64,000 nt of DNA, taken from the NCBI GenBank assembly GCA_942159475.1, contig OW804095.1, positions 150,216,808 to 150,280,807 of the forward strand, written 5' to 3'. The notes beneath the pieces are model-generated. The model searched no databases, was not told the DNA's origin, and saw nothing but the letters and a program-made list of their open reading frames with translations. A program made the position numbers and the translations under genes. The DNA comes from Sthenelais limicola (lineage: Eukaryota; Annelida; Polychaeta; Phyllodocida; Sigalionidae). Within the stretch, counting starts at the first letter, position 1; the number at the start of each line of letters is the position of its first letter. Positions 1 through 64,000 of this stretch are shown one piece after another.

Positions 1-177
1 ATAAATTCATCCTGTTCCAAACTCGTTGGTTTAACAGTGTAGGAGGAGGATGCGGGGGTAGAGGGGTAAAACAGTTCACCCTACCTACACAGACCACCCT
101 CAGGGTAAGGAGAGACCCCGTGTGCTCAGGTGAAAGGATCCACTGCCCTCAGCCACATAAATCTGCCTGCTACATGT

Positions 178-286
178 GTAGCCTTGGTGGCTGAGAGTGT
201 GGCCGGGTGAGGAGCAGGGCGTGAGGGGACGGTAGCCTTGGTGGCTGACAGTGTGGCCGGGTGAGGAGCAGGGGCGTGAGGGCACG
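178..286. repeat. Tandem duplication, two units of about 54 bp
   Basis: Units at 178-231 and 232-286 both begin GTAGCCTTGGTGGCTGA and share GTGTGGCCGGGTGAGGAGCAGG. They differ at only a few positions, which indicates a recent duplication. The repeat creates a 65-residue open frame with a repeated peptide, which I do not regard as a gene. Confidence 0.85.
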
Positions 287-357
287 GTTAGAATCAATGG
301 TCGGTCTCCCCATCCCCACCATAACTACAGCCACCTCGTATATATAATGGGCAAGTC

Positions 358-566
358 TTCTGGAAATGTTTAATCAATCGTCTTAAATTGTTCAAATTTA
401 AGACAAATATGAGGTTTAGAATACACTTCAACAAAACTGAAAAAATTGTTTGAAGCAACACAATACCAAATATACTCAGGTATACACTGTATTAACCATT
501 TTTCAGCCTAATTTATCAGAAATTACAAAATGTGTAGAGCTGTCGATTGGACATATTCTAACGACC
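358..566 (-). mobile_element. M1 element, subfamily B, degenerate
   Basis: The interior is recognisable (TTTAAGACAAATATGAGGTT, AATACCAAATATACTCAGG, TTTCAGCCTAATTTA), with worn inverted-repeat ends (GGAAATGTTTAAT and CGATTGGACATATTCT). An old copy. Confidence 0.7.
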
Positions 567-1425
567 TCAGATATGAGATTTAAAGTATACTACAATCCAT
601 GAAGCCATGCAGAGGTTTTGGCGGTGTCCCAAGCCATCTTTTTTACCTGCGCTCTCGTAATTGAAACTTTATCTTCGGTGTTGACAGGGTTATTTCGGGT
701 GTGATCATGTTTTGATTTGAACACGTAGCAAGTCAGTGTAGTATATCCATGAATGAAAGCCTGTGATGGTAAAAAGGTGCAGGGTTTGAGTATAGCAGTG
801 GGTAGCACCTTGAGAGGGGCAATAAGGGGGCAGTGGTCTGGCAAGATTAGAATACACAAATCTTGTTTATTCTGACATCCATAGGTAGAATCGAATCCAC
901 CACTAGGCCAAAATATAATACATTAGGTGTGTCTCCGATCTACCCCCACCCTAGATACAAAAACCTACCAAACCTAAACTAATTCTGACCTTTCCTAATG
1001 TTTTGGGGGTTTTTTGCAAAAAAAAAATCTAATTAAAGCAGGAAAACATGTCTTCCTAAACCAGAAAACACTCAAAGGTTACATTTCTCTTGTTTAAAAC
1101 AACAATTGTTACGAAACGGACATGTTCTCAGTTCTTAGAAGGTAGTTTCCTTTTTAATAAAAGAAGTTACCTCCCTACCTAGTTTTCAGGTAAATGAATG
1201 TGAAACGCACCTATGTTTTCTGTTGGCCCTATACCGCTGAGAATCAAGAGGACACACAGACAGACCCATCACTCGTCCCCTGCTTCACAGTGAAGCAATC
1301 ACAAGAACACTTCTCCACAAAAAGCCACCCTCAGCCCGGCTACACAAGTGTTGAGCTTTTTACTGAAAGGTGTGAGAATTTATGTGAATGAACGAGCAAC
1401 CCCAAACACAGGCAAATGTGTATAT
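567..1425. other. Noncoding intronic stretch
   Basis: No supported gene. The region contains short A and T runs around 1010-1030. A short segment near 860-905 has a faint tRNA B-box look on the minus strand (GATTCGATTCT), but it has no tRNA fold. Confidence 0.5.
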
Positions 1426-1661
1426 GGGTCAGATTTTCAGAAAATGTTCAATTGGCAGCTCTAGACATTTAGGAAATTCTACTAAATTAGGCTGAAAAAT
1501 GAAGAATACCGGGTATATCTGAGTATATTTGGTATCGCATTGATGTATAGTATAAGTTCTGTTAAGTTAAACTGCATTTTGAAGCTAATTTTTGTCTTAA
1601 ATGTGGGTTATTTGAGAGGATTGGAGAATGTGTATTGTACATTTTCTAAAAAATCTGACCC
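1426..1661 (+). mobile_element. M1 element, subfamily B
   Basis: Full-length copy of 236 bp with GGGTCAGATTTTCAG at the left end and its complement at the right. The interior carries the B markers GAATACCGGGTATATCTGAG and TTTTTGTCTTAAATGTGGG. A flanking duplication is not clear beyond AT. Confidence 0.88.
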
Positions 1662-2193
1662 ATCTGTGAGCTAGAGATGTGTTATATAACTCATAGCAAC
1701 AATAATGACAGCAGCTGTCTCGTCCTCTACTTCAAGCGCATCAGCAGCAGTATCTTCAAAGCAAAACTTCAACTGCTTCAGTTCAACCACCGACATTTTA
1801 TAAATGTTTGGGTTTGCAGACAGAGCGGGTACAGTACCCGAAAATGTTATTCTAACCTGTCGCAAAGAGTTAACCCCTTCTAGACAGATGCCCAGTGGTA
1901 GCCTACACACCTAAATATACAGGAATAAAAGGCCTAACACCGAGTTCAGCCCTAGGGTTTATTTTTACAAGGAATAAGCTGGAAGTGTTGCTGTTACGGA
2001 TTTTACTGTAACTCGTGTGAAGTTTGATTGAGTAAAGGCAAGCCGTGCGATGGTAGGAAAACAACAAGACAATGGCGTCTCCACACTCGCCTAATTGCAT
2101 TCTTTCCCAATCAAAATGTCCCATATTTCAAATTAAAACTTGAGGTTTTATATTTGAGCTACTGTTGGTAGGTATACCTCCACATGTATACAT

Positions 2194-2455
2194 GGGTTAA
2201 TCCATCAGATAAGGTACAATCGGCAGCTCTACACATTGAGTAAATGCTGCTAAATTGAAAATTGAAAAATGATAAATTTTACTAGGTAAGTATATCTGAG
2301 TATATATATTTGGTATTGCGTTGATTTATTAAAGAAAACATATTAAGTTAAGTTAAACTGCATTTTAAACATAATTTCTGTTTTGAATGTGGGTTATTTG
2401 AGATCATTGGTAAAGGCGAATTACCGTATATATACATCTTCAGGGGACTTCACCC
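2194..2455 (+). mobile_element. M1 element, subfamily B, variant right end
   Basis: The left end GGGTTAATCCATCAG is a diverged TIR. The right end reads TCTTCAGGGGACTTCACCC rather than TCTGAAAATCTGACCC. The same altered right end recurs at 40110 and, in part, at 53173. Confidence 0.7.
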
Positions 2456-2456
2456 A

Positions 2457-2685
2457 CGATTTTCAGAAAATGTACAATTCACTTTCACAAATTCTCTTAA
2501 ATAACTCAGATTTCAGATGAAAATAAAGTTCAAAATACAGTTCAACCTAACCAAACAGATTGCAAGAATCAATGCAACGCCAAATATACTCGAATTTACC
2601 TAGTATTGACCAAATTGCAACCTAATTTAGCAGAATTTACTAAATGTGTACAGCTGCGAATGGTATATTTTCTGAAATCTGACCC
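2457..2685 (-). mobile_element. M1 element, subfamily A
   Basis: Abuts the previous copy in opposite orientation. The interior has TTCAGATGAAAATAAAGTTC and CAAATATACTCGAATTTACC, and the right end is TTTCTGAAATCTGACCC. Confidence 0.85.
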
Positions 2686-2853
2686 ATACGCGCCTGTGTA
2701 CGACAAGTTAATTACAAACTACAAACTGTAATTACGTAGATTGATTGTAAGTATCGATGGGTCTGAAGTTACACAATAGGCCAGGACCACATATGGGGTT
2801 AAGAATACAGGGGGTGAATTAATACACACTACTTCTAAAATGAACAAATAAAG

Positions 2854-2861
2854 CCATACCT
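2854..2861 (-). other. Splice donor of the protocadherin first coding exon
   Basis: On the minus strand the sequence reads CCAAG|GTATGG, with the last exon base at 2860 and GT at 2859-2858. The cut falls between codons (phase 0). The 46 codons that follow in frame have no cadherin-tail character, which supports splicing here rather than a natural stop at 2719. Confidence 0.8.
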
Positions 2862-5664
2862 TGGAGGGGTCCAGAGAAACAGCTGTTGGGGCTGACCATT
2901 GCTGACCGCTACTACCCTTGCCTTGACCACTGTTATTCACTTTGATGGCTTTATCAGGAAGCGTATTTTTCTGACAGACATTTAATGTTTCGTTATTAAT
3001 ATTAAAACTGACTTCTTTCTTAGCATTGGGTTGTTGCTGTTGAGTCAATTGAACCTCCTTGTCTAGGTTCTTCGAGTTGTCGTCTTTCACCCCGTTTTTT
3101 GAACCCGAGGGTTGGTTTTTGACTCCAGTTGAGGATTTGATGAGATTAAAATTGGCAATCCTATACTTGCTGGCTGGGTTTCGGTTATTATTGTTTTTCC
3201 TGCTGTTGAGTTTAGTCAGAATGATTGCTACAACCAGAATAATGACGATAATAGCAGAGGAAACAGTTAAAGCGATGACAATGGTGAGGTTTGTGCTACC
3301 AAGTAGGCTAGTGGACGACCCAGTCCCTGGAAATGCAATGGATTTATCAACCACAACATACAAGGTAGCAGTAGCAGTTTTAGGAGGCACTCCAGCATCA
3401 GACACCAGCACCTGCATCTCAAACAACTTGGTATCATAAACATGCAATGTATCTCTAGTTGATATCAAGCCTGTGAATTGGTCAATGTAAAAGGCTCTAT
3501 TGTCACTGTTATGAGTAAAGGCGAAAGTTAGCTGTGCGTTTTCACCTATATCCACGTCATGTGCTTGGATAAGCCCCACCTCATGCCCGACAGGAACCAT
3601 GTTGGAGATGTGTATGGTGTGGTTCTGTTGGTTGGGGAAATCCACATGAGGTGCATTATCATTATGATCCCTGACAATGACTGTCACTGACACTGAGCTG
3701 GATAAGGTTTGGTCAACGTTGACATTAGTAGCGAGAACGGTCAGTACATATGTGTCTTCATATTCGCGGTCAAGGCTGGCCTTAGTGCGGACATGACCGG
3801 TCAAGGTGTCCACTGCAAACAGCTGGGATGGCTTCCCTGGTTGCAGAGAGAACTCGAACTCGTCATAAGGGGGTGAGTCTGCGTCTGAGGCCGCTACCAA
3901 ACCAATTTCCATGCCTATAGGTTGGTTCTCCATTACCTCGAAGGTATACGTGGGTTTGGAGAAGAAAGGGGCGTTATCATTGGAGTCTATTACCGACACG
4001 TACACAGTAGCCATGGCTGATCTATTAGGAGAACCTCCATCAGTAGCCACAACGTTGAACTGAAATTCCTTCAATGTTTCATAATCGAAAACGATATTAG
4101 CAGACACTACCCCAGTCTTGGGGTTGATTCTCAGCAGTTGCATGGGTGAGGTATTATCCTGGAGCTTGTATGTAATATCAGCGTTCCTCCCTATATCAGC
4201 ATCGGTTGCATTGACCCTTACAATGAAGGCATCGATATGGTTGTTCTCCCCAATTGTCACCGAATAAACAGCTTGAGTGAATATAGGGGGGTTGTCATTC
4301 TCATCCAGTACACTCACAACCACAGTCTCGGTGCTCACTTGTACTGGATTCCCTCTGTCTTCACATGTGATCTTAATAAAATGCTGGGTCTGGGTTTCGC
4401 GATCAAACGCCGCGGCTGTGACGATTTTAAACTGCGATTCTTGGAGTTGTTCCAGTTGGAATTTGCGGCCGTCCAACTCACAGCTAAACTGGCCATTATT
4501 GAGATCATCAACGTCAGTCACCGACACATGAGCTACAAAGGTCCCACTCTGCGAGAACTCAGAGATCTGAGCACCTCCCGAGCTGGTAAGGGCATTGACC
4601 TTGATCTGAGGGGCGTTATCGTTGAGGTCCTTAATTTTGACGACCACAGTTGCTTGAGCGGGTTGGGAGTTGGGCCCTCCGTCCTTTGCCTCCACTCCAA
4701 AGGTGTATGAGGATTTGAGTTCATAATCTGGAGAGCGCCTCAGGTAGATAGATCCGGTGCTGGGATCGATGGCAAACATGGCGGACACTTGGGAATCCGG
4801 GGTGATGGAGTACGTAACGCGACCGTAATCACCCGCGTCGTCGTCGTTAGCATGTACTCGCGTGATGGACGAATTAACAGGCGAATTCTCCGGTATGGCG
4901 ACACTATAGGTCGCGTTAGTAAAGTAAGGGCTATGATCATTCCCATCCTCAACAATCACATTGACAACAGTTGATCCGGAGAGACGCGGATCTCCCCCGT
5001 CATAAGCCATCAGTTTCACCTGGTAATAGTCCACTCTCTCCCGGTCAAGCGGACCCTGGAGGACCATACTAATGCTCTTTAATCCACTGGTAAGATCGGA
5101 CACCTCCAGTTGAAATAAACTGGTCGTTCCTACAAGGTTATACTCCTGCACACCATTAATACCCCAGTCCGGGTCTTGTGCCAATGGAAGCTTGATTCTC
5201 AAGCCTGGCTGAGTAAGTTCTGATATTTTCTTGGTCACTTCAGAGCTTGGGAAGAAAGGTGCATTGTCATTGATGTCTTTAATGTTCACCACAACATTGA
5301 TCAATTCGAAATATTCAGCTGGGGTAATAGCCACGTCCACTGTCACCTTACAATGCTCGGTCTGAAGAGGGCATACCTTCTCCCGGTCAATCCTTTGTGC
5401 TGTCCTCACTACACCCCCGGTCTTATCAATGGTCAGTGCCTCTTGAGTGGTCAAGAAGCTAAATTCCAGCGTTTGAACTACATCAATGCCTAGTCTGGAT
5501 ACTAGGTTGGCGTCGTCGGCTATGTTGCCTATAAATGATCCCGGATCCAACTCCTCCGCGATGTCATACTCTAGACAGTGGCCTCCTTCCAGTTGTAGAA
5601 ATAATAAAATGAAAGGAAGAAGGAGGCACCACAGGACGGATTGAAATAACCCCTGGGAAGACAT
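2860..5664 (-). CDS. Protocadherin, first coding exon (partial gene)
   Basis: Calcium-dependent homophilic adhesion receptor of the plasma membrane, typical of neural and epithelial contacts. The exon encodes 935 residues: a hydrophobic signal peptide (about 1-30), seven cadherin repeats whose boundaries are marked by DINDNAP (130), DGNDHSP (240), DLNDNAP (346), DENDNPP (454), DSNDNAP (560) and DHNDNAP (666), a membrane-proximal seventh repeat without that motif, a transmembrane helix (about 793-817) and a polar cytoplasmic start rich in Asn, Lys and Gln. DRE and DAD calcium-ligand motifs are present in most repeats. The open frame runs 46 codons further, but K935 is followed by GTATGG, a good phase-0 splice donor, and the extra residues look like intron. 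Seven repeats on one exon match delta-1-type protocadherins (Pcdh1/7/9/11-like). The exact orthologue cannot be named, and the remaining tail exons are not visible downstream in the window. Confidence 0.93.
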
Positions 5665-6379
5665 GATGATAGAAATAATACCTGGCGTCTATATCAGGTA
5701 AACATAAATGCAGTTTATAAAGTCCTGGCCCACCTCGAACACAAGTTATCAAAGCTTAAAGTACAGCTCTTCCACCTTCAGCGAGAGATGCGTTCGTTCT
5801 TCTGTCTGGGGCAGATCCGAATCCCGAGTGAAGTTAGATTCATCCAAGCCAACAACATTTGGGATCCGTTTGCTTACAGTGGGCTGTCGGTAGTGGAACC
5901 ACTGGAGCGAGTATATCTCTGGCCTCTGTAAATACACATTCACACGGACGGGGGACACTTGAGTCACAACTACTCCAGGTGCTCCTCCAGCATATATATA
6001 AATATACCTCCTCCTCTCTATGGTATAGACTCCATGTGACGATGATTACCTGTACATGATGATGAGGTAGTTTCCAGGTAAATAGATGCTCAGGTAGTAG
6101 AAGTGGTGGTACTGGTAGGCAGGTAAACGCAGGCTAAAGGTAAACTCCTCCGATTGATGAAGTTCAGGTCATCTGCAAAAGGTAAAAGCACTAGCATCAT
6201 TGGTCAGTCGTATTCAGGGGTAGAGGTTATATGGTGTACGTTGTTCCTGTTTGTTAAGAGTATACAGTGTTCACGGCCCTACTTCTGGTATATATAACGT
6301 GTGGACCGATGGAAGGATTGCTTACAAGTGAGCCCCCTTCAACCACCTCCCCTCTACCTAATTGCAATGGCCTTATTCA
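5665..6379 (-). other. Protocadherin 5' leader / upstream region
   Basis: Between the start codon and the promoter-like patch there is no long open frame. It probably contains untranslated leader, possibly spliced. The small open frames on both strands have no recognisable domain. Confidence 0.4.
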
Positions 6380-6500
6380 CCCGCGCAGAACCCCCCATTG
6401 GGCTGAAAGAGCCAATCAGAGCGCTAGGCCCCGCCCATGTGCGTCACGTGGCTGGGTGATTGACAGCTGGCAGGAGTGCGTGCGGTGGACAGACGCATGG
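6380..6500 (-). promoter_or_regulatory. Promoter-like patch upstream of the protocadherin
   Basis: A short GC-rich block in AT-rich surroundings, about 0.7-0.8 kb upstream of the protocadherin start codon. It contains CCATTGG near 6393 (CCAAT on the minus strand), GCCAATCAG near 6411, the GC box CCCCGCCC near 6427 and the E-box TCACGTGG near 6445. The clustering of CCAAT, GC box and E-box suits a TATA-less promoter. Assignment to the minus-strand protocadherin rests on position. A divergent plus-strand transcript is equally possible. Confidence 0.45.
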
Positions 6501-7271
6501 CTTCAGTGGGAGGGAAGTTCATAGTTAATAAAACCCGAAGTAGGGGGAGACACTGGTACTGGTAGAAGCCCAAAATGTGCTGTCAGCTATTTTACATGCG
6601 TCTGACTCTTACCAGAAAGTACAATACATTTGGAGAACGTCCATTTAATTTAATTGTCAATAATAACCTGAATATGTTTATGAAATTTGACACACAAGTT
6701 GACACCTACACTTTAATGCATTCATTTCTAGCATTAATCTGCCCGTTACACATGACAATATGGCCTTGAAAAAACTTCCTTTTCCCACGTCGTGAACTAG
6801 GATTACTAGGGTGAAAGGGACTTGGCCGAGCGTTCGGCCAGCAAATGCATTGCTCTTCAGAATTTCGGGACACACCACCCTGAGGCAAAAAAATTAATTG
6901 CGAGCAGGCCAACTTGTTTGTCCTTTTCCACTTTCCTACAAAGCCTTTGTCACCAGGACCTCCAAGAACTCACCTATGGGTAAATTCTCGCTTGGCATAA
7001 CCGGCATAATGCATCACAATAGACATTCTATCTCACTCGCTTACGCCAGATCACTGGTTAATACACGCGGGGGCTGAGAACTAAGAGGGTTAGCAATATC
7101 TTATCTAAACATGGAGTCGGTACCGCAAGGGGTTCCTTATACAGGAGTTAAAGTCCTACGTTCGCTGACGGTGAAAATCTTAACCAAACTTTGCCACTCT
7201 TTTATATAACAGATGCGATATCCGCTGGAGCTTACAGAAGGGGGAGAGACATATAACCGCCCTCAGCTACA
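6501..7271. other. Noncoding stretch
   Basis: Nothing gene-like. Overlapping small open frames around 6680-6910 on the minus strand share no domain and compete in several frames. Confidence 0.5.
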
Positions 7272-7495
7272 GGGTAAGATTATCAGAAAATGTACAATTC
7301 GCCTTCACCAATCCTCTCAAATAACCCACATTTAAGACAAAAATGAACTTCAAAATGCAGTTTAACATAACAGAACTGATGCTTTAAACCAATGCGATAC
7401 TAAATATACTCAGATATACCCGGTATTCATCATTTTTCTGCGTGATTTAGGAGAATTTCCTTAAATGTGTCGAGCTGCTAATTGTATATTTGTAA
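7272..7495 (-). mobile_element. M1 element, subfamily B
   Basis: The left end GGGTAAGATTATCAG is followed by the B interior (TTTAAGACAAAAATGAACTT, AACATAACAGAACTGATGC). The right TIR is partly worn (AATTGTATATTTG). A second right-end fragment of the same subfamily lies about 310 bp away. Confidence 0.8.
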
Positions 7496-7499
7496 TTGT

Positions 7500-7804
7500 A
7501 TACTTTTTTGGACTCTGTGTATGGATGCACGGCGTCAATGATCATCTAAATCTAATCACCTTTCTCAACTCATTAATATGTTTTACCTTATACCCAAAAT
7601 GGAAAAAAGTTTACATGTATAATATTTGTGTCGTATTTGAATGATTGACTATTTGACTATGATTTAAATTGCGTAATCAATTTGACTAGTGATTGTACAA
7701 TTTCATGAATTAATTTGTATTACTATTATTTAATTATGTTTATATAGGCTGAAAATGTTGTACTTAGTACATGAGCTTATGAATAAAAAACAAACAAACA
7801 AAAC
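7500..7804 (+). repeat. Candidate retroposon 3' end lodged between M1 fragments
   Basis: About 300 bp separate an M1 copy from a second M1 right end. The stretch finishes GAATAAAAAACAAACAAACA, a simple-repeat tail typical of LINE or SINE 3' ends. No coding part is visible, so assignment to a family is not possible. Confidence 0.45.
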
Positions 7805-7874
7805 TTCATTTTTCAGCCTTATTTTGGAGAATTTCCTAAATGTGTAGAGCTGCCAATTGTACATTTTCTGACCC
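7803..7874 (-). mobile_element. M1 right-end fragment, subfamily B
   Basis: A 72-bp fragment running from TTCATTTTTCAGCC to GTACATTTTCTGACCC. It repeats the right part of the copy at 7272-7495 and lacks a left end. Confidence 0.75.
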
Positions 7875-8480
7875 TTGAACATTCACTCTCTCCGATGTGT
7901 ATTGGAGAATCTGGGCAGGTTTCATGTTTCCACTCAAACAGCCACTTTCCCTTTATCCTCGCATGATATTTGATAGTGTTGGCTTGTCAAATGTGGAGAG
8001 ATATATCATCATGTTACTTATCAGCTACTGGTATTTATTTAGAATTGCATATTGACTGGTATTGTTAAAGGTCTTTATGATAGTTTCAAAATAAATGAAG
8101 GAAAATGGAAGAAATGGCATGACTTGAGTTGAAATATGATATCAAACAGAACCACAAACATCTGCAGACGTATATATTCCAATTTATCGGATATTTGAAT
8201 TTAAAATGGGTTTTGTTGAATAGCACTGCAGACTTAGTCTACAATTATATGCCTTAAACTTTACAATACATTCCTCTTTCTTAAACTTAAACTTACTCTA
8301 TCGTGGTGCTGTCGAACCAGGAAAGAGTGCAAACTATAGTTGGGCTCAAACAGCAGCGAGGCAACCATTCTTGATATCGATGATTAAGGATAGGTTATAA
8401 TAATAGTGATGTATTATTTATTTTACAAAATAATCTATAATAAATGTACATAGTGGCTTACATGGGAAGAACAAATGACA
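7875..8480. other. Noncoding stretch
   Basis: AT-rich, with no supported open frame or RNA gene. The last part may be the body of the R3 retroposon, which ends just to the right. Confidence 0.5.
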
Positions 8481-8560
8481 GATACTTGAAGGATAGCGCG
8501 TATTTTTATGTAACTGTTAAATATCTACTGGCCTTAAATGAATAAAAAAAAAGAAAGAAT
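8481..8560 (+). repeat. R3 A-tailed retroposon end, copy 1
   Basis: Contains CTTGAAGGATAGCGCGTATT, AACTGTTAAATATCTACTGG and CCTTAAATGAATAAAAAAAA. The same block occurs in reverse at 15465-15535 and, more diverged, at 21333-21410. A shared 3' block ending in an A-run is typical of a SINE or LINE 3' end. Confidence 0.7.
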
Positions 8561-8999
8561 CTCTACTATATTACTGAGATAAACTCATAAAAGCCATGTT
8601 GGAAATACGTTATGCTTTGAGAGAAATATCAAAATATCAACAATAACAATTACGTATCTATATTCAAATATCGCTCTATATATCCTCAGCAGAATAAACT
8701 TGTGTATCATTATATAAATTCTATTAAAAATGATTATTTATTTCACCAAGGAACAGCTGATACTTTCTAATCAAAATGTTTCGCCCTAATTGAATGGTAT
8801 TTTCAAACAAAACAAGTATACATGTACATGGCCATATGCCACAAGCCTAGAACGCCATAGTACAAGTACAAGTCAGAGAACGCCATACTCCATAGTACAA
8901 GTCACCCCAAAGTTTAGTTTATTTTTCTAACCCAGGACGACTTTAATAATCAATGCCACTGTCCTAGTTTCATGACCCGGCAACATTTGAGTACATCAC
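8561..8999. other. Noncoding stretch
   Basis: No gene. A short imperfect direct repeat around 8855-8905 shares AGAACGCCATA and AGTACAAGTCA. Confidence 0.5.
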
Positions 9000-9233
9000 G
9001 GTCAGAATTTCATAAAATGTACAATTGGCAGCTGTACACATTTAGTAAATTCTGCTAAATTAGACTGCAATTTGGTCAATACTAGGTAAATTCGAGTATA
9101 TTTGGCATTGCATTGACTCTAGCAATCAGTTGGGTTAGGTTGAACTGTACTTTGAACTTTATTTTCGTCTGAAATGTGGGTTATTTCAGAGAATTTGTGA
9201 AAGTGAATTGTACATTTTCTGAAAATCTGACCC
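9000..9233 (+). mobile_element. M1 element, subfamily A, with 7-bp target duplication
   Basis: Full-length copy bounded by GGTCAG and CTGACCC. The interior has the A markers GCAATTTGGTCAATACTAGG and ACTTTATTTTCGTCTGAAAT. It is flanked by ACATCAC at 8993-8999 and 9234-9240. Confidence 0.92.
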
Positions 9234-9761
9234 ACATCACGGTTCTCCTTTTTGCCGCCAATGAACTCCACTTCCATGAATAAATAATGAGTCAACAATA
9301 ATTCTCATGCTTTCAACTCGACAATTACTATCATTTGTCACTCTGCATTAGCTTAAATATGTCCTGTATTGCTCTAATAGCCTCCCTCGAATAAAACCAA
9401 ACCCGGGATCGATTAGTTACTAGCCGAGCAGGCCACATATATCTGGTTTCATAGCCCTATTTGTTTGTTAGTGTAAATTGGTGCAATGTTTATTTGTATA
9501 TTTATACTAATTTGAAGGGCCAATGATTTTGTACCCAAGTCCACTGCGAGGTTGAACCAAAAGATTCGCCACTAATGGGATATACGAGCAGAAAAAGGGT
9601 AAAATTCCATTTCAGGTCATTGGAATTGGGAAATAAATAGACATAAATATTCAGAATTCTTTGCTTTGGGGGTAGCTAGCAGAATGTATCAAGTGGTGAT
9701 GTTTGCAGACAGATAAGTCATTTGACGGACATTAATAGGTAATGGGGAAATGGACATATAC

Positions 9762-9996
9762 GGGTCAGATTTTCAGAAAATGTACAATTCAACTTCGCCA
9801 ATCTCCTCAAATAACCCAAATTACAGACGAAAATAAAGTTCAAAATACAGTTTAACCTAACCTAACAGATTGCTAGAATCAATGCAATGCCGAATATACT
9901 CGAATTTACCTAGTATTGACCAAATTGCAGCCTGATTTAGCAGAATTTACTAAATATGTACAGCTGCCGATTGTACATTTTCTGTAAATTTGACCC
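9762..9996 (-). mobile_element. M1 element, subfamily A
   Basis: Full-length copy with good TIRs. The flanks share only ATAC. Confidence 0.9.
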
Positions 9997-10349
9997 ATAC
10001 ACTCGAAAAACAAGATATATTTATGCCCTGGAAATGTATGTTTCCTATAATAAATCCCCCCTTCTGGAAGACATATGAATCTAAACCTAAATGACTTATA
10101 TATCAAATGAATTCTCCATAATTAAATCCGACATTTGGACATTTCATTGGCATATTTAAGGAAGAAAAACATCTTGTAAAATTGGCAAGTGGTCTGGGAC
10201 AGGTGCATAAATGGTATATATGCGTGACTTGCCTAGTTAGGCCTACCCGGGCTAACATACACACTCCTGCATAAATACAGACATACAAGGCAGGATGAAC
10301 TATTACTCACACATAGCGTATACGCATGGTATCAATATGACCATATTGG

Positions 10350-10905
10350 TCAGGGTAACGGCCAATGTACAATTCACCTTCAACAATCCTAATTTAAGGG
10401 AAAACTGGATGATTTATCCACATTATAATATATGAACTAAGATCCAGATGTAATGTGTTTAGGAGCACAATATCAAAAACAGAGTCTAAAAAGGGGGAAA
10501 GGCGGCTCTGGAACCGTTTGGCAGTAAACATGGAGGAATATATTCTTCTGCATTTCTTCTGCTTAAGGCCTAGTTTTTCAAGATATTTCTGCACTGTATT
10601 GGGGTGTATCTTGTCGATAATCATGCTATTGTTAGTCACGTTTATGCTCGCGTTTGTACACATGTGTAATGGAAATACAGGTATTTGCAAAAACAAAAAA
10701 AAACAATAAAAACAATCCAATTTTCAAAACAAAAATGAGGTTCAAGTCACAGCTCGACAGAATCTAACAGATTTTTTTAAAAAAAGAAGGCAATACCAAA
10801 TATAGTCTGGATATATTAGTATTTATCTATTATATTTTCGTCGGCCTAATTTAGCAGAATTTACTAAAATTAATGTTTACAGCTGGTGGTTGTACATGTT
10901 CGGAT
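10350..10905 (-). mobile_element. Interrupted, degenerate M1 element
   Basis: The left part, 10350-10400 (GTACAATTCACCTTCAACAA), and the right part, 10726-10905 (TTTAGCAGAATTTACTAAAA, TGTACATGTTCGG), belong to one M1-like copy. They are separated by about 325 bp of other sequence that carries a poly-A stretch near 10690-10706. Confidence 0.55.
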
Positions 10906-12050
10906 TCCCTGGCACGTTTATACACACCAAACCCAATCAATACACATTTGATAAACCCAATCGCCGAACACCCCGAGGAGAAACGGAGGAAACAAGGGGC
11001 GGAATTTGTCCCATTGTCCCAGGAACACTTATGTTGACGGCCTGTACACCATTCCACAATCTCAGCACTGGATTCATTCATGGCATATGTAGACCCAGGA
11101 CCAGTATGTATGACTCTGGTAGACCCTTACCATTGATTTCTCACACTTACTCGCCTACGGGAAAACAATGTCACGCTGAAATGTCACATCGCCTGCATTA
11201 TGCTTAATGATGTGCGGATAGTTAGCGCAATTAGGTGATTCAAGCGTCAGCACTGTCGCGCCCGCATCGCGCCCGTCGCGTCGCAGCAGCGGGTTGACGC
11301 GCGCGACACTTCTAAGCACGCGTTTGAGTGCATGCGTGTATACGTGTATAGATAAACTAGTAGAACACATGTAAGTTGTGCATTCGCGCGCCTACTCATA
11401 CACTGGATTCTATTGTTCAATATTATGAGGAAAATTAAATATCTGGAAGAAATCGATTTTTTTTTTTTTAAATCTACCAGGGAGATGTATGATCTCTGTA
11501 TACGTCCCTGAATCTACGTATGAGAATCTCGTATCTACCATATACTTTACCTTGATCATGAGCTATCAAAATAACATATTATTGCACTTTTGGTAATGTT
11601 CGAGTCAGCAAAATGCTAGAGAACTAAGGACATTCTAGACATAAGGAAAACCTTATATTTCTAATTACACAGCAACCAATGAACGCTGTATCCTTTCATA
11701 ACATCGCCATTGTTCAACTTTCTAAAAAAAATCATAGAGTATTTATAGCCTGAAAATTAAAATAAATTCCCTTTATGTACGGATATATTCCCGTTGCGCT
11801 ACACCCGCATGTATATATACACATATATACACGTTACAAACACCATCTAGACACATTACACGGCCAGCAAGGTGCTCTCCTCCTCCTCTATAAAGAGCAT
11901 TCATCAACACAGTCCACCAATTAACTCCTCAGAACAATAGCCCTCCGCTCTAAATAGCCGAGTATTCTCCGCCAATGAGCCAGGTAATTAGATTCCTTTT
12001 GTTCTATTTGACATTGGCGATGGTTCCCACTCACCTGTCTCTCTCTATGT
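10906..12050. other. Noncoding stretch with a CpG-rich patch
   Basis: No recognisable gene. The 105-residue open frame at 10890-11207 has no domain and overlaps repeat sequence. A CpG-dense block sits at about 11245-11335, and a T10 run lies near 11459. Confidence 0.5.
11245..11335. promoter_or_regulatory. CpG-dense patch
   Basis: About 90 bp packed with CG dinucleotides (GTCGCGCCCGCATCGCGCCC, TTGACGCGCGCGAC) in an otherwise CpG-poor window. It could be an unmethylated regulatory element or an unseen first exon. No coding signal supports a gene. Confidence 0.3.
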
Positions 12051-12285
12051 GGGTGAAATCGTTTGAAAATGTACAATTCACCTTCACCAATTCTTTCAAA
12101 TAACACCAATGTCAGACGAAAATAAAGTTCAAAATACAGTTTAACCTAACCAAACAGATTGCTAGAATCAATGCAATGCCGAATACACTCGAATTTACCT
12201 AGTATTGACCAAATTGCAGCATAATTTAGCATAATTTACTGAATGTGTACAGCTGCAAATTGTACATTTTCTGAAAATCTGACCC
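12051..12285 (-). mobile_element. M1 element, subfamily A
   Basis: The left end is worn (GGGTGAAATCGTTTGAAAAT) and the right end intact. The interior markers are clear (GACGAAAATAAAGTTCAAAA). Confidence 0.87.
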
Positions 12286-12793
12286 ATATATGTATAAAGC
12301 GTTGCCAGTCATGAAATATGCCATCTCCACTTATTTCATTAGCACATTGTTTCTTGGGGCCACTTAAGCCAAGAGGACGACAGCACGTGCTGCCTCCGAA
12401 TTCAATTATGCTAATTCCCATGGAAAAAGCAGTGATATATCAATAGCATCAGTGAAAGTGACACCTGGAGAATTACCTCTCAGGTGTGTATATATATACC
12501 CCCATAGCATCAGGCTTAAACCTGAATGAATTCTGATCGGTGGGGAATCTATCTAAATCTAAAAATCCAAAAACAACCTCAATAGCTTATCTTAAATGAA
12601 TCGGACGAGAGGCGCTGAAGCGTGGTTTGGATTTATTCGCCAGACTTAGTGAATTGATTCCCATACAAAGCTCATGTTTACATATATAAGACTCTCGAGT
12701 GACATTACCTATGCATTTAGTTCCCTGGGGTCGTCGTGTCTTGGGTTTTGCCTCCGCCCATTCCCTCAACCCGCTGACCATTGATTTATCTAT

Positions 12794-13020
12794 GGGTCAG
12801 ATCTTCAACAAATTGTACAATCGGCAGATCTACAAATTTAGTAAATTCTGCTAAATTGGACTAAAAACTCGGTATATCTGAATATATTTGATATTGCCTT
12901 GATTCAAGCTATCTGTTGGGCTATATTGAACCACATTTTGAACATTATTTTTGTCTTAAATTTGAGTTATTTGTGACGATTGCAGAAGGCAAATTGTACA
13001 ATTTCTGGCGATTTCAGCCC
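12794..13020 (+). mobile_element. M1 element, subfamily C
   Basis: The right end reads TTTCTGGCGATTTCAGCCC and the interior GAACATTATTTTTGTCTTAAATT. The same variant appears at 45472. This is a distinct, more diverged subfamily. Confidence 0.78.
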
Positions 13021-14414
13021 TATATATACTGAAGCCTGCAACCTTTTGTACGGTGTTGTAAAATACAGCAGATGTCAAGATGACAATTGATAAAGAAACA
13101 CTCCTTAAAGTTAATCTGGATTTAGGGGCTCTAAGTCACCCCATGCTCCATCGATCCCCCAGTGACCCTTTACCGTTAATGCTACTGTCCGGAGTAAGTG
13201 ACCGGAGGGAAGGGGGCTACATGTATGTACATACAGTATTAAGGGCTTTTACTTACTGACCAGTGGAAACCATGCACACAGATGGACTCATATATATATA
13301 TATCTTAAAGTCTGTCTTGAGTGTTAGCGATTGATATCAGCACATTATCTCTGATTGGAAGATGTTATATTGAAAGACCATGAGTAAACAGCTGTTTCAC
13401 ATACAATTAACAGCAAATTACTCTTGAATACAATCAACAGCAAATTACTCGTGAATGCAATATTGAAATGAATAAATGAACTCAGGAAGCAGCAAAGGCG
13501 CGGTCCTTCAAGGAATTGATCCCATTTCTAATACTAACAGACGTGGAAGTAATCAAGCAATAGAAATAAAATGAGAACTTCAGATCAAACCATCCCATAT
13601 CTTTAACAACACCATTACCATTTTGCCCTAAATCTAGAAACATTAATTGAAATACTCTCTCGAACAATAATTGAGCCTTTGTATTGTTTTTTTTGCCTTG
13701 AGCGCTGTGAGAATTCACTGTAAATTTATTAAAAAAATTACCTCAATGAACCATAATATGGGACTTTTAATATACCTCCGGTTTCCATATCTACTAAACA
13801 GACCATAGGGACGCTCCTATTTAGATATACTTTAAAATGTTTGGTATAACTTCAACTGACCACTGCTGTATTTGGTGGTGATCATGGCAACTGGTCAGCA
13901 GCTGTATTTGGTGGTAATGTGGTAGCCCCTAGGGTCGTGTGGTCAAACAGTGGTCGGGGATATACTATAGGGTATAGAGAGGACGGTGGTCAGTGGCTAA
14001 GGCGGCTAAGAATACCCTCTGGTCATCCTAATCCCCTGTCAGCCCAATGGTCAACACTGAAAACACCTGTATGTGTTTGATTTTACATACCACTTAGTCG
14101 GATTAAAAGGATTTTGATTTAATTGCACAATACAAAGCATGCCCTTACACCCTTTCCATATATTATGACTCCCAGAACTTGCCTTTCACACCCAAAATCA
14201 GCTCATATTTTCTCAGGTGAAATTTCCTTACACCAACTATTAGACAGGCTTGGGTAATGATTTGCAATTCACTTTATAATATCAGGTTTTGACAGGTCAA
14301 GGGTTTTGCGAAATGCACACACATTTGTTCCAATTCCTCTGGTCCATATGTCCCCCTGACCTCCTCCTCCTCCTTTCCCTTTCCCCCTGCCACAAGGAAA
14401 CACTATCTACATAT
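13021..14414. other. Noncoding stretch
   Basis: No gene supported. Contains a short imperfect tandem repeat of about 30 bp at roughly 13405-13460 (CAGCAAATTACTC twice) and a TA microsatellite near 13290. Confidence 0.5.
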
Positions 14415-14650
14415 GATTCAGATTTTCAGAAAATGTACAATTGGCAGATGTACATATTTAGTAAATTCTGCTAAATTAGGCTGCAATTTGGTCAATACCA
14501 GGTAAATTTGAGTGCATTTGGCGTTGCATTCATTCTAGCAATCTGTTAGGTTAGGTTGAACTGTATTTTGAACTTTATTTTCGTCTGTAATTTGGGTTAT
14601 TTCAGAGGATTGGTGAAGTTGAATTGTACATTTTCTGAAAATCTGACCCC
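14415..14650 (+). mobile_element. M1 element, subfamily A
   Basis: Full-length copy starting with GATTCAGATTTTCAG and ending TCTGACCCC. CATAT flanks it on both sides as a possible short target duplication. Confidence 0.88.
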
Positions 14651-14960
14651 ATATGAATAATCCAAAAACTTCCCCTTGACCAATGGCGAGGAAGAAAACC
14701 AACATTTATTCAGGCACTGGTGATCGTATATTTGCTCTCAATCAACAGTGTCGGCGCCTGAGAGGGCTAGAAGCATGCAGTGTGGGGGTTAATGCATATA
14801 CAAGTGGGAAGGGCATCAAGAGATGTCGCCCCTCTGGGGGTGTTTTGTATGCCCCTGCTAATCCCCGAGGCTTAAGCGGATCAGTACATCAGGTGAAGTG
14901 GAGATTTAGCACGAGACAATGCTTATAGGATAACAATGGTGGACACTAGTTGGGAGACAT

Positions 14961-15195
14961 GGGTCAGATTTTCAGAAAATGTACAATTCGCCTTCACCAA
15001 TCTCCTCAAATAACCCGAATTTCAGACGAAAATAAAGTTCAAAATACAGTTCTACCTAACCAAACAGATTGCTAGAATCAATACAATGCCAAATGTACTC
15101 GAATTTACCTGGTATTGACCAAATTGCAGCTTAATTTAGCAGAATTGACTAAAAGTGTACAGCTGCCAATTGTACATTTTCTGAAAATCTGACCC
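14961..15195 (-). mobile_element. M1 element, subfamily A, with split target duplication
   Basis: Full-length copy. The left flank is ACTAGTTGGGAGACAT (14945-14960) and the right flank ACTAGAGACAT (15196-15206). They match as one duplication from which TTGGG was lost on one side or gained on the other. Confidence 0.9.
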
Positions 15196-15464
15196 ACTAG
15201 AGACATTGGGGGCAGTGCGCTCCTTCCCGGAATATGTCAGCCTTTAGTAATGATACGCCCTTCCTCTTGTCCATATATCAGTAAACATGGATTTAGGTTT
15301 TGTGTGTTCAAGGGCTGGCCTCTTGACTCCTAGACATTGTGCTATAATAACGTGGGGTGGAAATGCAAGAATGGGATTTGTGGGACGTACGTGCTCAGCT
15401 CCCAAAAGTCCAAAATACAATGATTGTTTTCTAAATGTAAGGGCATTGAAGTTGTTGATTGTTT
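15196..15464. other. Noncoding stretch
   Basis: No gene seen. A 71-residue open frame on the plus strand runs into the reversed R3 repeat, so it is unlikely to be coding. Confidence 0.5.
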
Positions 15465-15535
15465 TGATTCTTTTTTTTCATTTAAGGCCAATAGATATTT
15501 AACAGTTACATGAAAATATGCGCTATCCTTCAAGG
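15465..15535 (-). repeat. R3 A-tailed retroposon end, copy 2
   Basis: Reverse complement of the block at 8481-8560. It starts on this strand with GATTCTTTTTTTTCATTTAA and contains TATTTAACAGTTACATG and GCGCTATCCTTCAAGG. Confidence 0.7.
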
Positions 15536-16162
15536 ATGTGTTGGGCGTTGCCTTGATTGGTTATGCTTATTCATAAGTGGGACCAGAATGTCACCCTTGC
15601 TTGCTGCAAAAACAAATCATTTTAAGCAATTCTGGATCATGAGTTCCGGGTTTTGGGTCTTCAAATTGCAAATGGCTGAAGTTGCCAAACGGAATTAATC
15701 AGATGAATATTATAACATTTAATTCATTTTATTCGTAAATCTATTAAGCTAGGATTTAAACTGATTCATTACAATTATAAGTGAGACAAACTGTAACATG
15801 TTGTGCTTTTAACGCTGTTCTTCGGGAAGCAATCTATGCTTTTTAAAAGCAAATAAAACCATTCTGGATGGACGCAGTGCGTTCTAGGTTCGCGTCTCCC
15901 CAAATCAAAATGGCCATTGCCTGATAGCATCTGTCAAAACCAGCCTGATTTGACATATGTCGCTCTCACGTTATCCCTTATTTTCCTCACCTGCAATCGT
16001 TTCCAATTTAGCAAAAGTGTCCCTGTGCATACAGAGTACATACCTGACGGAATTATCCCACATTATGACCCAGCATTGGACACATCACCTCAACAATTGG
16101 CTCCAATTGTGGGACAATTTGCCAGTTTATTATTGCAGCGAGAGGCATCTGTCAGGCAATAT
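15536..16162. other. Noncoding stretch
   Basis: Probably includes more of R3 copy 2. The overlapping 97- and 106-residue open frames at 15917-16277 run into an M1 element and have no domain. Confidence 0.5.
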
Positions 16163-16397
16163 GGGTCAGATTTTCAGAAAATGTACAATTCACCTTCACC
16201 AATTCTTTAAAATAATCCAAATTTCAGACGAAAATAAAGTTCAATATACAGTTCAACCTAACCAAGCAGATTGCTAGTATACATGCAATGCCGAATATAC
16301 TCGAATTTAACTAGTATTGACCAAATTGTAGCCTCATTTAGCAGAATTTACTAAATGTGTACAGCGGCCAATTGTACATTTTGTGAAAATCTTACCC
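16163..16397 (-). mobile_element. M1 element, subfamily A
   Basis: Full-length copy with right end TTGTGAAAATCTTACCC. The flanks share ATAT only. Confidence 0.9.
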
Positions 16398-17690
16398 ATA
16401 TAATACTCATCAGATATTGAGGTACAGTGTGTGGTACCCATGCCTGTGTCTGTATTACCGGCTTATAGCCTTGAGATACCTGGAGGGTGCATATGTATAG
16501 GTGCAGGTAAGAAATCCAAGAATAGGGGTGGATGTGGAAGAACGGTACAAAGTGAAATTATTATGCCAGGGGGAGGGGCTGGATGAAGGCAACTCTGGAT
16601 TAAGTGTTGGGGAGGAAAGGTGCCAGTTGTCTATAGATCTGAGCATTTAAATACCATCACATTACAGAATTATGTTATATTTTGATTGAAGATTTCACGT
16701 CGTGAGTGCAAAATGCAAGGTATCCCAAATCTAAAACAATTTAAAAAGTAGACAAAATATTTGTGAGGCTGTCATCAATCTAAACATTCAAATCACAAAA
16801 AGAATTCAACATATATATTTGACATCATGCCAGATAGATTGCTTGAAACATGTATATGTAACTAATGTTAGAAGGCTAATCAATTCAACACAAATTATTG
16901 TGTGATCGTGTTCACGTAGTTAGTTTTCACTCATACAACCTGAGAAAAATATATTTATGACCGATGACCTGAAAGTAGAAGGAAGCCCTTGTGTTATTTT
17001 CCACTGTCAGAATCTGCCTAAACTATATAAATAAAACCCGAACTACTGACGCAAAAAAGAAATAATCCTTGCAAAATATGGGACCATTTTCACAAGTACT
17101 TCTTTGTATCGAACAGATCTATAACTGAGTATGATGTGGGTAGACGACAGGTGGACGTCAGTCAGCACGACGTGCAGAGAACGTCACGACGTGTCATCTC
17201 ATGGGGGTCAGGTGTTGGCGAGACTTTAGTGACGTGTACAAAGGCTTCCGGGGGTATTAAGCCGTGGGAGGAGATTAGTGCTTTATGTAGACAAGCAATT
17301 CTTAAGTGTTAATGTAGGATTGGGGAAGCGATTGGTTAATACCCTGTCGATCTGCTGCAGATTTAGCTACAGATGTTTGTGTCGATCGTTAGCTACTGTC
17401 AAGTAAATGAGCACTAATTTTCCTGCATCAAGGAAGTTGTGAGGTCAAAGCTTTTCTGTAACTATTTTGTACTTATATTTGTATTTTCGTAGGACTACAT
17501 GAATTCAACCTACCAAAGCAGGGCCAGACTCTACTAAGGAAACGCAAGGAATAAGCTCTGCTGTTGGAGGCTGACATGAATTAAGATAATAAATATATTT
17601 AGGAGGTGATTGGTTAACATGTATACAGTTGATCTGCTAATGTTCAAAATCGCCTGAAAATATACTGGATTTGTGCGAAGACTTATTTTG
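16398..17690. other. Noncoding stretch with an ACGT-rich cluster
   Basis: No gene. The block at 17151-17240 is enriched in GACGTCA and ACGTG-type motifs and is annotated separately. Confidence 0.5.
17151..17240. promoter_or_regulatory. Cluster of CRE/ATF-like ACGT motifs
   Basis: Within 90 bp: GGACGTCAGTCA, CACGACGTGCAG, AACGTCACGACGTGTCA and GTGACGTG. Repeated (T)GACGT half-sites resemble bZIP (CREB/ATF) targets. Function and target gene are unknown. Confidence 0.35.
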
Positions 17691-17875
17691 AGTCTAGGCT
17701 CAGAGTTGAGAGTGTCCCTCGAAACTGAGGGAAAACCTCTCGCAACAAACCGCAAACGCCATTAAAATCCCATTAGAACGCCTACTCTCCAGGACCAGGA
17801 AAGCCATTAGAGCAGTAAGCGTCAAATCACTGACATACCATTCTTATCTGATCTGAGAGGCTCGGAGCCTAGACT
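17691..17875 (+). mobile_element. M2 element
   Basis: The TIRs are AGTCTAGGCTCAGAG and its near complement CTCGGAGCCTAGACT. The interior has GTTGAGAGTGTCCCT, CGCCATTAAAATCCCATT and CAAATCACTGACATACCATT. TTTT is present on both sides and may be the target duplication. Confidence 0.8.
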
Positions 17876-18002
17876 GTTTTCCCTGGCCTAGTATTCCGTC
17901 TCCTTCATATATGTGGGCACCCAAACACTTGAACACCTCTTGAAAGTTACGTCATTTAAATACGAAAACGCACTCTCCGACCCCCAAGACTTCATTCATA
18001 GT

Positions 18003-18220
18003 GGGTCAGTTTTTTTTAGAAAATGCACAATACTCCCTCACATATCCTCTCAAATAATCAAAATGTAAGAGAAAAATGACGTTCACAATGCAGTTTAACA
18101 CAACAAAAGAGATATTTTTAATCAACTCAATGCCAAAGATACTTGGATATACATAACATTTATAATTTTTCAGCCTAATTTAGTAGAGCTGACGATTGTA
18201 CTTTTTTGAAAATCTGACCC
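18003..18220 (-). mobile_element. M1 element, subfamily B
   Basis: Slightly shortened copy with TIRs GGGTCAGTTTTTTTTAG and TTGAAAATCTGACCC. The right interior lacks the usual CTAAATGTGTA segment. Confidence 0.82.
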
Positions 18221-18429
18221 ATACAGAATTGCGCTGTCTGAATGCATAGTCAAGTTTTCATTCATAGTACAAATGATGTTTACTACTATTGGAACACACC
18301 AATAATTTCCTCCCTCATGAAAAGTAATAAAAAGGTAATTTTCCCACCACAGAACTTGTTTGTGTCAATGAACTTCCCTCCTCTACCCCTTATACTATAG
18401 GAGCGTATAACAACACAACAATATGAATC

Positions 18430-18670
18430 GGACCAGATTTTCAGAAAATGTACAATTTACCTTCGCCAATCCTCTCAAATAACCCAAATTTCAGACAAAA
18501 ATAAAGTTCAAAGTACAGTTCAACCTAACTAAACAGATTGCTAGTATCAATGCAATGCCGAATATACTTGAATTCACCTAGTATTGACCAAATTGCAGCC
18601 TGATTTAGCATAATTTACTAAATGTGTACAGCTGCCAATTCATGAATTGTACGTTTTTTGAAAATCGGAC
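18430..18670 (-). mobile_element. M1 element, subfamily A
   Basis: Ends are GGACCAGATTTTCAG and GAAAATCGGAC. It carries a small internal duplication near the right end (CCAATTCATGAATTGTAC). Confidence 0.85.
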
Positions 18671-19298
18671 AACATATAATGTCAATGTTCTTATTTTCCC
18701 CCTTCAGAGCAGTGTATATAATAACCTCATATCTTGTCTAATCCATCAGTGTTAAGATGGGGTTACACCAGTTTTTTCTCTTCTTGTAATTTTACAGTTC
18801 GTGACAATGCAAAAGTGGATAAATAAAAATCAATTTGTACCTGATACCAGGTTCAATGCACGCAACACAGTTGGTAATTATAGGCTTGAAATCTTAGTAG
18901 CCTCCCTTTTCTGATTTACTTTTTACTTTTTCTGTTGGAGGGAGAGGGATACAAAAGCTACTATGGGTGGAAAACAAATTGAAACAGTGGCAACTACACA
19001 GGTAGTAGCTGGTGGCCAGATGCAGGGGAGGGCGGAGGGTTTTATCCATACAGGGGGTGCCTCAAGGTTGATTCCTGGTCCCTGTATTTTCTTCTATGAT
19101 TAACAATGTACCCATATACACGTATATCCCTTATACTCATAACTGATCATCTAATGAGTATTTGGGACATATATATATGGGTATTTTTCTCTAACTATAT
19201 AGGCCTATGTTAAAAATGTTCATATTTAGATAGCAAAGTATGAAATATTTCATGATTTTAAAGAGTCAGGATTGTCAGATATCCCCTCCGTAGCCTCT
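18671..19298. other. Noncoding stretch
   Basis: No gene or structured repeat recognised. Confidence 0.5.
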
Positions 19299-19299
19299 A

Positions 19300-19436
19300 G
19301 CTCCAAACCGCAAAATGCCATTAGAATCCCATTAGGACGCCTACTCTAGGACCGAGAATACCATTAGCGCAGTAGGCGTCCAATCACTGACATACCACTC
19401 CTATCTGATCTGAGAGGCTCTAAGCCTAGCCTGAGG
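19300..19436 (+). mobile_element. M2 element, truncated left arm
   Basis: Begins TCTAGCTCCAAACCGCAAAA and continues through GTAGGCGTCCAATCACTG to AGCCTAGCCTG. The left sub-terminal arm seen in other M2 copies is missing. Confidence 0.75.
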
Positions 19437-19735
19437 AGCCCTTTCAGCCCCACCATTTTAGATCCTCAGAAGAAGAAGAAGAAGAAGAAGAAGAAGAAGA
19501 AGAGAGAACCTTGCTGACAAGTTGTGTGGCAAGGCGATGGTTTGTAAGAGCGAGCGCAGTAGGCGTCCAATCACTGACATACCATTCTAATCTGTTCTGA
19601 GAGGCTCTGAACCTAGACTGAGGGGCCCTTTCAGCCCCACCATTTCAGATCCCCCTCAGAAGAAGAAGAAGAAGAAGGAGAGGGAACCTTGCTGACAAGT
19701 TGTGTGGCAAGGAGATGGTTTGTATGAGCCAGCGC
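19366..19735. repeat. Tandem segmental duplication with unit of about 187 bp
   Basis: Copy 1 (19366-19552) and copy 2 (19553 to about 19735) both run from AGCGCAGTAGGCGTCC (the M2 right part) through CCCTTTCAGCCCCACCATTT and a GAA/AAG microsatellite to AAGTTGTGTGGCAAGG. The microsatellite is longer in copy 1. The second M2 right end (to about 19621) arose by this duplication and not by a second insertion. Confidence 0.85.
19471..19503. repeat. (AAG)n microsatellite
   Basis: About eleven GAA/AAG units inside the first duplication unit. The equivalent tract in the second unit (about 19660-19678) is shorter. Confidence 0.85.
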
Positions 19736-19979
19736 TGCAAGGCTACGCGTCGCTGACTCGCCAACCTATCATTTTGGACCTCACCACTACCCCCACGCAC
19801 TTCTTTCTATAAGATTTCTCTCCGCCGAACCTGTAATTATGATGCACTTGCACGGAACTAATACCACTGGAGGTGCACAGGACGCTCTGGTGATTTATTG
19901 GGAAGGTTTTCTTGCTGCAGAGAGTCGGCGAGCATAAAGAAATAAAGAAGCAAGAGAAGCCAGTCTATTGATGTCTTGT

Positions 19980-20217
19980 GGGTCAGATTTTTCGAAAAAT
20001 GTACAATTCACCTTCACCAATCCTCTCAAATAATCCACATTTAAGACATAAATGAGCTTCAAAATGCTGTTTAACATAACAGAACTGATACTTGAAACCA
20101 ATGCGATACCAAATATACTCAGATATACCCAAAATTTATCATTTTTTAAAGCAGAATTTAGCAGAAATTGCTTAATATGTGGAGCTGCCAATTGTACATT
20201 TTCTGAAAATCTGAGCC
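19980..20217 (-). mobile_element. M1 element, subfamily B
   Basis: Full-length copy ending TTCTGAAAATCTGAGCC. CTTGT flanks both sides (19975-19979 and 20217-20221). The overlapping 98-residue open frame is only this repeat read through. Confidence 0.88.
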
Positions 20218-20603
20218 TTGTATTGAAAGGTGGTGTCTTGGCTCAGCTCGCTCGTGACATGGTGTTGTAACAGTCTTGGCTGCTTGAGCAGTGTTTGCTG
20301 ATTGTATTTCAGACACTCTCCAACTCCTTATTGAATCTTTCGTGAGATAAAATAACCCTAGTCATACATCATTATTCGCTGGTGGTGTTTTTTTGTGTTA
20401 AAGTTTTATGGGCTGTATACGGTGTGGTGAACTGCGCAAGTTTAATGTAGGCAGTTGGGCCGAGAGCGAAGTGCCATGGTCTTTATTAGCGCTGTATTTG
20501 TATATATAATATATGTAGGGGTATTTAGAATAGATTGGAAGTCAGGAGGGCGAAAGGGTTTATGACAAAGCTCGACCCCCATCCATGGGTGGTACTTGTA
20601 TAT
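20218..20603. other. Noncoding stretch
   Basis: No gene seen. TA-rich near 20500. Confidence 0.5.
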
Positions 20604-20838
20604 GGGTCAGATTTTCAGAAAATGTACAATTCGCCTTCACCAATCCTCTCAAATAACCCAATATTCAGACAAAAATAAAGTTCAAAATACAGATCAACCT
20701 AACCAAACACATTGCTAGAATCGATGCGATGCCGAATATACTCGAATTTGCCTAGTATTGACCAAATTGCAGCCTAATTTAGCAGAATTTACTAAATATA
20801 TAGTGCTGGCAATTGTACATTTTCTGAAAATCTGACCC
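20604..20838 (-). mobile_element. M1 element, subfamily A
   Basis: Full-length copy with near-perfect TIRs. The flanks share ATAT. Confidence 0.92.
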
Positions 20839-21332
20839 ATATGTAGTAAGTGCGAATGTATCACACATGCATGCGTGTACTACATGCTTGGTTGTTTCTG
20901 CAATTATAAATTGGTGACATTTGCATTGTAGAGTTTAAATTAAGTTTTTCTTTTGCGAGACCTAACATGCGTGTCAGAAACATTCTGAATATTGTTTTCA
21001 AGTTTATTTAGAATTTGTTGAACGATTTATCAATGGCGGTTTGACCAACTGGCGCAGGTGCCCATTGTGGAAAGTAAGTTTTGTAACATATCTGGCGCTT
21101 TCCATTCAACTTCTTAATTGATTTTCAAGCAGTTTTCCATAAATTCTGGTTCGGTCTGACGCCCAACTTTATACACATATCTAAAGGAAAATTTGTATTG
21201 ACCAAAGCCACGGAGAGATAAAGCCTTTACCCCTGCCGTGGTGCTTTTAAACTAGGAAATAAACATTGCATGCCACGATGCTTTACGTGGTCGGTTATTG
21301 CTTTTATATTCTTTTAAATGTAGGCAATGGTG
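20839..21332. other. Noncoding stretch
   Basis: No gene. The right part may be the body of R3 copy 3. Confidence 0.45.
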
Positions 21333-21410
21333 GTGGATATGGCGTAGTTTTCAGTTTTAATGTAACTCTATAGATATTATATTGGCCCTAAATGAATTTT
21401 AAAAAAAATG
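21333..21410 (+). repeat. R3 A-tailed retroposon end, copy 3
   Basis: Diverged match to the block at 8481-8560: GGATATGGCGTAGTTTTCAG, AATGTAACTC, AGATATTATATTGGCCC and TAAATGAATTTTAAAAAAAA. Confidence 0.55.
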
Positions 21411-22495
21411 CTTTCTTCATTTTTAAACAACCGTGCTGTACTGATGTTTCAAATCCTTATACATTACCAGAAATATTATATAAATATTTTAAACATCAAT
21501 GTGTCTATACACCAGTATATTAACAATTATAGGCGCTATATAATGTCTCATAATTGTCTAAATATTCTTTAAAAATCTAAAAAAAAAAACAAGGACAGGA
21601 ACTAAGTAGATTTTGATTCTTACAAAGTTTCTGCAGGCTCACTTCGTAGCACTTAAGGAGAAGTGATCTTTACATGTTCTCTACTAAACTTAAGATGGTA
21701 CATTGGCATTACATATCCACACACACAGTCATCAATGCCTGCATGGTGTCGTGTATAGGGTGAAAGCCATGTATGTAGGTGTCATGCATAGCCACTGCCA
21801 ACAGACATATTAAACATAATCATGTCTTAAATAATCCGCCATTTTTATTGACCACGTGGGAGCTGCCAAGGTCTTCTCCTCACCCCCCATTATCGCCTCC
21901 TTTTCCTACCCCTCCCCCACTCCCCTTTTAGTTTACTTTACCCAACCCCCTGCCCAATATACATACCCATAAAAGCAGCTTACTGTTATTAAGCCATTTG
22001 GGATTTAGTAGAAAGTCATGTAAAATTGATTGTAAATATGTTTTCTAGTAGAAGTGGTCCCATCCTTGCCTCGTATGGCACCCTTTACCCCCTCCCTCCA
22101 TCATTTCTCATACACCACCCCTCCCCCTCCCCCAATCATCCCTTCTCTCCCTCCTCAACCTTCACCTTTTCACAAGCCTTCCCCAACATTACACACCCAT
22201 GCTGTCCCCATCCACACACACACAGGCCCTGACAAAGTGTCACACCGATAATATTCCTCACGGGGGCATAAATTACCCGACCCCTAACTATAATCACAGC
22301 CTCCCTCCGCCAGGATCTCTGGGGCAGGCTTTATGACACTAATTCCCCCACCGCTCCTCTGGACGTATCTGTCCAAGGCTTAAATTCGTCTCGACACATT
22401 ATTGGAACTAAACATTGGGCCCTCAGGCGAGATGTCTCGGGGCAAGCACATCTCCGCCATCTTCTGCTGGTTTTAGTCTCTCATTTTGCTTAGAT
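21411..22495. other. Noncoding stretch with a pyrimidine-rich segment
   Basis: No gene. The segment at 21880-22230 is C/T-rich (many CCCCTCCC and CCCTCC runs), which creates spurious proline- and serine-rich open frames in two frames. Confidence 0.5.
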
Positions 22496-22525
22496 ACATA
22501 AGAGAGAGCCGACAGGAACTATATA

Positions 22526-22760
22526 GGGTCAGATTTTCAGAAAATGTACAATTCAACTTCGCCAATCTTCTCAAATAGCCCAAATTTCAGACGAAAATAA
22601 AGTTTAAAATACAGTTCAGCCTAACCAACCAGATTGCTAGAGTCAATGCAATGCCAAATATACTCGAATTTACCTAGTATTGGCCAAATTGCAGCCTAAT
22701 TTAGCAGAATTTACGTAATGTGTACAGCTGCCAATTGTACATTTTCTGAAAATCTAACCC
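22526..22760 (-). mobile_element. M1 element, subfamily A, with ~30-bp target duplication
   Basis: Full-length copy bounded by GGGTCAG and CTAACCC. The left flank at 22496-22525 and the right flank at 22761-22789 are the same sequence (ACATAAGAGAGAGCCGACA then RGAACT then TATA). They differ by one substitution and one base of length. This is the longest duplication seen in the family. Confidence 0.93.
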
Positions 22761-22789
22761 ACATAAGAGAGAGCCGACAAGAACTTATA

Positions 22790-23157
22790 ATAAAACAGGT
22801 TTCAACACAAACACCGCCTCCTTCCTCCCCCTTTTTTGTTGCTTGGAAGAAGACGAAACACTGCTCGTTTTTATAGCATTTGCCATTTGCATATATTATC
22901 TGATTTTATGATTACTTTATTAGAGACTACAGGGTAAATAATAGAGTTTGAGGTTTTTATTCGTCCCAAGGAAGATTATATGGTCAGTTCATGAGGTCGT
23001 TTGTGGACAGTGCGGAGTTTTGTTTAGAGTGCAATGAGGTGATAATACAATAAGTGTGGTTGTGTGGTCAGTTGTTGATGTGGTCAAGTGAGGTGAGCTA
23101 CTGTTTCTATACCAGTAAACCACTCGCAGGTGCATAATATGTATATATATATATAAT
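22790..23157. other. Noncoding stretch
   Basis: Nothing recognised apart from a TA microsatellite at about 23140-23155. Confidence 0.5.
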
Positions 23158-23393
23158 GGGTCAGATTATCAGAAATCTACAATTGGCAGCTGTACACATT
23201 TAGTAAATTCCTCAAAATTAGGCTGCAATTTGGTCAATACTAGGTAAATTTGAGTATATTTGGCATTGCATTGATTCTAGTAATCTGTTTGGTTAGGTTG
23301 AACAGTATTTTGAACTTGATTTTCGTCTGAAATTTGGGTTATTTGAGAAGATTGGTGAAGTTGAATTGTACATTTTCTGAGAATCTCGTCCCC
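23158..23393 (+). mobile_element. M1 element, subfamily A
   Basis: Left end GGGTCAGATTATCAG and right end TTTCTGAGAATCTCGTCCCC. The right TIR is slightly altered. Confidence 0.87.
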
Positions 23394-23866
23394 TTATGCA
23401 CACTCATACCGTGGATTAAGAGTGTACCAAGATCAAAGGTACCCCTTTATAATGTATTCCATTTTTATCATAAGCCTGTAAAAAGTACATTCATATAAAC
23501 CATCTTCATAGTCAGATTTTATGATAGGTGTGTGTAACGTTCCCAACTGACAAGGCGGGGGAGGAGTAAAAATGATGTATATTTTCCCTAGCTATTGTGC
23601 ATGTAAATCTGTACCACTTTATGACGGGGCGTCAAAGATTATTTTACTGCACTAATAACTGCAATCAAAGCGGTTATATCAATGTTAAATTTTATACCCA
23701 CCAATCTATAAAACTATGAACGTTATACCAGCTTTTACACGTATAAAGTTGCAATGTTTGCCGATATTTTGTGTTTATATGAAGAACAGTTGCACTTTGA
23801 AATGGTGGCTATTTGTGAAGCTATCAGAGATACACTGAATGAACCATAGATACCAAAGGGCTATAT
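23394..23866. other. Noncoding stretch
   Basis: No gene or repeat recognised. Confidence 0.5.
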
Positions 23867-24101
23867 GGGTCAGATTTTCAGAAAATGTACAATTGGCAGC
23901 TCTACACATCTAGGAAATTCTCCAAAATTAGGCTGAAAAATTAAGAATCCCGGGTATATCTGAGTATATTTGGTAACGCATTGATTTAAAGTATCAATTC
24001 TGTTATGTTAAACTGAATTTTGAAGCTTATTTTTGTCTTAAATGTGGATTATTTGAGAGGATTAGTGAAGGTGAATTGTACATTTTCTGACAATCTGACC
24101 C
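23867..24101 (+). mobile_element. M1 element, subfamily B
   Basis: Full-length copy with the B markers CCCGGGTATATCTGAGTAT and CTTATTTTTGTCTTAAATG. ATAT lies on both sides. Confidence 0.92.
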
Positions 24102-24870
24102 ATATACAATTGTTGTAGCTAGCAAGGATGCCCTTTTCCCAGCGTTCCAACAAAAGATATATTTGTAAATTGCCCTGTGCGATCTGTACGCCCCCTTCAG
24201 CCACAGTATCTGTACATCCAGAAAAGTGAGAGTGATTTTATCAACCACCTTCGCTGTTGGTCCCAGTGTGATGTTCTAAAAATAAGGCAACTGTAAAATG
24301 GCGATTTTTCACTTAACCGCTCATTAGATTGTGCCGATACTGAGAACCTGTTCTTGGGGTGGTACACATTAGTATAGGCTACAGCCAAAACTTGTTTTTC
24401 ACAATTTCCTACTTGTAATTACATCGCAAGGCAAGGCTTTTTTAATCTAGAATAATTTCGGCCTGACCTTTGCCAACCTTAATTTAAACGAGGATCAGGT
24501 CAATGTCAATGATTTTCAATTTCATTATATAGTATAGATATTGACAACGGGGTAAATTCTCCCAAGGCTCATACACACTTTATTGTCTTTCTTCGTAAGT
24601 TATGGCTATACTTTTATCTTTTTTAAACAATTAAAAAATAAAGATATTATTTGAGGTAGGGTTTCATGCAGAGTGCACTTCCAGAATACAGTGGACGCCC
24701 GAAAAGACAGAGACCAGTAAAAATATTGCCGATTAAAAAAAAATCTTGTTTTTTTTAAAAAGAACAGTGGCGTTGCTCACTATATGATCGATTTGAACAT
24801 GTGTAACATTTGTACGTACAACTATTCACACCCCAACTGCAGCCCATTATCCCACCAATGATCTACAAGG
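24102..24870. other. Noncoding stretch
   Basis: AT-rich, with no gene supported. Confidence 0.5.
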
Positions 24871-25065
24871 CCAGTGTCGGAGAATGAGACCGTATCACAA
24901 GTTCATCGCTCCCGGCGTTTGCTCGGCCCTCAGCCGGCCAATCTCCCCTGGACGCGCGGTCTCCGCCTCCCGGGGGATCGCGGGCGGCGTTCCCTTGATT
25001 CACCAAGCATTCAGTCCCAAGCCAGTGCCGAGTGCAAGTCCATCGCTCAACCCCGGCTCTCTCCC
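24871..25065. promoter_or_regulatory. GC/CpG-rich patch
   Basis: An abrupt GC-rich island of about 190 bp (CTCCCGGCGTTTGCTCGG, CCTGGACGCGCGGTCTCC, GGGATCGCGGGCGGCG) with a CCAAT core in GGCCAATCTC. It opens short frames on both strands, as GC-rich sequence tends to. A regulatory island or a short first exon is possible. Confidence 0.3.
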
Positions 25066-25123
25066 GCCCACTGATCCCCATCAAGATATACTTCATTTTC
25101 CCATACCATCTCCCTCTCCTTAA

Positions 25124-25358
25124 GGGTCAGATTGTCAGATAATGTACAATTGGCAGCTCTACACATTGAGTAAATTCTGACTAAATTAGGCTGAAATTTG
25201 GTCAATACTAGGTAAATTCGAACATATTCGGCATTGCATTGAATCTAGCAATCTGTTTGGTTAGGTTGAACTGTCTTTTGAACTTTATTTTCGTCTGAAA
25301 TTTGGGTTATTTGAGAAGATTGGTGAAGTTGAATGTACATTTTCTGAAAATCTGACCC
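25124..25358 (+). mobile_element. M1 element, subfamily A
   Basis: Full-length copy with left end GGGTCAGATTGTCAG and right end TCTGAAAATCTGACCC. TTAA is duplicated at both flanks. Confidence 0.92.
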
Positions 25359-28300
25359 TTAAGCTTTAACCTCCATACAAAACCACATCAAGTGAATTAA
25401 AAGTAAATCCACAATGAAGAACAAGAGCCAAAGACGAGCGGCTTTGAGCGAGGAGAGAATGGGGGGAGGAGGCGAAAAAATGGCCAGAAACCATTAGCGA
25501 CTGGTGTGGCTCTCCGTCCCCTGCTGCGTTTGAAATAAACAGGAGCATCAGATTAAGCATTTACCAGTTGAGGCCTCTAATTAAGGCATTGGTAATTACC
25601 ATTGAGCACTCATTAAACTATTTCTACCCATACGGGTGCTAGGCTTCAATACTAAATCCAGCCAAAGACAGAAAGAAGTCCATTTGGGCTAAACCACATA
25701 TATAAACTTAATGGCGTTTTACGTCCAGTAAGTCACCACCTACAAAAGATAATTAAATGGGAAAACACAACTTGAGACTTTAAATGCTTTAACTCACGTT
25801 CTGTTGTCCTTTATACAGAATTGATGATCTCAGAATCTAGGGAAAGCTCTGTCCCTTGGTCTGTAATTATTGGTAGGACTCTGGCTAAGATTAAAGTCTA
25901 TAATATGACGGAGCTTCAAAGCAGAGTGACTATTATAGACTGATGAAGACGAAGAGAGCCACAAGCTGCAGTTATACTATCACTAAGTGATGTACCGCCT
26001 CTGATCCTGGGCCAGGAATCAAGTATCGAATCACCAAAACATGGTAATTTTCCTATTATGAGAGCAATTTTGTTGACTGGATTCGATTTCACTTTATTAA
26101 GATAAATGCATGATCTGTAAGAAGTCAAGTAAATGGATAATTTAACTCATCATTTATTTATTTTACATATATTTTTTGATACTTAATTGTATATAAATGC
26201 ATGGGATGTATTTTTTCATAGGATATAATTATAAAGGAGTATTTTGTCAAGACAATATAATTATCTATAAATTGATTTTAATCGATGTTTATAAGGAATG
26301 ATTTATTGATCTCGACATAAATGATCATATTGTGTATTTCGACCCTTCAATTTATCCGTCTTTATTTATATTTTTTGGCATAATGTTTGTTTCTATTGGG
26401 AAAAGCTATATAGAGGTGATGATGTTTAAAAAAGAAATCTAATATTATATCCAGTCCATACAACCAAGATATTTTACGAAATTTTAAATTTCAATCGGTT
26501 ATCATCACATCAATTATAGGACATACATATTATATAATATATTAAATTTTGGTGGACAAAATTTTAAATAAAGATAGAGGTTTAGTCATAAATCTTTTAG
26601 TTCTATCAATGCCATCGTACGGTTGAACACAAACCGTTTCGACACAAACTCATGGTGCTATGACCTGACTTTGATGACTATAACTTTGTTCATTTTCATA
26701 TCTTGAACTCGATTATTTGTACATTACCTAGAACTACTGGAACATTATATAGCTTTATCTAAATTTCTAAATTGAACTAGATTCTAAATCTTCTCTGATA
26801 TATGTACTACCTACACTAGTAGCTGTCACAAACGAGCATTTTCTATAATATACGTTCACCCAATGCTGAATAAAACCCCTTTTAAAGTTAAACTCAAGCT
26901 CATTATTCATCATTTCCCCAACATATTAACATGTATTTGTATAGAGAAGGTTATATAGGGTCGGGATATACAATGTATATGGATAGGTTTCAGCATAGAA
27001 AAGCCTACGTGTTGAAGTCCAGCAAAGGGCTGTCGCACAGGATGAAATATGACTGGAGGATTTTAACACCCGGAGACGAGCCAGAGCTATATAGCAATCT
27101 ATTGTAGTGGAGTGGTTGACAGTGAAGTACGAGCCTCCACTCTAGGCCTTTTATTGCTGTTTGTGTGTTATCTCGTGATAGGTTTCTACCACCAGTAAAG
27201 TACTGAAGGCACCCACTCACAGGTAAGGGTATATTCACACGTGGGTATAACGTATACACACACCTGGGTGAGGAGATAAGAGAAAGATAAGAGCAGGAGG
27301 CAGATGGGGGATAGCGATGTTGGTATATACGATAAGCATAGGATACCAATCGTGTTGGTTTTTTATTTAAATTTTCAGAATTTCTCCTAATTCAAAAAAA
27401 AAAGACATTATTGTGGATGTATTTGCCCACATAAATATCCACTTGCCTGAGACTGAGATAGGAGAGAGAGAAGGGGGGGGAGAGGTAGAGAGAGGCAGAG
27501 AGAGAGAGAGAGGCAGAAAGACAGACAGAGAGAGAGACGGACATACAGAGGCAGAGAGAGAGACAGAAAGACAGAGAGAGACGGATATACAGAAGCAGAG
27601 AGAGAGAGAGAGAACTAGACGGTCAGAGCAGCGAGTTTTAAATGAAGCAGAGACACAGCAGAGGCCAGAATCGTAGAAACAAACTGCAATATTGGAAATA
27701 TTCCGGTATATTATGTATTTAATTTATACTGAGAATATCACATTGATTAAATAATCTAAGATCGAGCAAAACAAATAAATAGAATACAAATAAATTGAAC
27801 CAACCTCGGTTAATAATCATAACAATTATTTTGGTTTGCTAAATAACAATTGAACATATCATATGGCGTAGACCCATATAATAACACGTTATCAATGTAA
27901 CGCACTCAGTTACATGCGTACATGTGTATAGATATATACACTACATACTGATAACATCGGTAAACCTATATTGCCAATTGTTCCGTCTCGATTACCACCC
28001 AGACAATAGGATTGTGGCCATATTTGTAAATATCCTTATCTCGAATGTAAACGTGTCCAAGCTTCAACATCAAAGATAAGGTACAAAGTGTGGGTATAAT
28101 GGGATACAGTTACCTCAATAGCAGGGGTATCATGATTCCTTTATTCCATTATGTCTCTACTTGGACCACCTGTAATCCCATTTGGATATAAACGCCGCAG
28201 TAAATAAGCTTATGCGTATTATTGGATTAAGGAGTGGGGTTTAAAACATGCAGACAATCTCAGGAGAATTCTCATTGGCTCTCGTTTGAACCCATATTAA

Positions 28301-28455
28301 ATGTTGGAGAAAAGAAACTTAATCACATTTCTGCAGAAGCACGGAAAAAGCAAAAGAAGTCTCGATGAAAAATATACTTTTATGATTATTATTTCTTCTA
28401 GGAACGACCAGGAACCTGCATGTAATGTAGGCCTATCCCCCAAGATGGCTTATTT
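25359..28455. other. Long noncoding stretch with a purine-rich tract
   Basis: About 3 kb without a supported gene. It is strongly AT-rich from 26100 to 26900. The 114-residue open frame at 27005-27349 on the minus strand has no domain. A GA-rich tract occupies 27461-27615. Confidence 0.5.
27461..27615 (+). repeat. GA-rich purine tract
   Basis: Mostly (GA)n with interspersed GGCAGA and CAGACAGA units. An 87-residue Arg/Glu-rich open frame here follows directly from the base composition and is not a gene. Confidence 0.85.
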
Positions 28456-28701
28456 GGGTCAGAATTTCGGAAAATGTACAATTCAACTTCGCCAATTCTC
28501 TCAAATTTCCCCCCAAAAAACCCAAGTTTCAGACGAAAATAAACTTCAAAATACAGTTCAACCTAACTAAACAGATTGCTAGAATCAATGCAATGCCAAT
28601 ATACTTGAATTTACCTAGTATTGACCAAATTGCAGCCTAATTTAGCAGAATTTACTAAATGTGTACAGCTGCCAATTGTATATTTTCTGAAAATCTGACC
28701 C
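28456..28701 (-). mobile_element. M1 element, subfamily A, with internal insertion
   Basis: 246 bp. Longer than usual because of an extra CCCCCCAAAAAACCC-like stretch near 28510-28522. The TIRs are good, and ATTT lies at both flanks. Confidence 0.88.
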
Positions 28702-31700
28702 ATTTATAAAAGGAATCGACGCTATTGTTATTTTAGATTATTGAGATAATATTGGAACACATAATACACTATACTTATGAAGGATCCATTCGGTATTTCT
28801 ATAATGGTACTTTGTGGTCTTGACAAAGGGTCTGCTTGGGTGTATTTAGTAACTAGATAATATTTCAGCATGTATACATGGGATATGACACCAGTTGTCA
28901 TGTTATGAATACTGTATCATAATGAATGCATTTCTATACATTATCATTTGGGCCGAACAAAACATATTACATTTTAAAACTAAGTCAGAATCCCTGCACA
29001 GTAGTTATGTAGTATTACCTATATAATAGGTATCATTTGTACAAGGGACAACCGATACAATATATCTATAATCCAAAAATGATCTTACATTTTCCTATGA
29101 CATTATATTCCATTATATTCGACAAAGCGAAACGAATTATGTATATGTAGCAGTGTCATATTCCAATAAAATAATAGGTAAATAAATACCCAAGAAAATC
29201 AGAATGTTTCAAGTACAATGTCAAATCACATGTGCATGATAACATTTCAACAAAAATCCCCCAGTGCAGCGATGAGAGAATACCTCAGCATTGTCTTGAT
29301 CTGCTTTATGGTGGGGTTGATAACTATAATCAAGACAAATATGATTAAGTTAGAGGGAGATGTAGACAGTTATGGCGACCATGGGTTGCCGTTAATTGGT
29401 GCCAGACAGGTTAATGAAGTATCAAACGTCCTTGCGTGGCCCACGTTAGGGCAACAATACCCACACGAGACAAGGGAGATGAATGAGATGAATATTGCTT
29501 GCCAAACTAATCAATCATCCATCAATATGCACTGTAGACAGCTTGCCAGGCCAGACATAGAGTAATGTATTTAATTTATTGCTGGGTCTGAGGGTAGAGA
29601 TTGATGTGGCCCTATGCTGAATATTGTAAATATGTGGTTTGTATTTATAAATGTTTGTATTGTGATTTGTGTTAGGGGATGACGGATCTCTGTATTACAC
29701 CTGTTGAAAATCATTTTGTTGCTTTTATTTTCATAAATTTCCATGGAGCACTTTTGTCTTCCTTTTATTCAGTGTAATTTTTACAAATGTCGACCTGTAG
29801 CGCTGTTAACAATATGGGAGTGTTTCAGTGCATCAGTTCAACATCTCATATTATTATTAATTATTGACCAACATAACATCAATAATAAGTTCAATAATGT
29901 ATAAACATGCTGATCGTGAACAAGCTCATGGTATTTACTTTCAATACACATAATACACAACGCCTACGTCTAGGGAAAAATCCCAAACTGTCAACTACAT
30001 TATAAGAAACATTCTTCCAGTATATTCCTGTGTATGTTGTCCTTCACAAATAGTTTTAAATACTTACAAATAAGAATACAGAATTTAAAATGCCTCTCAT
30101 ACTCTAATAACAAATGATGTTGTTGATGATTGGGGGCGACTGTATGGAGCCTGTAGCCCCACAGTGAAGCCACCATACTACAGACGCTATGATTATGATA
30201 CGAACCTATGTGTAGGGTAAAGTCACAGGGTCATATAATATACTGTATACCCCTGTTTGTACTAGTTGTACGATATATTATACGGTAGCAGTAGACCAAT
30301 GCTTGTACTGAATATCAACATGTAAACAAACCTGTAAATATAGGTTTCTTATAACAATAAATCAGAATGTGTATGACCCATTGCACCTTACAATACACTA
30401 TTATATAGATCTATTTCTCCATCTAAATCTATCTATCTATTCACCCACCCATCCATATCTATCAACATATCTATCTAACTATCTTATTCTATCTATTCTA
30501 TAGTATCTGTCTACCTGCCTTACTCACTGTACTGGATTACTAATCATACCGGTCTATCTGTGAATAATTATCAAATCTACTGTCTTTGCAAATTAACACT
30601 ACTCATGATTCTGGTATTCATTATTCAGAAAACCTCCCAGTCATCTAATGTACAACGTACAAAATGTTTTACAATGATTAAATGTTTCTGATATAAATGA
30701 AGGAACCATTCTTTTCCCCCTTTTCTGTCGAGCTCACTCCTGTCTGTACCTCTGGGCTGGGTATTAGATGCGCACAAACAACCACAAGTATATAAATAAG
30801 CTTATTCTCCCGCGAGCAACAAAATAATTACAACATTTCTGACACAAAATCTCATTTCGTCTCCCAGAACTAGTAGGGGACCATTTTGTTTTCATTATGA
30901 TTCTTTTACTCTGCTCTTTGACAACGCATGCGCAGAGATGATTAAAGCAACCCCTCCTAACACCTACAGTGTTTGCACATAAACACATATTCACACAAAA
31001 ACTGTACAATCACACCTTTTGCACAATTTTCAAATTTTCTCTAAATTAAAAAAAAAAAATCAAATTGTTCGGGACACTTGTGAGCATTTTTCTTTATCTC
31101 CCAACCGCTGGTATTATATAGAAAAAAAACATTTTAAACCTCACACAATTTGTTCAATTCTGCCAATATAAATGATTTGTTAACTCCAAAATTGCATAAT
31201 CTTAAGTCCCGACCCATATGTATTGGCATATAGCACCTTCCCCCCTCAAGGTATATTTAAGTCTACGCAGTTTCACCCCATCACCTGTTGGGGTACAAAA
31301 AAGTGATACTATATCATCAACCTCCCTGCTGCCCTTCCCACCCTTTTCTCTGCCCTGTGGCGGTCATCTAGCCATAACACAACCCTTTCAAACTTAGGGC
31401 CCGGGCGGGGGCCAGGGCCCATTCCTCATCCACTTCTTTGTGATCAACGGCGACCGATATATGCCCACCACGGCATTCAACCAACCAAGATATTGATTTT
31501 TCTCTTTTTTTCTCTCTCTATCCTTTCTTTTTACCGAAGTTTCTGTGCTGATCGTTCTTCACAGCAGTAGAGGAGGATATATTCAATTAACAACCGCTGG
31601 GAAATAAATGGAGCAGAGAGCGGCAGTTGTCGCCGATAGATATATAATTGATTTACCTGCATCTCAGCTACCTTCTGAGCAAGTCTCTATTTTGTATCGG

Positions 31701-32179
31701 TAAATTGATTTGCAATGTGGCGACATCCGAAGCTTTAATTCAATTATGGAACAGCAAAGATCCGGTGCAATCCTTGAGAACAATGGGTTTATATACTCGT
31801 CGACCTGGTATAAACACATTTCCCTGTTCACAACACACAACTCCCCATCAATCTCATTATAGGGGTAGGTACTTCAAAGAAGTCCATCCCTTCTGGTTGC
31901 CGGAGAGGGAGGTTATTCCCAAATGGGATTTCATTTTTAGGATAGGAGCGGAAAGCAAGGGGAGAAGTACTAAGGACCAGGCCTAATTGGTACATATCGG
32001 TTCATTTCCACTGCCTTGTGTGATTGAACACCGGAATTTCTTTCAATGCACAATAGTTACAAGTAGAATCTGATATGTCCAGTCTGGTAGCAAACTGGTA
32101 TTTGTATCTGTGTCTATCGGAAGATCAGGCAAATGAGGGTTTGTGCCGATATGTCTTGGTCAGCTTATAACTGGCGATA
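28702..32179. other. Long noncoding stretch
   Basis: About 3.5 kb without a convincing gene. Open frames at 29218-29565 (115 residues) and 31648-31986 (112 residues) have no recognisable domain or upstream signal. A CTAT-rich microsatellite lies at 30415-30525, and a GC-rich block sits at about 31398-31420. Confidence 0.5.
30415..30525 (+). repeat. (CTAT)n-type microsatellite, imperfect
   Basis: Interrupted ATCTATCTATCTATT units with ACCCACCC and CTGCC variants. Confidence 0.8.
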
Positions 32180-32190
32180 CTGGTGGGAAA

Positions 32191-32801
32191 GTATTGTATT
32201 GTATTGTAAAACATTTATTATTGACCGTGGTCACGATAAGGGGGCATTTCTCCGACATTGGGAGGTTTGCCAGCCCTCTTTAAGTCCTTACAAAGTTGAA
32301 TGGCTGCGAACAATTCCACTTTCGTCGGGGACGAAAGTGGCACACAGCAAATTATATATAAGTAATTACGGTTTTAATTCTTTCAACGTTGGAAATGTCT
32401 TGCATGTTAAATTAAATTAAAATAAAATAATATAAAATAAAATCTGATAGTCAGTTAAGTGTTCTTCATTCAGCTTGTTTTCTAAATATCGGTATCAAAT
32501 AACATGTTCAATCAATAGTGAGTTACAATAGCAAATATCAGATACAAAGTCTGATAAACAGTTAAATATACTGTTCAACGTAGTTTATAAGTTTTAAATG
32601 TCATACAGCGATATGATCAACGGTATGTTACAGAATCAAGTCAAACAACAGGTCATAAATACAATTCTTATGCATCGGTGTTTCAGGAGACAGCTTGACA
32701 ACAATAATAATAATGTATCAGGTCAATGGTAAATTGTGTTATCGAGGGTCAATTTACTAATATATTTTACAATGGTGTTTTGGGTGAAGAATATACATAG
32801 A
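32191..32801 (-). other. LINE 3' UTR and simple-repeat tail
   Basis: About 610 bp between the polymerase stop and a tail that reads AATAAATGTTTTACAATACAATACAATAC on the minus strand, abbreviated here as AATAAATG then (ATACA)n. Short tandem tails replace poly-A in many CR1/RTE-type LINEs. AATAAA may serve as the polyadenylation signal. Confidence 0.7.
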
Positions 32802-35786
32802 TTAATCAATAAAATTTTGGTCTTCCCAGATGGGGTTATGCCTTACATGTAATTTGAATGCCTGAGGATCTACTAGTCGATGTGCCACCGTTTGCAACTT
32901 ATTCCAGGAGAAAGTGATACGGTTTAATAAGGATTTCCTTAACTGTTCGTTCTTAGGTGTTATCTGTTTTAGTACCTTCCGACCTTCCGCGAAGTTTCTT
33001 GTATTTAATAATTTTAAATCAATATTCCTGGGGTTTTTTGCTAAACGATGTCCTGCCTGTAGTAGGTGCAGACGGCGGCGATGTTTTAATGGAAGTATTC
33101 TATTGTCAATATGTAGTTGCTCAACATTTGTCCTAGGTGGGAGCTTGAATATAACCCTGAGTATTTTATTTTGAACAATTTGCAAACGGTTTGTGCCTGA
33201 AGTAGCGTGTGAATCATGAAGTAAGTCGGTTTGGTCGATAAGAGGGAGAACCATGACCTTATATATAAGTAATAAGGTTTTTATGGGAAGCTTATCTCTC
33301 AGTTTGGCAAGTTGCCAGCTTTTATAATTTAATATGTTGGTTAAATTTTGCACTAATATTTTAAATTTAAGAGCTTTATCAATAATAATACCCAGGTATT
33401 TGTACTCGTTGACCTCCTCGAGGCTGCTCCCATCCAGGGTTATTACATTTCTTGGTTCTAGATATGCTTTGTCCTTTTCCCACCTCGACCTCAGAATGTT
33501 TTGACTAAAGAAAGTTTGTACCTTGGTTTTCCCTAAGTTAAGTGATATCTTACTTGTCTTACACCAATAGTTTAGTGAGTCTAAGTCAGTTTGTAATTTA
33601 TTAGTTGATTCTTGTATTGATTGTCCTGTGGCGTAAACTATGGTGTCATCAGCGAACATTTGTATGTTCGAATTTTGAATAAATTTTGGGAGGGAATTAA
33701 TATAAATAATGAAGAGGAGTGGTCCTAGGGTGGTCCCTTGGGGTACTCCACAGGTAACCGGGAGACTATCCGACTTGATCTTATTCACCGTCACTGACTG
33801 GTGTCTATTTGTTAGATAGTTCCTGAACCACTCTAGTTCCTTTCCTCGAATACCTGAGCAAGATAGTCTTGAAAGTAGATTAATATGATTTACGGTATCG
33901 AACGCTTTTCTGAGGTCGAGGTAGGCAGCCCTAACAATCAAACCATCATTAAGAGCGGCATAAACAGTGTTCAGATAGTTCACCATTGCATCTTGGGTTG
34001 AGTGCCCAGATCTGAATCCATATTGGGATTCGTACAAAATGTTGTTGTTTTCTAAATGAGAGGTTACTTGCTGGTGGATAATTTTTTCTAATATTTTGGC
34101 AGGTAATAATATTGTGGAAATCGGCCTATAATTACTTGGATTTGTAGTACATCCAGCCTTATATAATGGTGTTACTGCGGCTGTTTTCCAGCTTACAGGT
34201 ATAATAGCCTTTTCATAAGTCATATCAACAAGTTTAAGAAATTGTATGGCAAGTATTTTAAGCGATAGCTTTAATAACCAAGCTGGGAGGTCCTTTACAC
34301 CCGACGATTTACTGGAAGGTATAGAATCGATTATACGTTTTAGGTTAATAACTGTAGTCGGTCTATACCTGAATTGGGCTTGTGTTTCTTTTTTTGTTTC
34401 TTTTATTATATTATCGTACTTTCTGTCTTCAGCAATGTCGGGTGTTTGGATCTGGTCAGCGAGCTCATTACCAATGGAGGCGAAAAAGTGGTTAAATGTG
34501 TCAGGGACTGCTTCTTTAGGAATTTCCGTATCATTTTCTTTTAGGATTATATCTTTATAGTGTGGTCGAGTTTTACCATTAATAAGTGGGCCTAAAGTAG
34601 TCCAGAGTTTTTTGGGGTTACTTTTGTTTTGTTCGATTTCGTTTTTTATATAATTGTTTTTTAAATTTCTTGCTAAATGGTTTACTCTTCTTCTAAGTTG
34701 TTTTGCTTTATCTTGAAGCCCAGAATTTTTAAGCTTCCTCGAAGCTTTAAATAGTTGATCTCTGGATTTCATGAGGTCAAGGAGTTCAGCTGTAATCCAC
34801 GGTTTTTTCGCTCTCACATTGGTTTTTTCATAAATTGGACAAGACTTATTAATTGCATTCATTATGGCTTCTAACATATTCTGCCAACAGGTTTCAGGAT
34901 CTGAGGATTCTAGCAATTTCACCCAGTCGTTGGACAACAGATCATCGGTTAAAACTTCTTCGCCGAAGCGTCTATAAGATCGACACCTAAAGCTTATCTT
35001 TTCATAAGTCTCTTTACATTTCTTTATTATGGCAAATATTGGCTTATGGTCGCTTATATTGATGTTGATTGTGCCACACTTCGATATAAATTTAGAACTT
35101 GAGAATAAAAGGTCAATTGTTGTTTGAGTAGTGGTGGTGATTCTGGTGTGTAATGTTATGAACTGCTTCAGCGAAGTATTATTCTCAATTGTTTGTAACT
35201 GAGATTTTGCTGGGGAAGAGGAGCTATAGTCCACATTGAGATCCCCAACCAGGACCAGCGTATCACTATTATCTATTTTTTCTAAAATTTCCATAATTAC
35301 ATCAATAGCTTTAGTTAGGTTGCCACTTGGGCTCCTATAAGTATTGATTATCGTTATGGTTTTATTTTGGTTTTGCTTAATCCTAATTGTTTGGATCTCA
35401 ATGTCCACCGAACAATGCTGTACATCATCACTAATTGGCAAAATTTCATATTTATCCGCTACATAAGTAATAAGCCCACCTCCAGTTTTTTTTTCCGTTT
35501 GTCTATCGTTTCTGATCTGGTTATAACCATCCAACTTAATCATGTTATCATAGACTTTTTTGTCAAGCCAGGTTTCGTTAATACATATCACCTGTGTTTT
35601 AAATTGTTCAAACAATGTATCAATCTCCTCAATCTTATTTAATAAACTTCTCACATTTAAGCTGATTATTTTAAAACCTTTTGTTTCATTGAAACTTACA
35701 CTATCACTGAGTGATAGATCTACATTACCAACGTTTATCTTTGTGTCTCTCGGTGCTGACACTATCTGACCTAATTGGGTCAGCAA
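32802..35786 (-). CDS. LINE endonuclease-reverse transcriptase
   Basis: 994 residues, uninterrupted. The APE-type endonuclease occupies about residues 36-256, with Asn44 (SLNVRS), Glu71 (INETW), Asp182/Asn184 (VGDLNVD), Asp225 (TIDLLF) and Ser-Asp-His at 245-247, a complete catalytic set. A basic linker (about 330-400) precedes the reverse transcriptase (about 520-790). The RT has NYRPIS (552-557), AYLDLRKAFD with Asp624 and Asp630, GVPQGTTLGP (680-689) and FADD with Asp713/714. A C-terminal region with Lys/Arg/His-rich RRRLHLL follows. It nicks target DNA and copies the LINE RNA by target-primed reverse transcription. No stop or missing catalytic residue is seen. Sequence style is that of the CR1/Rex/L2 group, judged by eye. 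Confidence 0.95.
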   Translation of the reverse strand: MLTQLGQIVSAPRDTKINVGNVDLSLSDSVSFNETKGFKIISLNVRSLLNKIEEIDTLFEQFKTQVICINETWLDKKVYDNMIKLDGYNQIRNDRQTEKKTGGGLITYVADKYEILPISDDVQHCSVDIEIQTIRIKQNQNKTITIINTYRSPSGNLTKAIDVIMEILEKIDNSDTLVLVGDLNVDYSSSSPAKSQLQTIENNTSLKQFITLHTRITTTTQTTIDLLFSSSKFISKCGTININISDHKPIFAIIKKCKETYEKISFRCRSYRRFGEEVLTDDLLSNDWVKLLESSDPETCWQNMLEAIMNAINKSCPIYEKTNVRAKKPWITAELLDLMKSRDQLFKASRKLKNSGLQDKAKQLRRRVNHLARNLKNNYIKNEIEQNKSNPKKLWTTLGPLINGKTRPHYKDIILKENDTEIPKEAVPDTFNHFFASIGNELADQIQTPDIAEDRKYDNIIKETKKETQAQFRYRPTTVINLKRIIDSIPSSKSSGVKDLPAWLLKLSLKILAIQFLKLVDMTYEKAIIPVSWKTAAVTPLYKAGCTTNPSNYRPISTILLPAKILEKIIHQQVTSHLENNNILYESQYGFRSGHSTQDAMVNYLNTVYAALNDGLIVRAAYLDLRKAFDTVNHINLLSRLSCSGIRGKELEWFRNYLTNRHQSVTVNKIKSDSLPVTCGVPQGTTLGPLLFIIYINSLPKFIQNSNIQMFADDTIVYATGQSIQESTNKLQTDLDSLNYWCKTSKISLNLGKTKVQTFFSQNILRSRWEKDKAYLEPRNVITLDGSSLEEVNEYKYLGIIIDKALKFKILVQNLTNILNYKSWQLAKLRDKLPIKTLLLIYKVMVLPLIDQTDLLHDSHATSGTNRLQIVQNKILRVIFKLPPRTNVEQLHIDNRILPLKHRRRLHLLQAGHRLAKNPRNIDLKLLNTRNFAEGRKVLKQITPKNEQLRKSLLNRITFSWNKLQTVAHRLVDPQAFKLHVRHNPIWEDQNFID

Positions 35787-36095
35787 GTTGGCCTAACCCA
35801 TACCACAACGGTGGTAGTTCTCTATATCATTAGGAAATAATCTAGAGAAATTCCTTTCTATATACAGTAGTGATAATAATGACAAATTGTGGGAGCTTCG
35901 GAGAAGCAGCCACAGCATTGGGAGAAGAAAACATCCCTGCTTTGAACTAACACATCATGGTAAATAATAAATGGAACGAACAACTTATGGTGGTTTGGAC
36001 GGAGAGATACGTGAGTAATTACCTGGTGTTTTCTTATAACATCAAACGACACCTTTAATAAAGATTTCTACTCACGATTACGTGTCCATACTTAG

Positions 36096-36761
36096 TTAAA
36101 AGTCATATAGTATTGTGCGGTTATGCATCGCTATGTCCAGGCGGTCGACCATGCGTCCTATTTGCTTGGACCAGTGGTCGTAAGCTCTCTCGGTCAGATG
36201 GCATCCATCTATGTCAAGGCGGCAGTAGTAATTCTGTTTGCTTCCTTTCGTATTGTGGTGGACGAGATCTGCCAGATATGGGGTGGGGTAACCTCGCACC
36301 TCATTCCTCTGACGAATAGCGAGGTTCACTTCTGTTACGGTGTGGTTCAGGAGGATTTGCTGTGTATTGTAGTGCTGCCCATTGTATGTAGCTAGGTGCA
36401 TACCTGTTACTGGGGCGAATATAATATTCGCTTGGCACGGGAATAAAGCTTGCTTGGTTCTGGTTTCGACCGTTTCCATATCAGCCTTGTACACTTCGAC
36501 TGCTTTGTTTATAGTGGAGTGAGCCACTGAGACAATACCGTCTTTTTTTCTAGTTAAGGTACAGAGGCCAGCAGCAAATATAATTGTACCAGGCCTGACA
36601 GAACGGATGCGATCCTCTGCCATGAAAGACGAGAGCTTCAGTGAAGCCCCCGCGAAAGACATGACTTGTAAATGCTCGAAGCGAGGTTCGGACAAATATG
36701 GTTGCAAGTAGGGCTTGATGTCACGTATGCGTGAGTCGCCGACCAGGAATATGGTAGCCAT
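36096..36761 (-). CDS. LINE-encoded SGNH-hydrolase-like protein
   Basis: 221 residues. SGNH/GDSL esterase fold: block I is FLVGDSRIRD with Ser10, block II is SFAGAS with Gly38, and block V is DIDGCHLTERAY with Asp185 and His188. The block III position reads GLCTLT and lacks the usual Asn, so the oxyanion hole is altered. Esterase domains are known in the ORF1 proteins of CR1-type LINEs. Here the domain is a separate ORF, 107 bp after ORF1 and about 310 bp before the polymerase ORF. It may act on lipid or acyl esters, or serve only as a structural module. Esterase function is uncertain because of the missing Asn. Confidence 0.8.
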   Translation of the reverse strand: MATIFLVGDSRIRDIKPYLQPYLSEPRFEHLQVMSFAGASLKLSSFMAEDRIRSVRPGTIIFAAGLCTLTRKKDGIVSVAHSTINKAVEVYKADMETVETRTKQALFPCQANIIFAPVTGMHLATYNGQHYNTQQILLNHTVTEVNLAIRQRNEVRGYPTPYLADLVHHNTKGSKQNYYCRLDIDGCHLTERAYDHWSKQIGRMVDRLDIAMHNRTILYDF

Positions 36762-36868
36762 CTTAGTAGAAAATAAAAGTGAATATTACAAAATTGCATG
36801 TTATCAGTTCAATTCCAGATGGGTATGTTAGTTCAACTATGGGAACCTAGATTTCGAATCCCAAACGG

Positions 36869-37753
36869 TTAGTTTTGCTCTAACTTTAGCTCTGTAAGAA
36901 TTTTACCGAACTCATTACCCGTGACACGTGTGGGGTCGAATCGTTGATCTCCGATTCGGAAACCAGTGCCCCACTTTCTATCTTTAGTCATTTCGAAGAA
37001 TTTGGTTTGAGGAGTGTTCTTTAGTTTCTGCCCTAAGTCTTTGTTTTGGTGAAATTTTAGTCTTACAATACCTTTGAGTAATTCTCGCTCTTTGGTTTGC
37101 CAACTAGCTCCCGGTGTAATGTTCGCGGCCTTGCGTTTGAGAACGTATGGGTCATCAATGTTTCCCATTTCTAGTGCGAGTTTCGTATTCTGGGGAGTTG
37201 GATTATCTTGAGCTTTCGCAATCTGAAAAGCTTGCTCTACAGAGCTGTAAATTGCACCTTTATACCAAAAATCTTTTTGGAAAAAGTTAGACAGATATAC
37301 GTGGTCTCCCTGAAACCCTAAAGCATTTACATTGGGATAGATTTGGGTTTTCAGATCGTACGGGGTAGCTCCGCTTGGGAGAAGGTGAAGGTCGTCGTAA
37401 TGGTATGTTTGATCATTGTGAATCAGGTGATTTGCACGAATGGTTGGTTTCTCAGTTGGTTTCAACGCAGTGAGAGCCTTACCACATTGGCGTATAAGGG
37501 CACTTTTCCTATTGGTCTCATCAGGGATGTCCTTATTTATCCAAAGATTGTCCATTTGCGCATGGTCTTTGATTTCTTTTGCCTGTTTCAATATTTGATC
37601 TCTCATATGAACTGTTGTCAGGGATAGAACAATAGAGCGGGTAAATTTTGGGTTAAACTTTCCTCTCCTGTAAGCATGATCTATATGGCTTTGGTCAAAT
37701 TGATCAACTGTAGGGGCGATAAGATTGAAGAAATAGTCGTCAAAATTTTCTCC
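36869..37753 (-). CDS. LINE ORF1, 3' portion: RRM/CTD plus C-terminal NADAR domain
   Basis: Continues ORF1 in the shifted frame for about 294 residues; the first Met in this frame is at 37606. The upstream part (AYRRGKF, SIVLSLTTVHMRDQIL, NLWINKDIPDETNRK, then YDDLHLLPSG) matches the RRM end and C-terminal domain of L1-like ORF1 proteins. Counting from Met 37606, residues about 96-245 are a NADAR domain: YLSNFF (104-109), SSVEQAFQIAKA (121-132), a helical middle, KDRKWGTGF (208-216) and GNEFGKILTEL (230-240) correspond to the FSNF, SVEHAYQ, WGxG and GNxLGKILM blocks of YbiA-like proteins. Family members cleave N-glycosidic bonds of ADP-ribosylated or riboflavin-pathway substrates. That this copy is active is inference from conserved blocks. 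The fusion to a retrotransposon ORF1 is unusual. Confidence 0.85.
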   Translation of the reverse strand, partial: GENFDDYFFNLIAPTVDQFDQSHIDHAYRRGKFNPKFTRSIVLSLTTVHMRDQILKQAKEIKDHAQMDNLWINKDIPDETNRKSALIRQCGKALTALKPTEKPTIRANHLIHNDQTYHYDDLHLLPSGATPYDLKTQIYPNVNALGFQGDHVYLSNFFQKDFWYKGAIYSSVEQAFQIAKAQDNPTPQNTKLALEMGNIDDPYVLKRKAANITPGASWQTKERELLKGIVRLKFHQNKDLGQKLKNTPQTKFFEMTKDRKWGTGFRIGDQRFDPTRVTGNEFGKILTELKLEQN

Positions 37754-38736
37754 TTTTTTTCTGGAACTCCTTGGATAATTAGATTTTTATTTCTTATCTT
37801 AATATCCAGAAGTTCATTTCTGTGATCAGCTTCAAGGAGTTGAGCTTTGAGTTTTGCGTTTGAGCGTGCCGATTGGGCCAGTAATCCCTCAAAGTTGGTT
37901 TGCTTGCGCCCAAAGTCTCCGATTTTCCTGTTAGTTTCGTTTAAGATTCCTTGGTCGGTAGGTAAAGCTTGAGCCTTAGTGCTTATGTCATCTTTCATTT
38001 CTCTGATGTGGGTGTCCCATGCAAGTTTCTCCTTCTTCACCCCTTCGTTTAAGATTTGAATATGTACATCAAGTTGGGTTTTGATCAGCGAGTTGAGTTT
38101 TTCAGGGCCAGTTCTTGTTTTTATTTCTCCAAGATTTTGCTCAATTTCCCCTAGGCGCTTGTCATACTTTTCCTGCCTTTTTAGCATTTCTTGTGAAGCA
38201 CTCTTTATCTTTTCTTCGATTTGGGCTGTATGGGTTTTAAGGGTTGTTTCATTGTGCTTTTTAAGTTCCTCTAAGGAGGTTTCATTGTGGCGTTTTAGGT
38301 CTTTCACTAATTCGGCAAAGTAGATTTTCAATGGATCAGTCAATGGGTCAGTCATTTCATTGGATGGTGGTTGAGGCGAATCTGTTTGCTGCTGTGAATT
38401 TGCATTTTGCAAATCCACCGATTCCTCATCTCCCTGAACTAACTCTAGAGGTGCCGCATAAATTATCTCTTGCGTGCACTCGGGTGACCCCGATGCCGGT
38501 TGTTTTGTTTGTTCGGCTGTCAGTGACGCCGTTTGTGAAGTGGTTTCTTCCATTTTCCCAATAGTATTCGATGTATTTATCCTTTCTGAGGATCGTCTTT
38601 CAGAACCCATTTTCTGTGGCGATCTGATATAAAGTTTTAGAGTTTTAGCTTCAGTCTCGTCAGAAATGATGCGTCTCAAAGCGTAAGGTAGTCGTTTGTT
38701 GGTACGTGTGGTCGGATCTGCGTTGTCATCGCCCAT
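37681..38736 (-). CDS. LINE ORF1, 5' portion (coiled coil and start of RRM)
   Basis: 351 codons in this frame. ORF1 proteins bind LINE RNA and act as nucleic-acid chaperones in the ribonucleoprotein. The N-terminal 130 residues are polar and low-complexity (Thr, Gln, Ser, Pro). Residues from about 135 to 300 form a heptad-like coiled coil rich in Lys and Glu, with HNETSLEEL and HNETTLKTH as an internal repeat. From about residue 312 the sequence reads IRNKNLIIQGVPE, the first strand of the L1-type RRM. After PEKK the frame runs into an unrelated 23-residue tail and a stop. The homologous continuation lies in another frame, so this ORF is broken at the A7 run at 37754-37760, or it is joined there by slippage. 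The first Met is at the natural 5' end; no better start is seen. Confidence 0.85.
   Translation of the reverse strand: MGDDNADPTTRTNKRLPYALRRIISDETEAKTLKLYIRSPQKMGSERRSSERINTSNTIGKMEETTSQTASLTAEQTKQPASGSPECTQEIIYAAPLELVQGDEESVDLQNANSQQQTDSPQPPSNEMTDPLTDPLKIYFAELVKDLKRHNETSLEELKKHNETTLKTHTAQIEEKIKSASQEMLKRQEKYDKRLGEIEQNLGEIKTRTGPEKLNSLIKTQLDVHIQILNEGVKKEKLAWDTHIREMKDDISTKAQALPTDQGILNETNRKIGDFGRKQTNFEGLLAQSARSNAKLKAQLLEADHRNELLDIKIRNKNLIIQGVPEKKEKILTTISSILSPLQLINLTKAI
37754..37760 (-). other. A7 run with frame change in LINE ORF1 (slippery A_AAA_AAG)
   Basis: On the minus strand the codons are GAA AAA AAG GAG, so the heptamer A AAA AAG lies in the zero frame. A one-base backward slip would enter exactly the frame that encodes the RRM/CTD and NADAR part. 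A one-base deletion in a homopolymer, or an assembly error, explains the break equally well and is more likely. Confidence 0.6.
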
Positions 38737-38850
38737 TGGACGATAATGTAGGATAGTGAGTCACGGCAATTTGGAATTATTGGATATTTCAATCAGGAAT
38801 GAGTAATATCAGGTAAATGGTCCATGTGTATTCTCTCATGCGTAGTGGCT
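38737..38850 (-). other. Probable LINE 5' UTR
   Basis: Short region upstream of ORF1. No internal promoter motif can be named with confidence and the exact 5' end is not visible, so a full 5' UTR may be missing. Confidence 0.35.
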
Positions 38851-38966
38851 TTCTGGTGGTACTGTTTATATATTGTCCAAGTTAGTTTTGTGGCATGTTT
38901 TGTGGCATGGCACGAGTATGCAGGCGTTTTGTTGCTTATTTAGGAATGATTCAATATTTCCTTTTC

Positions 38967-39131
38967 AGCCTAGGCTCAGAGCTGAGAGAGTCCCTCCAAA
39001 CTGAGGGAAAGTCCCAAACAGCAAAACCCCATTAGGACGCCTACTCCAGGCCGGGAAAGCAATTAGCGCAGTAGGCGTCCAATCACTGACATACCATTCT
39101 TATCTGATCTGCGATGATGTGAGCCAAGACT
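38967..39131 (+). mobile_element. M2 element
   Basis: TIRs AGCCTAGGCTCAGAGC and GAGCCAAGACTG. The interior has GAGAGAGTCCCTCCAAAC and GCGCAGTAGGCGTCCAATC. TTTT lies on both sides. The middle is shortened relative to 45676-45886. Confidence 0.78.
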
Positions 39132-39891
39132 GTTTTCCTCATTTCAGGTTGTAAAGCCTTTCAGAGTAAAGCCTTTCAAACCAAAATAGGCAGGTGGGGG
39201 AAATTCACAAATCTGTTCTCTTCGGCATAACGCAATTATTGGGGCGGTAGCATACATTGGACTACCGTATCTGTAAATGGAAATTTATTAAAGTAAAAAT
39301 ATTAACATAAATTGGACATTAGTACGCGATATAATAAATTTAAAAGAAGTGAAGCTTTAGTGCTACATTCTGTGTTTAATCTATAATATATGATCGCGCA
39401 CCGAAGTGGCTTGTTGTCCAGATGTCTAGTCATATATTCAACGCCTCTCCACCATAACTTGTACCAGTCGCGTACAACATTAAAAAGTGCTATTACAACC
39501 ATCCATCACAAACATACACACCCTTTTACCATAAACCCTACCGACCACACATCTTACAGTCAATCCCCCAGCAGCGGGGTAATGTTTAGTTGTTCCTTTA
39601 ACCACACAGGCAGGGGTTGGCCATAGGACATAAATCTCCTGTGTTCTGACCACGAGTTCTCTACCTGCTATTTTTACAGGTAAAGTGATCCTACATCAAG
39701 GTAGGGTCCAGTGCTGTGAACACAGGTGTGGTTTACAGGCTGGACTGTATGTAGTTGTTACCCCATGTAAAGGTAGAGGGTCGGAGAGACTCGTCCGAGG
39801 CTTGTTGTTTACATTGAATACTTGCTTCTCTTTCAACAAGTGCCAGGAACAATATAGTGCCCTTCTTCGTCATAACAAGGAGGGGGCATAT
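39132..39891. other. Noncoding stretch
   Basis: No gene recognised. Short open frames overlap on both strands. Confidence 0.5.
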
Positions 39892-40110
39892 GGGTCAGAT
39901 TGTTAGAAAATGTACAATTTGCCTTCACCAATCCTCTCAAATAGCCCATATTTAAGACAAAAATGAGCTTCAAAATGCAGTTTAACATAACAGAACTGAT
40001 ACTTTGAATGAATGCGATACCCAGTATTCTTCATTTCTCAGCCATTTTTGGACTTGTGGCTCATTTTCTTACAACACAACACAATTGTACATCCTCTGGT
40101 GACTTCACCC
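39892..40110 (-). mobile_element. M1 element, subfamily B, internally deleted, variant right end
   Basis: Left end GGGTCAGATTGTTAG. The right end reads ATCCTCTGGTGACTTCACCC, like the copy at 2194-2455. The central part between the CCAGTATTC and TTTTCTTACAAC segments is shortened and rearranged. Confidence 0.75.
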
Positions 40111-40914
40111 ATAGGTGTAGTACAGTAGCGATTGGTCATGGATCCTACTTTGTTTCTGAAGCTACAGGTAAGGGTCACCCAAGAGGTAGATCTCAGGCTG
40201 AAGCATTGTCAGGGATGGATTTATCACCACAAGGAGTGGCTGTGGTTGAGTACAAACCAGAAGCAATAACCCAGATATAAAGGTCCTGTATATGGAACCC
40301 TCAACTTTACACTTGTTTTCCTTCAAACCATATTATTTTGAAACTCCAGGTTTCCTCCATGGCCTTCCAACTGCAGAAGCAATGAAGGCTTCTTCTATAG
40401 AGCGGAGTCAAAGCACTTGTGAGGCCAATGGTAGGGCAATGGTAGGGCATTTTGCTCTTATTGCCATTAAAATGGTCGGACAACGTTTTAAGACTAAATT
40501 TGCTAAAAGATGCATACAATATTTCATTTAATTGCTCATGTTTAATCTAATCATGGCTACGACATGAACACTGTTTATCATTATTGTGAGATATTTTGTC
40601 CTGTGACATTCTGTGGGACTTTGTCTGTCGATTTTTGTCCTGTATGATATTGTCCTGTGAGATATTATCTTAGATTCACACAGTGGTACCTACCAATACA
40701 GAAAGAACATCGTATAAAGACTTAGCTAGACTTCTAATTGTTCAGATGTTGTAATGTTTTGTTGTTGTTGAGCTGGTTCAGTAGATGTTGAGGGATGGCT
40801 AGCTCCTCCCTACATGCTTCACTGGCTATTGTCGGTTAGAACCTGCTATAACTTCCAACCACATTTTAAAATGACAAATAATATATAGACCATCTGAGTA
40901 CATTTCCTATCGAT

Positions 40915-41000
40915 TATATTTCACTATATTTTGTTACTCATTTTTATGTCTTAATTTCGACTTATTTTAGAGGATTTTCGGAGGGTAATTGTACATTTGT
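40915..41000 (+). mobile_element. M1 right-end fragment, degenerate
   Basis: Retains TTTTTATGTCTTAATTTCG, ATTTTAGAGGATTTTCGGA and TAATTGTACATTTG in the order of an M1 right half. The left half is absent. Confidence 0.5.
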
Positions 41001-41437
41001 TAACGCCCTCATCCATGGCAGTTTGTCCACCTTTCTTCTCTAGGGTATACATTGATACTATGAGGGCCAAGAGGGCAGGGTATAAGTACCATAGTCTCAA
41101 TGCCGATCAACCAATTGGTCAAGCTTTACATGTCATAAGTAATGGTCAAGCTGACCAGTACACTTTCAATATTTCAATATTTTCCCATGGACAGGCCCGC
41201 CCAGTGACAGAGGGTAAATACTGGGGTGACAATGGTGGCTCATGTTCGAGTCTATCAATCTCTCCCATACAATGGCCCCCATATGCCCTCAGCGAGGTGT
41301 TACAATGGAGACAGGTCAGCCACTACTATGTCTGCTGTGGTCAGTCTCTCATTTGTGAAGGAAACCCCAGCCACTGTCTCTCGCCCCTTCCCTCTTGTCA
41401 TTCAAGGGCAGGTTAGGTTCTGGAGGGTGCGGGGTGC

Positions 41438-41456
41438 GGGGGGGGGGGGGGGGGGG
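41438..41456 (+). repeat. G19 homopolymer
   Basis: Nineteen uninterrupted G within a G-rich block. Potential quadruplex, and a likely sequencing-error hotspot. Confidence 0.9.
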
Positions 41457-42216
41457 CTGGGGGGCGGGCACTGCTTTCCAAGGAGTACAGGTGAGTGAGT
41501 GAGATTGGTTGCTCTACACATTTAAGAGTGTTTTATCAAGGGCGGGAGAGCTAAGAGGGAGGCAGTTTATGATCATACCCAGGAAAAAGAGATAGATAAG
41601 AAGGGAGAGAGAGACAGAGACAAGAGACAGAAAGGCACTTTATGACCATCCAAGTAGTACATACCTTATGTCATGTACAGTGGAGTCTCGCATAAAAACC
41701 ACTTCTCTATAATAGACGAACCCTCTTTTTAGACCAGTTTCTCAGTCCCGAAATGTTTTCCTCTTATTAGATTAGCCACTCGCTATGAGACCGTTCAACT
41801 CGTTCAGTCCCAAGGGTGGTCGCCTTAGAGATGTTCCACTGTATACATAATGCTTAGAGTAATCCAATTTATTTAATAAAAGAAAGACATCGTTGCAAGT
41901 ATTCACGGTACCTTAGTTTAGATGACTGATTGGCATTGGTGGTATTTTTCTTATATTGTTGGCGATTGGTTTAGCACAGAGGTATATAAGGTGCTGGTTT
42001 TGGAACTACAAGCTGAGAAGAGTACCAGACTGGTAATTAACTTAATAAACACGCCATATCTCTTCCTCCAGCACCAAGAGGAAATCTATCTGGTAATGCT
42101 GAAATACACAGGACCAGGTAATTGCGATATATTAACAGTATGTTGCCATTCAATATCACATTGAGATTCTTTAAAGAAAACACTTTTTGTGGTTCATGGG
42201 TAGATAGTCTTTGGTC

Positions 42217-42268
42217 TCCCCCGCCCCCCCCTCCCCCCGAGCCCCCCCCCCCCCCTGAGCCCCCTCCT
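42217..42268 (+). repeat. C-rich tract
   Basis: Runs of 6 to 14 C interrupted by G, T and GAG. The two GAGCCCC blocks look like a slipped duplication. Confidence 0.85.
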
Positions 42269-42892
42269 CAATAACTAACCCTGGAACCATCAGGCAACAT
42301 TGCATGCTTGTAGCGCCACCCTCTGTGAATTTTTGACACCTGGTCATTTCTGATGCTTACCTCTAATTTCCTCTTGGACAGCCACCCAAGACTAAAGCTT
42401 TTAAGTCATTTCGCTTGCCCCCAATTGCCTTGAAATAGGACATTTTGGCACGGTCTTCCTAAAATTGACATGAATTGCATTTCCAGACATTAACTCACAT
42501 AAATCACTGAGTGTTGAGCATTGGACGATTAGTAGAATATCTATTAGCCAGCAATTTGTAAGCAATATTTATAGCAAATGCTTCTGTAGAATTTGAACCA
42601 TATGTTTGCAACAAATTCTGATGCATATCAATCCATCCCAATTCATAACTTTAAGTCTTTACAGATAAAAACCGATGTGAACAGCTTTTGGAGTCATTAA
42701 TCTTGATAAAATTCTGAGTTCTTGGTTACAAAAGCTAGTGTCATATTTTGCATTCAATTTCAAACCGAGTTTGACACGGCCCGACATCCATGACTGGCAA
42801 AGTACAGGAATCATATATTATACTATGCGGGACCAGTCAACTTCATATCTGAAGGCATTGTGTATTGGATTATATATAAGTACTCAATATTT

Positions 42893-43127
42893 GGGTCAGA
42901 TTTTCAGAAAATGCACAATTGGCAGCTCTACACATTTGGGAAATTCTCCTAAATTAGGCTGAAAAATGAAGAATACCGGGTATATCTGGGTATATTTGGT
43001 ATCACATTGATTTAAAGTATCAGTTCTGTTATGTTAAACGGCATTTTGAAGCTCATTGTTGTCTTAAATGTGGGTTATTTCAGAGGATTGGTGAAGGTGA
43101 ATTGTACATTTTCTGAAAATCTGACCC
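42893..43127 (+). mobile_element. M1 element, subfamily B, with 19-bp target duplication
   Basis: Full-length copy. The flanks at 42874-42892 (ATATAAGTACTCAATATTT) and 43128-43146 (ATATAAGCACTCCATATTT) match at 17 of 19 positions. Confidence 0.94.
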
Positions 43128-43530
43128 ATATAAGCACTCCATATTTGTGTATGAAGGTGATGGACGGTTGGAAGAGAGGTCTTCTCATGGGAAGTAAAGT
43201 ACATTAACACCATAGAAAAACATGATTCACACTCATCTTAAATTACACGAGTAGTTATTGAAATATGCTGTAATAAACAAGGCATATACAATACACAACA
43301 ACTTACTTTTTTTCCCCATTTATATAGAACATTTTACTTTTTGCTGGGACATGGTTCAAGGACGCAAGATGTAAGGTGTGTTGTTTGAGCTATAACAAAG
43401 TAAAGTTCAAAATAAGGGGAAGCAGAAAAAAAAAGACTGAACTAGAAATATTCAGATAATTGAAGTTAGTTCCCCGAGACCCTAAACACCTGTACTGTGT
43501 TTCCTCTCAGTTATAGACGATAGTTAAACT

Positions 43531-43682
43531 AATATTCTATACCCCAGTAGTTAGTGGAAGACCAGCCATAAGAGCTGAATTAAACAGCCTGTAAATCATC
43601 ATGCAATAATAGATAGTATAATATTTTACCCCAGGAGTTAGTGGAAGACCAGCTATAAGAGCTACTTGTACTAAACAGCCTG
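43531..43682. repeat. Local duplication with two units about 90 bp apart
   Basis: Both units contain AATATTYTAYACCCCAG-like sequence, AGTTAGTGGAAGACCAGC, ATAAGAGCT and TAAACAGCCTG. They are 29-30 bp apart edge to edge. Confidence 0.75.
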
Positions 43683-43755
43683 ATGAGAAACTTTCCCTTG
43701 ATAATTGATCCAATTGACATTTACAGCCTTACTAAATTTCAGACTTAATGGAAAA

Positions 43756-43884
43756 AAAATGAAAGAATATTTTAAACGCCTCATAATCGATAAGATGAAT
43801 TGACATTGTATGTTCAATAAAAATGAAAGAATATTTTAAACGTCTCATAATCTATAATATGCATTGACATTCTATGTTCAATAG
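43756..43884. repeat. Tandem duplication with two units of about 64 bp
   Basis: Each unit reads AAAATGAAAGAATATTTTAA, then ACGYCTCATAATC, TTGACATT and TATGTTCAATA, with few differences. Confidence 0.85.
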
Positions 43885-44940
43885 AAATAAGAAAATCAAC
43901 AAGTAATGAATGACAAAAAATATATTTAGTTGTATGGTGTATTGTGAAAACTGTTGTTTGCTCCCTTATGTACCTAAGGAATACTTTGACATTTACATGC
44001 AGTTAGGTCCAGACACCTACATTCCTCGATTCCACATCCAGCGATAAGCTTAACCGCAAGGCTAAGACTAAGGCTAAAGTGTTAATGACTCCCTGAAACT
44101 TAGGTGACCACAACTGCCTTCTGAACCTGACTGCATGTACATGTTAGATATGAAGACCTTGTCTCATGAACTTATGCATATTACTGCTATTTTCTCAAAA
44201 CCAAAGGTAAATCCCACTTTTCAGAAAATATACACAATGAAGAGAAGAGGGTATGCTATATACAAATGTGTTATCGACCCCAAAAGAGAGAACAGTTCTT
44301 TGTTGACATGCTGAATAAAAATGTTTTCAAAAAAACAAAACAAAAAAAAACAGCCTGGTAAAACATAATACAAAACAAACTTTCCAAATTTGTAGAAATC
44401 TGCAAGTGTCAGTGCCTATTGGAACAGATTATAACAGGTAGGGATCTACTATACGCTATATAGCAGTAGACTAGAGATAGTGATCTGCACCCACTAATGT
44501 GCACTCACTAATGGCCACCTTTTACACCTAACACCGGCTGTAGACTGGCAAAAACCTATCATTGCCTTAACTTGTGGGAATCAATTTACTCTGATAGTAT
44601 CAGAAGTTGGGGGAAGAACGGGGGAGCGGTGGTATATTGTATGGTCTTTGGTGATCCCATATGGGATCCAGAGCAGGCAGGTTAATAGAAAATAATGTTC
44701 TTTACTTTCAGCTAATTACAAGGGCTTAGGGTATCTGGCAATGTGAGGGAGCATGGGCTGTTCTGGCAATGTAAGGGAGCATCCATGGGTTGATATAGCT
44801 GCAGGGTGTGATCCACTGTCAGTATTAGTCCCTCCCACTTTTATAATAAATATGATCAGGGCTATCACGATATGTCATCTGTACTTCTGTACGGGGCTAG
44901 AGATTACAGTGACAGGCCCAGACTGTAGTGGGTTCTGTGT

Positions 44941-44967
44941 GTGTGTGTGTGTGGGGGGGGGGGGGGG
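44941..44967 (+). repeat. (GT)n followed by a G run
   Basis: Six GT units, then fifteen G. Confidence 0.85.
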
Positions 44968-45471
44968 TGTAAAGCTCACTTAACATCGGTTAAAAAGTAA
45001 GATTTTTCCACTTTTTGTTCTGTTCTTTTTCAACACATCTAAGAGTCATTTGGCCAACATTTTGGATAAAAGTTTGAATAAAAATTTTAATAAAATCCAC
45101 ATTCATATTTCGGTGACCCGCAGAAATCTTTTCCTGTGGTGCCTTCTCTTATTATCGCTCATTTTCATTATCAATCATAATATTCTAATAGACTAAAATA
45201 AATAACCGAAAGTACCGTTAGTATGCAGTACCGTTATATTTTCATCGCGAAGATGAAAAGAAGACAAATATGCTATAAATTATGGATAGAATGCAATGAA
45301 CTTCGATTAAATGTTTTTTTATCTACACCAATACATTTTAAAATAATAATGAACTCCTAACACACAGCTCATTCAGGATCAATAGGTTCCTGTCGTTAGA
45401 ACTACAAACACTCATCCCAACAACCACCCTCTCTATAATAACTTTTAGGATCGGCCCCTGGACTCGTATAT

Positions 45472-45915
45472 GAGTCAGATCTTCAATAAATGCACAATCG
45501 GCAGATCTACACTTTTGGTAAATTCTGCTAAATTAGACTGAAAACGGGAAATACTCGGTATATTTGAATATATTTGATATTGCCTTGATTCAAACAATCT
45601 GTTGGGCTAAGTTTAACTAAATTTTGAACATTATTTTTGTCTTGAGTTATTTGGGACGATTGGAGAAGGCGAATTCAGTCTAGGTCCAAAGTTGAGAGAG
45701 TCCCTTCAAACGAAGGGAAAGCCTCTCGCCTCAAACCGCAAAGTGCCATTATAATTCCATTAAGACCGCAAAATGTCATTATATTCCCATTAAAACGCCG
45801 TCCTGGGTGGGGAAACTGATTAGCGAGGTAGGCGTCCAATTACTGAAATAGGATTCTTATCTGATCTGAGGGTTTGGACCTAGAGTGAATTGTACACTTC
45901 CTGGCGATTTCCCCC
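45472..45915 (+). mobile_element. M1 element, subfamily C, split by a nested M2
   Basis: Left end GAGTCAGATCTTCAATAAAT and right end TTCCTGGCGATTTCCCCC. The interior (AATACTCGGTATATTTGAAT, GAACATTATTTTTGTCTTG) matches the copy at 12794-13020. Removing the nested element restores a contiguous M1. Confidence 0.85.
45676..45886 (+). mobile_element. M2 element nested in M1
   Basis: The most complete M2. TIRs CAGTCTAGGTCCAAAG and GGTTTGGACCTAGAGTG. The sub-terminal hairpin pieces AGTCCCTTCAAACGAAGGGA are self-complementary. AATT (or GAATT) is duplicated at the host M1 sequence on both sides. Confidence 0.9.
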
Positions 45916-46299
45916 ATATAGAGATTGTATGCTAAAAGCCTGGCATTTGATGCTGTGACAGGCTTCAGCAATGGGTTTATGCTGGTCACATTGTTTGCTG
46001 ACAGTGTGCTTAGAAATTCTACTTGCCTTATTGTATATATTTGTGACGTGTGGCTCCCCTCCATCATACTCCCCTGTCACCTACTATACATAAGTACTAT
46101 GTCCCAACACAACCACATCTACCAATATTATCCCATTCACTCCCCCAATGTGGACTTGGTCAATTTTTCCCTCTCTCGCCGATGACAAATCATTTCAACA
46201 TTGTCATCAATCAATATTTGCCAACAAAAACAACATTGCAACAATGGCTTCGTCACAACAGCATGCAATTGGTGCAGTGGAAAATGGGAACGATATTGT

Positions 46300-46531
46300 G
46301 TCAGATTTTCAGAAAATGTACAATTCGCCTTCACCAATCCTCTCAAATAACCCACATTTAAGACAAAAATGATCTTCAAAATGAGTTTAACATAGCAGAA
46401 CTGATACGTTAAATCAATGCGACACCAAATATGCTCAGATATATCCAGTATTCATCATTTTTCAGCCTAATTTAGCAGAATTTCCTAAATGTGTAGAGCT
46501 GCCAATTGTACATTTTCTGAAAATCTGACCC
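46300..46531 (-). mobile_element. M1 element, subfamily B
   Basis: The left end has lost GG (TGTCAGATTTTCAG) and the right end TCTGAAAATCTGACCC is intact. The overlapping open frames at 46050-46379 are repeat-derived. Confidence 0.9.
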
Positions 46532-49485
46532 TATTACACAAATAGTCCTGATCCTGAATAGATATGACATTTTGAGAGCGTGCGAATGTTATGCAGACAC
46601 GTATTATCATGTCGATATTTATATTTATTTAGAGTTAATGCTTAAATTTCATATTGTAAACCAATCCATTTAGAAGAGGCAATGGATTCCTGGGTTAAAT
46701 ATACACAGACCCAGATGTTTTAAAATCTAGATCAGAGTCGATCCGGAAATGGGTTAGCAGAAATTAAAATTCATGATCTGTCTGTATTGGTGGTGCACAC
46801 AGGTAAAGGAGAATCGGTTTATCGTGAACCCAAACACAGGCGGTCCGTGACCGTACATTGTGTTATTGCTAGCTAAAGTAATATGAATTGGATCATCCGA
46901 CAGGCTCGCAATAGTATATACGGTAGGCAGAACCCAGAAAGATCCAACTTCTTCATGTGGAGTTTTCTTCACTGAAGCCAAATGATTCTCAATTACATAT
47001 ATATCTTTCACAACTCAGCGTGTGGCGGAATACCGGGAAAGCCCGAGCCATATATCTTTTATTTCCACTGGCATATGCCTAGTTTTGGAACCTGAATAAA
47101 AATCAGTTAAAAAAAACAAAAAACATATTCGAGTAAATTTATAATTATTTTTTTTTCACCAGCATCAATTGGCAACATGATGAAACAATGTATTTAGTTG
47201 TTTCCTAGAGATTCCTAAATTAAATGCTTAAAATCCATCTACACCCTCTGTCATTCCTAAGTTGCTCTATCAATTACACTGTAAAATCTATTAAAGAACA
47301 TCAGTTAGTCTGAATATTGGATTTGGCAGATATTTGTTTGTGGTGCATTTTGGTATTTTATGTAGCGGCAAGAACCATGTTTGTATGTGGGTCCAAACGT
47401 CAGGATATGTGTACAATTAGAATTTATACATATGTAAAAGACATTAACACATACCCCTTATTTAATTAATTCAATTTTATATTCAAGATGCTAATACACT
47501 AGGAAGTAGCTCCAAGTAGGATTGAGATGTGTGATGAGGCCGAGATGATGAAACAATTCTCTTTTCATCATTACCTATTTGGAGTAAGATGTTAACCATT
47601 TGTATAAGTATATCCTATATTAAACATTTCTTGCGAGTATAATGACAAACATTATAAACTAAACGTTCATGATACAACATATCATACCTTCACATCTCTA
47701 TAGAAATATACTCCCTATATTTCAGGTAATTCCAAAATTAATCATGAAAATTGAGGAAAATTCCTGTTTGTGCCTACATTGCTGTTCTTCTGTCCCATTA
47801 TATACATGAAAGCTATGTACTTGTATAAGTGAATTGTGCACTTGTACAACTGAATACTGCACTTGTCTAACTGTGAATTGCCAGCACAAAATGGCCGCCG
47901 CATCCACAGGATGGCAAATAAATTAGCTCCAGCAAAACCGGAAGGAAGTAGCAGCTGAGGCCGAAAAAGCACCACAAAGAAAACAAGACAGTTGCCAGAG
48001 AAACACCCATGACGTAACAGTAATTACCACAATGGATTATGTACTTATAAGTCGGCCATATAAAAATGGGAGCTATTCCCGCCGCAATAGAATAATTTAG
48101 TTTCTATACCAACACGTGTATCACAGCCTTTGGATTGGCCCCCATCGCCAAGTGGACTTTTAATAGAAAAGTAAACATGATGGATAACTTCTGAGGCCCT
48201 CTCCCGGAGAGCTTAGAATGGATTCAATAGCTGTCGGATAGATTGCCTTTTTTGTCAACAAGTTTGGTTATCAGTTAAAAAGCATAACAAAGACATGAGA
48301 GAAGCCAGTAAGTGCGAGGCATGTTTATACTTGAGATTGTGTCAGTCCTGAGAATGGATGTTGTTTTAGCGAGGACGGCGGAACAGATGTTTGATTAGGA
48401 ATTGAATTAAAAAATTGCATTATTTCTGCTCCTCAAAGGTTTCGGGTGATTAAGGGAATGTATTTATATTAAAAAGGGTCCACTTATAATAACCTAGAAT
48501 AATTATTTAGGAAAATGTTTCATATTTTCTACGTAAACAAAATATGAAAGCTGTGACCCTAACTGACCCCTTACGAAAATTACCTTTAATAGCTAGGCTG
48601 CACTCGATGTACAAACGGGAAAAGTAAACAACATCAAATTGAAATTTTGAATATGATTGAAGTTAAGCGAGTGAATAAGAGAGAAGAGACAAGATTAACC
48701 GAGTGGCCTTGTGGGCTTTACTATAAGAATACCCCAATATGTGAGGCCTCCAGAAGCTTCTGTTTGCCAACAATAGACCCAGGAAGTGAAGCTATTATAA
48801 ATCTCTCCAGTCTCCTGTCCTATTGTTGGAGCTGTTGGTGGCAATTGTTGATGCCCCAAGGCAAAGGTGTACACAAGTACAGAGAGGCAAGACTACGGCT
48901 AACGCTTGCTGGTTTGGCGGACTTCCCTCCCCTTCCCTCCGGCACGTAGGAGGCGTCATGCCGGGTGATTTACCTGGCCGTAACACTTCTTGTTATCCCT
49001 GTACACCTCGGTTATGACATGGATAAATTGTATATGGTATATATATCATATAGAGTTATAGATATATATATACATATTTCATATGCACATATATATAGGT
49101 AGTTATAGGTATCGGGGTAGACGGCCATCTGGTAAAATAACAATGTAAAAACTCTCTAGAATAATATTGGATAATTACAAAATAATTTATTTCTCAAGAG
49201 TAACCGAGAGCGCCACAAGCGTTGATCATTTTCTTGTGTAAAAATTGAATAAAGATTTACGGCGCAAATAATATGAATGAGGACGTAAGTTGTAAATCAT
49301 GTCTAACTTAGTATACAAGTCTAAACAAAAATACGGCAAACAATACCTACAGATATTTACTCTCAACTTTAAGGGTTTTTAAAGCTATTTTGAGAAATGG
49401 TGTAAATCCTTTAACATGTATTGTTCGCTTTTCACTGTCTCCATCGATGGGAGTCAAAGTTAAATCTAGTTTGTGGAGGACTGTA
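46532..49485. other. Long noncoding stretch
   Basis: No supported gene over about 3 kb. A small A/T homopolymer zone lies at 47108-47157. The open frame at 48647-48949 (100 residues) lacks a domain. Confidence 0.5.
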
Positions 49486-49706
49486 CAATCCAGGTCCAAA
49501 CCCTCAGATCAGATAAGAATGGCATGTCAGTGATTGGACGCCTACTTCGCTAATCGGTTTCCCAGCCTGGGACTAGGCATTCTAATGGGATTATAATGAC
49601 ATTTTGCGGTAATAATGGAATTATAATGGCACTTTGCGGTTTGAGGCGAGAGGCGAGAGGCTTTCCCTCAGTTTGAAGGGACTCTCTCAACTTTGGGCGT
49701 ACACTG
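49486..49706 (-). mobile_element. M2 element
   Basis: Reverse copy of the 45676 type, with left end CAATCCAGGTCCAAACCC and right end CAACTTTGGGCGTACACTG. It contains a small GAGGCGAGAGGCGAGAGG stutter. GACTGT is found at both flanks. Confidence 0.85.
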
Positions 49707-49863
49707 GACTGTGTGATAAATTGTATCCGTTCTGAAATTGCAAAATGCACGATGAACCCCAGTGAACAGTGTGTAAGCCACCCAGTATAAATGTTACAAT
49801 TAATCATAAAGTTTCAGGGGGAGGTCATCCATACACATAACATCTATCTAAACCGAGTTATAT

Positions 49864-50098
49864 GGGTCAGATTTTCAGAAAATATACAATTGGCAGCTGC
49901 ATACATTTAGTAAATTCTGCTAAATTAGGCCGCAATTTGCTAAATACTAGGAAAATTCGAGTATATTTGGCATTGCATTGATTCTAGCAATCTGTTTGGT
50001 TAGGCTGAACTGTATTTTGAAGCCCATTTTTGGCTTAAATGTGGGTTATTTGAGAGGATTGGTGAAGGTCAATTGTACATTTTCTGAAACTCCGACCC
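49864..50098 (+). mobile_element. M1 element, A/B chimera
   Basis: The left half follows subfamily A (GCAATTTGCTAAATACTAGG, TTTGGCATTGCATTGATTC, TAGCAATCTGTTTGG). The right part switches to subfamily B (GAAGCCCATTTTTGGCTTAA, ATGTGGGTTATTTGAGAGG, GGTGAAGGTCAATT). This indicates recombination or template switching between subfamilies. Confidence 0.88.
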
Positions 50099-51202
50099 AT
50101 ATGAGAAAACCACTTTGATATTAATGCCTCCATTCCCACGACCGTTGAGATTGTTGATAAAAACTGTTATTGTATACCTCCGTACTGGATTAATATCATA
50201 TTGCATGTATATGGACGTCCGTATAGGGTTTCTACATGTGGTGTATATACCCCAAACCGTATGGTTCCCTTCAGGACAACAGCACATGTAATCATCACCA
50301 GTTAAGGTTTAAATACCTTGGACAGTTCATATTTGTTTTAACTTTGTGTGGAAATGAAAGTGTTTCCCTTGTTTAATATATAGGCACTAACTAGCTCGAA
50401 TGTTTGCCCCTACCGCCCCCCCCCCCCCCCCCACACACACACAGTGGTACATTGCCAAGAAATATTTATACCTTTATACAGCATGTTATATATATCATTA
50501 TGTTATTAATTAGATTATTATAGTAATTTATACATACGTACATATTATATACATATACTTATCATGCATATAATTTCATTAATGTTATGAAGAGCTGGGA
50601 ATATCCAAGAAATCTGTCGACCTGTTTGTCTTTCTAAATGTAACTGTAATTTTTGTAAAAGTAAAAGATTGTTCAAATCAAATCAATAATTATAATTTGC
50701 CAATATACATGAGACCCCTAAAGGCTGATTTGATACTTTCACTATTTTCTTGCAATTATGAGGTGTATAGATCTCACAATCTGTTTGTTCCTTTGAAAAA
50801 TAGTTTCACTCTCAGAACATCTCCTGGGAGAAGTTGGATTATAAAACTGCCTCAGGTGGATTGAAATGAGAGATAGCGTCTTAACGTTTCACCTGTTGAG
50901 TCGTCCTTACGTAAGCACGTAAAGGCACGTAAAGGCACGTAACGCCAGTCAGTAACCCTATCTCTCCCGTCAGCCACCATATCTCTCCCACGTAACCCCC
51001 CGTACCTTACGTGTAACACCTGACAAGAATACGTCCAGGTAAAGTACTGATAAACTCATCTTCATTCTTCACCCTAAACCTGACAACTTTCAGATAACAA
51101 ATCTTCAAATTGCTGGCTTAACAATTCTGTCATTATCTTACGTAATTGCTAAGTGGAACTGTGTTAAGTATATACTAAGATACTTCGTGGGAACCCAAGA
51201 CG
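50099..51202. other. Noncoding stretch with C run and ACGTAA cluster
   Basis: No gene. A C18-type run followed by (CA)n lies at 50416-50443. A cluster of ACGTAA motifs is annotated at 50905-51015. Confidence 0.5.
50905..51015. promoter_or_regulatory. Cluster of CACGTAA / TTACGTAA motifs
   Basis: Contains the palindrome TTACGTAA (50907-50914), three CACGTAA units in tandem with an AGG spacer (50916-50942), then CCACGTAACC and CTTACGTGTAAC. TTACGTAA is the consensus for PAR/E4BP4-type bZIP factors. The role here is unknown. Confidence 0.4.
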
Positions 51203-51224
51203 TTGCGTTGTACTTTTCTCACTG

Positions 51225-51455
51225 TAGAATTTCAGAAAATGTACAATTCAACTTCGTCAATCTTCTCAAATAGCTCAAATTTCAGACGAAAATAAAGTTC
51301 AAAATACAGTTCAACCTAACCAAACAGTTTGCTAGAATCAATGCAATGCCGAATATACTAGAATTGACCCAGTATTGACAACATTTCAGCCTAATTTAGC
51401 AGATTTTACTCAATGTGTAGAGCTGCCAATTGTACATTTTCTGAAAATCTGACCC
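51225..51455 (-). mobile_element. M1 element, subfamily A, with ~21-bp target duplication
   Basis: The left terminus is short (TAGAATTTCAG) and the right one complete. The flanks at 51203-51224 and 51456-51476 both read TGC-RTGTAC-WTTTCTCACTG, with about three differences. Confidence 0.9.
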
Positions 51456-51523
51456 CTGCATGTACATTTCTCACTGCTGCTACATTTCTACAACTCTCTC
51501 ACACAGGTTCACATTCCTTATAT

Positions 51524-51758
51524 GGGTTAGATCTTCAGAAAATGTACAATTCGCCTTCACCAATCCTCTCAAATATCACACATTTAACACAAGAATCAGC
51601 TTCAAAATGCAGTTTAACATAACAGAACTGTTACTTTAAATCAATGCGATACCAAATACACTCAGACATGCCCGGTATTCCTCATTGTTCAGCCTTCTTT
51701 TGGAGAATTTCCTAAATGTGTAGAGTTGCCAATTGTACATTTTCTGTAAATCTGACCC
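51524..51758 (-). mobile_element. M1 element, subfamily B
   Basis: Full-length copy only about 70 bp from the previous one and in the same orientation. Left end GGGTTAGATCTTCAG and right end TCTGTAAATCTGACCC. ATAT lies at both sides. Confidence 0.9.
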
Positions 51759-52936
51759 ATATGGGATGATCAACTACAGGGGGAGGGGGGTTGGCTCTTC
51801 CACCGAGATTACCCCAGTTTGTCAGATTAACCGCATTTCTCTCCCCAGGCCTTTAATAGGGGATTTGCATACACTGCCACGCTTACCAGTTGCAACGCAT
51901 TATGGGATATGAGTCGATCGATGCAGTCTGCATTTGACGAGCAAATATTTGGAAGATTTTTATATAAACTATGGACAGACATAAACATCATGAAGTTTGC
52001 ATGTTGTTGATATGGATCTAAAGTTTAAATAAATGATGGGAGGCACCTTATAGAGTGTAGACTTATGAGAGATTTTGGTGGAAGGGTATTTACATGTATT
52101 TACTCTCTTATTCTATTGACAATTGTACTTTCCATTTCATGTATTTCTTAGAGTGAGAAATTTCGTCGTGCCTTTATGCCGTTCCTAAGACCTGTAAATG
52201 TTTTGAAGAAAAGATGGTACTATACTTGATACCACAACTGGCATCATTTTGGTGGTTTAAACATGTTCGAAATGTTTTTTAAAAATTGTATTTAGAATAT
52301 TTACACAGCCAATCTTCGGTAAAATGACAGTTGAACAGAGACAGGCATGTACAGTGTAATTATAACTATATTAAATCAGTCATAATACTGGGGAATAAAC
52401 ATTAATAACCTTAAGTAAAGCTAATCGCCTTGCCCCTATGTTCATAAACACCATTTTGTTCCAATATAAATTCCATTTATATTTTATAATTATATTCGCA
52501 AAGTTATTCAATAATTAAAGATGATTTTATCACACAGTGTACAAATAATGTTATGATCAATGGATGTCATGCAAGCAGGACAATGGGCTCACGGGTAATA
52601 CTTCAATGCACAATAACCATGGTTTTCCGCCCACTGCTGTATCTAGCTATACTTAGGCTTTATGTATCAAAACTACTCATAATGTAATGTTACAAATCTA
52701 ATTATTATAATTACTCTAAGGGTATTCCCGATGTGAGCAATGGCAAAAAGCGACGTTATTTTCTCCTAGTATTTTCCCCGTTTATGCCAGTGAATACAAC
52801 TCAATGCTATACATTCTATGTGGATTTACATTCATAATGACACCCTTTCAACTCTAATGTCTTAAATATGGCCACTCTGTTAAAGTAGATGGTCGCAGTA
52901 ATCATTTAACTATTACAGACATAGTATAGACTTTAC
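51759..52936. other. Noncoding stretch
   Basis: AT-rich, with nothing gene-like. Confidence 0.5.
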
Positions 52937-53173
52937 GGGTCAGAACATCGGGGAATGTACAATCGACTGCTGTACACATTTAGTTAATTCTGCTAAGTTA
53001 TGTCGAAACAAAGATACATGCTAGATATATCTAAGTATGTTTGTTATTACATTGAATAAAAAGTATCTGTTCGATTATATTGAACTGTGTTTTAAACCTA
53101 ATTTTTGTCTTAAATTTGTGTTATTCTTGGGAATTTGTGAAGACGAATTGTACATTTTCTGGTGACTTAACCC
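52937..53173 (+). mobile_element. M1 element, diverged subfamily D
   Basis: Left end GGGTCAGAACATCGGGGAAT and right end TTCTGGTGACTTAACCC. The interior TTTTAAACCTAATTTTTGTC separates it from A and B. Confidence 0.72.
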
Positions 53174-53629
53174 TTTTATGACCAATCCACTCCAAGATTT
53201 AGTTAGTGACAACATGTGAGGAGTATTTGATGAAGGTAGAGAATGTGACCATGTTAACATTAAACACTGCTCTTTATTAGCTTTACGTCTAACTCAGGCA
53301 TTGATTACATTGTCTAAATTATAGGGCTACTGCTCATTTATATCCATTCCACAGACTCACCTTCCTGCCTCTCTGATTAATTTCACAATAATTGCAATCA
53401 GGAAGGAGATGACTGATACAGGTCGATGCGCTTAATTTGAGCTCATACACTATAAAAACAATCATTATCTGGCCTTACAGTTCTACCTTCTAAATACGGC
53501 TTTACACCGAGAATATTCTTTTTTTTTTTTTTTACAGTGGTAGGAATTCTATTTGAATTGAATTTTATTAACTAAGGTGGATATTACTGGGTATTACGAA
53601 GAAATCTCCTCTTCATCCTATTGAGATAT
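53174..53629. other. Noncoding stretch
   Basis: No gene. Contains a T15-type run near 53519-53534. Confidence 0.5.
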
Positions 53630-53863
53630 GGGTCAGATTTTCAGAAATTGTACAATTGGCAGCTGTACACATTTAGTAAATTCTGCTAAATTAGGCTGCA
53701 ATGTGGTCAATACTAGGTAAATTCGAGTATATTCGGCATTGCATTGATTCTAGCAATCTGTTTGGTTAGGTTGAACTGTATTTTGAAGTTTATTTTCGTC
53801 TGAAATTTGGGTTATTTGAGAAGATTGGCGAAGTTAAATTGTACATTTTCTGAAAATCTGACC
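53630..53863 (+). mobile_element. M1 element, subfamily A
   Basis: Full-length copy with left end GGGTCAGATTTTCAG and right end TCTGAAAATCTGACC. Confidence 0.92.
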
Positions 53864-53939
53864 ATAATGTATACCAACCGAGTGGGAATCACAATATTTC
53901 TCATATTCCCAAGAAAAATAAAGGAACTTTAGTATAATA

Positions 53940-54175
53940 GGGTCAGATTTTCATAAAATGCACAATCTACAGTTCTACACATCTATCAAATTCTGCTAAA
54001 TTAGAGTGAAAATCTATCAATACTAGGTATATCTGAATGTATTCTGTATTGTATCCATTCAATAAATCTGTCTGGTTATGTTGAACTGTTTTTTTAAACC
54101 TGATTTTTGTCTTAAATTTGGGTTATTTGAGAAGATTGGTGAAGGACAATTGTACATTTTCTGAAAATCTGGCCC
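53940..54175 (+). mobile_element. M1 element, subfamily D
   Basis: Full-length copy with interior AATCTATCAATACTAGGTATATC-type sequence and TTTTTTTAAACCTGATTTTTG. The flanks AACTTTAGTATAATA and AATACCAAGTATAAG are probably a diverged target duplication of about 15 bp. Confidence 0.85.
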
Positions 54176-54736
54176 AATACCAAGTATAAGTGCGTTGGCA
54201 CCCCAACCACTATCACTACCACTCCTCCTGCCTAATATTGGTGGTAGTAGATGTATAGTGGTTGCACTATACCACAACTACTACCACCAATATTGCTTAT
54301 GTTAATAATCCCTTTTCATACAGCAAGCAAAATGTAAATATCTCGCTTGAAGATTCTTCAAAAGACTTTAAGGACTTTTGCTCCTGAATTAAATTAGCAT
54401 ATTTTGGTCCTTTATATAGGGTAGAGGTCTGTGGGTGGCAGGTCTATAACAGTCTGTTCACAGTTCCTTGAGCAGGATTTGGGGGCCAGAAAGTCAATAT
54501 TAATCCTATGCTTTAAAGCCGAGGTTCCATTGATCAAGGGTCTGCCCCTCCCTGGTACTCCTTGGCCTCCACTCAAAGACCAGACGTGAGCTTACCAACC
54601 TTTTGTCCACAGATACTTGTCAAAGTCTCTGAAACCTTTTGATTGGAAAAGTAAACATGGAATATATTGTGAGTATATATATATACACTTTGGTCTGTGG
54701 TATTTAGATGGTGGGAGGAATCATAGTGTGGTATAT
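54176..54736. other. Noncoding stretch
   Basis: No gene. An imperfect inverted repeat near 54215-54292 (CACTACCACTCCTCC and ATTGGTGGTAGTAG / CTACTACCACCAATATTG) could form a hairpin. Confidence 0.5.
54231..54292. repeat. Short inverted repeat
   Basis: AATATTGGTGGTAGTAG at 54235-54251 and CTACTACCACCAATATT at 54277-54293 are exact complements, a 17-bp stem with a loop of about 25 bp. Confidence 0.75.
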
Positions 54737-54970
54737 GGATTAGATTTTCAGAAAATGTACAATTGGCAGCTGTACACATTTAGTAAATTCTGATAAATTG
54801 GGCTGCAATTTGATCAATACTAGGTAAATTCGAGTATATTCGGCATTGCATTGATTCTAGCAATCTGTTTGGTTAGGTTGAACTGTATCTTAAGTTTATT
54901 TTCGTCTGAAATTTGGGTTATTTGTGAAGATTGGCGAAGTTGAATTATACATTTTCTGAAAATCTGACCC
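54737..54970 (+). mobile_element. M1 element, subfamily A, with diverged ~22-28-bp target duplication
   Basis: Full-length copy. The left flank GAGGAATCATAGTGTGGTAT and right flank GAGGACCCATACTGTGGTGT share most positions (17 of 22 over the core). They sit at 54715-54736 and 54977-54998. Confidence 0.88.
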
Positions 54971-55828
54971 ATATTCGAGGACCCATACTGTGGTGTTTGA
55001 TGCTCAGTAGAATATAGGCAAGGATCGTGACAATTAACATGATTTGTTTATTTATGATAATTAGGGGTGACTAATCTAGATCCTTTGTTATACGATGAAA
55101 GCACTCTTACTAAACATGAACCAGGAAATGTGTTGATAAATCTTGCCTTTAAAAACATTAAAATTGTCCACATTCCAGTGTAGGTGTATAACACAATAAT
55201 GCACCTTTATTCATTGGCACTAAAACCTGCACCAAGTGATCTTGAAATGCATTAGTTTAGACATTTTTTTAAAAATCCTGCTTCAATTTAAAGGCTTTCC
55301 TTTCAGTCAATAAATCTCAATAGGTATAATGGCATATTTTGGCTACTACATGGGCCTTTCACAGCATGGGAAGTTAGACTGAGAGTTAGCTTTTAACGTT
55401 AGTCTTTAAAGTAACACAACTAGGGCAAGAATTAAGCCCCGATCTCTAACCAATCAGCAAAAACAACATGACCCTACGAGTAGATTTGCTCCGGAGCCCT
55501 CGATGAATTATTCAGACGCTTCTAATGAAAATATTCGCCTTTCTTGTCAAAATAGTGGAGGGGCGAGAGAGCCCTAGGCTTAAGCAGTGAAAACCCACTC
55601 TAGAGCGAGCATGAACAGTGTTATGGAGCAGCAATAGCAATGGTGAGAACATTGCGTAAGTAAATATTCATAAGATCTCTTCACAAAGTGTTTGATCAAG
55701 GAATCTGTGGCGGGTGGAAAGAGGGGCAGTTCTCACTCGCCCACTAGCATTGAGTCAGTCTCTGTGTCTTTCTCTATAAATAGTATAATCATGTTCCTAC
55801 TGTGTTTGTATTCGTACCTTGGTGAAGG
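54971..55828. other. Noncoding stretch
   Basis: No gene supported. Confidence 0.5.
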
Positions 55829-56053
55829 TGTGACAAAATGTACGATTGGTGGTTGTAATTTGAGGAAATTCTGTTAATTTAGGCTGAAAATGATTAATAC
55901 TATAGGTATATGGTGGTATATTGTGGTATTGGGTTGATTCAACAAACCTGTTGGGTTATGTTGGCTGTCTTCAGAACATAATTTTTGCCTTAAATTTGGA
56001 TTATTTTAGAGGATTGGTGAAGGTCAATTGTACATTTTCTAACTATTTCTCCC
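55829..56053 (+). mobile_element. M1 element, strongly diverged
   Basis: The order of motifs is kept (AAAATGTACGATTGG, TAATTTAGGCTGAAAATGA, TGTTGGGTTATGTTG, TAATTTTTGCCTTAAATTTG, AATTGTACATTTTCT), but both termini are degraded. Confidence 0.65.
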
Positions 56054-56216
56054 ATCTACATAACACACGGGGTATAATATAGTTTCGCTTGTCTATAGGT
56101 TTCACAGCTATTCACATACCATTATTGTAAAATGATAATAAACATAAGTATAAAAACATAACTAATAAAGCGACGACATTGGAAATAGAACCTCATAATT
56201 TAAACATTACTAAGTT

Positions 56217-56419
56217 CACTCTAGGTCCAAACCCTCAGTTCAGATAAGAACGGTATGTCAGCTACTTCGCTAATCAGTTTCCTCGCCTAGGACTCGGTGT
56301 TTTAATGGGATTATAATGGCATTTTGCTGTCGGAATGGAATTATATTGGCACTTTGCGGTTTGAGGCGAGAGGCTGTCCCTTCGTTTGAAGGGACTCTCT
56401 CAACTTTGGACTTAGACTG
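56217..56419 (-). mobile_element. M2 element
   Basis: Reverse copy with TIRs CACTCTAGGTCCAAACCC and CTTTGGACTTAGACTG. It has lost the AGTGATTGGACGC segment near its left end. GTT lies at both flanks. Confidence 0.85.
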
Positions 56420-56750
56420 GGTTCACCACCAAAGGGTCCTTAACTAGAAGAGAAGCCATTTTAAGGTTTCGCTCGTGTAGGTTTCACATGTATAGCTGCC
56501 CACCAATTATTATAAAATAATAACAATTGATTAGTACAAAAAGCTCATTCTGTGAGAACTATGAATTAATAATCCATATATTTATTAGGTTTACTACCAG
56601 GGTATTAATAACTACGTGAGAAAGGCGTTCTGGTTTCACTCATGTAGCTTTCGCATGTATCTCTGGCTATTAATTACTATTCATAATAACAATGAATTAG
56701 TATAAAAGGCATAATTAATTCTGTGATAACATCGAATTAAGAATCTATAT
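56420..56750. other. Noncoding stretch
   Basis: Contains two diverged copies of a TTTCRCTC-TGTAG-TTTCRCATGTA phrase (near 56466 and 56634), perhaps an old duplication. No gene. Confidence 0.4.
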
Positions 56751-56975
56751 GGGTCAGATTTTTAGAAAATGTACAACTGGCAGCTGTACATATTTAGTAA
56801 ATTCTGCTGCAATTCGGTCAATATTAGGTAAATTCGAGTATATTCGGCATTGCATTGATCATAGCAATCTGTCTGGTTAGGTTGAACTGTATTTTGAACT
56901 TTATTTTCGTTTAAAGTTTGGGTTATTTGAGAGGATTGGTGAAGATTAATTGTACATTTTCTGAAAATCTGACCC
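56751..56975 (+). mobile_element. M1 element, subfamily A
   Basis: Ten bases shorter than usual because the AAATTAGGCTGC phrase is reduced. Both TIRs are good, and ATAT lies at both sides. Confidence 0.9.
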
Positions 56976-57024
56976 ATATATTTATATGGGTTTATCAGTG
57001 GGTTGTTATAACAAAGTTTGGGGA

Positions 57025-57060
57025 GAGAGAGAGGGGGGGGGGGTCGGGGGGGGGGGGGTC
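57025..57060 (+). repeat. G-rich tract
   Basis: (GA)n followed by G runs of 11 and 13 separated by TC. Confidence 0.85.
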
Positions 57061-57695
57061 TCCCTTGACCAACTTCATGCAACGTTTGCTTCCTTCCGGG
57101 CCAGTAACTCTTTGCGACGCGCGCCAAACGCAGTTCCTTTTGATTTCAGACATAATCGATTGAAGTCGGATTTTGCCTCAGGGGGGTGAAAATACTGAAC
57201 CGCACAAACTCTAGCGTCCCATCAGAAATAAGTGTGAAAATGAGTTGATTTTAATTATTTCAAGTGTACAAAAAGCAATCTATATTGCATGAACGATTGA
57301 AGCTATCATTTCTACCGACGGGATGCTAGAGTGGAAAATATGAATAGGTTTTCGTATCGGGTTAACAAATTCCCATCATATCTTCACATAGCGTAAGATT
57401 AATTACCGAATCTGGTATTATTCACCAAACTTTGGATTTAAATAATTGCTGTTCGAGTCATGTGCACCTTTCTAGCAAGGCATATGTTGGGGACAATTAC
57501 AATTTAACATTTTACCTTGGTTTGCTGGTATAAAACCTGTCTTTTTTCTTGCAGTCCCTGATTTGGACGCAATCGGGGTGGCAAATGATTTTAATTGGCA
57601 TTTTGCTTGGAGGCACGTATGTTTTACGACTTGCTAGAGAGCATTAAGCCGTCATACTGAGGGGGAATCATAAGGGGCATCGACCCCGTGCATAT
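57061..57695. other. Noncoding stretch
   Basis: No gene. GCGACGCGCGCCAAACGCAG at 57114-57133 resembles a motif at 59670-59690. Confidence 0.45.
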
Positions 57696-57906
57696 GGGTC
57701 AGATATTCAGAAAAAGTACATTTCACTTTCAACAATCCTCTCAAATAACCCACATTTAAGACAAAAATGAGCTTCAAAATACAGTTTAACATAACAGAAC
57801 AGATATTGTAAAACAACACAATACTAAATATACTCAGATATACCTATCATTCATCGTTTTCAGCCTAATTTATCAGAATTTACTAAATTTTCTGACGATC
57901 TGACCC
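57696..57906 (-). mobile_element. M1 element, subfamily B, shortened
   Basis: 211 bp. The right end lost the GTGTAGAGCTGCCAATTGTA segment and reads ACTAAATTTTCTGACGATCTG. Confidence 0.85.
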
Positions 57907-58486
57907 ATATATATTATTGTGAGGAGGGTGGAAATGGGGAGGGTGGGAGGGGACGGGGTAGTAGATCTATGCACCCTAGATGCGTTTTCTGAGGGCATGA
58001 GTGAATCGAAGAGGGTTTAAAAAGAGAAATGAGATCACTACTTCATATAGAATCCCAAAGCAACTCTATTTTGCGTGTATATCGTAATCATATCTTTTGG
58101 TGTTAAAAACAAATAACTAAGTCATCTCCTCGTTATATTAAACAGCCATAAATGCGACTAATTATGACAATAAGTATAATAATAAGTTTAAAGTGAAAAA
58201 TACTTATGATAATATTGTTATTCTAATTCCCCATAGATTATCTAAAAGGATTTTTTTTAAATGCAAATACTTATATTGCACCGTCTATATTGTACTGCAC
58301 ATACATTATGGGCGTATTATTATATAATAATTACAATAGTAATAATAATGATAATAAAGGAGAAGAGGAAGAGGAAGGGTGTGAAGGAAGAGGCCACTAT
58401 TCCTCACAGTGTACCACTATTCCTCACAGTGTACCACTATTCCTCACAGTGTAGGCAGGTAAAATGACATGCTGGAGGGTCCATCC
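57907..58486. other. Noncoding stretch
   Basis: No gene. A 20-bp unit in three tandem copies is annotated at 58394-58453. Confidence 0.5.
58394..58453 (+). repeat. Tandem repeat, 3 x 20 bp
   Basis: Three identical units CCACTATTCCTCACAGTGTA. Confidence 0.95.
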
Positions 58487-59095
58487 AGTGGGCAGATCGT
58501 TAGAAAGTGTACAATCGCCAACTCTACACATTCAACAAATACTGATAAATTAGGTTGAAAATCGCAAATACTTTATTATTGATTTATCATATGTGATATT
58601 TATTACTATAAATTTAGAATTAGCTGATAAAACAAATCCGTTTTTGTCTTAATTGGTATTATTAAATCATCTCTTTATTGTGTACTTTATGGGCATTATT
58701 CGCTTAAGCATTTCTATATTTAAGTATTTAAATATATATAAATAGTTTAAATGTAAAGCTGACCACAGGTGAAACAACACCTGTAAGTGGGAATATAAAT
58801 GCATATAATAATATCAATGTACCTACTATACTGAGACCATAAAGGAAATGTAACTCATGGTAGTACGAAAAGCGCTCGGATGAAGACTACTTTGTGTAAA
58901 ACGCTTGAATAAAAATATTGTTGAATTTTCTTGTATTATTTGAGAGAATTGATGAAAATTGGCTAAATTAGGTTGAAAATCGCAAAAACACCAATTATAT
59001 CTAATATACATTTGAGTATTGGCTTATAAATCAACTCCGTTCGGTTATGTTGAGCTGTAAATTGAACCACATTTTCGTCTTTAATTTGTATATTT
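58487..59095 (+). mobile_element. Degenerate, interrupted M1 sequence
   Basis: M1-like left part at 58487-58580 (GGCAGATCGTTAGAAAGTGT, AACTCTACACATTCAAC, TTAGGTTGAAAATC). A second, rearranged M1-like block lies at about 58930-59095 (GGCTAAATTAGGTTGAAAAT, TCGGTTATGTTGAGCTGTAA, TTTTCGTCTTTAATTTG). The two may be one old copy with an insertion or two separate old copies. Confidence 0.5.
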
Positions 59096-59477
59096 TTTTT
59101 ATTTTTTTCCCACACCGGATCTTTTTTCAAGTTTGTCAACAAATCCTTTCTCTAATTTAGGGGGATTAACACTCCACTGTACACAAGCCCACTTTCCTCT
59201 CTCTTTGATCTCGTTTCACTTTGTTATATTGGGTGTATTGTAACCTTTGCACTATTAAAACAATCTAATACGGTAGGGCTTTAAATCCTCCCTATGCAGG
59301 GAGATTAGTACCCACCTACAGTGTCGTTTTTTAAAATTGCCAAATAAAAGTTTCAACAACAACAAATATACAATAAAACTCAACAGTTGTATATCAAAAA
59401 TACAACCAGGATTCTGTGAGGTTATTTTGTTACTGGCAAGATTTCAACTCTACCACATGCGTACGGTATAAAATTGT
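59096..59477. other. Noncoding stretch
   Basis: AT-rich, with nothing recognised. Confidence 0.5.
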
Positions 59478-59531
59478 ACAATTTTTAGAAAATCGATGAA
59501 AGCGAATTGTACATTTTTTGACACCATGACC
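59478..59531 (+). mobile_element. M1 terminal fragment
   Basis: The two M1 end sequences lie close together (AATTGTACAATTTTTAGAAA and GCGAATTGTACATTTTTTGA then CATGACCC) with almost no interior, a deletion derivative. Confidence 0.5.
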
Positions 59532-59569
59532 CTTCCCCAGGAGGAGACGCTGGAGGAGACGCTGGGTGA

Positions 59570-59710
59570 TTTGTAGCCGTGATGAATCATGACCTGCGCG
59601 CGCATGCATCTTACATGACGAAGACGACATGCTAAGCGCCGACCCCGACCTCACAGCGGGATCTCTTTCCCCGCGCGCCAAAACGCAATTCATTCGGCAG
59701 AACCTGCCGA
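59570..59710. promoter_or_regulatory. CpG-rich patch with E2F-like double site
   Basis: Compact CpG-rich block with TGAATCATGA (AP-1/bZIP-like), CTGCGCGCGCATGC, and TTTCCCCGCGCGCCAAAA at 59666-59683. The last is a back-to-back E2F-type site (TTTSSCGC on both strands). No gene start is evident. Confidence 0.4.
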
Positions 59711-60227
59711 TGATCAAACACCTTAACCTGGTGATGGGTCTGGATCAAAGGCCCCTTTATGAATAGAGGAGGCGGATGGGTTGGAGGATGAACCTATGTT
59801 TGTCCCTGTTCGCTACAAGATTTCATTCAATTCAAACCCAGGCGTTGAATGCATTATCAGGGCTAAGTATATACCCTCACCTGCGTATTTGCCTGTCAAG
59901 AATCGGAAAAAGTGATTACTACCTATTCGCCTGATCTCTCCCATGTCCCACACCGGTTCACAATAGTGGGTTAATAGCTGTACAGTGATAGACCACTTCA
60001 TCAACATGCAGGCCTTTCATGAAGCATGAATGATATTCCTAGTTACTAGTTATTCCATGCATACCTTGGGATAAATGAAAATAGGAATAGCGCTTGTATA
60101 AATGGTTGATCTGGTAGTTTACCATGTAATTGACCCAGTGCCTTGAATCTGGGCATGAATAAAATGTGCGATGTGTGTTCCGTGAGAAGAAATTCATTAT
60201 CCTTTAATATTTGGGTTCTAAAAGGTA
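59711..60227. other. Noncoding stretch
   Basis: No gene. Minus-strand open frames continue into the CT-rich tract and are low-complexity. Confidence 0.5.
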
Positions 60228-60465
60228 CGTCCGCCTCTCCTTCTCTTCCTCCCTCCTCCACCTCCTCCTCCTCCTCCTCCACCTCCGGCTCCTCCTCCAC
60301 CTCCTCCTCCTCCACCTCCGGCTCCCTCCTCCCCCTCCCCCCTCCCTCCTCCCTCCTTCCTCCTCCTCCTCCCTCTTCCTCTCCCTTCTCCTCCTCTCCC
60401 TCCTCCTCCTTCTCCTCCTCCTCCACCTCCTCCGCCTCTCCTCCTCCTCCTCCTCTTCTCGAGTT
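60228..60465 (+). repeat. (CCT)n-rich polypyrimidine tract
   Basis: About 240 bp of CTCCTCCTCC with interspersed CCACCTCCGGCTCC units. It produces Ser/Pro-, Leu- and Glu/Gly-rich open frames in several frames and both strands, none credible as a gene. Mirror symmetry makes triplex formation possible. Confidence 0.9.
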
Positions 60466-60625
60466 TGTGCTTCATGTTTTTATGAGCCGCAGGGGGAGGT
60501 TTGAGGTTTGAATAACTTTTTTCAAGACAATAAACTTGAATTAAATGTTTCAAGTCACGATATTTACACGACCATCTGCCGCTGGGAACACACTATCACG
60601 GTCTACTCTTCTTCAGCCTCTCTAT

Positions 60626-60859
60626 GGGTCAGATCTTTTGAAAATGCACAATTCGCCTTCAGCAATCCTCTCAAATAACCCACATTTAAGACTAAACATG
60701 AGCTTCAAAATGCAGTTAAACATAACAGAACTGATACTATAAATCAATGCGATACCAAATCTACTCAGATATACCTGGTATTTAACATTTTTCAGCCTAA
60801 ATTAGCAGAATTTACTAAATGTGTACAGCTGCCGATTGTACATTCTCAGATAATCTGAG
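60626..60859 (-). mobile_element. M1 element, subfamily B
   Basis: Full-length copy with diverged ends (GGGTCAGATCTTTTGAAAAT and CTCAGATAATCTGAGG). The flanks CAGCCTCTCTAT and TAGCCAGGCTAT may be an old duplication. Confidence 0.85.
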
Positions 60860-61785
60860 GTAGCCAGGCTATAGCCGAGCAATTATGTTGTAAATCATAC
60901 TTCCCGAGGCCCCAATTCAATAGTGACAAAAACATAAGCAATTTTTCTATAATAAACCTACTCCTTATCATGCATCTTATTCTAAAGGCCTCATGTCAAG
61001 CAGAATATCCACAATAATAACATTTAAAATCGATAACTTAAATTTAAAAAAGATTTAAAGAAAGATATCCAAGGTATAGTTGAATTTTAATAAAAGGGGG
61101 CGAAGCGGGTAATGAGAAAGGCCATGTTGTTAATCAATGAACATGAGAAAAGTAATGTAATTCCCAGCAATGATTAGAAAGCCACCGATGTGGCATTCGC
61201 ATGACGGGCTGTACAGCCATCGCAGACTTTCTCTTAATGTAAACCGCCCCCTTGCTGCGAACTCTCATTGATTCTTACCAGACCTCTCTCCGTTTCATTA
61301 TCCCCACCTGCATGAGAGCTCACTGGAACTATGGTCACGGTCGTAGATAACAAGATAAAGATATAATACCCCCATGTACTCCTCCTCTCATCACACAAAG
61401 CTTGCATCCTGCCCCGAAAAATCGATACAAAACTTATATTATGGAAAGTACAAAACCTGAAAGAATTCTGCACCTACAAAGTCAAGTATCCAGACGCGAG
61501 AGCACACAAATTCTAACACCTGGCTTTCCATAGAAAGGGGATATAATACGAATAATGCTTTGATATTTTCATGTTGCTCTTGATTGATGTGTTATTTAAT
61601 TAAACCTAAATCTGGTCTCATTTCGGAGCAGCGACCCCCAACGATGGAAAGCGCCTAATATTACATGGACATGCAATAATTAAACAAGTCCTCGTCATGC
61701 AGATAATTAACCAATTACACCAAATAGGAAAACAGTAACTGGGACTGGGAGCGACACTTAACACAAGCACACATAGTGAATATAT
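60860..61785. other. Noncoding stretch
   Basis: No gene supported. Confidence 0.5.
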
Positions 61786-62020
61786 GGGTCAGATTTTCAG
61801 AAAATGTACAGTTGGCAGCTCTACATATTTAGTAATTTCTGCTAAATTCTTCTAAAAAAATGATAAATGTCGGTATATCTGAGTATATTTGTTATCGCAT
61901 TGGTTTATTGTATCAGTTCTGTTGTATTAAACAGCATTTTGAAGCTTATTTATGTCTTAAATGTGGGTTATTTGAGAGGATTGGTGAGGGCGAATTGTTC
62001 ATTTTCTGAAGATCTGAGCC
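61786..62020 (+). mobile_element. M1 element, subfamily B
   Basis: Full-length copy with TIRs GGGTCAGATTTTCAG and TCTGAAGATCTGAGCC. Confidence 0.9.
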
Positions 62021-62138
62021 ATAATATACACTATATTGTAACATTTTAACTCACGCTGGAGGCTATATACTTTTGAACCTACAATTAGACCATTGTCATT
62101 TATAACTAATGTAAACCTACATGCACGCTATGCTCTGG

Positions 62139-62373
62139 GGGTCAGACTTTCAGAAAATGTACAATTAGCAGCTGTATTCATTTAGTAAATTCTTCAAAAT
62201 TAAGCTGCAATTTGGTCAATACTAGGTAAATTCGAGTATATTCGGCATTGCATTGATTCTAGCAATCTGTTTGGTTAGGTTGAACTGTATTTTGAACTTC
62301 ATTTTCGTCTAAAAGTTGGGTTATTTGAGAAGATTGGCGACGTTGAATTGTACATTTTCTGAAATTCTGACCC
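62139..62373 (+). mobile_element. M1 element, subfamily A, with perfect 20-bp target duplication
   Basis: Full-length copy with good TIRs, flanked by identical 20-bp sequences at 62119-62138 and 62374-62393 (ACATGCACGCTATGCTCTGG). Flank identity and TIR quality suggest a recent insertion. Confidence 0.96.
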
Positions 62374-63184
62374 ACATGCACGCTATGCTCTGGGTATATA
62401 CATAGGAGGAGGGTTGGCTAGTCATTAATGAGAAAAGGGGTAATTAGCATACAAAATAAATCAGACATGGGAGAGTATCATTAACTCTAGCTATGCAACT
62501 TAGGGTCAATTTGGTTCAAATCCTGGCTTTCAAACAATTAAAATATGCCCAGTACTTCGCTATCAATCTGTTTCGCTAAACAGTATTTTCTAGCCAAATA
62601 CGCACCCTTTCAATCCTTGTGTAAATATGCTGTTATACCGTATAACAATGCAGTCTAAATGAAGAGACTATTCATATCATTGATTCACAACACGAAAGTG
62701 ATGTGCTCTTATATCTCGTTATGATGAGCTGTATACAAATCTGGTTAATTTGTTTGGTATTGAAATTCTGATTTAGGACATCAACACAAAATCTATTGTC
62801 CAGTCGTTAGTATTAACATGAAAATCCATTTGTAGGGCGACGTAACAAGGACTCGATGGTATTGGATTTAATATTCATGGAAGTCTGCCCTCTAGTTTGA
62901 GGATGCTTGTCCAGATGTTCCCTGTTCTAAAATCGATCAGTTTGAAATATTTGTAAAGGCAACGAGGCATATTCAGGGGGAGGCCCGTGAAGGCCCTAGA
63001 TAAACAATCCATTTTCCTAAATTAAATAATTGAAAACCATTATGGACAACGGTGAGAAAATGAACTTTTGTCTTTAAGTACGAATGCACACACATACATG
63101 ATCATGATCCGGTGATATATCAAATGTTATCTTTGTAACCTGAATATATCTATATGCCATGAATGTAATAATCTCTGGGTATAT
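62374..63184. other. Noncoding stretch
   Basis: No gene or clear repeat beyond the duplicated target site. Confidence 0.5.
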
Positions 63185-63425
63185 GGGTGACATCGCTTGA
63201 AAGTGTGCAATTCGCCTTCTCCAATCGTCGCAAATAAACCAAATTTAAGACAACAATAATGTTCAAAATTTGGTTCAACATAGCCCAACAAATTGTTTGA
63301 ATCAAGGCAATACCAAATAAACGAATATACCAAGTATTATACATTTTTCTGTCTAATTTATTAGAATTTACTAAATGTGTAGCGCTGACAATTGTACATT
63401 TTCTCAAATTTCTGACGGTCTGACC
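63185..63425 (-). mobile_element. M1 element, subfamily C/D
   Basis: Diverged copy: left end GGGTGACATCGCTTGAAAGT, interior AAGACAACAATAATGTTC and AACATAGCCCAACAAATTG, right end TTTCTGACGGTCTGACC. Confidence 0.78.
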
Positions 63426-64000
63426 AATATTACAATATATTCTATTTATAATAAACTGACGACACAAAAGGGCCACTAAGGAAAAATATAACCTCACTTC
63501 CCCACAACAGTACAAAAGCAGAGAGCGAATAATTCTCCGAATGAATTCAAAATAATTCAGGCAGCGTTAACCCCACCCTCTCAGCCCCCCTCCCACCCCT
63601 CAATATTCCTATATCTACCCCTGAAAAGACTGGCGAGTATCCTCACTGTTGAGCCTGGGAGGAGTAAAGGCTTGGCAAATATAAAATGATCAATAATATA
63701 CTTGTAAGCACTGGGGTCACACTTGGTTGGATTTTAATCCATAACTTGTGAGTAAATATTGGTACACAAATCCGACGGATTATAGAGTGCTTATGATTCC
63801 TTCATAACCCTCTTTTAGGGTATGACCTAAATTGGATTTGAATCACCAATAATTGGCTACAGATTTCACTGATAAGATCTATAAGCTTTTGTGCTGATTT
63901 TAATAGGGTTTGATTGTGAGGAATCTAGGTCAGCTTTTGGTATCATTATTGCTGTTCATGCAGTAAAGGGAAAATTCAATATTACATGCAAACTTCTCTA
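63426..64000. other. Noncoding stretch to window end
   Basis: No gene recognised. Confidence 0.5.

Follow-up and report, generated by a model that had tools for sequence, protein, structure and literature searches.

A NADAR domain carried by the L1-type ORF1 protein of a LINE in the polychaete Sthenelais limicola, a possible ribosyl N-glycosidase of the retroelement RNP

A minus-strand LINE of at least 6.5 kb, composed of ORF1, a short ORF, ORF2 and a 3' tail, lies in the 64-kb stretch of Sthenelais limicola contig OW804095.1 analysed here (the window), and its ORF1 protein appears to join an L1-type RNA chaperone to a C-terminal NADAR domain of the YbiA type. LINE ORF1 proteins are RNA chaperones, and L1 ORF1p binds the RNA of its element in many copies. 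With confidence slightly short of even, it is proposed that the fusion protein acts as a ribosyl N-glycosidase held on the element RNP, which would undo marks set by host ADP-ribosyltransferases. The reading is backed by the NADAR profile and fold, 11 relatives, five conserved active-site residues and the presence of NADARs in animal RNA viruses and an Ectocarpus Gypsy lineage, while departures at R79, D130 and Y84, further departures of the window at G78 and R93 and the broken frame of ORF1 count against it.

The identity of the element is given by ORF2 (32805..35792, minus strand), in which Pfam matches to Exo_endo_phos_2 (E 3.5e-9) and RVT_1 (E 1.1e-34), the FADD and SDH motifs and a match to L1 ORF2p (E 8.3e-26) were found. 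A single ORF thus encodes both an endonuclease of the APE type and a reverse transcriptase (RT), as in LINEs (non-LTR retrotransposons). In place of the TGTRQGCPLSPLLF of human L1, the RT contains CGVPQGTTLGPLLF, a type of motif which we take to mark the Jockey superfamily (CR1/L2) and not L1/Tx1, and the RT of the window looks to be of the CR1/L2 kind rather than L1/Tx1; a literature search with two RT motif strings gave no match. The repeat tail (ACAAT)3.6 at 32191..32208 of the same strand presumably represents the 3' end of the element, while searches for the 5' end and for a target-site duplication found neither. The first ATG of ORF2 falls within the endonuclease, and directly upstream the same frame reads ATG-GGT-TAG, which together with a frame break in ORF1 suggests that this copy is damaged and probably not active. 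When the four ORFs of the element were used as tblastn queries against the 64 kb, they matched only themselves, and no other copy of the LINE was found there.

Between ORF1 and ORF2 lies the minus-strand ORF 36099..36761 (first ATG at 36761, open frame to 36785), whose product has GDSR close to the N-terminus and DGCHLT close to the C-terminus. It is perhaps an SGNH/GDSL-type esterase, like those of some other LINEs; its match to PF00657 is below the cut-off (E 0.21), the single-sequence model has a pLDDT of 32 and no match was found in the PDB.

The DNA around the LINE is judged to be animal from its sequence. A 989-aa ORF on the minus strand (5688-2719) shows significant similarity to cadherins in six stretches (Pfam E 1e-97) and is predicted to be a protocadherin-like host exon. 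Short repeats are abundant across the window. Repeats of about 240 bp occur in both orientations and many copies, for example at 20600-20842, 53626-53863, 9763-9999 and 22524-22764, with about 82-95% identity in the best pairs among the matches listed, and they are classed as MITE-like owing to the perfect 32-base terminal inverted repeat of the copy at 20600-20842. A second family of about 190 bp was seen at 38962-39138, 17686-17882, 19325-19433, 49505-49701 and 45674-45868; its copy at about 38962-39138 is directly upstream of ORF1 and belongs to either the LINE 5' region or the host flank.

ORF1 is spread over two minus-strand frames. The N-terminal part (37684..38736), comprising a charged region that resembles a coiled coil and the first portion of the RRM, is contained in ORF 38760-37681 with its first ATG at 38736, and the NADAR-bearing ORF of 305 aa extends from 37786 to 36869. 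In 200 mononucleotide shuffles of this region, by comparison, open frames reached at most 126 aa. The two frames join, with a -1 change of frame, at a run of seven A residues (37754..37760; T7 on the plus strand), which in the upstream frame is split as A AAA AAG. A AAA AAG is a classical -1 slippery heptamer. A programmed -1 frameshift at this site was considered and rejected, as the frame changes within the RRM and all 11 relatives are continuous across the site in the alignment, although the relatives were chosen by length, which favours unbroken proteins and misses frame-broken ones. With the same bias in mind, the unbroken relatives suggest that the break is most likely damage of the window copy or an assembly error.

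The NADAR domain occupies residues 161-301 of the 305-aa ORF (36884..37306, minus strand), as located by profiles, fold and alignment. The four motifs listed by the first-pass annotation were recovered in one minus-strand frame, namely YLSNFF (37297-37280), SSVEQAFQIAKA (37246-37211), KDRKWGTGF (36985-36959) and GNEFGKILTEL (36919-36887), but its placement of the domain at residues about 96-245 was wrong, as the domain covers residues 150-290 even when counted from 37753. The L1-like RRM/CTD module that it had described before the NADAR is present, yet split by the break at 37754-37760, with the N-terminal part in the other ORF. The profile search and structure prediction that it had named as checks both agree with a NADAR: the domain matches Pfam PF08719 at E 2.9e-14 (54.1 bits; cut-off 35.1) and phrog_1017 at E 4.1e-19, and its predicted model has the YbiA fold, which is not independent of the sequence match since the alignment behind the model held viral NADARs. 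The model is further matched by modelled NADARs from giant viruses and phages, as well as by a segment of an RNA-virus polymerase protein. TIGR02464, the model for the riboflavin-intermediate N-glycosidase, matches at E 2.7e-14, but the 53.7 bits fall short of the equivalog cut-off of 73.7.

The L1-type character of ORF1 is recognized through its family. The remaining RRM and the CTD occupy about 37337..37765 on the minus strand, with approximate boundaries taken from the alignment with the relatives. A profile built from 12 sequences (the window and 11 relatives) matches the LINE-1 ORF1p structures 2ykp (E 1e-7) and 2yko (E 1.1e-7) over profile positions 73-222, and also NADAR structures (E 2.7e-20 and 1.7e-15). 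Part of the ORF1p score is supplied by the coiled coil, and 2w7a and 2ldy, which are matched from profile position 125 on, reach only E 0.043 and 0.059. Taken alone, the RRM-CTD of the window has no match in Pfam or the PDB, and no coiled coil was detected in the window's own protein, whose best heptad score of 0.70 is below the shuffled 95% level of 0.725; the window ORF1 is therefore assigned to the L1 type via the family alignment. The predicted model of the RRM-CTD part is of low confidence, with block means of about 36-65. For the family, the succession of coiled coil, RRM and CTD in the profile and alignment indicates an L1-type (type II) ORF1.

Only the full-length ORF1 query reached the relatives. 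No relative came from protein searches in which the query was the 305-aa ORF (338 candidates, E ≤0.001) or the isolated NADAR segment (3 candidates, E ≤1), and scans of viral contigs with the NADAR ORF, the EN-RT and the SGNH-like ORF gave 1, 8 and 16 pattern matches, respectively, none of them confirmed. The full-length search, with words and scoring taken from residues 295-621, yielded 11 proteins at E ≤1 among 2032 candidates, all of them at E 1.4e-19 or better. These proteins of 416-664 aa align across coiled coil, RRM, CTD and NADAR in one open frame; all 11 are labelled NADAR (by a precomputed label for P0010), and the Pfam NADAR cut-off was passed by each of the 10 relatives scanned, P0010 being outside the scan, at E 3.3e-22 to 2e-29. 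We infer from the type of their ORF1 that the relatives belong to LINEs, in which each would stand in front of a reverse transcriptase. The fusion of a NADAR to an L1-type ORF1 claimed from the single copy is thereby backed by profile, fold and relatives, and the same domain order was indeed found elsewhere, in 11 ORF1-like proteins. The window and its relatives share on average 20.6% identity in the RRM, 22.0% in the CTD and 32.3% in the NADAR, the last being the best-conserved part of ORF1 in this comparison; invariant columns were counted with P0007 and P0010 left out. Nine of the 11 relatives continue after the NADAR with a C-terminal tail of about 190-230 residues containing conserved blocks such as DGxLDxxKxxxWxLPxL, while P0007 and P0010 end early. 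Different from these nine, the ORF1 of the window stops at the NADAR.

In a tree of 47 NADARs (P0010 and L059 left out), the 11 LINE rows form one group with a support of 93/46, which is not decisive, and the branches of the window and of the oomycete NADAR 8bau are long. Beside the LINE group stand 8bau and one viral row. The viral rows represent 35 of 65 loci, some trimmed at their ends; the loci omitted were near-duplicates, cut ones, NADARs in very long ORFs and some distinct loci whose N-terminal extensions were long or unclear (for example L010, L011, L015 and L016). The simplest reading of the sequences would be a single uptake of the NADAR followed by descent within ORF1. The NADAR of a 9.4-kb viral contig (L012:131-565) groups beside the LINE and oomycete NADARs, apart from the other viral rows (99/98).

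The active site was compared with the crystal structure of a NADAR with ADP-ribose from P. nicotianae (8bau), for which the contact residues are described (PMC11543638); with residue numbers set to chain index minus 2, all 13 named contacts fall on the right letter. Exchange of E88, K95 or D171 in the E. coli C7 NADAR, equivalent to E43, K50 and E125 of P. nicotianae, is reported to harm activity (PMC11543638). The active-site residues of the window are E184, K191, W229, E265, D269 and W272. Among them E184, K191, W229, E265 and W272, corresponding to P. nicotianae E43, K50, W89, E125 and W133, are kept in all 11 rows counted (the window and 10 relatives; P0010, whose frame is apparently lost near the NADAR end, was excluded), as is K75. 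The glutamate of the catalytic centre of the YbiA subfamily (E125, window E265) is therefore E in 11/11 rows, and the residues reported as important for guanine-ADP-ribose hydrolase activity (E43/K50/E125) read E, K and E throughout.

Other ADP-ribose contacts of 8bau, which have not been shown to be defining, depart at R79, Y84 and D130. The pyrophosphate-binding R79 is replaced in all 11 rows (D in seven, S in two, A and G in one each), and D130 in nine (N in six, S in three), the window being one of the two that read D. For comparison, the 35 viral rows have R or K at the R79 position in 26 cases and D at the D130 position in 34, and YbiA retains both residues. A counterpart of Y84 is missing from all 11 rows, and likewise from YbiA and 34 of the 35 viral rows; D86 is not kept in the LINE NADARs, nor in YbiA or nearly all viral rows. 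The window alone carries A in place of G78 and E in place of R93, the latter being K in its 10 relatives. As judged from the alignment, the LINE NADAR family has preserved the ribose-cleaving centre but carries a change of the phosphate side peculiar to itself, and the combination is most readily accounted for by an active enzyme whose substrate has shifted. Retention of the key residues known from the crystal structure fits the enzyme inferred by the first-pass annotation, whose antidefence role is conjectural, while the loss of R79 in 11/11 rows calls for caution about ADP-ribose or ADP-ribosyl guanine as the substrate.

According to published work, NADARs cleave N-glycosidic ribosyl bonds in riboflavin intermediates and guanine-linked ADP-ribose, and guanine de-ADP-ribosylation has been demonstrated for several subfamilies, one of them eukaryotic (PMC11543638, PMC11125620). 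They are described as rare in animals and absent from vertebrates (PMC9303266), with unclear roles across eukaryotes (PMC11125620). In the mechanism proposed, ORF1p would coat the element RNA, so that the NADAR would be held on the RNP in many copies, and the RNP would carry it to the site of reverse transcription. There it would strip element RNA, cDNA or target-site DNA of ADP-ribose or a similar ribosyl adduct, by which marks set by host ADP-ribosyltransferases would be undone. In view of the altered pyrophosphate side of the pocket, a compound other than guanine-ADP-ribose may be the actual substrate. No host enzyme for the ADP-ribosylation of LINE nucleic acid was named in the literature searched. 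Conservation of an enzyme domain for ribosyl adducts would imply a matching substrate in the LINE life cycle, and a conserved active site with a family-specific pocket change in a selfish element would be a handle on whether invertebrates ADP-ribosylate retroelement nucleic acid. That an animal LINE family employs a NADAR with a retuned active site to erase a host N-linked ribosyl or ADP-ribosyl mark from retroelement RNA or cDNA, as a counter-defence, is considered unlikely; if true, it would be evidence for a nucleic-acid ADP-ribosylation defence in invertebrates.

The strongest rival, of which we are doubtful though it retains a fair share of the probability, assigns the NADAR to RNA processing, as an enzyme or binder which would see an NAD-derived group such as an NAD cap at the 5' end or a ribosyl terminus produced by RNA repair, and aid the selection or maturation of the element RNA. 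The analogy is the nematode NADAR protein SNA-3, which is reported to act in spliced-leader trans-splicing, to be needed for RNA processing and to lose its function when NADAR residues are exchanged (PMC9303266); SNA-3 also makes a role outside defence equally possible. The position of the NADAR on an RNA-binding type of ORF1p, the changed pyrophosphate side of the pocket and the processing of RNA intermediates suggested in another report (PMC12477816) agree with this alternative, but mere binding would not demand the equivalents of E43, K50 and E125, which are fully kept. A domain for structure or host binding with no catalysis would be in keeping with the departures at R79 and D130; five active-site residues invariant in 11 rows, despite only about 32% NADAR identity between the window and the rest, make it improbable.

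A metabolic role, in which damaged small molecules of the riboflavin pathway or derived from NAD would be cleared, or NAD tuned locally, with no action on nucleic acid, is held to be marginally less probable still. YbiA-type NADARs are described as acting on riboflavin intermediates (PMC11543638, PMC9303266) and the TIGR02464 match points the same way, but its score lies below the equivalog cut-off and the fusion to a protein of RNA-binding type points to a nucleic-acid context. It is very improbable that a host NADAR gene or another element was accidentally joined to the LINE in the window copy: the broken frame of ORF1 could be taken in that sense, yet the same order in one open frame recurs in 11 other proteins, and a host NADAR gene merely lying beside the LINE is contradicted by the same fusion in these relatives.

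The short ORF recalls the esterase ORF1 of the ZfL2-1 type (PMC3905857), since an SGNH-type enzyme, putative in the window, would lie outside ORF2 in both LINEs; the esterase of ZfL2-1 is described within ORF1, in an account that names no NADAR, whereas that of the window would be a separate and weakly supported ORF. The NADAR-ORF1 fusion itself is not new, as several Tx1 families among the LINEs of Crassostrea gigas are reported to have ORF1 proteins that appear to contain YbiA-family NADAR domains (PMC12477816). The earlier remark that this is not a standard LINE architecture is correct, then, but the architecture was already known; by titles and abstracts, no further report of a NADAR in a LINE was found among the matches listed. 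Both the Tx1 elements and the window carry a YbiA-family NADAR in an animal LINE ORF1, and the 11 relatives may derive from such elements. Compared with the published description of the Tx1 elements, the window would differ in its apparently CR1/L2-like RT and in the SGNH-like ORF after ORF1.

L1-type (type II) ORF1 is reported in the CR1 and L2 lineages, with transfer of ORF1 proposed between them (PMC4120745), which by analogy makes it plausible that an ORF1-NADAR module could move from one LINE clade to another. The window resembles these elements in having a coiled coil, a single RRM and a CTD before an APE-RT ORF of presumed CR1/L2 kind, while the additional domains described for them are PHD, esterase and CCHC, with no NADAR named in that description. 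An Ectocarpus Gypsy lineage is likewise a retrotransposon with an acquired NADAR, but it is an LTR element with the domain in Pol, and searches with its NADAR are reported to have retrieved almost only bacterial proteins (PMC12477816). Animal RNA viruses, whose NADAR sequences stood outside the tree, carry the domain in their polyproteins, and undoing of host ADP-ribosylation has been proposed for them (PMC9503650). They share with the window the carriage of a NADAR by a selfish RNA element and differ from it in the absence of reverse transcription.
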